A stretch of DNA of 34,209 bases, taken from positions 1-34,209 of IMG/VR virus record IMGVR_UViG_3300044638_009249; one strand, written 5' to 3'. Position 1 is the stretch's first letter. Each line of letters opens with the position of its first letter. The notes beneath the pieces are model-generated. The model worked only from the letters and a program-made list of their open reading frames with translations, ran no database searches and had not been told where the DNA came from. Shown here in pieces: positions 1 to 34,209 of this stretch. This DNA comes from a virus. The translations under genes were made by a program, and so were the position numbers.

Positions 1-92
1 ACGACGCCGGGCTCGACTTCTCGCACCCGCACGTCGCGCACCTCGTACGTCTCGGACTTCACCGGGACTGCGCTCGGCTGTGGCTTGGCCAT
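1..92 (-). CDS. 5' fragment of the 33896-34174 gene, duplicated by the terminal overlap
   Basis: Reading the minus strand from an ATG at 92 gives the first 30 codons of the small protein encoded in full at 33896-34174. It is cut by the window edge only because the circular sequence was opened here. It is not a second gene. Confidence 0.85.
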   Translation of the reverse strand, partial: MAKPQPSAVPVKSETYEVRDVRVREVEPGV

Positions 93-127
93 GGCCACCC
101 CATACCACGACATGAGAGAGTGAAACC
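1..127. repeat. Terminal direct repeat, left copy (circular-assembly overlap)
   Basis: These 127 bases are identical to 34083-34209. The length is a typical assembler k-mer value, so the repeat most likely marks a closed circular contig rather than a physical terminal repeat. On the minus strand, bases 1-92 repeat the first codons of the gene annotated at 33896-34174. The plus-strand gene at 128 starts immediately after the repeat. The true unique genome length is therefore 34,082 bp. Confidence 0.95.
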
Positions 128-493
128 ATGCGCTACCTTGCCGCCACCCTGCTGTGCCTGCTCGCCCTCGATGCGAACGCAGGCGAAAACCGCTACCTCG
201 GCGCCATCGTCGTCTCGGGCTCAAGCCTGAACAACACCACCACGGCCGCGCCGTTCGTCATCCCAGGCGGCGCCAAAATCACCGTCGTCTGCTCGGCCAG
301 CGTCAACCTGCTTGTCGACAACCTCTCGACAGCGACGACGGGCGCAACGAAGGGGCTGCCTATCGCAGCAAACGCCATCTTCCCGACGTCGGTGGGCAAG
401 ACGTTGACGACAATCTCAGGGCAGGTAACAGCTGTCATCGCGGTCATCGGCACGGCCACCTGCGACGTGTGGCTGCGCGACGGGAACGAGTGA
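128..493 (+). CDS. Exported small fibre/structural-like protein
   Basis: This 121-residue protein has a clear Sec signal peptide: Met-Arg, a hydrophobic run over residues 4-14, then Ala-Asn-Ala before a likely cleavage after residue 18. The mature part is rich in Thr, Val, Ala and Ser and looks all-beta, with two Cys (residues about 55 and 112) that could form a disulfide after export. Its stop overlaps the start of the next gene by ATGA, so the two are probably translated together. The pattern resembles small beta-rich accessory proteins of podovirus-like phages, but no family is certain. The purine-rich GAGAGAG about 8 bases upstream is a modest ribosome-binding site. Confidence 0.75.
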   Translation: MRYLAATLLCLLALDANAGENRYLGAIVVSGSSLNNTTTAAPFVIPGGAKITVVCSASVNLLVDNLSTATTGATKGLPIAANAIFPTSVGKTLTTISGQVTAVIAVIGTATCDVWLRDGNE

Positions 494-1812
494 TGCGCGC
501 GGCTCTTCTCGTCGCGCTGTGGGCGGCGGTGACGTGGGCGCAGAGCGACCCGCGTGGACGTTTCGGCCGCACCAACTCGCGGTGCGCACAGGGGCGCAGC
601 ACTCGGGGCCTGCCGTGCGAAGACTTCGCTTTCTTCGAGTTCGCCCCCGCATCCGGCGCGGGCATGGGTTCCGCGTGCGCCTGCACGACGCCCACTGGCG
701 CGAAGGGCGAGGCGCTGACGTTCACCCGCACGGGCGACGCGACGTGCAGCCGCAGCGGCCTCGCGACGACCGGGATTCCCGACGGCGACAAGACGGCGTG
801 CGCAACCAATCAGCCGCGCGTGGAGGCTTCGGCCGGCGTGCTCGCCCTGAAAGCCGAGGCCGTCGCTACCAACGCCCTGACGCGCTTCATCGACTACACA
901 AACGCCATCTGGAGCGATGTCGGGACGCCGACGCCAACGACGGGACGGGTGTCACCGTGGACGGGGGCATTCGCCAACTCGGCCGTCTTGTACGACGACA
1001 ACGACGTCGCCGCGTTCGAGGGCCGCGCGCAGACTGTCACAGTGACGGCCGCGACGCAGCACACGATGAGCTGTCTCGTGAAGGCCGGCACCTTATCGTC
1101 GTGGACGCTGTCGCTCGACGGCACCACCGCCAGCGGCGCCGGACTCTCGTCGACGACGTGGAGCCTTGTCACCGTCACTGATGCAAGCAGCAGCGGCGTC
1201 GCCATCGCCGCGCAGATTCTCAACGGGTCGACGGCGGCGGCAACGGGGACGGTCATCTGGGGCGGGTGTCAGGTGGAAGTCGGCGCCTTTGCCACGTCGA
1301 TGATTCCGACGGTCGCGACCATCGCCTCTCGAAACGAGGACCGAGCCGAGTTTGCCGTCAGCCTCAGTCCAACCGCTGGACTCTGCGTCGCAGCGACGAT
1401 GCAGTACACGAGCGTCGCCAACCTTGCGACGAGCAACATCCTTGGACCCATCCTCGGCACCGGCGCGGTGGGAGCCAACATCACCACGCCGTACTGGTGG
1501 CCCTACCTCGGCAGCGGCGCGCTGGCTCTCGACTCGCTGGGTGTCTTCTCGGCCGGTGCTGCAGGGTACGTGCCCGGCTCTCCGGCCGTCTCCAGCCCCG
1601 CGCGGCATCTCGTCAGGCACCCGGGCGGCGTGGCTGGCATCACCGCGTGCGTCAACGGCGTCTGCCAGACGAACGGCACGACTTCGACGTGGGGCGCTCC
1701 GGCCTTCACGCGCATCATCCTCGACCGCGCCACTGCGGCAACCGGGGGAGCCACGCAACATCTCATCAGTCGGGTGCAGGTCGACCCTGACGCCACAAGG
1801 TGCACGCCATGA
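493..1812 (+). CDS. Exported tail-fibre / carbohydrate-binding-like protein
   Basis: The protein has 439 residues. It starts at the ATG overlapping the previous stop; in-frame codons upstream are a shadow of the preceding gene. Residues 1-16 form a signal peptide ending Val-Thr-Trp-Ala. Around residues 125-280 the pattern Arg-(F/Y)-x-x-Tyr-Thr-Asn-Ala-Ile-Trp-Ser, followed later by Glu-Val-Gly-Ala-Phe-Ala-Thr-Ser-Met-Ile-Pro-Thr, is the signature layout of carbohydrate-binding, concanavalin-like modules found in phage fibre and head-spike proteins. The C-terminal part (about 285-439) looks like a second jelly-roll module. Several Cys (for example CACTT near residue 62) fit an exported, disulfide-bonded protein. 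A signal peptide is unusual for a virion fibre. An adhesin displayed on the infected cell is an alternative. Confidence 0.75.
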   Translation: MRAALLVALWAAVTWAQSDPRGRFGRTNSRCAQGRSTRGLPCEDFAFFEFAPASGAGMGSACACTTPTGAKGEALTFTRTGDATCSRSGLATTGIPDGDKTACATNQPRVEASAGVLALKAEAVATNALTRFIDYTNAIWSDVGTPTPTTGRVSPWTGAFANSAVLYDDNDVAAFEGRAQTVTVTAATQHTMSCLVKAGTLSSWTLSLDGTTASGAGLSSTTWSLVTVTDASSSGVAIAAQILNGSTAAATGTVIWGGCQVEVGAFATSMIPTVATIASRNEDRAEFAVSLSPTAGLCVAATMQYTSVANLATSNILGPILGTGAVGANITTPYWWPYLGSGALALDSLGVFSAGAAGYVPGSPAVSSPARHLVRHPGGVAGITACVNGVCQTNGTTSTWGAPAFTRIILDRATAATGGATQHLISRVQVDPDATRCTP

Positions 1813-2558
1813 ATCCCACTCTCAGAGCACTCGTCGCGTCCGTCGGCCTCTTCGTCGTCGGTGGCGTCAGCTACAGCGTGTTCATTCGCACCCCTCCCGG
1901 CTCGCCCATCACCAACCTCCGCGACGCGGGGCTCTTCTCCGAGCGCACCGACAGGTTCGTGCTCGCGTGCCCGGAGAAAATCACCCTCGCCACGAGGAAC
2001 TACCTGCGGAACAACGGCTACGGCACGTTCACCGTGGGCAGCATCCACCGCATCGCGCGCGTCGTCATCGAGCACACGCTGCCCGACGGCGGGCTCGAGC
2101 TGGTCAACCCCAGTCTCGACGTGTTCGCCGCCGAGGACGCGGGTGACGAGGAGGACGAGACGGACGACTCGTTGCAGTTCCGCACCGACGACTGCTTCCG
2201 GCTGGAGTGCAACGACGACAGCGACGCGGGCATTCGCGAGTTGAACTGGCGTTCCGACGGCGGTGCGCGGCACCCGTTCCCCGACGGCGGGCCTCGCCCC
2301 TGGTGCAACGTCGCGACGAGACGCGGTCGCGTCACCCCGCCGTGCGTCATCCCTGACTGCTGGACGCTGCCCGACGGCGGATGGAACGACGACGCGGTGG
2401 TGGATTGTCGCGGGACGGGGCCGTTCGGCGTGCAGCCGGGTGGGGCTCCTCGCTGGCGCGGCTGCAACACGACGCCTGCGCAGTTCGCGACGGGTACACA
2501 ATGCGTGCCTGTGGAGTGCAGTGTTGTGGCCGGTGACGGCGTCGAGGTGCTCCGGTGA
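1809..2558 (+). CDS. Membrane-anchored Asp/Cys-rich exported protein, unknown function
   Basis: The protein has 249 residues from the ATG at 1809, which overlaps the previous stop (ATGA); a GTG three codons upstream is less likely. Residues 6-26 form one hydrophobic segment that is a signal anchor or uncleaved signal. The rest should lie outside the cytoplasm: it is rich in Asp and Gly with repeated Pro-Asp-Gly-Gly and Ser-Asp-Gly-Gly motifs, an acidic stretch near residues 115-125, and about ten Cys. Asp-Gly-Gly rich exported proteins are common in myxobacteria, which is a weak hint about the host. No enzymatic motif is visible. It is transcribed with the fibre-like genes and the lysis genes that follow. 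Confidence 0.7.
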   Translation: MNPTLRALVASVGLFVVGGVSYSVFIRTPPGSPITNLRDAGLFSERTDRFVLACPEKITLATRNYLRNNGYGTFTVGSIHRIARVVIEHTLPDGGLELVNPSLDVFAAEDAGDEEDETDDSLQFRTDDCFRLECNDDSDAGIRELNWRSDGGARHPFPDGGPRPWCNVATRRGRVTPPCVIPDCWTLPDGGWNDDAVVDCRGTGPFGVQPGGAPRWRGCNTTPAQFATGTQCVPVECSVVAGDGVEVLR

Positions 2559-2677
2559 ACACCTCGACGCTGTTCCAGGTATCGGCCGTGAGCTACGCGA
2601 TGTGGCGCGGCGAGGCGGTTACCGTCGTGCGTCCTCGGGCCGGGGCGCATGGCCGCATCCATCGCGCGTGGAGGTGA
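2555..2677 (+). CDS. Small 40-residue protein, unknown
   Basis: A short open frame starts at a GTG overlapping the previous stop (GTGA) and ends 4 bases before the ATG of the next gene. It exactly fills what would otherwise be a 120-bp hole in a densely packed operon. The product is basic (several Arg/His at the C terminus) with no recognised motif. Support comes from position and coupling, not homology, so existence is likely but function is unknown. Confidence 0.5.
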   Translation: MNTSTLFQVSAVSYAMWRGEAVTVVRPRAGAHGRIHRAWR

Positions 2678-2681
2678 TGCC

Positions 2682-2954
2682 ATGGCACTCCCCGACGACA
2701 GTTTGACTCGGTACGCAACGGAGTTTGTGACGCTGGGTGTCGTCAGTGTCGCGGGGTTCCTGCTGCGACAGGCGTTTGCCGACCTTAAAACATCGGTCGC
2801 GTCGCTGGCCACGAAGCTGGACGACCTCGCAGCCGCCGTGCACGCAGGCAACACCGCGACGGCTGTCATGGAAGCGCGCGTCACGCGCCTCGAGGCCGAC
2901 GTGGCCGAGTTGCGCAACACGCTGCGCGACGCATCCGAGGGAGTGGTGCGGTGA
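2682..2954 (+). CDS. Membrane/coiled-coil lysis-cassette protein (XhlA-like)
   Basis: The protein has 90 residues. The ATG at 2682 is preceded by a near-perfect GGAGGTG (2670-2676), so it is preferred over an in-frame ATG at 2649. A transmembrane segment lies near residues 14-31. A long heptad-rich helix follows (about 33-85; repeated Leu, Val and Ala positions), giving the one-helix-plus-coiled-coil layout of haemolysin XhlA-type or inner-membrane spanin-like phage proteins. It directly precedes the endolysin with a GTGA overlap, which supports a lysis role. Whether it is a holin partner or a spanin subunit cannot be told from sequence. Confidence 0.6.
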   Translation: MALPDDSLTRYATEFVTLGVVSVAGFLLRQAFADLKTSVASLATKLDDLAAAVHAGNTATAVMEARVTRLEADVAELRNTLRDASEGVVR

Positions 2955-3499
2955 CGGTGCGTCGCTGGCAGCCGGTGTCCCTCGCCGCGACGGCGACGCC
3001 GTGGCCGCAGCGACTCGACGCCGTCATCGTCGAACTACACGTTGCGTCGAACCCGCGTTACCGCCCCGGGCCGGGCACACAAACGTGGTGCAACGTGTAC
3101 CTGACGGACGTCGTGGCGGGCATGGGCATCGCGACGCCGCGACACTGGATGACGAGCAAGGGCGACCCGGCTGTCGTCGGACGTGGCAGGGAGATGCGCG
3201 CGAACGACCATCTCGAGTGGTTTCGCACGCACGGCGCGCGGTACGGGTGGGCCGGCGCCGACCAACGCGCGGCCGAGCTCGCGGCGCAGCGCGGGCACCT
3301 CGCCGTCGTCGGGTGGAGCAACCCCAACGGGCCGGGGCACGTCGCCATCGTGCTGGGGCCGGACGCCATCTCGCAGGCCGGGCGCGTCTGTTTCGCGAAG
3401 GGGCGGGTGGCGCAGGGCTTCGGCAAAGCGTCGCCGCTGGAGTGGTGGGTGCAGATGGAGCGCGGGGGGCCGCCGCATGCCGACACACGCCGAGTCTGA
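2951..3499 (+). CDS. CHAP/NlpC-like endolysin (peptidoglycan hydrolase)
   Basis: The protein has 182 residues and a GTG start overlapping the previous stop. The arrangement Thr-Trp-Cys-Asn (Cys47) followed about 80 residues later by Gly-His-Val-Ala-Ile-Val-Leu (His130) matches the Cys/His catalytic pair of CHAP-type amidase/endopeptidases, which cut peptide bonds of peptidoglycan at the end of infection. The segment before the His (Arg-Gly-His-Leu-Ala-Val-Val) is the usual beta-strand lead-in of that fold. There is no signal peptide, so release to the periplasm should need a holin; candidate membrane proteins flank it. Length suits a single-domain Gram-negative endolysin. Confidence 0.7.
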   Translation: MTVRRWQPVSLAATATPWPQRLDAVIVELHVASNPRYRPGPGTQTWCNVYLTDVVAGMGIATPRHWMTSKGDPAVVGRGREMRANDHLEWFRTHGARYGWAGADQRAAELAAQRGHLAVVGWSNPNGPGHVAIVLGPDAISQAGRVCFAKGRVAQGFGKASPLEWWVQMERGGPPHADTRRV

Positions 3500-3506
3500 G
3501 TCCGCC

Positions 3507-3605
3507 ATGCGCCGCCGCGCGCGTCTCCTCCGGGCCGTCGTCTTCGGTTTCGCCGTCGTCTTCGTCGTCGTGTCGTACCTACTCGCCGTCTACTGGAGCC
3601 ACTGA
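3507..3605 (+). CDS. Very small single-pass membrane protein
   Basis: The protein has 32 residues. The Arg-rich N terminus is followed by one hydrophobic helix (residues 9-28) and ends Tyr-Trp-Ser-His. Its stop overlaps the next start as TGATG. An in-frame ATG at 3477, inside the endolysin gene, would add ten residues; the start at 3507 is preferred because it lies 8 bases after the endolysin stop. Its place between endolysin and a multi-pass membrane protein suggests a lysis accessory role, such as a holin regulator or pinholin-like peptide. Confidence 0.55.
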   Translation: MRRRARLLRAVVFGFAVVFVVVSYLLAVYWSH

Positions 3606-4018
3606 TGGACACCTCGAAGCCGCTTGTCTCTGGAACCGCCGCCGTCGTCGTCGGCACCATTGGCGGTGTTGCCGCCGCCGTTTCCCCGATGATTCCGGCC
3701 CCGTGGGGCACGCTGGTGATGGTGTTGGGCTTCGTCGCGGCTGTCGTCGCCGGCGTCGCTGCGCCGCTGCCGAAGTTCGCCGCGGGCAAGCCGCTGCTGC
3801 AGGGCGGGGCACTCACCGTCGCGGTGGGTGCTGCCGGGCTCGTGGAGCAATTCTACACGGCGTTGCCGCCTGGCTGGCCGCAGTCGCTCGCCCTCGGCGC
3901 AGGTGCGCTGCTGGCGTGGTTGACGGGCCGTGCGGCACCTGGGCCGACGCAGGCCCCCGAGCCAGTGACGACGCTCGAGCAGGCCGCCGAGGTGCTGCGC
4001 AAGGGCTCGCAGCCGTGA
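3605..4018 (+). CDS. Multi-pass membrane protein, holin candidate
   Basis: The protein has 137 residues and three or four hydrophobic segments (about 8-28, 34-55, 65-84 and 91-106). It ends in a short polar tail containing Glu-Gln-Ala-Ala-Glu-Val-Leu. Size, topology and position right after the endolysin make it the best holin candidate in the genome. Holins form inner-membrane lesions that release or activate endolysin. The start ATG overlaps the previous stop (TGATG) and the stop overlaps the next start (GTGA). No holin superfamily signature is certain. Confidence 0.6.
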   Translation: MDTSKPLVSGTAAVVVGTIGGVAAAVSPMIPAPWGTLVMVLGFVAAVVAGVAAPLPKFAAGKPLLQGGALTVAVGAAGLVEQFYTALPPGWPQSLALGAGALLAWLTGRAAPGPTQAPEPVTTLEQAAEVLRKGSQP

Positions 4019-4305
4019 CGCGTCTCGCCCTCGTCCTTGCGCTGGCGTCGGGAGGGGCGTCAGCGCAGGACGGCGGCGTGTGGGTGTACCGCCGCGCGGT
4101 GCTCGAGCTGGCCCCGGGGCAGTTTGCCACCGTCGACGCGGGCGTGGCGCTCGATGGCCCCGTGGCGCTCGAGCGGGCGGCCGAGCTGCAGCGGCTGCGC
4201 GAGGAGTCGCGCGCGCCGTCGTGGGTGGCCACCGTCACGGCCGTCGTGGCGTCGGCGGTGTACGTTGCGGACTCGGTGCGGCGGTGGGTTCAGCCGGCGC
4301 CGTGA
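4015..4305 (+). CDS. Small exported protein with signal peptide and C-terminal membrane helix
   Basis: The protein has 96 residues and a GTG start overlapping the previous stop. The N terminus is a signal peptide (Thr-Arg, Leu/Ala/Val run, Gly-Ala-Ser-Ala with cleavage after residue 17). A helical middle part (about 40-65) is rich in Glu, Arg and Leu. A second hydrophobic segment lies near residues 68-87. As the last gene of the lysis cassette it could be a spanin component acting across the periplasm, but no lipobox is visible. It ends exactly where the convergent minus-strand operon ends (stop codons at 4303-4305 and 4306-4308). Confidence 0.6.
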   Translation: MTRLALVLALASGGASAQDGGVWVYRRAVLELAPGQFATVDAGVALDGPVALERAAELQRLREESRAPSWVATVTAVVASAVYVADSVRRWVQPAP

Positions 4306-4692
4306 CTACCGGCACCCGTCGGGGCTGGTGCTGACACACCAGTTTGTCACCTTCGGCGAGATGTAGAACGAGTGCCGCGGCTCGCAGTCGATGGAGTTCG
4401 GCGCGTACTCCCAGGCGTACCGGCCGATGCGCCACGCGCGAATTGGCTCGTCGGGCCCCAGCGGGCGGCATACGCCGCGAGAGTGCAGTCCGCACCCCTG
4501 AGGCGTGACGGCCAGCGACTCATCGGCCAAGGACTGGACGAGGCCGATGCTGACGCGGCACTCCCGTCGGTCGTAGTAGATGCCGGGCGCGGCGCTGTCC
4601 CACCAAGCGTCGTCTCGACGCAGTTGCTCACCCCGCCACCAGTCCCAGTCGCACAGCCACGGCCACGCAATGAACGCAACGAGCAGCTTCAC
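4306..4692 (-). CDS. Trp/Cys-rich exported protein, last gene of the early operon
   Basis: The product has 128 residues. The GTG start overlaps the upstream stop (GTGA) and is preceded by GGAGGGG. Residues 3-14 are hydrophobic (a short signal peptide or anchor), then the chain is strikingly rich in Trp (Trp-Pro-Trp, Asp-Trp-Asp-Trp-Trp, Ala-Trp-Trp) and contains seven Cys, as expected for a disulfide-bonded periplasmic or surface protein. It is in the early, recombination-gene operon rather than with late genes. An exported product made early could act in superinfection exclusion or envelope modification, but that is inference. No family is recognised. Confidence 0.6.
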   Translation of the reverse strand: MKLLVAFIAWPWLCDWDWWRGEQLRRDDAWWDSAAPGIYYDRRECRVSIGLVQSLADESLAVTPQGCGLHSRGVCRPLGPDEPIRAWRIGRYAWEYAPNSIDCEPRHSFYISPKVTNWCVSTSPDGCR

Positions 4693-5573
4693 GTCCCCTC
4701 CGGGTACTTCGCGAGCAGGTCGACGACGACGCGCCACTCCGCGCTCGCGTCTGCGTCGGCAATGTAGGAGGCACCGCCGCTCCGTGAAGCGCGTGGGTCG
4801 TACTTCGCGGCAAGCCCGCACAGCGCCCGCACCGCCTCGTCGGCCTTCGCCACCGTCGCCCGCAGGCGCTCGTAGGGCCGCCCTCGGTGGCGCTCGATGG
4901 CGTCGACGTCGGCCGCCGTGTACGCCGGGCCGGGCGAGAGGCCTGGGACTTCCGACGTGAGGCGGGCGAGTTCGTTGCGCAGGTGCTGAACCTCCGAGTC
5001 GTGGCACTGCCCGCAGACGATGCGCCCGCCCGCGTGAATCCGCCCGCCCTCGTCCGGCGACGGACACGCATCATGGATGCGCCGGCGCAGTTCCTCCCTT
5101 TGCTGCGCAAGCGTCACCACCTGCGCGCTGAGACGGTCAACGCGAGCACCTAGTTCCAACTTGAGTTCGGCAACCCGAGCCTCGGCCTTCTCGGCGCGCT
5201 TCATCGCGGCCGACAGGTGCGCCTTGAGGGTGCCGACACTAGAACGAAGCTCTGCTGTCTCATGGGCAAATCGGTCGCGTTCGGCCTTCACCGCCCGCAA
5301 CTCGTCCGCCAGCGGCGTGGCGTCGAGGGGTGTGGCGCGGACATCGCAAACGTACAGCGGCGTGGCGTCGGCGTCGGGGGCCAAGGCTTCGATTTGCCGC
5401 GCGCACGCCTCGCGCGTCTCCTCCCTCGCCCGCGCCACTGCCTCGGCCGTGCGGGCGGCCTCGCCGTCGATGTGGGCGAGGAGCGTCCTGGCGGCTTCGC
5501 AGTCGAGGCAGCGACACGGCTTCGCCGTCGTTTCGCGCCACAACTCCAGCGCCGCCTTCACGTCGTCAGTCAC
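4689..5573 (-). CDS. Coiled-coil protein with two Cys-pair motifs
   Basis: The protein has 294 residues. Near the N terminus is Cys-Arg-Cys-Leu-Asp-Cys (about 19-24). A long heptad-like helical region covers roughly 35-60 and 90-170, rich in Ala, Glu, Arg and Leu. Then comes Cys-Gly-Gln-Cys (about 187-190) with a nearby His, a likely zinc knuckle, and a second helical stretch (about 195-210). The C-terminal 80 residues are helical with no motif. It is coupled by overlaps to both neighbours. The look is of a DNA-associated or scaffold-like accessory protein of the recombination operon; the function is not recognised. Confidence 0.65.
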   Translation of the reverse strand: MTDDVKAALELWRETTAKPCRCLDCEAARTLLAHIDGEAARTAEAVARAREETREACARQIEALAPDADATPLYVCDVRATPLDATPLADELRAVKAERDRFAHETAELRSSVGTLKAHLSAAMKRAEKAEARVAELKLELGARVDRLSAQVVTLAQQREELRRRIHDACPSPDEGGRIHAGGRIVCGQCHDSEVQHLRNELARLTSEVPGLSPGPAYTAADVDAIERHRGRPYERLRATVAKADEAVRALCGLAAKYDPRASRSGGASYIADADASAEWRVVVDLLAKYPEGT

Positions 5574-5944
5574 GACCGCCTCGCAATCTCGGCGTCAACC
5601 TCGTCCAGGTGCGCCTCGTTCTGCGCGCGGTACCGCTCCCGCGAAGGGTCCTCGACACTCTCCGCGATGGCACGGCGGTACCACGACAGGTCGGCCACCT
5701 CCGACAGGCGCTTGCCTTTGTCGCGGCCGAACCTCACCAGTGGCCCGTCGCCCGCCACGGCGCTGCGCTCGCCCGACGCCACGCGCTGCGGCGCTGCGGT
5801 GGGCTCTCGCCACCCCGACGCCTTCGCGTAGCGCATGACGGCCGAGTGGATGACACGCTTCACGTCGTCCGGCACGGCGTGCGGGTCGAGCCCGGTTGCG
5901 GCCAGCAGGCTGTTCCACGCGATGGCTCTTTCTGCGTTGCTCAT
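5570..5944 (-). CDS. ExoX C-terminal-like / DUF3820-like phage protein
   Basis: The protein has 124 residues. The C-terminal half carries Val-Arg-Phe-Gly-Arg-Asp-Lys-Gly-Lys-Arg-Leu-Ser-Glu-Val followed by a Trp-Tyr pair. This is the Phe-Gly-(K/R)-x-Lys-Gly-x-x-(L/I) signature of the small module found at the C terminus of exodeoxyribonuclease X and in many stand-alone phage proteins. The N-terminal 70 residues are helical. There is no nuclease active site here, so it is probably a nucleic-acid-binding partner. It sits between the PD-(D/E)XK nuclease and the coiled-coil protein, coupled by ATGA overlaps, which fits a recombination or repair role. Confidence 0.65.
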   Translation of the reverse strand: MSNAERAIAWNSLLAATGLDPHAVPDDVKRVIHSAVMRYAKASGWREPTAAPQRVASGERSAVAGDGPLVRFGRDKGKRLSEVADLSWYRRAIAESVEDPSRERYRAQNEAHLDEVDAEIARRS

Positions 5945-7182
5945 GTTGTCTCCTCGTTCCCCTCGTCCTCGGAAAAAACCGGCGCGGCGCCCGAGGGGGG
6001 AGCGGACGCAGCGGCCGGGAGCGCAGACGTCGCGCTCGTCAGTGTGTACTCCTCGAATTCCGTCACCGTCTTCATCGTCACCGCGCCCGCCGCCGTCAGC
6101 AGCGCCATCGCCGTCTTCGCGGCGTCCGCCTTCTGGCCGCGAGGGGCCAGCCTCGACGCGACGCGACCGACGGCCGTCTTACTCGTCTTCATCGTCATCA
6201 TCTCGCGCGCGGCGTCGACGCCGTACCGGCGGACCAGTTCCGGCCACGCCACCTCGACGTCGATGACGCTCCGCTGCGACTCGCGCGGGCCCCACACGCG
6301 CCCGTTGCCGAGAGGGATTCCCCCGTTCTCCTTCGCCCATGCGTGGAGCTGCGCCTCCACCTGGGCCATCGCCGCCTTCACGGCGCGGTACCGCTGGTAC
6401 GCGACGCGCGCGACGTCGGGCGTCACGATGCCCGTGGCGATGTCCTCCGCGACGGCCTGTGGGTCGGTCGCCAGCCGCCGCAGCATTGCCGTCTGCGTCG
6501 GGCACGCACGCCGCGCCGGGCAGTACCCGCACCACCCGCCGACGTTGTACCGGGGCGTCGTCTTCGCGGCCTCGACGGCCTCCACGACGCGACGGATTCG
6601 CGCCGCCGCGTGGAGCAGGTCGAGCGGCCCGAGCTCGTGCCACGTCACCCACGGGTTGCTGCCCATCGGCGCGGCGAGGATGCCGACACGTACCGTCGTG
6701 ACGCCGTGCCACGACGACGCAGCGAGGGCGAGTAGCGCGAGTTGGAGGTTTTCGCTTGGGTGCGTGACGTCCGCTCGGCCCGTTTTCAGGTCGACCACCT
6801 CGACGACGCCCGCCGCCTCGTCAACGCGCACGTAGTCCGCCGTGCCGGGAACCTCCGTGGGCCCGACGTCGTACGCGCGCCCCAGGTTGCGCCCCAGCAA
6901 CCGCCCGCGCCCCGTCGCGTCGTAGGAGTAGGCGACTTCGGACACGTGCGACGTGAGCCACGGGTGGCGCTCGAGCACGACGTCGGACCAGTCAGTCTCC
7001 TCGGGCGACAGCGTGAGGACGGGCGCCGTCTCGCCTCGGAGGTACGCAACGCGCGAGGCGAGCACCTCGTGCAGGCGCGTGCCGTCCGAGGACGCCTCGG
7101 TGGACTCCGGCACGCGGGGCAGCGCCGCCGACGACGGGCAGCGCTCGACGGCCTCAAGGCCGGACGCGGTGAGGGCGCTCAC
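5941..7182 (-). CDS. PD-(D/E)XK nuclease with Fe-S-type cysteines (RecB/Cas4/DUF2800-like)
   Basis: The protein has 413 residues from the GTG at 7182, which overlaps the previous stop and has GGGAGGG seven bases upstream; an ATG at 7227 would lie inside the preceding gene. Expected nuclease landmarks are present in order: His38 (Leu-His-Glu-Val), Glu82, Asp116 in Pro-Gly-Thr-Ala-Asp-Tyr, Asp131-Leu-Lys133, and Gln147 in Asn-Leu-Gln-Leu. Cys15 plus Cys218-x2-Cys221-x5-Cys227 repeats the four-Cys iron-sulfur arrangement of AddB/Cas4. The tail after residue 235 is helical with an Ala/Pro-rich end. With the ERF protein in the same operon it should act as the exonuclease half of a two-component recombination system, resecting DNA ends for annealing. 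Sequence motifs make the fold confident; polarity and substrate are unknown. Confidence 0.85.
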   Translation of the reverse strand: MSALTASGLEAVERCPSSAALPRVPESTEASSDGTRLHEVLASRVAYLRGETAPVLTLSPEETDWSDVVLERHPWLTSHVSEVAYSYDATGRGRLLGRNLGRAYDVGPTEVPGTADYVRVDEAAGVVEVVDLKTGRADVTHPSENLQLALLALAASSWHGVTTVRVGILAAPMGSNPWVTWHELGPLDLLHAAARIRRVVEAVEAAKTTPRYNVGGWCGYCPARRACPTQTAMLRRLATDPQAVAEDIATGIVTPDVARVAYQRYRAVKAAMAQVEAQLHAWAKENGGIPLGNGRVWGPRESQRSVIDVEVAWPELVRRYGVDAAREMMTMKTSKTAVGRVASRLAPRGQKADAAKTAMALLTAAGAVTMKTVTEFEEYTLTSATSALPAAASAPPSGAAPVFSEDEGNEETT

Positions 7183-7454
7183 GTCACACCCTCCCGCGAG
7201 CCCTCGTGGATTTTCGGGTCGAGCCAATTGCCGGAGCCGTCGCCGTCGCCGGAGCCGTAGCCGTAGCCGGAGCCGTCGCCGTCGCCGGAGCCGTGGCCGT
7301 CGCCGGAGCCGGAGCCGTGGCCGTAGCCGTGGCCGTAGCCGTCGCCGTGGCCGTCGCCGTAGCCGTGGCCGTCGCCGGAGCCGGAGCCGTGGCCGTAGCC
7401 GTCGCCGGAGCCGGAGCCGTCGCCGGAGCCGAACCGCGTCCCTCGGCGACTCAC
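7179..7454 (-). CDS. Low-complexity Gly-X repeat protein (X = Ser, Asp, Tyr or His)
   Basis: The protein has 91 residues. The GTG start overlaps the upstream stop (GTGA), with GAGGTGG before it; a GTG at 7463 is an alternative. After a short basic head, residues about 10-76 are an unbroken alternation of Gly with Ser, Asp, Tyr or His. They are encoded by 33 perfect hexamer units (see repeat at 7231-7428). The tail of about 15 residues (Asn-Trp-Leu-Asp-Pro-Lys-Ile) is non-repetitive. The stop overlaps the nuclease start. Both ends are coupled to real neighbours, which argues that the frame is translated. The Asp and His content could bind metal ions, and the chain is probably disordered. No known family. 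Confidence 0.6.
   Translation of the reverse strand: MSRRGTRFGSGDGSGSGDGYGHGSGSGDGHGYGDGHGDGYGHGYGHGSGSGDGHGSGDGDGSGYGYGSGDGDGSGNWLDPKIHEGSREGVT
7231..7428. repeat. 33-unit hexanucleotide minisatellite
   Basis: These 198 bases are exactly 33 tandem hexamers. On the plus strand every unit is CCGGAG (11 copies), CCGTCG (10), CCGTAG (6) or CCGTGG (6), with no interruption. The fourth possible CCGTNG variant (CCGTTG, which would encode Asn) never occurs. Some unit orders recur (7231-7254 and 7267-7290), pointing to growth by slippage or unequal exchange. The hexamer length keeps the frame intact whatever the copy number. Confidence 0.95.
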
Positions 7455-7828
7455 GGATGCCACCTCGACCGGGTCAGACTGGGAGCCGCCGCGTCACTCA
7501 CGGGCAGCACCTCAGCCACGGCTTGGACCTCGTACCCCCGCACCGGCTCCGAGATAGCCGACTGCTCCGACACGCCCGCCGTCACCACCTCGTGTAGCGT
7601 GTTGGCGCCGCGCCAGCGCCACAGCCGACGACCCTCCAAAAACGTCACCACCTCAGCAGTCGGGTCGTAGTCGGCCAGCAGCCCGACATGTACCCCGGCG
7701 TCCCGAGTCCGCACGAGCACGAGAGGACACAATCCCCGCTCGCGCAGCACTTCGCCCGTTCGCAGGCTGCGCACCTGGGCCTCGTCCTTCGCCACGGCCT
7801 TCTCAGACCTCGTGGGCGCGCGACTCAC
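7451..7828 (-). CDS. DUF6948-like phage protein
   Basis: The protein has 125 residues and a GTG start overlapping the stop of the ERF gene. The central part reads Val-Leu-Val-Arg-Thr-Arg-Asp-Ala-Gly-Val-His-Val-Gly, then Arg-Arg-Leu-Trp-Arg-Trp-Arg-Gly-Ala-Asn-Thr-Leu, then Gly-Val-Ser-Glu. This order is typical of the small phage family DUF6948, which has no known activity. The N-terminal 25 residues are basic and probably flexible. Its position next to ERF and the nuclease suggests early expression. Confidence 0.6.
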   Translation of the reverse strand: MSRAPTRSEKAVAKDEAQVRSLRTGEVLRERGLCPLVLVRTRDAGVHVGLLADYDPTAEVVTFLEGRRLWRWRGANTLHEVVTAGVSEQSAISEPVRGYEVQAVAEVLPVSDAAAPSLTRSRWHP

Positions 7829-8454
7829 TGACCACCGGCCTTCTCGCGCGCCGCGAGCAACGAGTGCCGCGCCGTGTACGCCGCACGGAGTCTGTCCGAC
7901 AACACCTTGTCCTGCTTGGCGGCCAACTCGGAGCCGATAAGCGTCAGGGCCGACAGCGTCTCAGCCGCCGCGATGCGCTGCGCCCATGACTCCGCGCGCG
8001 AGTCGCCCGACGCCGGGAACGGCACCACCTGCGCAGGGGGCGCCGCGTTGCGAGGCGCGACGCCACTGGCCGCGTTGCCGTCGTCATCGTCGTCCGGCGC
8101 GACACCCACCAACGCACTCAGCGCGTACCGCCGCGCGTAGGTGATGGCGCTCCCGACGCCTTGGGCCGTCGGTTTCTCGACAGGCATCGTCAACACTGAC
8201 GACACCGACTCGCCCGACTCGTGCAGGAGCCGCGTCTCGACCGTCACCGACGCCTTGTCGGCCGCCGTCACCAGTTGCACCACCGCAAGACCGTTGCTCG
8301 ACAGCGGCTCTCGGCAGGCGTCCCACACCGACGCGAGGTCGGCGTAGCGCTTATTGAAGGCCGGGTTCGTCTTGTCCTTGGATGCGCCCGCCATCACGCC
8401 CTGCGCCTTCGCCAGCGCCCTTGCGAGCGCACTCCCAGTCGTCGTCTCAGCCAT
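7825..8454 (-). CDS. erf: ERF-family single-strand annealing recombinase
   Basis: The protein has 209 residues. It shows the family hallmarks: Asn-Pro-Ala-Phe-Asn-Lys-Arg-Tyr-Ala-Asp-Leu near residues 30-40, and Gly-Ser-Ala-Ile-Thr-Tyr-Ala-Arg-Arg-Tyr-Ala-Leu near 101-112 followed by an acidic Asp5-Gly-Asn run (121-127). ERF proteins (named after P22 Erf) form rings that anneal complementary strands, driving circularisation of linear phage DNA and homologous recombination. The C-terminal third is an Ala-rich helical region beyond a Pro-rich linker. It shares an operon with the PD-(D/E)XK nuclease, as expected for an exonuclease/annealase pair. The start ATG overlaps the preceding gene by 8 bases. 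Confidence 0.92.
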   Translation of the reverse strand: MAETTTGSALARALAKAQGVMAGASKDKTNPAFNKRYADLASVWDACREPLSSNGLAVVQLVTAADKASVTVETRLLHESGESVSSVLTMPVEKPTAQGVGSAITYARRYALSALVGVAPDDDDDGNAASGVAPRNAAPPAQVVPFPASGDSRAESWAQRIAAAETLSALTLIGSELAAKQDKVLSDRLRAAYTARHSLLAAREKAGGQ

Positions 8455-8656
8455 GTTCCACCCCTGCGCCGCGTTGCGGCCGTCCGTACAGCGTCACCAC
8501 CGTCTGAATCTCCGCCTCCAGCAGCACGCGGCCGCCGAACGCCGTCCACACGTCGAGCGCGCGCCACTCGCGCGACTGCGTGTCGAGGAGCCACCCACGG
8601 CCTCCCTCGACCCACATGGGCACGCGGCCGCCGACAAGTAGGACGAGCGCGCTCAC
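8447..8656 (-). CDS. Small hypothetical protein
   Basis: The protein has 69 residues. The GTG at 8656 overlaps the upstream stop (GTGA) and has GAGGTGG just upstream, so it is preferred over an in-frame ATG at 8722. The sequence is beta-strand-like with an N-terminal hydrophobic patch (Leu-Val-Leu-Leu-Val-Gly-Gly) and several Trp. No motif is recognised. It lies between the ERF gene and a common phage small protein, all translationally coupled. Confidence 0.6.
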   Translation of the reverse strand: MSALVLLVGGRVPMWVEGGRGWLLDTQSREWRALDVWTAFGGRVLLEAEIQTVVTLYGRPQRGAGVEHG

Positions 8657-8952
8657 TGGCCACCTCGAGCCTTCGCGATGGCGGCACGCGCGATTTCGTC
8701 TGGATAGCTGGCGGCATCCCAACCCCCGTCAGAACCGTAATTGCTCGGGTCGGCGATTCGCTCCAGCGCCGCGAGCATGTCCGGCGCGGCGGCGATGAGG
8801 CGAGCGTTGGCCTCCTGATTGAGCGCGCCGCCAGTCAGCCACGCAACCGACGACATGCCGTTGCCACCAACTCCCACCGACCGCTGCGAAGAAACGTGCG
8901 CGACCATCGGGTGGTTTACGACTTTCCACGGACCCGGCGTGTGCGCGCTCAT
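8653..8952 (-). CDS. Common small phage protein with His-Thr-Pro-Gly-Pro-Trp start
   Basis: The protein has 99 residues. The N-terminal Ser-Ala-His-Thr-Pro-Gly-Pro-Trp-Lys-Val and the later Asn-Ala-Arg-Leu-Ile-Ala-Ala-Ala-Pro-Asp-Met-Leu-Ala-Ala-Leu-Glu are a very widespread signature of a small early phage protein found next to recombination and replication genes. Its function is not established. The ATG at 8952 overlaps the upstream stop (ATGA); longer frames upstream are shadows. Confidence 0.75.
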   Translation of the reverse strand: MSAHTPGPWKVVNHPMVAHVSSQRSVGVGGNGMSSVAWLTGGALNQEANARLIAAAPDMLAALERIADPSNYGSDGGWDAASYPDEIARAAIAKARGGQ

Positions 8953-9176
8953 GGCCGCATCCCCAGCTCGCGGTAGAGGCGCGCCACGCACTCGCGAAGC
9001 AACTTCTCGCTCTGACGCAACTCCGCGACGGTGACGGTCGTCGTCGCCACGCCCGCCAGCACCCCGCGCGCCGCGTCGGTGATGTCGTTGCACAGGTCCT
9101 CGACGGCCTCCACCTGCGACGGGCCCACCTCGTCCGGGTCCGGCTGCGCTGCCTCGTGTCTTTGGTATTCGTCCAC
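8949..9176 (-). CDS. Small helical protein, first gene of the early minus-strand operon
   Basis: The protein has 75 residues, acidic and helical, with Cys near residues 29 and 63 and no recognised domain. It starts at a GTG (9176) with AGGGGTGG upstream. It is the promoter-proximal gene of the 4306-9176 operon, with a leader of roughly 95 bases from the predicted promoter at 9280-9308. Its stop is coupled to the next gene (ATGA). Confidence 0.6.
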   Translation of the reverse strand: MDEYQRHEAAQPDPDEVGPSQVEAVEDLCNDITDAARGVLAGVATTTVTVAELRQSEKLLRECVARLYRELGMRP

Positions 9177-9279
9177 TGTCCACCCCTAGATACCTGCGAG
9201 ATACGGACTCGGCCGACTGCACCGCTCGCCACTCACGCCCACGCCGCCCGCCCGTGCCGCCGTTGCCGACGGTGAAAGC

Positions 9280-9308
9280 ACAGTAACCGCACACGGCCCG
9301 CCTGTCAA
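9280..9308 (-). promoter_or_regulatory. Sigma70-type promoter for the minus-strand early operon
   Basis: On the minus strand a perfect TTGACA (-35; plus-strand bases 9303-9308) is followed after exactly 17 bases by TACTGT (-10; 9280-9285). Transcription should begin near 9272 and read leftward into the early operon. It lies in the 170-bp gap between divergent genes, one of the few non-coding stretches in the genome. Confidence 0.7.
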
Positions 9309-9312
9309 GCGC

Positions 9313-9344
9313 GTGCTAAACGATTCGTCCCGTGTTAGATAACG
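9313..9344. promoter_or_regulatory. Possible operator next to the regulator gene start
   Basis: GTGCTAAACG (9313-9322) and GTGTTAGATAACG (9332-9344) resemble each other. The second contains GTTA-GA-TAAC, a small inverted repeat, and CTAA/TTAG arms at 9316-9319 and 9335-9338 are complementary. The block abuts the -35 of the leftward promoter and the ATG of the winged-helix gene at 9349, so it could be where that regulator binds. TTAGAT (9335-9340) could serve as a weak rightward -10. This is suggestive only. Confidence 0.3.
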
Positions 9345-9348
9345 GCGC

Positions 9349-9633
9349 ATGACACCTGCCCTACTCGACCTCCGACCCACCCACGCCGCTCTCCTGCGCG
9401 CCGTCGCCCACGACGGCAGCGTCCGCAGCCTCGCCCGGTCGCTCGGGTGGAGCCCAGCCCAAGTACACCAGTATCTCACCCGCCTCGCAGGCTGGGGCCT
9501 TGTGCGCAGCACCGACCGCACGTGGCTCGTCACCCCTACCGGGCAGGCCGTGACGCGCGGACTGACGCACGCCGAAGCCGCCTATGTGCGCGAAACCACG
9601 GGCGAAGTCGAAAATCGACCATCGCGCGCTTGA
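9349..9633 (+). CDS. Small winged-helix transcriptional regulator
   Basis: The protein has 94 residues. Residues about 9-70 read as a winged helix: three helices including Val-Arg-Ser-Leu-Ala-Arg-Ser-Leu-Gly-Trp-Ser-Pro-Ala-Gln-Val-His (turn and recognition helix), then a wing with Gly-Leu-Val-Arg-Ser-Thr-Asp-Arg-Thr-Trp-Leu-Val-Thr-Pro-Thr-Gly, as in MarR/IclR-type DNA-binding domains. No ligand or dimerisation domain follows. It faces the minus-strand early operon across a 170-bp control region and its last codons overlap the promoter at 9630-9658. It is therefore well placed to control both directions, possibly as a Cro- or repressor-like switch. No partner repressor is visible. Confidence 0.75.
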   Translation: MTPALLDLRPTHAALLRAVAHDGSVRSLARSLGWSPAQVHQYLTRLAGWGLVRSTDRTWLVTPTGQAVTRGLTHAEAAYVRETTGEVENRPSRA

Positions 9634-9658
9634 CACTGTGTCTAGTCGTGTCTATACA
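9630..9658 (+). promoter_or_regulatory. Strong sigma70-type promoter with a 10-bp-spaced direct repeat
   Basis: TTGACA (9630-9635) overlaps the stop of the regulator gene and is followed after exactly 17 bases by TATACA (9653-9658). Within the promoter, GTGTCTA occurs twice exactly 10 bp apart (9638-9644 and 9648-9654), one helical turn, so a protein could bind both on one face and block RNA polymerase. It should drive the plus-strand early genes from 9707 onward. Confidence 0.75.
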
Positions 9659-9706
9659 TATCTCACGACGGCGGCACTGACGCCGCGTCGCACCGGAGAG
9701 ACGACG

Positions 9707-9937
9707 ATGAACCGCACCACGCACTTCTACAACCGCAGCGGGCAGGTCGAGACGAAGGTCACCGAGAGCAACGAGGCCGAAATCTCGAAGCTGGCCTCGA
9801 TGGGTCGCGAGTGGCTGGCGGAGCAGGCCCGCCGCGCTCACCAGAACGCCTTCGACAACGCCAAGTCCGGCGGCTGGCGGGCGGCGATGGAGGTTCGATT
9901 GGCTGACTTTCGGGCCGCGTGGCGGCTGGCGGCGTAA
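9707..9937 (+). CDS. Small helical early protein
   Basis: The protein has 76 residues. The start is fixed by the leader GGAGAGACGACG directly before the ATG; the in-frame ATG at 9584 lies inside the previous gene. The protein is helical, with Arg-Glu-Trp-Leu-Ala-Glu-Gln-Ala-Arg-Arg-Ala-His-Gln-Asn-Ala and an Arg/Trp/Ala-rich end. It has no known domain. It is the first gene after the promoter at 9630-9658. Confidence 0.65.
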   Translation: MNRTTHFYNRSGQVETKVTESNEAEISKLASMGREWLAEQARRAHQNAFDNAKSGGWRAAMEVRLADFRAAWRLAA

Positions 9938-9944
9938 CCACCCG

Positions 9945-9999
9945 CCCGACCCCTCACCGGGTCGGGCCCGTCGCAGGGCGACTGCTCGCCCGCCCTGCG
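9945..9999 (+). repeat. Two perfect tandem hairpins in an early intergenic leader
   Basis: CCCGACCC (9945-9952) pairs with GGGTCGGG (9959-9966) around a 6-base loop, and CGCAGGGCG (9972-9980) pairs with CGCCCTGCG (9991-9999) around a 10-base loop. No T-tract follows either. They lie between the genes at 9707 and 10031 and just upstream of a repeated start-associated sequence. They may slow, stabilise or process the transcript, or serve as a protein-binding RNA element. Confidence 0.7.
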
Positions 10000-10030
10000 T
10001 AGGACTCCACTGGCGAGCCGAGAGACGACG

Positions 10031-10210
10031 ATGATTACCACTACTATCCAGATGACCGCCGCCGACGCCGCCAACGAGACTCACCTCCTGTCCGTGATGG
10101 ACGCCCGCGCGGAGGACGCGCTCGCGCGCGACTCGCGTCGACCCGGCAAGGTGCGCGTGGTGGTCGAGGTCGACGGCGCGGTGGTGCGCGAACACACCTA
10201 CTCGGCCTAA
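10031..10210 (+). CDS. Small early protein, unknown (59 residues)
   Basis: The ATG is preceded by CGAGAGACGACG, nearly the same leader as its two neighbours (9707 and 10235), which decides the start. The product begins Met-Ile-Thr-Thr-Thr-Ile-Gln-Met-Thr-Ala-Ala-Asp. It has a helical middle (Leu-Leu-Ser-Val-Met-Asp-Ala-Arg-Ala-Glu-Asp-Ala-Leu) and a strand-like end (Val-Arg-Val-Val-Val-Glu-Val-Asp-Gly). No family is recognised. The gene is short but fills the gap and uses the same initiation signal, so it is likely real. Confidence 0.65.
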   Translation: MITTTIQMTAADAANETHLLSVMDARAEDALARDSRRPGKVRVVVEVDGAVVREHTYSA

Positions 10211-10234
10211 TCACCCGCCCACGGAGACACGACG

Positions 10235-10447
10235 ATGACCAACAACAACGCCCGCATGAGCCTCAACAACATCCGCCGCACCACCACGCCGGAGTACCTC
10301 GGCACCGAGGCGACGCAGGCCGACGTGAAGAGCTACCTCCAGTTGTTGGCGGCGAACTGGCCCACCGACGACGCGGACGAGGTGGTCGACAACGACACCG
10401 CCGAGTTGGTGCAGTCGCAGACGTTTCGCGCGTGGTGCGCGCTGTGA
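10235..10447 (+). CDS. Small acidic early protein
   Basis: The protein has 70 residues. The start is marked by CGGAGACACGACG before the ATG. The protein is polar and acidic, with an Asn-rich N terminus, Asp-Asp-Ala-Asp-Glu-Val-Val-Asp-Asn-Asp in the middle and a Trp-Cys-Ala-Leu end. No domain is recognised. It is coupled to the next gene by GTGA. Strong negative charge is seen in some phage DNA-mimic inhibitors, but nothing specific supports that here. Confidence 0.65.
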   Translation: MTNNNARMSLNNIRRTTTPEYLGTEATQADVKSYLQLLAANWPTDDADEVVDNDTAELVQSQTFRAWCAL

Positions 10448-10617
10448 CCGCGCCCGTCGGCGTCGTCGTGTCCGTCTCGCCTCGAGGCACCCGCACCGTG
10501 CGGTTGTCGGACGGGCAGGAGGTGTTCCTCAGCGTCGAGCAGGCCGCTGCGCTGCTGACGGCCTTGGCTGCGGACGGCGAGGTGCATACGGCGTGGCTGC
10601 ACGGGAGGGCTCGGTAA
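10444..10617 (+). CDS. Small beta-rich early protein
   Basis: The protein has 57 residues. The GTG at 10444 overlaps the previous stop; an in-frame GTG at 10432 is possible. It is predicted strand-rich (Val-Gly-Val-Val-Val-Ser-Val-Ser, Arg-Thr-Val-Arg-Leu-Ser-Asp-Gly-Gln-Glu-Val-Phe-Leu) with one helix (Glu-Gln-Ala-Ala-Ala-Leu-Leu). No family is recognised. Its TAATG junction couples it to the HTH gene downstream. Confidence 0.55.
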   Translation: MTAPVGVVVSVSPRGTRTVRLSDGQEVFLSVEQAAALLTALAADGEVHTAWLHGRAR

Positions 10618-11021
10618 TGGGCGGCCAACGACTCGACGACGACGCAACGGAAGCCCGCGTCGTGCGCCTGGCGCGCGAGGGCGGACGCACGCCCAACAGC
10701 CTCGCTCTGGAGTGCGGCATCGGTCACATGGTGGTGCGCCGAATCCTCCGCGAGGCCGGCATCAGTCTCGCTGGCGGTGGCGACACGCGCGAGGTGTCCC
10801 GCGGCCACGTCGCGGCGGCGCTGGCCGAGCGCGAGGCGGGGAGGCCGCTGGTGGTGGAGTCGCTGACGCAGCGGCTCGAGCGGCTCGTCCCTGGGGCCGA
10901 GGTGGACTGGGTGGCCTCGCGCAACGAGTGGAGCGTCTGGCGCGACCGCGTGCTCGCCACCGGCCACACCGAGCGCGAGGCCGTGGAGAAGGCCATCGCG
11001 CTGTTTGGGGGACGGCGATGA
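10617..11021 (+). CDS. HTH DNA-binding protein
   Basis: The protein has 134 residues and an ATG overlapping the previous stop (TAATG). Residues about 12-50 form a resolvase/sigma-like helix-turn-helix: Ala-Arg-Val-Val-Arg-Leu-Ala-Arg-Glu-Gly-Gly, Asn-Ser-Leu-Ala-Leu-Glu-Cys-Gly-Ile-Gly-His-Met-Val-Val-Arg-Arg-Ile-Leu-Arg. The rest is helical and charged with Val-Asp-Trp-Val-Ala-Ser-Arg-Asn-Glu-Trp near residue 100. It is the last gene before the structured RNA at 11038-11161 and the replication genes, so it is a candidate regulator of that junction. Confidence 0.6.
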   Translation: MGGQRLDDDATEARVVRLAREGGRTPNSLALECGIGHMVVRRILREAGISLAGGGDTREVSRGHVAAALAEREAGRPLVVESLTQRLERLVPGAEVDWVASRNEWSVWRDRVLATGHTEREAVEKAIALFGGRR

Positions 11022-11037
11022 CTTGACGCACCCGCGC

Positions 11038-11161
11038 CCGTCGTGAGACGGTGCGCGACGACCGACGGGTGCAAGCCGTCGGGTGACCTCAGAGAGCGGC
11101 AGTCCAGCTCGCCCCACGTTGCGCCCGCTTGCACCGGGTTCGGCGTGGGGTTCGTTTTTTT
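11038..11161 (+). ncRNA. Structured leader RNA with an intramolecular kissing loop
   Basis: Consecutive hairpins can be read directly. H0: CCGTC/GACGG (11038-11051) with a GTGA (GNRA) tetraloop. H1: CCGACGG/CCGTCGG (11062-11082) with the 7-base loop GTGCAAG. H2: GAGCGG/CC-A-GCTC (11094-11110). H3: CCCCACG/CGTGGGG (11112-11150) with an inner CCCG/CGGG stem and the 7-base loop CTTGCAC, then seven T (11155-11161). The H1 and H3 loops are perfectly complementary, so they can form a seven-base-pair kissing complex; a longer 9-bp pairing (11068-11076 with 11127-11135) would instead break both stems. The T-tract abuts the ribosome-binding site of the gene at 11176. This suits a transcription attenuator, riboswitch-like control or a small terminated RNA. 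No known RNA family was recognised. Confidence 0.65.
11112..11161 (+). terminator. Intrinsic terminator or attenuator hairpin
   Basis: Outer stem CCCCACG (11112-11118) with CGTGGGG (11144-11150), inner stem CCCG/CGGG, then TTCG and seven T. It forms the last hairpin of the structured RNA and lies before the replication genes rather than at an operon end, which favours conditional termination. Confidence 0.65.
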
Positions 11162-11175
11162 CGAGGAGATGAACG

Positions 11176-11403
11176 GTGAAAATCAAGTTTGTTGTCGATG
11201 GTGATGGCGTGACGATCGAGGATGAGCACGGCAAGGTTTGGTGTGGTGAGAGACACGGCTTCGTGCATCCCGAGAGCGATTACTTCCAACTCTCGGACGA
11301 CTGCGTCGAGGAGCGATTCGCTACGCTGTCGCGAGCGGTTTGCAGCGCCAAGTGGCTTCCAGACATTCCAGTTGCAGCCCTTTGCAGGGTGATGAGGCCG
11401 TGA
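11176..11403 (+). CDS. Small protein, unknown, first gene after the leader RNA
   Basis: The protein has 75 residues and a GTG start with GAGGAG seven bases upstream, immediately after the T-tract of the leader RNA. The N-terminal half is strand-like (Lys-Ile-Lys-Phe-Val-Val-Asp-Gly-Asp-Gly-Val-Thr-Ile) with Cys near residue 23; the C-terminal half is helical with three more Cys/Trp positions. No family is recognised. It is less GC-rich than its neighbours. Its stop overlaps the initiator gene start (GTGA), so control at the leader RNA would set translation of both. Confidence 0.6.
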   Translation: MKIKFVVDGDGVTIEDEHGKVWCGERHGFVHPESDYFQLSDDCVEERFATLSRAVCSAKWLPDIPVAALCRVMRP

Positions 11404-12188
11404 GCAACATTTCTGTCGACCTGAAGGTCATCGAGGTGACCGGGCCGATGGTGGCGCGCGCCCTCGGCGAGCCCTTAGCGTACACCTTGGGCTGCCTCAA
11501 CCTGCTGTGGCACCGCTGCTGGAGCCTCAAGACGGACACCATCACGGCCGTGGGGCTTACCGGCATCTTCGGGCCCGAGAAGCTCGACGCTCGCATCGCG
11601 CTGCTGGTTGACGCGGGCTTTTTGGAGCCATTCGGCACACACTTCCGAGTCCGTGGCGCGGAGCGTTATTTGCGCATCCGGGAGGGCAACTCCAAGGGAG
11701 GACTCGCCGCCAAACGGAACCTCATCCCGGGCGGTCCGAGGGCATCACGAGCCGAGGTTGAGCCGAGCCCCCAAGCCGAGGGGGAGCCGAGAGGGAGCCC
11801 AGCGAAGGGCTCGGCTCCGCTCGGCTCTTCACCGAACACCGAACACCGAACACCGAACACTAGAAAAGAAAACAACACTGTCGAGCAAGCTCGACTGCCG
11901 GTCATCAGCGAGGACCGCATCACGCAAGACGAGACCGACGTGTGGCAGCACTGGAAGCACGTCATGGCGCACCCTAAGGCGGTGTTGACGAAGGACAGGC
12001 TGAAGCTGATTCGACGATGGCTGCCCGTGTACGGCGTCGAGCGCTTGCAGTCCGCCATCGATGGGTGTCGCCGAAGCCCGCACCACCGAGGCCAGAACGA
12101 CCGAGCCACCGTGTACGACGACCTTGAGCTGATTCTGCGCGACGCGAAGCACATCGAGATGTTCGAGAACATGCCGAGGGCCGCATGA
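11400..12188 (+). CDS. Replication initiator / helicase-loader-like protein
   Basis: The protein has 262 residues; the GTG overlaps the previous stop. The N-terminal part (about 1-95) looks like a winged helix with Tyr-Thr-Leu-Gly-Cys-Leu-Asn-Leu-Leu-Trp and Leu-Val-Asp-Ala-Gly-Phe-Leu-Glu-Pro, as in phage replication proteins that bind the origin. A polar repeat-encoded linker (about 115-160) follows. The C-terminal domain contains Trp-Gln-His-Trp-Lys-His-Val, Lys-Asp-Arg-Leu-Lys-Leu-Ile-Arg-Arg-Trp-Leu, and Asp-Asp-Leu-Glu-Leu-Ile-Leu-Arg-Asp-Ala-Lys-His-Ile. This pattern is common in phage proteins encoded just before a DnaB helicase and thought to load it. The repeat cluster inside the gene resembles the lambda O/ori plan. 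Confidence 0.7.
   Translation: MSNISVDLKVIEVTGPMVARALGEPLAYTLGCLNLLWHRCWSLKTDTITAVGLTGIFGPEKLDARIALLVDAGFLEPFGTHFRVRGAERYLRIREGNSKGGLAAKRNLIPGGPRASRAEVEPSPQAEGEPRGSPAKGSAPLGSSPNTEHRTPNTRKENNTVEQARLPVISEDRITQDETDVWQHWKHVMAHPKAVLTKDRLKLIRRWLPVYGVERLQSAIDGCRRSPHHRGQNDRATVYDDLELILRDAKHIEMFENMPRAA
11750..11878 (+). other. Candidate origin of replication inside the initiator gene
   Basis: AGCCGAG occurs four times directly (11750, 11761, 11774 and 11785) and twice inverted as CTCGGCT (11810 and 11820), with a perfect GAGCCC/GGGCTC hairpin at 11795-11812. Four head-to-tail copies of the 7-mer CACCGAA plus a partial copy follow (11830-11860). Next comes the most A/T-rich stretch nearby, TAGAAAAGAAAACAACAC (11861-11878). 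Repeats next to an easily melted A-tract inside the initiator gene copy the layout of the lambda origin in gene O. The 7-bp unit is short for a classical iteron. Confidence 0.5.
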
Positions 12189-13486
12189 GTCGCGACCTCG
12201 AACTCGCAGCCCTGCAGTCCCTCTGGAGTCTTGGCAACGCGTCGCCCGAGGTGGCGCAGCGCGTCCTCGACGAGACGGGCGCTGGCGTCGTCGACGTGGC
12301 GGACGAGGTGTTGCGCCCGCTGTGGGCCGCCGTGGAGGAGCGCATCCGCGCGCGGCGCCCGCTGGACACGGTGGCGATGGCGCAGTCCTTGGCCCCGTTG
12401 GGCGTTCACCCGGCCGTGGTGGCGTCGCTGGCCGAGTGGGTGCTGCCTGGTGTCGAGCGTGAGCGCCTGCTGGCCCTGCGTGACGCGGCTGCGCGGCGTC
12501 GGTGCCTTGACGCGATGCGACTGGCGGCCGGTCGACTCAAGGGCGGCGCGCCGCTGGCCGAGCTCGAGGCTGAGTTGCGCGCGCTGCCGGCGCTGGTGTC
12601 GGGGGTGAAGCCTCGCGTGCGCAGCGCCAAGGGCGACACGGGGCGCATCCTCGATGCAGCGCAGGAGGCGTGGGACAACAAGCGCGGGCCATCGCTGCGG
12701 ACGGGCTACGACGAGTTTGACGCCGTGCTGCGGTTGACGCCCAACCTCCACGCGGTGGGCGCACACCCCGGCGTCGGCAAGTCTGCGTTGGTGGCCGGAC
12801 TCGTGCGGGCGTGGACGCACCAGGGCGTCACGGTGGGCGTGCTGGCGTACGAGGACGACGGGCTCGACCTGCAACGGCGCATCCTCGCGGCGGAGGCGGA
12901 GCTCGACCTCTCGGCCGTGTCGGGCGACCGACTGCTCGACAACGACGAGATGGGCCGGTGGGCGGCGGGGCACCGCGTGCGCGAGGAGGCCGAGCGATTC
13001 TTGCTCATCGACGACGAGCACCCGCGCGGGACGGTGGCCGAAGTGTGCGCGTCGCTGCGGACGATGCGCGCGCAGGGCGCACAGGTGGCCATCCTCGACA
13101 ACCTTTCGTGCGTGCGCATGGATGTCGACGACGAGCGGCACCTCGCCATCGAGGCGGCGCTGCTCGAGATTCGCGAGACGGCGCTGGCGCTGCGCATGCC
13201 GGTCATCGTCGTGGGGCACCTCAAGCGCAGCATGACGTCGGCCAACGAGGTTGCGACCGAGCCGCGGTTGACGGACTTCGCTGGGGCGGCGTCGTGGGAG
13301 CGATTTGCGCGGAGCTGTTGCGGCATGTGGCGCGGCGAGTCGGGGCCGATGCTGGTTGTGCTGAAGCAGAACGCGGGGCGCGTCGGTGACCGGTTTCACG
13401 TCGACATGCTGGAGAAGGCCGCGTGCGTGACGGGGCTGCGATTGGCGCCGTCCGAAGAGGCCAGGACGACACGGAGGAGCTACTGA
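12185..13486 (+). CDS. DnaB-like replicative helicase
   Basis: The protein has 433 residues and an ATG overlapping the previous stop. The N-terminal 110 residues are helical like the DnaB N-domain (Glu-Val-Ala-Gln-Arg-Val-Leu; Leu-Asp-Thr-Val-Ala-Met-Ala-Gln-Ser-Leu). A RecA-type motor follows: Walker A Gly-Ala-His-Pro-Gly-Val-Gly-Lys-Ser (192-200), Ala-Tyr-Glu-Asp-Asp with the likely catalytic Glu223, Walker B Val-Ala-Ile-Leu-Asp-Asn-Leu (301-307), and Val-Val-Gly-His-Leu-Lys-Arg (342-348) in place of the usual Ser-Gln-Leu-Asn-Arg. It should be a ring helicase unwinding 5' to 3' at the fork, loaded by the gene just upstream. With no phage polymerase present, host replication enzymes are presumably used. 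Confidence 0.87.
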   Translation: MSRDLELAALQSLWSLGNASPEVAQRVLDETGAGVVDVADEVLRPLWAAVEERIRARRPLDTVAMAQSLAPLGVHPAVVASLAEWVLPGVERERLLALRDAAARRRCLDAMRLAAGRLKGGAPLAELEAELRALPALVSGVKPRVRSAKGDTGRILDAAQEAWDNKRGPSLRTGYDEFDAVLRLTPNLHAVGAHPGVGKSALVAGLVRAWTHQGVTVGVLAYEDDGLDLQRRILAAEAELDLSAVSGDRLLDNDEMGRWAAGHRVREEAERFLLIDDEHPRGTVAEVCASLRTMRAQGAQVAILDNLSCVRMDVDDERHLAIEAALLEIRETALALRMPVIVVGHLKRSMTSANEVATEPRLTDFAGAASWERFARSCCGMWRGESGPMLVVLKQNAGRVGDRFHVDMLEKAACVTGLRLAPSEEARTTRRSY

Positions 13487-13668
13487 TGCAAGGGTGGAAC
13501 GAAGAGGGCCTCGACTTGCTGCGGCGGGTGCTGGCGCGTGCGGCGTGTCACCACCGAGGCCACGACTGGCGCGAGGCTGCACCGAGGCCGGACGAGGCAA
13601 TGGCGGCTATCTGGCGGCCGGTGGTGCTGTGCTGGCGGTGCGGGCAGCTCGACGTGGGGCAGCGATGA
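13486..13668 (+). CDS. Small zinc-ribbon-like protein
   Basis: The protein has 60 residues and an ATG overlapping the helicase stop (TGATG). It contains Cys-His-His-Arg-Gly-His-Asp-Trp in the first half and Cys-Trp-Arg-Cys-Gly near the end, so Cys/His pairs are spaced as in a small zinc ribbon. These are common in phage replication regions and often bind nucleic acid. No specific family assigned. Confidence 0.6.
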   Translation: MQGWNEEGLDLLRRVLARAACHHRGHDWREAAPRPDEAMAAIWRPVVLCWRCGQLDVGQR

Positions 13669-13778
13669 CGCCCTATCACCGACACGAAGCCGAGGAGCGC
13701 CGCCGCGACCGATTCGAGGCGCTGTGCCACACCCTGACGCTGCTGGCGCTGGCGGGACTGGCGTGGTGGCTGTCGTGA
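13665..13778 (+). CDS. Very small membrane protein (37 residues)
   Basis: The ATG overlaps the previous stop (ATGA) and the stop overlaps the next start (GTGA). A charged, Arg/Glu-rich N-terminal half is followed by one hydrophobic helix ending Ala-Trp-Trp-Leu-Ser at the C terminus, a tail-anchored topology. Coupling on both sides supports expression. Function unknown. Confidence 0.55.
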   Translation: MTPYHRHEAEERRRDRFEALCHTLTLLALAGLAWWLS

Positions 13779-13960
13779 GTCACCCCAACTACGCGAGGGC
13801 TAGGGCCGCGGCCGACGACGCGCGCAAGCGCGAGACGGAGCGACGGTGGGCGCAGGCGCTCGAGCGCGCCGAGGCGTACACGCGAGGCGAGCGGGCCGTG
13901 ATGGAGCCGTTGGACGTGCGGTTGCTGTTGGACGCAGTGCGAGCGAAGGGGACAACGTGA
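13775..13960 (+). CDS. Small charged helical protein
   Basis: The protein has 61 residues and a GTG overlapping the previous stop. It is almost entirely helical and Arg/Ala/Glu-rich (Ala-Arg-Lys-Arg-Glu-Thr-Glu-Arg-Arg-Trp), ending in a Leu-rich segment. No motif is recognised. The stop overlaps the RusA-like gene start. Confidence 0.5.
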   Translation: MSHPNYARARAAADDARKRETERRWAQALERAEAYTRGERAVMEPLDVRLLLDAVRAKGTT

Positions 13961-14388
13961 TGGTGTCTGACGAATTCCGACAGAAGGCCCTGGCGATGGC
14001 GCACGTCTGGATGCACGACGCCACCGCCTTGGCGTCCGCGCGGTACGAGCTGCGCAACCCGCTCAACGGCAGCGGCGGCACCACGAGGGGCGCGCGCATG
14101 GCGGCAAATGCGCGACGGTCGAAGGAACGACAGCTTGGCGCGTTGCTGGCGGCGCAGTTGGGGTGCGCGGCGGCCATTCGCGACGGCCGTCGGTGCGCGG
14201 TGGTGCTGACGCGCGTGTCGCCGAGGCCGTTCGACGACGACAACCTCGCGGCGGCGTTCAAGTCGGTGCGCGATGGAATGGCGGCCCGCTGGGAGGTGGA
14301 CGACGGCGGCCCTGATGTGGTGTGGCTGTACGACTGGTGCAAGGGGACTGACGCCCGTGTCGAGGCGCGGCTATGGTGGTTGGAATGA
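13960..14388 (+). CDS. RusA-like Holliday-junction resolvase
   Basis: The protein has 142 residues from the ATG coupled to the previous stop (TGATG); a GTG at 13957 is equally possible. The C-terminal half holds Phe-Asp-Asp-Asp-Asn-Leu-Ala-Ala-Ala-Phe-Lys-Ser-Val-Arg-Asp-Gly, followed by Val-Asp-Asp-Gly-Gly-Pro-Asp. This is the Asp-rich signature of RusA-family endonucleases, whose acidic residues bind magnesium and cut four-way junctions. Such enzymes trim branched DNA before packaging, consistent with its position between replication and terminase genes. The N-terminal 60 residues are less typical. Confidence 0.75.
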   Translation: MVSDEFRQKALAMAHVWMHDATALASARYELRNPLNGSGGTTRGARMAANARRSKERQLGALLAAQLGCAAAIRDGRRCAVVLTRVSPRPFDDDNLAAAFKSVRDGMAARWEVDDGGPDVVWLYDWCKGTDARVEARLWWLE

Positions 14389-14594
14389 GCGACGAGGTGA
14401 CGCAGGCGCAGGAGCGACGGTGGACGGCGCAGGTGGTGGCCGCGCTCGTCGAGGTGGTGCGCGCGGAGGTGCCGGAGGACGAGCGCGCGGACGTGCTGGA
14501 CGACATGGCGTTGGCCCTGGCGCGGGCGGCCGAGAGTGAAATCCGGTCGCGGCGCTACGTCGCACACACCGGCAGCCCGGAGGTGGAGTCGTGA
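14385..14594 (+). CDS. Small acidic helical protein
   Basis: The protein has 69 residues. The ATG at 14385 overlaps the resolvase stop (ATGA) and is preferred over an in-frame ATG at 14373. It is helical and acidic (Glu-Val-Val-Arg-Ala-Glu-Val-Pro-Glu-Asp-Glu-Arg-Ala-Asp-Val-Leu). No family is recognised. The stop is coupled to the next start (GTGA). Confidence 0.6.
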   Translation: MSDEVTQAQERRWTAQVVAALVEVVRAEVPEDERADVLDDMALALARAAESEIRSRRYVAHTGSPEVES

Positions 14595-14785
14595 CGCCTG
14601 ACCGACACGGCTACGCCCCATGCGGGCGCTGCAAGACGCTGCGGCCGGTAGCGCACCTGGTGACGTTGACGATGCACGCCCAGGGCGCGTCGGTGGAGCG
14701 CGTCGAGTGTGCGGACGCGGGGTTCTGCAGTCGCGCGGCGGGCGTGGGCAAGGGCGAGATGCAGTCTCCACAGATGGACGGGTGA
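14591..14785 (+). CDS. Small zinc-ribbon protein before the terminase
   Basis: The protein has 64 residues and a GTG overlapping the previous stop. Cys-Gly-Arg-Cys near residues 11-14 and two further Cys near 40 and 46 make a four-Cys zinc-binding pattern. Comparable small Cys-ribbon proteins are common just before phage terminase genes. No precise family assigned. Confidence 0.6.
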   Translation: MTPDRHGYAPCGRCKTLRPVAHLVTLTMHAQGASVERVECADAGFCSRAAGVGKGEMQSPQMDG

Positions 14786-14788
14786 TGG

Positions 14789-15121
14789 ATGGCCAAGCCA
14801 GGGACATTCCAGAAGGGCGACGGCCGACGACGCGGGCCGCCTCCGTTGCCTGCCGAGATTCGGGAGGCGTTTCGCGCGGCGTCGCCGAAGGCGCTCGAGA
14901 CGCTCCAGTCCGTCATGCGTCGTTTCGACGAGGGCGACGCCGCCGTGCCCGCTTCGGCCGCTGTGAGTGCGGCCGTCGCGGTGCTGGACAGGGCGTGGGG
15001 CAAGCCGCAGTCGGCGCCGGAGGACCTCGACGCGCTGACACAGGCGACGCGCCCCCTTCGCGACGTCGCCACCGATGCGCTTGCGAGGTTGGCCAAGATG
15101 CCGCATGACGACGACGAGTGA
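14789..15121 (+). CDS. terS: Terminase small subunit candidate
   Basis: The protein has 110 residues. It starts Met-Ala-Lys-Pro-Gly-Thr-Phe-Gln-Lys-Gly-Asp-Gly-Arg-Arg-Arg-Gly-Pro, the (R/K)-P-G-x-F-x-x-G-x-x-x-R-x-G-x-P tail-like motif often found in phage DNA-packaging and DUF5681-type proteins. A helical core (about 20-95) follows. Lying immediately before and overlapping the large terminase, it is the natural candidate for the DNA-recognition subunit that marks phage DNA for packaging. The assignment relies on position and that motif. Confidence 0.6.
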   Translation: MAKPGTFQKGDGRRRGPPPLPAEIREAFRAASPKALETLQSVMRRFDEGDAAVPASAAVSAAVAVLDRAWGKPQSAPEDLDALTQATRPLRDVATDALARLAKMPHDDDE

Positions 15122-16622
15122 CGACGACGCCCGAGTAGCGCTGGAGTCGCGTCGCGAGCTGTGGCGCCGCGGCGCATGCCACGCATACCTGCTGGACGAG
15201 GCCGGTCCGACGGGCGGGCAGCGTGCGTGGTTCCACATGCTGAACGACATTCCCCCCGGGCGTTGGGCAGCGCTTGAGGTGTCTCGCCAGCGGGGCAAGA
15301 CGTTCACGGTACTGGCGTGGTTGTTCCAGTCGCTCGGGTTGCGCAGCCAGCGCGGCGTCTTCCTCGCGCAGACAGGCGCCAACAGCTTGAAGATCGTCGA
15401 CCAGTTCATCAAGGATGTCGGCAACAGCTTCCCGCCAGAGTGGGGCGTGGAGTTGGTGGACGGCGAGGTGCGGTTCGCGAATGGGTCCGAGGTGGCCGTT
15501 TTCGGGACGGACAACGCGCAGTTTCGCCGCAGCCGTGGCCGAAACGCCCACAAGGTGGTGTTGTCGGAGGCTGGCTTCTACGCGTCGCTCGCCGAGGTGG
15601 AGAGCGTCTACATTCCGCAGCTTCAGACGACGGGCGGCGTTGGCGTGTATGAGTCTTCGCCGGCCGAGAATCCGGCCCACGACTTCAGCAAGCGGTGCGA
15701 CGCCTCCATGGCCGTGGGACGGTACGTGCGCGACACCTTCTGGAGCAACCCGCGCATCGACCACGAGGCCATCATCCGAGGTGAGATGGAGCGACTGCGC
15801 ATGACGCGCGAGGAATTGTTCGCGTCCACGGCGTTCCGTCGGGAGTTTCTCGCGCAGCGAGTGACGGAGGAAACGCGCGCGGCCGTGCCGGCATGGACGG
15901 ACGAGGCGGCGGCCGAGCTCGTCGGCGACTGGGTGCGTCCAGAATACTTCGACGGCTACGTGGGGCTCGACGTCGGGCGTTGGGGCGACCCGCACTTTGG
16001 CTTCCTCGGCTACCACGACCCGGCCACCAACACGTTCACGGTGGAGCACGAGCTCGAGATGCGAAGCGCTCCGACGCACATCGGCGGATTCATCGACGAG
16101 ATGCGGCGACTCGAGCGTGAGGCCTGGGGCGTCAACCGGTGGGAGGGGACGCTCTACGGCGTTACGCGCGAGGACATTGCACAGTGGCCGGAGCATCTGC
16201 GCTATCTCTGCGACGCGAACGCGCCGCGTCAACCGTACCTGCGAGTCGGAGACGACGACGCGCGGCTCGTCATCGACGTGCGAGCGACGCACGGCTACGG
16301 CGTGGTGCCCGCGCAGAAGGCCGACAAGTACAAGGCCGTCGACGACCTCAACCAGCGCGTTCGCGAGCGACGCTGGCGCGTGCACCGGCGGTGCGTGCGC
16401 ACCATCGAACAGTACCGGTCGACGTTGTGGAACCGCAGCCGCAGCGAGTGGGAGCGCACGGAGAGGGACCACGGCGACGCGGTGGACGTTTCGCTGTACG
16501 TGCAGCGCGTCATCCGCTGGCACCGTGACTGCCGCCCGCCGACGCCGCTGCCGCCTGAGTTGACGGCCTCCATGCCCCGCAAGCCGACGCCCCAAGGGTG
16601 GACGGGCGTGTTTCGCCGGTGA
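15105..16622 (+). CDS. terL: Terminase large subunit (ATPase and nuclease)
   Basis: The protein has 505 residues and the ATG lies 17 bases inside the small-subunit gene. Walker A-like Ser-Arg-Gln-Arg-Gly-Lys-Thr (60-66) and Walker B-like Val-Val-Leu-Ser-Glu-Ala (151-156) mark the packaging ATPase. The RNase H-fold nuclease shows Gly-Leu-Asp-Val-Gly-Arg-Trp-Gly-Asp (Asp289), Asp370 and Gly-Asp-Ala-Val-Asp-Val-Ser (Asp458/Asp461). Terminases pump DNA through the portal into the prohead and cut concatemers. It precedes the portal by 58 bases. A 599-residue open frame on the opposite strand is only a shadow of high GC. Confidence 0.92.
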   Translation: MTTTSDDDARVALESRRELWRRGACHAYLLDEAGPTGGQRAWFHMLNDIPPGRWAALEVSRQRGKTFTVLAWLFQSLGLRSQRGVFLAQTGANSLKIVDQFIKDVGNSFPPEWGVELVDGEVRFANGSEVAVFGTDNAQFRRSRGRNAHKVVLSEAGFYASLAEVESVYIPQLQTTGGVGVYESSPAENPAHDFSKRCDASMAVGRYVRDTFWSNPRIDHEAIIRGEMERLRMTREELFASTAFRREFLAQRVTEETRAAVPAWTDEAAAELVGDWVRPEYFDGYVGLDVGRWGDPHFGFLGYHDPATNTFTVEHELEMRSAPTHIGGFIDEMRRLEREAWGVNRWEGTLYGVTREDIAQWPEHLRYLCDANAPRQPYLRVGDDDARLVIDVRATHGYGVVPAQKADKYKAVDDLNQRVRERRWRVHRRCVRTIEQYRSTLWNRSRSEWERTERDHGDAVDVSLYVQRVIRWHRDCRPPTPLPPELTASMPRKPTPQGWTGVFRR

Positions 16623-16666
16623 ACTCAGGGAACTACTTCCCCGAGTGGGGAACCTCCGGTGAACTC
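16616..16666 (+). repeat. 11-bp direct repeats flanking a hairpin between terminase and portal
   Basis: CCGGTGAACTC occurs at 16616-16626 (spanning the terminase stop codon) and again at 16656-16666, exactly 40 bp later. Between them TTCCCC/GGGGAA (16637-16652) forms a perfect hairpin with a GAGT loop. This is the only gap between terminase and portal genes. It could be a transcript-processing or packaging-related site, or the remnant of a small duplication. Confidence 0.7.
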
Positions 16667-16680
16667 GAGGTGAGGCAGGG

Positions 16681-18969
16681 ATGTGCGTCCCGCGCTTTTG
16701 CGACACGCACACTCAGTGCTATGCCGTCAAAATGCGCCCCTCGTCCGCCGCAATTGGCAACCGTCGTGTGTATTGGGCGGCTGAGCCCGAGTCGAAGCGG
16801 GCTGCGGCGCGGGCTATCGAGCACTGGGCGTGGGGACAGGGGCAGATGTGGCGCAGCGGGCGCATGTCGCGCGCGCTGTCGCTGGTGTCGGCGTACTACG
16901 GTCGCGGCGTGAAGGGCGACTCCACCTCGAGCGACCTTGAGCTGGGCGGCGACGCGGGCGAAACAACTATCGCGCACGTCAACGGAATTGCGCCGCTCAT
17001 CACCAACGTCGTCGGCCTCATCGCGGGCAGACGTCCCGCAGTGAAGCCGGTCGCCACCAACGGCGACGCGACGTCGACGGCGCAGACGCGACTCGCCGCG
17101 CAACTCCACGAGTACTACGACAGGCGGGACGGCGCGCCGGAGCTCGAGCTCGACGCCGTGCGCGGTGGCGTCCTGGCTACGTCGTGGTGGGTGGTGCAGT
17201 CGTGGTTGCGGCAGGCAGGCGACGTGTACGCACTAGGCCCCAACGGTCAGCCTCGCTACGAGGGCGACCTGCTGATGCTGACGCTTCCGCCGTGGTGCGT
17301 GGCTGCGGACCCGGTGGCGCACAACGTGGATGCGCGGCGGTGGGTGGTGTTTCGTCAGCGCGCCAACCGATGGGACTTGGCGGCGCGTGCGGGCGACCCC
17401 TACGTGCGCGAAAAGCTGGAGCGCGGCGCGACGCTGGCGCCAGCCGGGTTGTCGCAGTGGCTGCCGCAGGGCGCCGTGAGTCGGTACAACGACATGGACG
17501 CGCTGCTTGGGCAGGACATGCCCGACGAGGACGCCGTGACGGTGTGGGAGGTGCGGCACCTGCCGACGCCCGCGCTGCCCAAGGGCCGACTTATGCAATT
17601 CGTCGATGAGGACTGCATCCTGTTCGACTCGGCTGCGGTGGGCGTCGACGGTGGCTTGTTGGTGGACGAGACGACGGGCGAGGAGTCATACACGCCGCCG
17701 TCCGAAGTGCGCGACGTCGGCTACCCGTACGCCAAGCGAGAGCTCCACGCGTACGAGTACGCGCCGGAACGCGTCGTCGGTTCCAGCAACGGACACAGCG
17801 CCAGCGTCAACCTGCTGGGGCTGCAGCGGGTGATGGACATCTGCACGACAAGCATCGCGACCGGCATCGACCGCCTCGGCATGGCACTGCTGTGGGGCGG
17901 TCCCTCGGGTGAGCCGCAGAAGCCGCTCGACTTGGGCCGCGGCGTGCAACTGCTCGACACGCCCAACCGGCCCGAGGTGGTCGACCTCCCCGCCGTGAAG
18001 CCTGAGATGGTTTCGGTGTTTGACTTTGCCCAGTCGCAGTCGCGGCAGACGGTGGCGCTCAACGACACGGTGATGGGTGCGCCGCCCAAAGGCATGCCGG
18101 CGTCGGCGCAGGCGCTGCAGCGCGCGCAGGCCGTCCAGTACCACCAGGTGTCGCAGGCCGAGTACGTGCGCCTCGTGGAGCGCGTCAGCAACGGGCGCTT
18201 GGTGATGCTCAAGCGATTCGCCAAGTCGAAGCGCATCGCCGAGATTGCGGGCCGCGATGGTGCGTACGAGGTGCTCGAGTGGAGCGCCGAGGACATTGAG
18301 GGCGTCGAGCGTTTCCGTGTCGAGCCGGTCGACCCGATGTCCACGTCGTTCGAGGCGCGCCAGGCCACGGCAGAGTTCCTTGCCGGCAAGGGGCTGCTCT
18401 CGCCGGAGGGGTTCTTGGGTTTCCTGCAGACAGGCAACCTCGAGGCCGAGCTGCGCCCGCAGACGGCGTGGAAGGAGTTGGTCGAGCGCAACAAGGCGCT
18501 GCTGCAGCAAGGCGTGGGACTTCCGCCGACCGACGTTGCCCAGTCGATGGCCACGGGCGAACCCGTCTTCGTCGAGGACGGCCAGGTGCACGTGCGGCCG
18601 CTGAAATCCGACCCACACCACGTCGCGATTCCCGCCTACTTGTCGGTTGCGAACGACCCAAACATCCGCAGCCGCAACCCCGACGTCGTTGAGGCGGCGC
18701 TCTCGGTGGTGCAGGAGTCGATGCGCCTGTGGGTGGCGTGCACGCCTGACGAGTGCCGCGCATTCGGCCTGCCGCTGTTGCCGTCGCATGAGATGGCCAT
18801 GGCCATGCCGCCGATGTCTTTGGGTGCGTCTGTCGACGGAGCGCCGCCCGAGGAGGGCGTCACCGAAACGGGCTTGCCCGAGGAGTCGCCCGCCCTGCCG
18901 GAGCCGCCTGTTGACCCGCTGACTGGAGAGCAGGACACCACCGAGAGTCTTGGAGGACTCGACGCATGA
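16681..18969 (+). CDS. Portal protein (podovirus-like)
   Basis: The protein has 762 residues. The ATG at 16681 follows GAGGTGAGG at a workable distance; an ATG at 16732 lacks such a site. Length and sequence flow match large portal proteins of short-tailed phages: an N-terminal wing, a stem region around residues 350-480 with long helices (Ser-Ala-Gln-Ala-Leu-Gln-Arg-Ala-Gln-Ala-Val-Gln), and a Pro/Glu-rich C-terminal tail. Portals form the dodecameric ring at one capsid vertex through which DNA enters and leaves. Order terminase-portal-scaffold supports this strongly. The first 15 residues with three Cys are odd. Confidence 0.85.
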   Translation: MCVPRFCDTHTQCYAVKMRPSSAAIGNRRVYWAAEPESKRAAARAIEHWAWGQGQMWRSGRMSRALSLVSAYYGRGVKGDSTSSDLELGGDAGETTIAHVNGIAPLITNVVGLIAGRRPAVKPVATNGDATSTAQTRLAAQLHEYYDRRDGAPELELDAVRGGVLATSWWVVQSWLRQAGDVYALGPNGQPRYEGDLLMLTLPPWCVAADPVAHNVDARRWVVFRQRANRWDLAARAGDPYVREKLERGATLAPAGLSQWLPQGAVSRYNDMDALLGQDMPDEDAVTVWEVRHLPTPALPKGRLMQFVDEDCILFDSAAVGVDGGLLVDETTGEESYTPPSEVRDVGYPYAKRELHAYEYAPERVVGSSNGHSASVNLLGLQRVMDICTTSIATGIDRLGMALLWGGPSGEPQKPLDLGRGVQLLDTPNRPEVVDLPAVKPEMVSVFDFAQSQSRQTVALNDTVMGAPPKGMPASAQALQRAQAVQYHQVSQAEYVRLVERVSNGRLVMLKRFAKSKRIAEIAGRDGAYEVLEWSAEDIEGVERFRVEPVDPMSTSFEARQATAEFLAGKGLLSPEGFLGFLQTGNLEAELRPQTAWKELVERNKALLQQGVGLPPTDVAQSMATGEPVFVEDGQVHVRPLKSDPHHVAIPAYLSVANDPNIRSRNPDVVEAALSVVQESMRLWVACTPDECRAFGLPLLPSHEMAMAMPPMSLGASVDGAPPEEGVTETGLPEESPALPEPPVDPLTGEQDTTESLGGLDA

Positions 18970-20000
18970 GTGAAGCCGCCGCCGCTGCACCCGCCGCAAC
19001 CCCCACTGCCACGTCCGACGCCGCGCCCGCTGCTCCAGGGGCCGCGCCCGGGGCGCCAGCAAAGGCCACCGAGACGAAGGCGCCCGAGTCGGAGTGGACG
19101 CCCGATTCCGAGAAACAGTTCTTCGAGCTGATGAAAAAGTCGCCCTACGGCAAGCTCAAGGCGAACGGCAAGGAGGAGGTGCTCGACTCGCCGGAGAAGG
19201 TGCGCGCGGCGCTTCTCGATGCGGCCCGAGGGCGTGGCGCAACGAAGGTGGCCGCCGAGGCAAAGCAGGCCAAGGCCGAGGCCGCCGAGGCCAAGCGCCA
19301 GGCCGAGCTGATGGCGCGGGCGCTCGACGGTGACGACGAGGCGCTCGCCGCGCTGGGCCGAGAGAGGCCCGAGGCCAGGGCGCAGCGCGAAAAGGCGCTT
19401 GCGGAGATTCCGCCCGAGGTGCGCGAACTCATCGAGGAGAGGAACGAGCTCGCCCGTCAGCTCCAGGAGCGAGAGGCGGCGACAAGACAGGAGCAAGCCA
19501 AGCGCGAGTCGGAGAGGAAGCGCGCGCAGGCGGAACAGGCTCGCACCGACGGCCTCGCGCTGGCCCGCAAGCTGGCCGAGAAGTTGACGGCGGCGGGTGG
19601 CGCCGAGGCTGCTGAAGCGCTTCTCCCCTACGTCGTCGAGCAGTGGGAGGCGTTGCTCGAGGTGGGCCTTGAGGCGGGCGTCGACGTGACGGAGGAGCAC
19701 GTCATCGCCGCAGCACAGCGGGCGTTCGAGGAGGACACCTCGAAGCGTTTCGAGCGACTCCAGCCCAAGACGTTTCTCAGCGGCGCGTTGAAGCGACTCG
19801 AGGCGCTGCCGCCTGACGACGTCGTCGCCGCGTTGTCGCCGGCCGCCGCGCAGAAATGGGCGCGTGCGCTGGCCCGACGCATCACCTCCTCGCGCACCGA
19901 GACGCAGCCCCGGCCCGCGTCGCAGTCCTCGGTCGAGTCAAAGCGCATCGAGCCCGTGGCGAAACTGCCGCCGCTCTCGCCGTTTAGGTTCGGGCGGTAG
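18966..20000 (+). CDS. Scaffolding protein
   Basis: The protein has 344 residues and an ATG overlapping the portal stop (ATGA). The N terminus is Ala/Pro-rich and disordered (1-45). The middle (about 90-200) is a long Ala/Glu/Lys/Arg/Gln helical, coiled-coil-prone region, and the C terminus is basic. This is the typical composition of scaffolding proteins, which template procapsid assembly and then exit or are degraded. The position after the portal fits, but the major capsid gene does not follow directly; four other genes intervene. Confidence 0.75.
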   Translation: MSEAAAAAPAATPTATSDAAPAAPGAAPGAPAKATETKAPESEWTPDSEKQFFELMKKSPYGKLKANGKEEVLDSPEKVRAALLDAARGRGATKVAAEAKQAKAEAAEAKRQAELMARALDGDDEALAALGRERPEARAQREKALAEIPPEVRELIEERNELARQLQEREAATRQEQAKRESERKRAQAEQARTDGLALARKLAEKLTAAGGAEAAEALLPYVVEQWEALLEVGLEAGVDVTEEHVIAAAQRAFEEDTSKRFERLQPKTFLSGALKRLEALPPDDVVAALSPAAAQKWARALARRITSSRTETQPRPASQSSVESKRIEPVAKLPPLSPFRFGR

Positions 20001-20001
20001 C

Positions 20002-20337
20002 ATGGGCGCGCCTAACCCGCCGGTAGTGTTGACGGCCGTGGCGCCAACGTCGACGGTGGTTGTCGAATTAGACGTGCGCGAGGCCGAGTGGGTGACGATG
20101 CAGCTCGACAACCGCGACGCCAGCCAGACATTCAACGGTACCATCGAGCGTCGACAGTCGCCGCAGGCCGAGTGGGCGCCGTCGACGCTGAGTGACTTCT
20201 CGGGCGTCGGGCCGCTGTCCTCGGTAGTGGCAGACCTGGATGTGTCGGGAACGGGTTTCATGCGCCTCGTGGGCACCATGTCGGGCGCGGGCGGCGACGT
20301 CGCGACGTGCACGCGCGTGGGGGCGAGGAAGCCATGA
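20002..20337 (+). CDS. Small beta-rich structural-like protein
   Basis: The protein has 111 residues and starts one base after the scaffold stop. It has repeated strand patterns (Thr-Val-Val-Val-Glu-Leu-Asp-Val-Arg, Val-Thr-Met-Gln-Leu-Asp-Asn-Arg-Asp-Ala-Ser-Gln-Thr-Phe-Asn-Gly, Phe-Met-Arg-Leu-Val-Gly-Thr-Met-Ser-Gly-Ala-Gly-Gly) of a beta-sandwich, like small decoration or fibre-base proteins. There is no signal peptide. It is coupled to the fibre-like gene that follows (ATGA). Exact role unknown. Confidence 0.6.
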   Translation: MGAPNPPVVLTAVAPTSTVVVELDVREAEWVTMQLDNRDASQTFNGTIERRQSPQAEWAPSTLSDFSGVGPLSSVVADLDVSGTGFMRLVGTMSGAGGDVATCTRVGARKP

Positions 20338-20933
20338 CGGCGGCCGCGTTTCTTGCCTTCGTGCTGTCCCAGGCGCCTACGACGTCGGGCCTCAACCTCA
20401 ACACGCAACCAATCGACGGCCGCCAGAACGGCGCGCGCCTGTCGAAGTGGCGGCAGTGGGCCATCGACTGCCGCAGCGGAATGACGTGCGCTGCCGACGG
20501 CGGCGTGCTGACGCTCAATGCCTCGGGCGGGGGTGGCGGTGGAGGCGCGCCGGTTGACGGCGGGTACGTCGTCTGGACGTCGGTCGGCTCCACCAACGAG
20601 CGCGTGCTGACGGCAGGGACGAACGTCACGCTAGACACCTCGACGCCGGGGCAGCTCGTCGTCAACGCCTCCGGCGGCGGCGGCGGCTCTGTCAACACGG
20701 CATCTGGCTCGGCTTCGTTTGACGGTGGCTCGCTCGACGCGCGCACGACCGTCACGGCAGCTTGGGTCACGCCCTCGAGCGTTATTGTCTGCACGCCCAC
20801 GGGCGAGGAGGCCAGCGTTGAGGGCCTCGTCACCACAGTGCTCTCGCAAAGCTCGGGTTCTTTCGTCGTCCGCGCGGAGCCGCGCCACGGCTCACACTGG
20901 GGCGCCATGCCCTTCGTCTGCATCGGGAACTGA
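20334..20933 (+). CDS. Fibre-like protein with weak signal-like N terminus
   Basis: The protein has 199 residues and an ATG overlapping the previous stop. The segment Tyr-Val-Val-Trp-Thr-Ser-Val-Gly-Ser-Thr-Asn-Glu-Arg-Val-Leu-Thr-Ala-Gly-Thr-Asn is a hallmark of trimeric phage fibre shafts. It is flanked by two poly-Gly linkers, and the C-terminal 80 residues look like a receptor-binding or trimerisation head ending Cys-Ile-Gly-Asn. Residues 3-14 are hydrophobic (Ala-Ala-Ala-Phe-Leu-Ala-Phe-Val-Leu-Ser-Gln-Ala), but without positive charge and with Pro next, so export is uncertain. Confidence 0.72.
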   Translation: MTAAAFLAFVLSQAPTTSGLNLNTQPIDGRQNGARLSKWRQWAIDCRSGMTCAADGGVLTLNASGGGGGGGAPVDGGYVVWTSVGSTNERVLTAGTNVTLDTSTPGQLVVNASGGGGGSVNTASGSASFDGGSLDARTTVTAAWVTPSSVIVCTPTGEEASVEGLVTTVLSQSSGSFVVRAEPRHGSHWGAMPFVCIGN

Positions 20934-20935
20934 AC

Positions 20936-22315
20936 ATGCGCATCGCACTCCTCGCCGCACTCATCGCAAGCTCGGCCTTCGCCGACGTCACCGTCAACGG
21001 CACCGTTCGCGTCGTCGCCGACGGCGGACTGCAAATCACCGACGAGTTTGGCGACCAGCTCGTCTTCACCGACGAGCGAATGGACGTTGGGCGCGACACC
21101 CCGCTGTTCACCGACCGCTTCGTCGGCACGGCGGTAGCGGCGAACAACAAGTGGATGCAGAGCCTCCTCACGATGACTGCCCCTGTCAGCGCGGGCGCCA
21201 TCAGCCTCAACGCAGGCGCCTCGGTGCTAGCCAACACCTACGCGACGCTCGCCACCACATCGAAGTTTCGCGGCTACGTCGACGCGGCGCTCGTCGTGCA
21301 GGTTCGCGCAAGACCGGTCAACCTGCCGCAGACGAACGCGGTTGCGGAGATAGGGTTGGGCAACGCCACCGCAAACACAGCCCCCACTGACGGCGCGTTT
21401 TTTCGGTGGACGAGCAGCGGCGGTTTCGAGTGCGTCATCAGTCGTGGCGGCGTCGAGACATCGGTGGCCATGACCGCGCCAGTCCAGAACGTCTACTCAA
21501 TCTTCAGCATCAGAACGAAGGGCGACCGACAAATTTGTCGGTTCATCACTCCGAGCACAGGCGCAGACGTGCGCGCAGTTATCGCCCTCGATGCCGCCGC
21601 TCCAAGCGCATTCAACGAGGCGCCGGGCGGGTTGATTCGTCTCTACAACGGCGCGACCTCACCTGCGCTGGCACCACAACTCATCGTCGGTCTTTTCGAG
21701 CTGTCCAAAAAGGTTCTCGACGAAGCGCGTCCGCCCGAGGTTGCGGCGGCCATCGCCGGTCAGTCGGCTGTCACCACCCCTACGACTGGAGTGCAGGCGG
21801 CCAACAACGTCAACAGCGCCGCGCCAGCAAGCGTAGTGCTCAACAACACTGCGGCTGGATACTCGACGCTTGGAGGCCGGTGGCAGTTCCTAGCGGTGGC
21901 GGGTTCCGTGAACGACCTCATCCTGTTTGGCTACCAAGTGCCAACGTCGTACCGGTTCGTTCTGACGGGCATCTCAATTTCCACCTGCAACACTGTCCTC
22001 GCGGTGGCCACGACGCCAACCGCGTTTGAGTGGAGTCTCGGGGTCAACTCCACCAACGTTTCGCTGGCCACGGCGGACGCGACGGGAGCCTCTCCGACGA
22101 CCGCCCCGCGACGAATCAGTCTCGGCAAGCAGTCTTTGCCCATCGGCGCGACACCGGAGCAATGCGCCCCCGACCTCATCCGGGACTTTCACTCTCCGTT
22201 GACGGTGGAGTCCGGGCGGTTCCTGCAAATCATCGTGCAAGTGCCAGTCGGAACCGCAACCGCCACGGAGATTTTCCGAGGCACCGTCACTGTTAACGGC
22301 TATTTCGAGCAGTGA
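20936..22315 (+). CDS. Exported fibre/spike-like structural protein
   Basis: The protein has 459 residues. It has a textbook Sec signal: Met-Arg, a Leu/Ala/Ile run over residues 3-11, then Ser-Ala-Phe-Ala with cleavage after residue 16. The first third looks like a beta-rich shaft and lectin-like module. The C-terminal part (about 300-459) reads Gly-Gly-Arg-Trp-Gln-Phe, Tyr-Gln-Val-Pro, Arg-Phe-Leu-Gln-Ile-Ile-Val-Gln-Val-Pro-Val-Gly-Thr-Ala-Thr and ends Gly-Tyr-Phe-Glu-Gln. I recognise this pattern from structural proteins of diverse short-tailed phages, probably head or tail spikes. A virion protein with a cleavable signal is unusual, so cell-surface display is an alternative. Confidence 0.72.
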   Translation: MRIALLAALIASSAFADVTVNGTVRVVADGGLQITDEFGDQLVFTDERMDVGRDTPLFTDRFVGTAVAANNKWMQSLLTMTAPVSAGAISLNAGASVLANTYATLATTSKFRGYVDAALVVQVRARPVNLPQTNAVAEIGLGNATANTAPTDGAFFRWTSSGGFECVISRGGVETSVAMTAPVQNVYSIFSIRTKGDRQICRFITPSTGADVRAVIALDAAAPSAFNEAPGGLIRLYNGATSPALAPQLIVGLFELSKKVLDEARPPEVAAAIAGQSAVTTPTTGVQAANNVNSAAPASVVLNNTAAGYSTLGGRWQFLAVAGSVNDLILFGYQVPTSYRFVLTGISISTCNTVLAVATTPTAFEWSLGVNSTNVSLATADATGASPTTAPRRISLGKQSLPIGATPEQCAPDLIRDFHSPLTVESGRFLQIIVQVPVGTATATEIFRGTVTVNGYFEQ

Positions 22316-22323
22316 GGAGCGCA

Positions 22324-22650
22324 ATGGACATCGACCACATCCTGAGCGGCATCGCAGTCTTCCTCGGCGGCCTCGCGGCGTGGTTCGCGCGTCGCGCCGG
22401 CACCAACCAGACGCGCCAGTCGCTCGAAGGCCTCGTGCGCGATGCGTGCGACTACGCCGCGCGCCACGCACAGCCAGGCATCGCCACCGAGAGGACGGCG
22501 CTCGACGCCGCGCGTCTCGGCGACGTGCGGGCCGACGGCAAACGGGACTTCTCCGACGCGACGCTCATCATCGCCATTCGGGCCGAGCTCGCCCGACGCT
22601 CCCAGCCGCAGGTGGCGGCGTCCTCCGCTTCCGAGGGCGTGCGCAAGTAA
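22324..22650 (+). CDS. Single-pass membrane protein, possibly holin-like
   Basis: The protein has 108 residues. The ATG at 22324 follows TGAGGAG closely; a GTG at 22312 overlapping the previous stop is the alternative. The hydrophobic segment spans about residues 6-23, with basic Arg-Arg after it. The cytoplasmic part (Leu-Glu-Gly-Leu-Val-Arg-Asp-Ala-Cys-Asp-Tyr-Ala-Ala-Arg) is helical, reminiscent of LL-H-type holin tails, though the resemblance is weak. It is far from the lysis cassette, among fibre-like genes, so it could instead be a membrane partner of the exported proteins. Confidence 0.5.
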   Translation: MDIDHILSGIAVFLGGLAAWFARRAGTNQTRQSLEGLVRDACDYAARHAQPGIATERTALDAARLGDVRADGKRDFSDATLIIAIRAELARRSQPQVAASSASEGVRK

Positions 22651-22658
22651 CGGCGGCA

Positions 22659-22900
22659 GCGCGCAACGGGACACCTCCAACCCGCCTGGGTGCGCGCCGT
22701 TTGGCCCACGAGACGGGCCGCTTGCAAAACCACCCGCACTGTGAGTCAATGCGGGCAACACGCAGGCACGGCTCAACCTGAGTCGACGAGGCGCGGCTAC
22801 CCCAACGGGCCCGCCTACCTCCGAGAGGCAGGGCGACTACCGACGCCGACGCGGACGTTTCGTGTCGTCTTCGCAGTCCACCCCTTCGCGCCACTGGCGC
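22659..22900 (+). ncRNA. Structured leader RNA upstream of the major capsid gene
   Basis: The 269-bp gap before the capsid gene has no convincing frame but many stem-loops. They are GCGCGC/GCGCGC (22659-22664 with 22692-22697) enclosing CGGG/CCCG, GGCCC/GGGCC (22703-22719), CCCGCA/TGCGGG (22733-22755), GGCTCA/TGAGTC with one G-U (22770-22784), and GCGCC/GGCGC (22888-22900) just before the ribosome-binding site. The loop of the third stem contains TGAGTC (22742-22747), a copy of the arm at 22779-22784, so GGCTCA can pair with either, a possible switch or pseudoknot. It is likely a regulatory leader or processed RNA controlling capsid expression. Confidence 0.5.
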
Positions 22901-22919
22901 ACCCTCACGGAGTTTTTCA

Positions 22920-24389
22920 ATGCCCGCAATCACTGGTTCCGCAGAGCAGGTCGGCCTTTTCATCGACGCCTGGAGCGACAACGTCGTCGAGGCGTTCCGC
23001 AACCTCACCCCTGTCCTCGCCGACATGCCAATGTCTGCGGCCGAGCTCGTCGGCGGCGTCTACCACCAGCCGGTGCGCCTCTCGTTCGAGGCCGGACAGA
23101 CGTTCGCCCCCGCGTCGCCGCCGTCCGGCTCGGGCGCCAGCATCATCCCTGGTGTCGGTCGCACCTACGTCGGGCCCCGCGCGGGCTTCGTCGGTGACGC
23201 GCAGATTCGAGGCATGCAGATTCACGGACGCACGGCGATTCCGTACGAGGCCATCGCGCGCTCGACGAGCAACGTCAACTTGTCGATGAACGCGACCGAC
23301 CGCAAGAAGGCCGTCCGCGGCGCCAGCAAGACGGCGCTCGAGGGCCTCATGATGGGCACGCTCAAGAAGGCCGAGGCGCTGCTTCTGCACGGCGGCGAAG
23401 GCCTCGGGCAGGCAGAGGCCATCACCAACAGCACCTCGAACGTCGTCGCCACCACCTACGAAGGCGTCAGCGGTTTCGCAATCGACGTCAGCATCAGCCC
23501 TGCGACGTGGAGCGAGGCCATCTGGACTGCCTTCGAGGGCCACACGTTCGACATCTTCGCCGACACCTCGGGACTCCCGACTGGCGCGAAGCTGAACACC
23601 GCGGCCAACACCCTGCTCAACGCGGGCGTGTCGCAGAACGGCTACGTCCTCATCGCCGTCAATCCGGCCACGGCGCTCACCAACGGAACCGTGTCCGGTC
23701 GCGTGCTGCGCTTCTGGCACTCTACGGGGACTGCGGGCGCCATCGGTACCGGCGTACTGGGCGGCTGGGCGACGAGCGGCACCGCGTCGGCGAACAACGT
23801 CCATGTCTGCTTCGAGTCGGCTGGCCCCGGCGTGGAGTTCACCGGTCTCGGCCTCTGCGCGGCGTCCACTGGAACGCTGTTCAACGTCGACGGCGCGTCC
23901 TTCTCCGTGTACCGCGGGAACGTCAACGCCAACGTCGGGCCGCTGCGTCTCTCGGGCCTCGTGCGCGGCCTCTCGCGCTCGCTCAACAAGGGCGCGCAGG
24001 GCAAGCGCCTCCGTGCGGTGGTGCCGACGGAGCTGTTCGCGCAGTTCGCCAACGACGAGTCCACGCTGCGGCGGTACGCGTCGACGACGGGCAGCGCGGA
24101 AAACGGCTTCGAGTCAATTCAGATGTACCTGCCGCACGGCGCCATCCTCGAGGTGCTCGGCCACGGCCTGCAGAAGGACGGCCGCGTGCTGTGCTACGTC
24201 CCTGAGGACACCAAGCGCATCGGCTCGCAGGACCTGGGCATGGTGACGCCGGACGGCCAGGGCGGGCGTGAGGCGCTGACGCTGCACCTCGCCAACCAGC
24301 CGAGCGGCGAAGTCCGCCTGTTCGGCCAGTACGCGCCGTTCCCTGCGACGCCCGGGCACATGACGCTCTTCACCGGCGTGACGTTCTGA
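22920..24389 (+). CDS. Major capsid protein
   Basis: The protein has 489 residues. CACGGAG lies eight bases upstream of the ATG, giving strong independent initiation. Size, position after scaffold and composition (Gly/Ala/Thr-rich, no membrane or signal segment) fit an HK97-fold shell protein. The early helical segment (Leu-Phe-Ile-Asp-Ala-Trp-Ser-Asp-Asn-Val-Val-Glu-Ala-Phe-Arg-Asn-Leu-Thr-Pro), a central variable domain (about 165-330) and the C-terminal stretch with Val-Val-Pro-Thr-Glu-Leu-Phe-Ala-Gln-Phe and Leu-Glu-Val-Leu-Gly-His-Gly are consistent. The central region may be an insertion domain on the capsid surface. The gene is flanked by RNA structures on both sides. Confidence 0.8.
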   Translation: MPAITGSAEQVGLFIDAWSDNVVEAFRNLTPVLADMPMSAAELVGGVYHQPVRLSFEAGQTFAPASPPSGSGASIIPGVGRTYVGPRAGFVGDAQIRGMQIHGRTAIPYEAIARSTSNVNLSMNATDRKKAVRGASKTALEGLMMGTLKKAEALLLHGGEGLGQAEAITNSTSNVVATTYEGVSGFAIDVSISPATWSEAIWTAFEGHTFDIFADTSGLPTGAKLNTAANTLLNAGVSQNGYVLIAVNPATALTNGTVSGRVLRFWHSTGTAGAIGTGVLGGWATSGTASANNVHVCFESAGPGVEFTGLGLCAASTGTLFNVDGASFSVYRGNVNANVGPLRLSGLVRGLSRSLNKGAQGKRLRAVVPTELFAQFANDESTLRRYASTTGSAENGFESIQMYLPHGAILEVLGHGLQKDGRVLCYVPEDTKRIGSQDLGMVTPDGQGGREALTLHLANQPSGEVRLFGQYAPFPATPGHMTLFTGVTF

Positions 24390-24398
24390 TGTCCACCT

Positions 24399-24432
24399 GA
24401 CGCGGGGCTGGCCTTGCGGCTGGCCCTGCGTC
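24399..24432 (+). repeat. 15-bp stem-loop just after the capsid gene
   Basis: GACGCGGGGCTGGCC (24399-24413) pairs along its full length with GGCTGGCCCTGCGTC (24418-24432) around a TTGC loop, counting three G-U pairs. It starts 10 bases after the capsid stop and ends 17 bases before the next start. There is no T-tract. It could protect the abundant capsid mRNA from 3' decay, mark an RNase processing site or partly terminate transcription. Confidence 0.75.
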
Positions 24433-24449
24433 GTCACGGAGACGCGCAC

Positions 24450-25328
24450 ATGTCCAACCTCACCATCACCATCAACAGCGAAACGCTGATGGGCCTCAGC
24501 GCTCCGGCCTTTGCTCGCAGCAACGGGCAGGCGGGCGGCCGAGAAGTCATGCAGCAACTCGTCAACGAGCTGACCGCAGTGATGTCGGGCCTGCGTGCGT
24601 CTCCCTCTGTGCACGTCAACTGGAGCGACACCGTCGCGCTGGGTGACGACGCGGCGGCCACGCCTGCGGCGGCGCTCCTCGTCGGCTCGACGCTGTCGGG
24701 CTCTGTCGGCGGGACCATCGCTGGCACGGCCGTCACCGCGACGGCGGCGGGCGGCGACACGGCGACGCAGACGCTGGTGGCTGCGGCCATCAACGCCAAC
24801 ACCACCGTGAATCGCGTCGTCAATGCCACCAACGTCCTCGCGGAGATGACGCTCGCGTCGGTGACGGCCGGACAGTCGGTGCAGGTGGGTGGCATCACCT
24901 TCACTGCCGTGGCAGCCGCGGCCGACGTGGTGCGTTTCGGGCAGTTCAACATCAACGGCACGGACACGCAGGACGCGCAAGCGCTGGCGCTGGCCATCAA
25001 CCGTCACCCCGGCGCGGCGGCGCGGTTCATCGCGGTGGCCTCGACGACGACGGGCCAGGTGTTCCTCGCTCCGGTGGACAGGACGCGGGCGCTCGGGCCG
25101 TTCGACCGCATCGGCAACCTGCCCGCCACCATCACGGCGGCGCGGGCGGTGCCGGCGGCTGGTGCGCAGACGATGATCATCTCCAACCGCCCCGGCGCCG
25201 AGCAGAACGAGATTCGGCTAACGGCCAGCGGAACGGGGATGACTGCAGTCACCAACGGCGGAGCGGGCCTTCTCGGCGGTGGCCTCGGCGGCGGGCGCGC
25301 CGCGACTCGAATGGTGGTGGTTCCGTGA
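24450..25328 (+). CDS. Virion structural protein, unknown role
   Basis: The protein has 292 residues. CACGGAGACGCGCAC before the ATG resembles the leaders of the early genes near 10,000. The protein is rich in Ala, Thr, Val and Gly, with a region (about 165-240) reading Asp-Thr-Gln-Asp-Ala-Gln-Ala-Leu-Ala-Leu-Ala-Ile-Asn-Arg, then Gln-Val-Phe-Leu-Ala-Pro. This flow occurs in phage decoration and tail structural proteins. It ends in a Gly-rich tail. Position after the major capsid suggests a head decoration or head-closure component. Confidence 0.6.
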   Translation: MSNLTITINSETLMGLSAPAFARSNGQAGGREVMQQLVNELTAVMSGLRASPSVHVNWSDTVALGDDAAATPAAALLVGSTLSGSVGGTIAGTAVTATAAGGDTATQTLVAAAINANTTVNRVVNATNVLAEMTLASVTAGQSVQVGGITFTAVAAAADVVRFGQFNINGTDTQDAQALALAINRHPGAAARFIAVASTTTGQVFLAPVDRTRALGPFDRIGNLPATITAARAVPAAGAQTMIISNRPGAEQNEIRLTASGTGMTAVTNGGAGLLGGGLGGGRAATRMVVVP

Positions 25329-25525
25329 ACAAGGGCGCGGTGGTGGCAGAGGTGCTGAAGGCCCTCGTGGAGACGTCGCGCAAGAAAAAGGCGCGCGACA
25401 TCCTCATGCCGAAGGCTGCGCCCACGGCGGACGACTCGAGCGAGGAGATGCCCGAGGATGAGCTGGCCGTGCTGATGGCCATCGAGCCCGAGAACGAATC
25501 CGAGGACGACGAAGAGGAGGCGTGA
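25325..25525 (+). CDS. Small acidic-tailed protein
   Basis: The protein has 66 residues and a GTG overlapping the previous stop. The N-terminal part is basic and helical (Val-Leu-Lys-Ala-Leu-Val-Glu-Thr-Ser-Arg-Lys-Lys-Lys), the C-terminal third strongly acidic (Glu-Ser-Glu-Asp-Asp-Glu-Glu-Glu-Ala). Small charged proteins at this position are often head-assembly accessories. No family recognised. Confidence 0.55.
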   Translation: MNKGAVVAEVLKALVETSRKKKARDILMPKAAPTADDSSEEMPEDELAVLMAIEPENESEDDEEEA

Positions 25526-25526
25526 C

Positions 25527-26441
25527 GTGCTGACGGCGGACTTTATCGCGGCTGTCCGCCGGCAGGCGCAGGCCACCGCGCAGGTGTCCGACGCCGACGT
25601 GTTGGCGTGGGGCGACCAAGAGGTACGCGCCCACTACCTGCCCATGCTGCGAAAGATGCGCGCCGAGTACGGCGTGCGTCGGCTGCTTGTCGCCATCGCC
25701 AACGGTCGCGCGCGCATTCCCGACAGGGCGCAGGTGGCTGGCGTGCGTCTCGTGCAGTGGGTGACGGCCGGACAGTTGGTGTCGCTGACACAGTTGACGC
25801 CAGAGGACGACAGCGGCCCCACGGGCGCCTCGACGCCGCTGGGGTGGTACTTCGACGCTGGAGACATCTGCGTGGTGCCCGCCAATGCGCAGGGCCAATT
25901 GCTGATTCGGTACTACCAGACCGCGCCGCGAATGTTGTTGTCGTCGCTGGTGGCGCAGACTTCGCAAATTACCGCGGTGTCGGTCGGTGCCACCACGACA
26001 ACGGTTTCGTTCAACGTGGGCACCACGGCTGTGGCTGGCGACATCATCTCTGCCGCGCCTGACCATCGCACTGTTTTGGCTGGCGTCGTCGACGGGATTG
26101 GGTTTACCGCGTTCAGTAACGTCGCCTACACCAACGCCGACCACGACGTTCCGGTGGCGCTCGGTGGCCCAGGGCGAACCATCCTCGTCGGTGACTGGGT
26201 GGCGCCCAACCAACAGACGCCGTTTGTGCCGCTTCCGGAGGAGCTCTCCTCGGCCCTGACGCACCGGGTGTCCGGGGCCATCCTCCGCGCACTGGGCTAC
26301 CTCGAGGAGTCCGGCGCCGCGCTCGAGCTCGCGCGCGAAGCCGAGGCCGAGGCGCGGGTGCTGTTGGCGCCGCGCAGCGAGGGGAATCCGCGGTTTCTCA
26401 CGGGTAGCATCGCCGCTCGTCTCGGCGGCTGGAGGTGGTGA
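25527..26441 (+). CDS. Head-tail adaptor-like protein
   Basis: The protein has 304 residues. It begins with a helical unit (Phe-Ile-Ala-Ala-Val-Arg-Arg-Gln-Ala, Asp-Ala-Asp-Val-Leu-Ala-Trp-Gly-Asp-Gln-Glu-Val-Arg-Ala-His-Tyr-Leu-Pro-Met-Leu) typical of head-tail connector/adaptor proteins such as P22 gp4 and T7 gp11-type factors. A beta-rich insert (about 75-230) and a C-terminal helical unit with Ala-Arg-Glu-Ala-Glu-Ala-Glu-Ala-Arg follow. Adaptors extend the portal ring and dock the tail. Position between capsid and the large tail protein fits. Exact family uncertain. Confidence 0.6.
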   Translation: MLTADFIAAVRRQAQATAQVSDADVLAWGDQEVRAHYLPMLRKMRAEYGVRRLLVAIANGRARIPDRAQVAGVRLVQWVTAGQLVSLTQLTPEDDSGPTGASTPLGWYFDAGDICVVPANAQGQLLIRYYQTAPRMLLSSLVAQTSQITAVSVGATTTTVSFNVGTTAVAGDIISAAPDHRTVLAGVVDGIGFTAFSNVAYTNADHDVPVALGGPGRTILVGDWVAPNQQTPFVPLPEELSSALTHRVSGAILRALGYLEESGAALELAREAEAEARVLLAPRSEGNPRFLTGSIAARLGGWRW

Positions 26442-28856
26442 GTGGCCTCCGTGCTGAATGTCGACTTCAAGGGCCTAGTGACGGCGCCCGGGCTGCTCAT
26501 GCGCAGCCCTGCGTCGTGCACGGCCGCCGTCAACGCGCTGTTCGATGCGCCGGGGTTGGTGCGTAAGCGGCCCGGGTTTCAGCGCGGCACGTCGGGCACT
26601 GGCGCGGGCGTGCACGCGCTGCACACGTCACCCATCCTTGGCCCCTTGTTCCTCGTGCACGAGGGAAGCGGGGCGACAGGGACAGGAATGCGCCTGGCCT
26701 CAGGCTTTGCCGCAAGCATCGGCTTGTCTTCGGTGGACAGCAGCGCCGTGGACAGAAGTGTCGTGGGTGTGAAACAGCAGATGGCCCTGTCCGGCCGCAA
26801 TCACTACCTGACGGCAGACAACGGAGTTCGGCGCGTGGAGTTGGCGAGCGGGCCCGTGCGGTTTGCCGGTATGCCTCGCGGGCTGTCGCCGTCGCAGGAA
26901 TCCGGCCTCTACAATGTCCTCGTCGCCACCGCGCCAACGTGGCTTGCGCACAACTTCTCGGTGGCGTACCGCGCAACGTGGCATCGCGTCGACGCAGGCG
27001 GCATCGAGCTGGGCGGCGCGCCGACGGGCCGAGCCATCGTTCGAAACATCACAGGCACCACCGGACACTCGGGCGGCTCTGCGCGCAGCGTGTCGATTCG
27101 CGTTCCGGTGCCGCGGGAGTTCGGCACGCTGTCGACGGCGCTCACCACGTCGTATTTTTACCGTCTGTGGCGCTCCCGCCAATCGGCGACCGAGCCGGAT
27201 GACGAGATGTACCTCGTGGCCGAGGCCTTCCTCACGTCAACAGACATCACCAACGGCTACGCCGTCGTCAACGACCTGACACCCGACGCCGTCGCCATCG
27301 GCAACGCGAGACTCCACACCAATCCCGTCAACTTCCCCGATGGAGAGCCGGGCGCCTTGAAAGCGGGCCAGTTCAACGCGGACGACCCACCGCCCGCCGC
27401 CAACGACGTTGCGACGTGGCGCGACTGCCTGTGGACGGGCGACATCACCACGTGGCCCGCGTACACGGCGCAGCTCCTCTCGGTGGGTGGCTCCGGTTTC
27501 GTGGCGGGCGACACGGTTTCCCTGGATGGGACGAATTTCCTCACGGGCAGCGCCGGTGCGCCTGGTGCGGGACAGTTTCAGGTGGTGACAACGCTCGGTA
27601 CACTGTCGCTGAACATCGAGGCCACGGCGAGAAACCTCGTCGACCGACACAACAGCCTGTTCGCGTGTCTCGGCACGTCGCCGGTGTTTGCGTACTACGT
27701 CTCGCAGTCGTCGGCCGCACCGGGGCAAATTTTCGTCGAGACGAAGCAGTATGGGAGCGGCGCCAGTCCCACGACGTCGCGGCCCGCAGCGTTTCGGCTG
27801 CCATCGTCAGCCAGCCAAGTCGTGGCTACCAACCGAATCCGTTACAGCAAGCCCGGCCGCGCCGACGCAATGCCCGTCATCAACGAGTTCGACGTGGGGC
27901 CGCGCTCGTCGACGGTGCTGCGACTGGTTCCATACCGAGACAGGCTGCTCGTCTTCACCGACACGGGCATCTTCCAGGTGACGGGCTCGAGCTATGCCGA
28001 CTTCGAGGTGTCGCCGTTCGACCTGACTTACCGTCTTCTCGGCCGCGGCCTCGTGGCGCTCTGCGACGACCGCGTCTTCGCGTGGTGCGCTGAGGGCATC
28101 ATCGAGGTGGACGAGGGCGGTGTGCGAGTCATCTCCGCGTCGATTGAGCCAACCATCACGGCCATCGTTGCGGCGGCCGGAACGTCGCTCCCCTCCTACG
28201 GCTACGCCGTCGGTTACCGCCTTCAGCACCGCGTCGTCTTCATGTACCCGCCCGACGCGCTCTCTGGAGCTCGCGGGTGCATCCAAGGCTTGGCGTGGGA
28301 CACACGCACGCAGGCGTGGAGTCAGATTTCGTTCACGGACGCAGAGCTGGCAGACAACGGATTCAAGTCGTGCGGCGTGGCTCGATTCAGTGACGACCGA
28401 CTCGTGCTGGGGTGGTGGAACCCAGCCGGCGGCGACGGACAGGTGTTCGTCGAGCGTCGCGGGTTGACGGCCGCCGACTACACGGACGACGACGCGGCCG
28501 GGAACAGCGTCACCTACGCGTTTTCGCTGGCGTGGCAGTTCCAAGTCCCAGACGCGGAAGGCGCCGTGCACTGGCAGCAAACGGTGTTGCACTTCGACGG
28601 CGGCGAGTTCGCGTGGCGAGGCAACCCGACTGCAGTCACGCTGGCATACAGCACGGAGTGGGCCACGGGCACCATCACTCCCACCATCGCAGCGCCACCG
28701 CTCGGCGTGTCAGCCGTGTCTCGCGTCGAGATTCCGCGCGTGGTGCGCCGAGGACAACGACTGCGTCTCACCGTCACCGCGCCCGGTGGCGCATTCGGTC
28801 TCGTCGGCTTGTCGCAGTCGTACCGGCCGGGCACCCGTTTTGCGAGGCGTGACTGA
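26442..28856 (+). CDS. Large tail hub / stabilisation-like protein (P22 gp10-like)
   Basis: The protein has 804 residues. The GTG start directly follows the previous stop, with GGAGGTGG overlapping the end of that gene. The N terminus reads Cys-Thr-Ala-Ala-Val-Asn-Ala-Leu-Phe-Asp-Ala-Pro-Gly-Leu-Val-Arg-Lys-Arg-Pro-Gly-Phe, the opening usual in P22 gp10-type DNA-stabilisation or nozzle proteins that close the short tail. The rest is strand-rich with repeated blade-like motifs (for example Leu-Leu-Val-Phe-Thr-Asp-Thr-Gly-Ile-Phe-Gln-Val-Thr-Gly and Ala-Trp-Asp-Thr-Arg-Thr-Gln-Ala-Trp-Ser-Gln), suggesting a beta-propeller-like ring. It is the largest gene here. Confidence 0.7.
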   Translation: MASVLNVDFKGLVTAPGLLMRSPASCTAAVNALFDAPGLVRKRPGFQRGTSGTGAGVHALHTSPILGPLFLVHEGSGATGTGMRLASGFAASIGLSSVDSSAVDRSVVGVKQQMALSGRNHYLTADNGVRRVELASGPVRFAGMPRGLSPSQESGLYNVLVATAPTWLAHNFSVAYRATWHRVDAGGIELGGAPTGRAIVRNITGTTGHSGGSARSVSIRVPVPREFGTLSTALTTSYFYRLWRSRQSATEPDDEMYLVAEAFLTSTDITNGYAVVNDLTPDAVAIGNARLHTNPVNFPDGEPGALKAGQFNADDPPPAANDVATWRDCLWTGDITTWPAYTAQLLSVGGSGFVAGDTVSLDGTNFLTGSAGAPGAGQFQVVTTLGTLSLNIEATARNLVDRHNSLFACLGTSPVFAYYVSQSSAAPGQIFVETKQYGSGASPTTSRPAAFRLPSSASQVVATNRIRYSKPGRADAMPVINEFDVGPRSSTVLRLVPYRDRLLVFTDTGIFQVTGSSYADFEVSPFDLTYRLLGRGLVALCDDRVFAWCAEGIIEVDEGGVRVISASIEPTITAIVAAAGTSLPSYGYAVGYRLQHRVVFMYPPDALSGARGCIQGLAWDTRTQAWSQISFTDAELADNGFKSCGVARFSDDRLVLGWWNPAGGDGQVFVERRGLTAADYTDDDAAGNSVTYAFSLAWQFQVPDAEGAVHWQQTVLHFDGGEFAWRGNPTAVTLAYSTEWATGTITPTIAAPPLGVSAVSRVEIPRVVRRGQRLRLTVTAPGGAFGLVGLSQSYRPGTRFARRD

Positions 28857-29260
28857 TGGCCACCGCGGCTCCCACCACCCTCCGTCGTGAGTCGTTCGCT
28901 GGAGCCGAGGGGCTTCAGGAGCCGCTCAACGACTTGCTGACTGCCCTGCAGCAGCGCATCGCGCTGCTCGAGGCGCGGCGGGATTTCGCCGTGCTGGGCC
29001 CGCGCGTTGTGACGCTGCCCGTCGACGAGTCATCAGACCCTGCCTCGGTGGTGGCGTTCGCGCTCCCGGCGGACTTTGTGCCCGGTACGCCGTTCGTGTT
29101 GGGCTTCGAGGCATTCGACTCGCCGGGTGTGCCCACCATCAACCCGCTCGGCTCGGAGTTCCGCGTCGACAACGGGCGCGTGCTGGTCACGCGGTTGACG
29201 ACGACGACATCGACGGCGCACCAGTACAACCTCACGCTGGGAGTGACCCGTGGAGCCTAA
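28856..29260 (+). CDS. Small virion-associated protein, unknown
   Basis: The protein has 134 residues and an ATG overlapping the previous stop (TGATG). A short N-terminal helix (Asp-Leu-Leu-Thr-Ala-Leu-Gln-Gln-Arg-Ile-Ala-Leu-Leu-Glu-Ala-Arg) resembles a trimerisation segment and is followed by a beta-rich domain (about 45-130). This is the plan of a small fibre or tail-needle accessory. It overlaps the next gene by 11 bases. Confidence 0.6.
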   Translation: MATAAPTTLRRESFAGAEGLQEPLNDLLTALQQRIALLEARRDFAVLGPRVVTLPVDESSDPASVVAFALPADFVPGTPFVLGFEAFDSPGVPTINPLGSEFRVDNGRVLVTRLTTTTSTAHQYNLTLGVTRGA

Positions 29261-29852
29261 GCCATCCGAATTCGTCTCGTTTGCCGACTGGTTGGGACTC
29301 AATCAAGAATCCCTCGACGCGCTCGAGAACGAGGCGGCAGACAAGGCGCTCGCAAAATCCGGTGAAGCCGAGGCTGCGCTCGGTGCGTCGTACCAAGAAG
29401 GACTACGAAACGCTGAGGCGGGAGCCCCGGCCAGCCTTGAGACCACGGCGTCCTACGGTGATTTCCTGCGCCTCCAGCGCGAGGCCGAGACGCTGCGTCG
29501 TCCGCGCAGCGGCATGTCGCCCGAGGAGCTGGCGGCACGGGGCGAGATGCCGGGCGTGGAGTTGCCCAATCTGCGCCAGCGCGCCACGCAGATGCAGGGA
29601 AACGTCACTCAGCGCGCGCAGGACATGGTGACAGACAGGAAGACGCGCATGCGCCTTACGCGCGAAGCCCGAGCTGCGCGAGACGCGCAAACTGCGCGGT
29701 TCAACGAGGCGCAGGGGGCCGTAGCCAAGTGGAAGCAAACCCGGCCTCCAACCACCCAGCAAGTTGACAGCGCCGAGCAAGAGCGCCGCGAGCGGTTGGC
29801 GCGGCTGCATCCGCTCTACAGGCCCAGCACTCCGAGTCCAGGAGAGTCCTAA
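29250..29852 (+). CDS. Helical virion/ejection-module protein
   Basis: The protein has 200 residues and a GTG start 11 bases inside the previous gene. It is hydrophilic, almost entirely helical, Ala/Glu/Arg/Gln-rich, with Phe-Ala-Asp-Trp-Leu-Gly-Leu near the start and a Pro-rich end. It is the first of four Ala-rich helical genes that resemble the internal or ejection proteins of podoviruses by composition and order. No family motif. Confidence 0.55.
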   Translation: MEPKPSEFVSFADWLGLNQESLDALENEAADKALAKSGEAEAALGASYQEGLRNAEAGAPASLETTASYGDFLRLQREAETLRRPRSGMSPEELAARGEMPGVELPNLRQRATQMQGNVTQRAQDMVTDRKTRMRLTREARAARDAQTARFNEAQGAVAKWKQTRPPTTQQVDSAEQERRERLARLHPLYRPSTPSPGES

Positions 29853-30659
29853 ATGGAATTCATGCTCATCATGTCGGCGGTTGGCGCCCTTGTCGGCGCC
29901 ATCGGCGGCGCCATCGCGGAGGGCGACTTCGAGAAAGCCAGGGCTCTGCGTCAGCAGGCTCTCGACGAGTACGGCGAGGACATATTGCCGGTGCTCGACC
30001 GCGTCGTGGCGCAAGAGGTGGGTGAGTCCGCCTTCGCACAGTTGACGGAAGACCCGTCGATTCGCGGCGCGCAGACGGACGTGATGGACGAGTTGCGCAA
30101 CGTCTACGAGTCCGAGGGTATGACGGATGCCGACCGCGCGGCGCTGCAGGTGGCGCAAAACGAGGTGGCACAGCGCGCGGCTTCGGACAGGGCCTCGCTT
30201 CAGCAGCGACTCGCTCGCACGGGCCAGACGGGCAACGCGGCGCTCGAGGCGGCGGCCGGCGCCACCATCTCCGGCGACGCGGTGGGCGCGACGGCCGATA
30301 TGACGCTTCGTGCTCAGATGGCTGCCCGACAACGTGCGCTGCAGGCTCTGACGGCGCGAGGCGGGCTGGCCGGAGACGTGCGGGGGGCGGACTTGGCGTT
30401 TGGCAGCGCGCGGGCGTCTGGGCAGGACCGAATCAACCTCTTTAACGCCTCGCAGCGAGCCGATGCGGCCAACCAGAACAACGCCAACGCGCTCAGCGTC
30501 TTCAATGCCGAGATAGCCCTGAAAAACGCACGCAACACGGCTCGCGGCCAGTTGGCCGACGAAATCAACCGCAAGGGCCAGCGCACCGCGCAGTCGGCGG
30601 CCGGGCTGGGTAAGTCCTTCACGTCGGCGGGCTCGGCGTTCAATCAGGGAGGTAAGTGA
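29853..30659 (+). CDS. Internal virion / DNA-ejection protein candidate
   Basis: The protein has 268 residues; the start follows the previous stop directly. The N-terminal hydrophobic Gly/Ala segment (about 4-24) is followed by long amphipathic helices rich in Ala, Gln and Arg, with Asn-rich stretches near residue 210. This resembles T7 gp14/P22 gp7-type proteins that leave the virion and help form a channel through the cell envelope for DNA entry. It lies between tail hub and larger helical genes. Confidence 0.6.
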   Translation: MEFMLIMSAVGALVGAIGGAIAEGDFEKARALRQQALDEYGEDILPVLDRVVAQEVGESAFAQLTEDPSIRGAQTDVMDELRNVYESEGMTDADRAALQVAQNEVAQRAASDRASLQQRLARTGQTGNAALEAAAGATISGDAVGATADMTLRAQMAARQRALQALTARGGLAGDVRGADLAFGSARASGQDRINLFNASQRADAANQNNANALSVFNAEIALKNARNTARGQLADEINRKGQRTAQSAAGLGKSFTSAGSAFNQGGK

Positions 30660-31906
30660 TGCTCGGCTTCGACGAGGGCATGTTGGACGAAGAAATTCGA
30701 CGCCGTTTGGCCGAGGAAGAGGCCGATGCCGAAGGCACCGTGGGCACCATGCCTGCGGCCCTCGCGCGTGGATTCCAGACGGCGGGCGTCGCTCCGACGG
30801 ATGCGCCCGAGGCTGCGGCGGCACCCAACCCGATGGCAGAGCGTCTTGCGGCGCTTCAGGCGTTGCCCGAGCTGTCGGCGATGCCGGCGCGGGTCGACCT
30901 TTCCGGCGCTCGAGCGGCAGACCGACAAGCGAACATGATTCGAGGAATCGAGCGCGCGTCGAAGGAGGCCGCGATGGCACTGGCTGGCGTCCCTGGTGGC
31001 GTCAGCGATGCCGAGCTGGTGACACAGCCGGGCCAAGCCGAGGCGCAGGCCGTGCGCGACGAGGAGCGGGTGCGCAGCGACGTGATGGCGCAGCGTCAGG
31101 CGCAGATGCAGGAGCGCCTTGCTGCGTTGCGTGCGGCGACGGGGCGCGGCGTTGACCCTGCGCTTGAGCGCGAGAAGCTGGCCATGCGAAAGGAAGAGCT
31201 CGGCTCGCTCGACACCTTCCGCAAGGGCAGCGTCACGGCGCGCGAGGCCGAGACGGAGCGGCGGCGCTTGGCCGACGAGGAGAAGGCGCGGCGTCGAGGC
31301 GCGGGCGCGGGTGCGAAATCCGAGGAAAAGCGCAAGGCGGCCGAGGCGAAAGAAAAAGCGGCGGGCTTCAAGACGGCCATGGACCTGCGCAAGGAGTTCA
31401 GCTCGCTGCCCGAGGTGAAGGACTTCAAGGACGTCGACGTGGCGTTTCGAAAGATTCAGAGCGCCGCCAAAAACGTCAGCGCAGCGGGCGATCTCTCGCT
31501 CATCTTCGGCTACATGAAAATGCTCGACCCCGGCTCGACGGTGCGAGAAGGCGAATTCGCCAACGCACAGAACGCTGGCGGCGTCGATGACCGAATTCGC
31601 GCGGCCTACAACAAGGTCACGGATGGGCAGCGACTGTCCGATTCGCAGCGGCAAGACTTTCTCGCTCAGGCGCAGGGCGTCTATGGGGCGCAGCGCAGTC
31701 GGTTTCAGGAGTCGGCCGACATGTACCGCGCGCTCGCCCAGAAGGGCGGGCTCGACCCCGACGACGTCGTGGGTGGTGTCAAAAAGAAGGACGAACCTTC
31801 ACCTGCGGCCATGGTGCGCGTCCGCCGCAAGTCCGACGGCGTGGTGAAGTCCCTGCCGAAATCTACGGCCGACAAACTCGGAGACGGATTCGAGGTGCTT
31901 CCGTGA
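30659..31906 (+). CDS. Ejection/internal virion protein candidate (helical)
   Basis: The protein has 415 residues from the ATG overlapping the previous stop (TGATG), with GGAGG upstream. It is strongly helical and charged; a coiled-coil region of Glu/Arg/Lys/Ala is densest at about 130-250 (Ala-Glu-Thr-Glu-Arg-Arg-Arg-Leu-Ala-Asp-Glu-Glu-Lys-Ala). The later part (about 250-360) reads like a folded helical domain with Phe-Gly-Tyr-Met-Lys-Met-Leu-Asp-Pro-Gly-Ser-Thr-Val-Arg-Glu-Gly-Glu-Phe. That run occurs in phage ejection proteins, usually around the words Lys-Met-Leu-Asp-Pro-x-Ser-x-Val-Arg-Glu-Gly-Glu. Confidence 0.68.
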   Translation: MLGFDEGMLDEEIRRRLAEEEADAEGTVGTMPAALARGFQTAGVAPTDAPEAAAAPNPMAERLAALQALPELSAMPARVDLSGARAADRQANMIRGIERASKEAAMALAGVPGGVSDAELVTQPGQAEAQAVRDEERVRSDVMAQRQAQMQERLAALRAATGRGVDPALEREKLAMRKEELGSLDTFRKGSVTAREAETERRRLADEEKARRRGAGAGAKSEEKRKAAEAKEKAAGFKTAMDLRKEFSSLPEVKDFKDVDVAFRKIQSAAKNVSAAGDLSLIFGYMKMLDPGSTVREGEFANAQNAGGVDDRIRAAYNKVTDGQRLSDSQRQDFLAQAQGVYGAQRSRFQESADMYRALAQKGGLDPDDVVGGVKKKDEPSPAAMVRVRRKSDGVVKSLPKSTADKLGDGFEVLP

Positions 31907-33516
31907 CGCCCGAGGAGGAATTTGAGGCCGCCCCCTCGCCTGAAGCCGAGTTCGACGCGGCTCCACCGGAGCCATCAACCGAACCACTGCCGCCCGTCGT
32001 GCAGCCTGGCCCGTCGCTCCGGGAGCGCATTCTCGGCAGTCTCGTCTCGTTCACCTCGGGCTCGCCGCTGTTCGGCACCGTGGCCGATGCGGCGGGTGCG
32101 CTGGGTGTCGGCGGTCGAGGCGGCTCCGGCCTACGTCGCGACGCCGAGCAGGCCACCAAGCAGTTCTCCCCCACCGTCGCGGGCGTGCCGGTGTTGCCCG
32201 TGCTGGGCAGCGTCGCGGCGACACTTCCCGCTGGCGCTGCGCGCATCGGTACCCTCGGCGTCGGTGCGTCTCGAGCGGCTCGAGTCGGGCTCCAGGGCGG
32301 CATCGGGGCCGTGTCGGCGGCCGACAGGGGCGGCGACGCGGGCGACGTGGCGCTCGGCACGGGCGCGGGGTTGGTTGGCGGCGCTGGCGGCGAGCTCGTG
32401 GGTGCTGGACTGTCGCGGGCCGCAGAGGCCGTGCGTCCGGCTGCGACGGCCGCGGCCAATCGCTTTGCCGTGAAGGCGCTTCTCGGTGGCGGGACGATGG
32501 TCAACCGCCTCAAGAACCAACTCGGCATCACCGACGAGGCCGGGATGCAGGCGCTGGGCGCCGACGTGCGCAGCCTCGGCGTCCTCGGCGCCGGGCCAAT
32601 TCCACGCAGCGCAGGAGGCATCAACGAGGCCGTGCAGTCGCGACTCGCGTCCGAGGGCTCCGAGATCGGCCGCATTCGCGAGCTCGCCGACGCATTGGTT
32701 GCGTCCGGCAAGGCGTCACCACCAGACGCCGTGCAGTTGGCGCAGGCCTACGAGGCCGGCGTGCGTGGGGCGACGCGCATTGCCGACGAGGCCGCCGTGG
32801 CGCCCGAGGTGATGGCGCGCTCGTCGCGACTCATCGAACAGGCCACCCCGAAGCTGGGTGGCGTGCCGACGACGGAGGGCGGGACGTTCAAGGGACTGTG
32901 GAACCAGACGTCCGCCATGCAGCGAAGCGCCTTCTCGCCCATGGAGCCGCCAGCCACGCAGGCCGCTCGGAAGGCGCTCGAGCGCGCGGGCGTGCAGGCG
33001 GCGCGCGGCGACTTGGCCAAGCAGATGGAGAGCGCGGTAGGGCCAGACGAGATGCGCAACCTCGCCGAGTCGATGCGGCGCTACTCAACGGCGGCGCGCA
33101 TCTCCGACGTAGTGGAGGACACCGCAGGGCGCGCGGCCGCACGCAACGCTATCGGCCTCGGCGACACGCAGCTTGCGCAGACGGTGGGCGCAACGGGGCC
33201 TGTCGGGCTGGGCGTTGCAGGCTTGTCGTCGTTGGTGCGCGGACGCGGCGACGCTGCCATGGCCTTGGGCCTGCCGGTGGCCGCACGCGTCGCGCGTCCG
33301 CTGCTGTCGGCGGCCGACCCGGCTGCCCGCCTTGGCGCTCCGGCAGTCGGGCGCGACGTCGTCAACCGCTCGGTCGCCGACCCGTTGGGGCCGCTGCGTC
33401 AGTACCTCGACCCGGGCCCGACGCCGCAGACACCGCCGCGTCCGCCGTCGCTCGCCAACCGCACCACCACCCGAGACGAGGAGGAGGCCGTTGACGGCTT
33501 CCTCAACGCCCCATGA
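31903..33516 (+). CDS. Large Ala/Gly-rich ejection/internal virion protein candidate
   Basis: The protein has 537 residues and a GTG overlapping the previous stop. The N-terminal 45 residues are acidic and Pro-rich. Then comes a long Gly/Ala-rich amphipathic region (about 45-190) capable of membrane association, and a helical domain (about 200-400) with Gln-Ser-Arg-Leu-Ala-Ser-Glu-Gly-Ser-Glu-Ile-Gly-Arg-Ile-Arg-Glu-Leu. The C terminus is Pro/Thr-rich. No lytic transglycosylase motif was seen. It is the last gene of the late plus-strand run and overlaps the convergent minus-strand gene by 14 bases. Confidence 0.6.
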   Translation: MTPEEEFEAAPSPEAEFDAAPPEPSTEPLPPVVQPGPSLRERILGSLVSFTSGSPLFGTVADAAGALGVGGRGGSGLRRDAEQATKQFSPTVAGVPVLPVLGSVAATLPAGAARIGTLGVGASRAARVGLQGGIGAVSAADRGGDAGDVALGTGAGLVGGAGGELVGAGLSRAAEAVRPAATAAANRFAVKALLGGGTMVNRLKNQLGITDEAGMQALGADVRSLGVLGAGPIPRSAGGINEAVQSRLASEGSEIGRIRELADALVASGKASPPDAVQLAQAYEAGVRGATRIADEAAVAPEVMARSSRLIEQATPKLGGVPTTEGGTFKGLWNQTSAMQRSAFSPMEPPATQAARKALERAGVQAARGDLAKQMESAVGPDEMRNLAESMRRYSTAARISDVVEDTAGRAAARNAIGLGDTQLAQTVGATGPVGLGVAGLSSLVRGRGDAAMALGLPVAARVARPLLSAADPAARLGAPAVGRDVVNRSVADPLGPLRQYLDPGPTPQTPPRPPSLANRTTTRDEEEAVDGFLNAP

Positions 33517-33715
33517 CGCGATGCGCCTCCAACTGCTTCACGCGACGCTCGAGCTCGACGACGTGGGCCGGCAGCGCCTTGAGCCCTTCGTCAATGTCGC
33601 GCGCCTTCAGCGTCGCCAGCCGCTCGCGCGACGCCAAGGCCCAGCGGAACGACACAGCGACAGTCACACAGGCGACGGCGACACAACCGAAGGCTGCAAG
33701 TGCGGCGAAAGCCAT
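33503..33715 (-). CDS. Membrane/coiled-coil small protein (spanin- or XhlA-like)
   Basis: The protein has 70 residues. The ATG at 33715 follows GAGGAG at eight bases and is preferred over a GTG at 33736. An N-terminal transmembrane helix (about 5-26, rich in Ala/Val with two Cys) is followed by a charged coiled coil (Leu-Glu-Arg-Arg-Val-Lys-Gln-Leu-Glu-Ala). Its start lies 52 bases inside the upstream minus-strand gene. The topology is that of an inner-membrane spanin or of XhlA-like haemolysin accessory proteins, so it may add to lysis although the cassette is at 2682-4305. Confidence 0.55.
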   Translation of the reverse strand: MAFAALAAFGCVAVACVTVAVSFRWALASRERLATLKARDIDEGLKALPAHVVELERRVKQLEAHRVMGR

Positions 33716-33894
33716 GTCCGAATCTCCTCGGCGCACGCCGCAGCGTCGCGCCCTGTGTGGTGGGCCATCACCTCGGCCGCTGCAGCCACCTCGTCGCGCC
33801 CGGCCCTTCGCGCGGCGAGGATGGCCTTCTCGAGTTGCGCACGCACGGCCCGCTGTGCGCGTCGCTTACGCTTCGCCTCTGCCTGGCGACCCAT
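33664..33894 (-). CDS. Small basic protein, unknown
   Basis: The protein has 76 residues. A very basic N-terminal part (Lys-Arg-Lys-Arg-Arg-Ala-Gln-Arg) is followed by helices and a Pro-rich C terminus. The start is one base after the stop of the gene upstream. Its 3' 52 bases overlap the downstream gene in another frame. No domain is recognised; basic charge suggests nucleic-acid contact. Confidence 0.5.
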   Translation of the reverse strand: MGRQAEAKRKRRAQRAVRAQLEKAILAARRAGRDEVAAAAEVMAHHTGRDAAACAEEIRTWLSPHLQPSVVSPSPV

Positions 33895-33895
33895 G

Positions 33896-34174
33896 TCACT
33901 CGTACTCAGGGCGATTCAGCGAGCCGTTCCACTTCGGGCCCAGGCCGCTGTCGCCGTACCTGTCGGGCCCGAGTTTCGCCTCCTCGTACAGCCGAACGTC
34001 CGTCATCGCGACGACGCGCGGCCCACGGAACAGCACCCGCGTCGAGGCCGGGGCTCCGCGAAGCACGACCTCCACCATCTCAACGACGCCGGGCTCGACT
34101 TCTCGCACCCGCACGTCGCGCACCTCGTACGTCTCGGACTTCACCGGGACTGCGCTCGGCTGTGGCTTGGCCAT
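33896..34174 (-). CDS. Small beta-rich protein, unknown
   Basis: The protein has 92 residues from the ATG at 34174 (Met-Ala-Lys-Pro-Gln-Pro); an ATG at 34195 is the alternative and no strong ribosome-binding site decides. Predicted strands dominate (Tyr-Glu-Val-Arg-Asp-Val-Arg-Val-Arg-Glu-Val, Val-Val-Glu-Met-Val-Glu-Val-Val-Leu), with a Gly/Asn/Trp-rich end. It is the first gene of a three-gene minus-strand group diverging from the plus-strand operon that begins at 128 (34210 in circular terms). The 5' end is present twice in the window because of the terminal overlap. Confidence 0.55.
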   Translation of the reverse strand: MAKPQPSAVPVKSETYEVRDVRVREVEPGVVEMVEVVLRGAPASTRVLFRGPRVVAMTDVRLYEEAKLGPDRYGDSGLGPKWNGSLNRPEYE

Positions 34175-34209
34175 GGCCACCCCATACCACGACATGAGAG
34201 AGTGAAACC
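34083..34209. repeat. Terminal direct repeat, right copy (circular-assembly overlap)
   Basis: Identical to bases 1-127. See the left copy: this most likely reflects closure of a circular assembly, so the sequence after 34209 continues at 128. Confidence 0.95.

Follow-up and report, generated by a model that had tools for sequence, protein, structure and literature searches.

A phage replication-module leader with a predicted terminator hairpin whose loop appears to co-evolve with that of an upstream hairpin

Results

Early genes and replication module at the locus

The window, by which we mean the whole stretch of 34,209 bases analysed, is the linear virus record IMGVR_UViG_3300044638_009249, with 69% G+C, and derives from an uncultured phage. 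On its plus strand an early cluster runs rightward from a promoter-like site through several small genes and the gene at 10617–11021 to a leader and then the replication module. The putative promoter (9630–9658, plus strand), read from the sequence as TTGACA-N17-TATACA, is a strong match by its letters and a candidate for the early rightward promoter of the operon containing the leader, which lies ~1.35 kb downstream; our strict promoter scan requires T as the final base of the second hexamer and so did not list it. The spacer of this site holds two direct TGTCTA repeats, 10 bp apart, which are possibly tandem repressor sites. The gene preceding the leader (10617–11021, plus strand) encodes 134 aa from its ATG, or 142 aa from a GTG at 10593, and is HTH-like by eye; family searches returned no match for its product or for the 75-aa product of the first gene 3' of the leader (11176–11403, plus strand, start GTG 11176). 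The stop codon of the latter overlaps the start of a gene for an O-like replication initiator (11400–12188, plus strand; PHROG 16167, E 1e-16; longest ORF 11340–12188, likely start GTG 11400), which is followed by one for a DnaB-like replicative helicase (12185–13486, plus strand; PF03796, E 4.5e-18). Since a gene for an ERF-type recombinase (7825–8454) occupies the strand opposite the early cluster, the layout resembles that of lambdoid early regions.

Between two early genes (~9943–10000), adjacent G+C-rich inverted repeats, GCCCGACCC..GGGTCGGGC and then CGCAGGGC..GCCCTGCG, were noted by eye and may form another structured RNA or a pair of put-like hairpins. A search of 50,697 named phage records gave the terminase (15075–16622) and an 804-aa protein (26442–28856) a single distant relative each, in both cases from a Silvanigrella aquatica phage and at 22–28% identity, and the phage group is therefore essentially unsampled.

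A four-hairpin leader ending in a predicted terminator

The intercistronic leader (~140 nt, 11018–11161) lies directly before the first gene of the replication module and has four hairpins, A–D, in the predicted fold, in agreement with the compact multi-hairpin RNA proposed in a first-pass annotation made from the sequence alone. Hairpin A (11033–11057) has a GTGA loop and one bulged T; the GNRA-loop hairpin that had been placed at 11038–11051 does exist, although that range covers only its upper half. Hairpin B (11062–11082) has a stem of 7 bp and the loop GTGCAAG (11069–11075), whereas hairpin C (11094–11110) is weak, at −3 to −4.7 kcal/mol. Hairpin D (11111–11151), the terminator stem, has a predicted energy of −28.0 kcal/mol and the loop CTTGCAC (11128–11134), the exact reverse complement of loop B in all seven positions. 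Stems B and D had both been called perfect, but D is not quite so: a 1x1 mismatch separates 11 pairs (3 G-U included) from 5 pairs. The T7 tract of the intrinsic terminator (11155–11161) and its overall signature are likewise as first described, except that the tract begins 3 nt past the stem rather than at its end. One nucleotide beyond it lies the GAGGAG ribosome-binding site (11163–11168) for the gene that follows. The feature coordinates given in the first-pass annotation were correct on checking sequence and fold.

The predicted fold of 11018–11176 has an energy of −76.4 kcal/mol (z = −2.4 against shuffles, compared with −3.9 for the homologous leader described below), so that the leader is predicted to be only moderately more stable than shuffled sequence. 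A closing helix, TTGACGCACC/GGGTGACCTCA, predicted in the window was set aside, being absent from the homolog fold. We also rejected the leader as coding sequence, given that the indels between the two alleles are not multiples of three, as well as a promoter at the conserved CTTGAC just past the upstream stop codon, where on reading neither allele has a correctly spaced −10.

The loop match was described at first as unlikely by chance, which does not hold for the window as a whole when hairpins are defined permissively: in DNA this rich in G+C, 7-mer loop matches are then common, averaging 0.8 per shuffled 34 kb and turning up in 48% of shuffles. Demanding complementarity of the whole loop (7/7) and a good stem lowers the mean to 0.027 per shuffled strand, and the strict match together with a T-tract occurred in 0/150 shuffles. 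In a similar scan of ~1 Mb of strand sequence from the fetched loci, just three sites passed, namely the present leader, its homolog and one unrelated to either. The loop match in the window alone is suggestive and not conclusive.

Both loops change together in a homologous leader

Scanning viral contigs by protein and by pattern yielded a single leader homolog, so that two alleles of the family are known; other pattern matches in these contigs were read and lacked the leader structure. The homolog occupies 1862–2003 of IMGVR_UViG_3300045999_013119 (L003, L013, L025 and L036 are the same record, called L036 below) and follows the same upstream gene. Its loops, CCGCAAG and CTTGCGG, again match perfectly over 7 bp, with double changes at two positions, and are spaced 58 nt apart compared with 59 nt in the window. 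Over all helices and the loop–loop helix (42 pairs), 36 pairs are unchanged, five show two-sided compensatory changes (one in B, two in D and two in the loop–loop helix), one is changed on one side and none is broken. When the 11 substituted paired positions were placed at random, all pairs remained standard in 0/300,000 trials; for hairpin B and the inner stem of D we set the gap registers by structure, which favours pairing. The loop–loop covariation is independent of these gaps: two random substitutions per loop keep perfect pairing with P ~0.005. Hairpins A (identical in both alleles) and C are invariant and therefore uninformative on covariation, and the segment GCAGTCCAGCTCGCCCC, running from C into D, is the same sequence in both. 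In each allele a G+C-rich stem-loop with a T-tract close behind, as expected of an intrinsic terminator, immediately precedes the ribosome-binding site of the gene that opens the module, with T7 in the window and a stem of −31.5 kcal/mol and T6 in the homolog, and the early claim of a terminator ahead of the replication genes is upheld by this conservation.

The two phages are mosaics. Positions ~9,319–10,942 of the window are identical to ~151–1780 of L036, that is, over more than 1.6 kb of early genes; divergence starts at the end of the upstream gene, homology stops at the terminator, and the modules 3' of it are unrelated until ~13,500, with the leader kept before both. We interpret this pattern as a recent exchange of modules, the left border of which falls within the gene at 10617–11021. 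Because the leaders differ and the modules beyond them are unrelated, the comparison is between two diverged alleles and not near-copies. In a further related contig, L004, the upstream gene is present (only 82–83% DNA identity to the window) and the leader is absent, with a gene that is DNA methyltransferase-like by eye coming directly next; the leader is therefore an optional cassette, dispensable for this phage group. The final ~39 bases ahead of the point where the upstream gene becomes variable (10961–10999 in the window, 535–573 in L004) are identical in all three phages, and could be a recombination anchor beside the exchangeable modules.

With complementary apical loops, 7/7 in both alleles (n = 2), and compensatory changes in them, the loop–loop complementarity in this phage terminator leader is real and apparently under selection, as had been suspected from the window. 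Neither an absence of covariation nor independent divergence of the loops, the two outcomes that had been named as counting against the idea, was seen in this comparison with one homolog. We consider a co-evolving loop–loop contact to the terminator hairpin to be well supported by the paired changes, in two alleles only.

A loop–loop contact is favoured over refolding

The first-pass annotation also proposed that the loop bases pair as a 9-bp helix destroying both stems, giving a two-state switch. Neither part held up. Beyond the seven loop pairs, the longer helix takes in no more than one closing pair per hairpin and so would not on its own disrupt both stems, and in the homolog, where complementarity ends exactly at the seven loop bases, the extension is absent. 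Moreover, with the kissing energy excluded, the nested fold is the more stable one in both alleles: refolding around the long-range helix costs 5.5 kcal/mol in the window (−65.3 versus −70.8 kcal/mol) and 13 kcal/mol in the homolog (−54.4 versus −67.4 kcal/mol). Thus, a conserved, mutually exclusive helix of comparable stability, as a terminator/antiterminator pair would have, was found in neither allele, and a tertiary contact compatible with both stems is favoured over a switch, since refolding is energetically worse and the extension is not conserved.

The loop–loop duplex is predicted at −8.7 and −10.1 kcal/mol for the matched alleles and at −6.1 and −5.9 kcal/mol for the crossed combinations. 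In the isolated fold of the homolog, loop D is partly closed; freeing it would take ~4 kcal/mol, a cost below the energy gained by loop–loop pairing. By rough estimate a coaxial B–kiss–D stack would measure ~31 bp (87 A), which the 28-nt linker would just span with C folded and easily with C open; as the reach of the linker depends on the state of C, this weak hairpin could matter for contact in cis.

Searches for related RNAs

Searches of Rfam 15 with both alleles, at gathering and relaxed thresholds, gave no family match, sub-threshold matches being chance only, and neither allele matches the C4 model. BLASTN searches of phage and plasmid sequences with the leader returned short chance matches only, and nothing related was found in the genome contigs searched. 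A covariance model built from both alleles detected no further copy in the window, the related contigs or the fetched loci (best others E ~0.1–1). Relatives of the helicase were likewise absent from the 398 genomes searched, which belong to the phylum of a Lysobacterales genome. The leader is thus without known relatives, by sequence or covariance model, in Rfam, phages and plasmids.

Discussion

The reading that we prefer, with a probability of about 0.5, is that the leader is an intercistronic attenuator of the early operon, in which a kissing contact between hairpins B and D of the same transcript tunes the terminator. Transcripts from the upstream early promoter would pass the small early genes and reach the leader with its intrinsic terminator. 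Hairpin B would be transcribed first, its loop would pair with that of terminator hairpin D in the same RNA, and this contact would set how efficiently D halts RNA polymerase and hence the level of transcription into the replication module. The invariant elements (hairpin A, and hairpin C with its junction to D) are probably a scaffold or a binding site for polymerase or a factor, on which the loop pair would drift as a matched set. No promoter is visible between the terminator and the first module gene, so the replication genes would be reached only by read-through, which makes an early-operon attenuator, in a position comparable to lambda tR1, the simplest reading. Co-variation of loop B with the terminator's own loop in turn implies a role for the contact, either in termination or in what becomes of the RNA once terminated. 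We infer transcription of the leader, contact between loops B and D, its action in cis and an effect on termination; the contact could raise or lower termination, and could act within one transcript or between transcripts. Control of termination through a loop–loop contact at the apex of an intrinsic terminator is, to our knowledge, not yet established as a regulatory mode; the proposed mechanism is plausible.

Known systems share parts of this design, the nearest in function being the P4 CI, P1/P7 C4, Gifsy-1 IsrK and HK022 put RNAs. In satellite phage P4, too, RNA pairing and premature termination take place in a leader that precedes replication genes; its CI RNA is a processed, trans-acting RNA pairing with complementary leader segments, whereas the partner of loop B here is the terminator's own apical loop. 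In ColE1, RNAI and RNAII interact through fully paired 7-nt kissing loops, and pT181-type attenuators regulate termination ahead of a replication gene. The likeness to ColE1 raised in the first-pass annotation holds for loop size only: there and in pT181-type systems the antisense is a separate transcript of the opposite strand, whereas both loops of the leader lie on one RNA, and no antisense RNA is therefore needed for their match. HK022 put and lambda nutR/tR1 resemble the leader in placing an RNA element and a terminator in the early operon ahead of the replication genes. The C4 RNA of P1/P7, as described in the excerpted account, is a structured, RNase P-processed phage RNA of three stem-loops, excised from the leader of the operon that it targets, in which variable loops set target specificity and loops a' and b' act at ribosome-binding sites (PMC5320573); here there is no Rfam C4 match and the candidate target is a terminator loop. 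IsrK of Gifsy-1 is also a phage leader RNA ending in a terminator ahead of the next gene, whose mRNA arises by read-through, and the shorter transcript is able to act on the longer; unlike the reading preferred here, IsrK activates translation via alternative helices, and the excerpted account describes no kissing loop to the terminator (PMC4825925). Indeed, the excerpted accounts of C4 (PMC5320573), IsrK (PMC4825925) and put (PMC9378689) describe no kissing contact to a terminator hairpin.

The loops could instead act in trans, accumulated terminated leaders pairing through B or D with nascent leaders of the same type and so exerting feedback or immunity-like control on the replication genes, comparable to P4 CI or P1 C4 RNA. 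This is rather unlikely, even though the scaffold is constant while the loop pair differs between phages as a matched set, crossed loop pairs are 2.6–4.2 kcal/mol weaker than matched ones, and the leader sits before replication genes. Loop D moreover starts with CUUG in both alleles (1/16 by chance), which fits the YUNR U-turn, a motif of antisense-recognition loops. The partner loop, however, is always available in cis at higher local concentration, and we saw no separate promoter or processing site, no match to the Rfam C4 model and, in the window and homolog, no other target of either loop beyond chance. An extension of the idea, in which a fixed scaffold with exchangeable kissing-loop pairs would form an RNA specificity system, an upstream loop addressing the terminator loop that gates replication and each phage or module being attenuated only by its own leader type in an RNA-only immunity or copy-control code, is speculative and decidedly improbable.

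That the leader is an ordinary, constitutive module-border terminator, its loop match coincidental or a mere folding aid, seems quite unlikely to us. Terminators often mark phage mosaic borders, the leader lies at the point where two mosaics diverge, and permissive loop matches are common by chance; coincidence, however, sits poorly with double compensatory changes in the loop pair, and a mere border with leader architecture kept between an identical 1.6 kb upstream and unrelated modules downstream. A constitutive stop within the operon would, moreover, silence the replication genes, no promoter being visible past that stop.

Its position in an early operon before a terminator and replication genes, and the invariance of hairpin A and the C/D junction, would also suit an antitermination platform, in which A–C would act like HK022 put or a nut site, promoting read-through of D and later terminators, with the loop match only shaping the fold. 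We hold this to be very unlikely: there is no sequence match, and the co-variation of the terminator loop with loop B would be left unexplained. Compared by description, its architecture also differs from that of put RNA, which in the excerpted account consists of two long stem-loops of ~70 nt that bind RNA polymerase, with no terminator loop involved (PMC9378689). It is barely credible that the inverted GCAAG...CTTGC cores, ~59 bp apart beside the initiator gene, are instead protein-binding sites or part of a replication origin with an incidental RNA fold, since the repeats sit at the apex of two compensated stems in both alleles and the T-tract is on one strand only.

As an attenuator tuned by contact between hairpins B and D, the folded leader would probably gate the timing at which phage replication is switched on. 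If it acts as proposed, it would allow a terminator to be controlled without protein, through a simple complementarity code located at the boundary of exchangeable replication modules, and would provide a testable early-to-replication switch for an essentially unsampled phage lineage.
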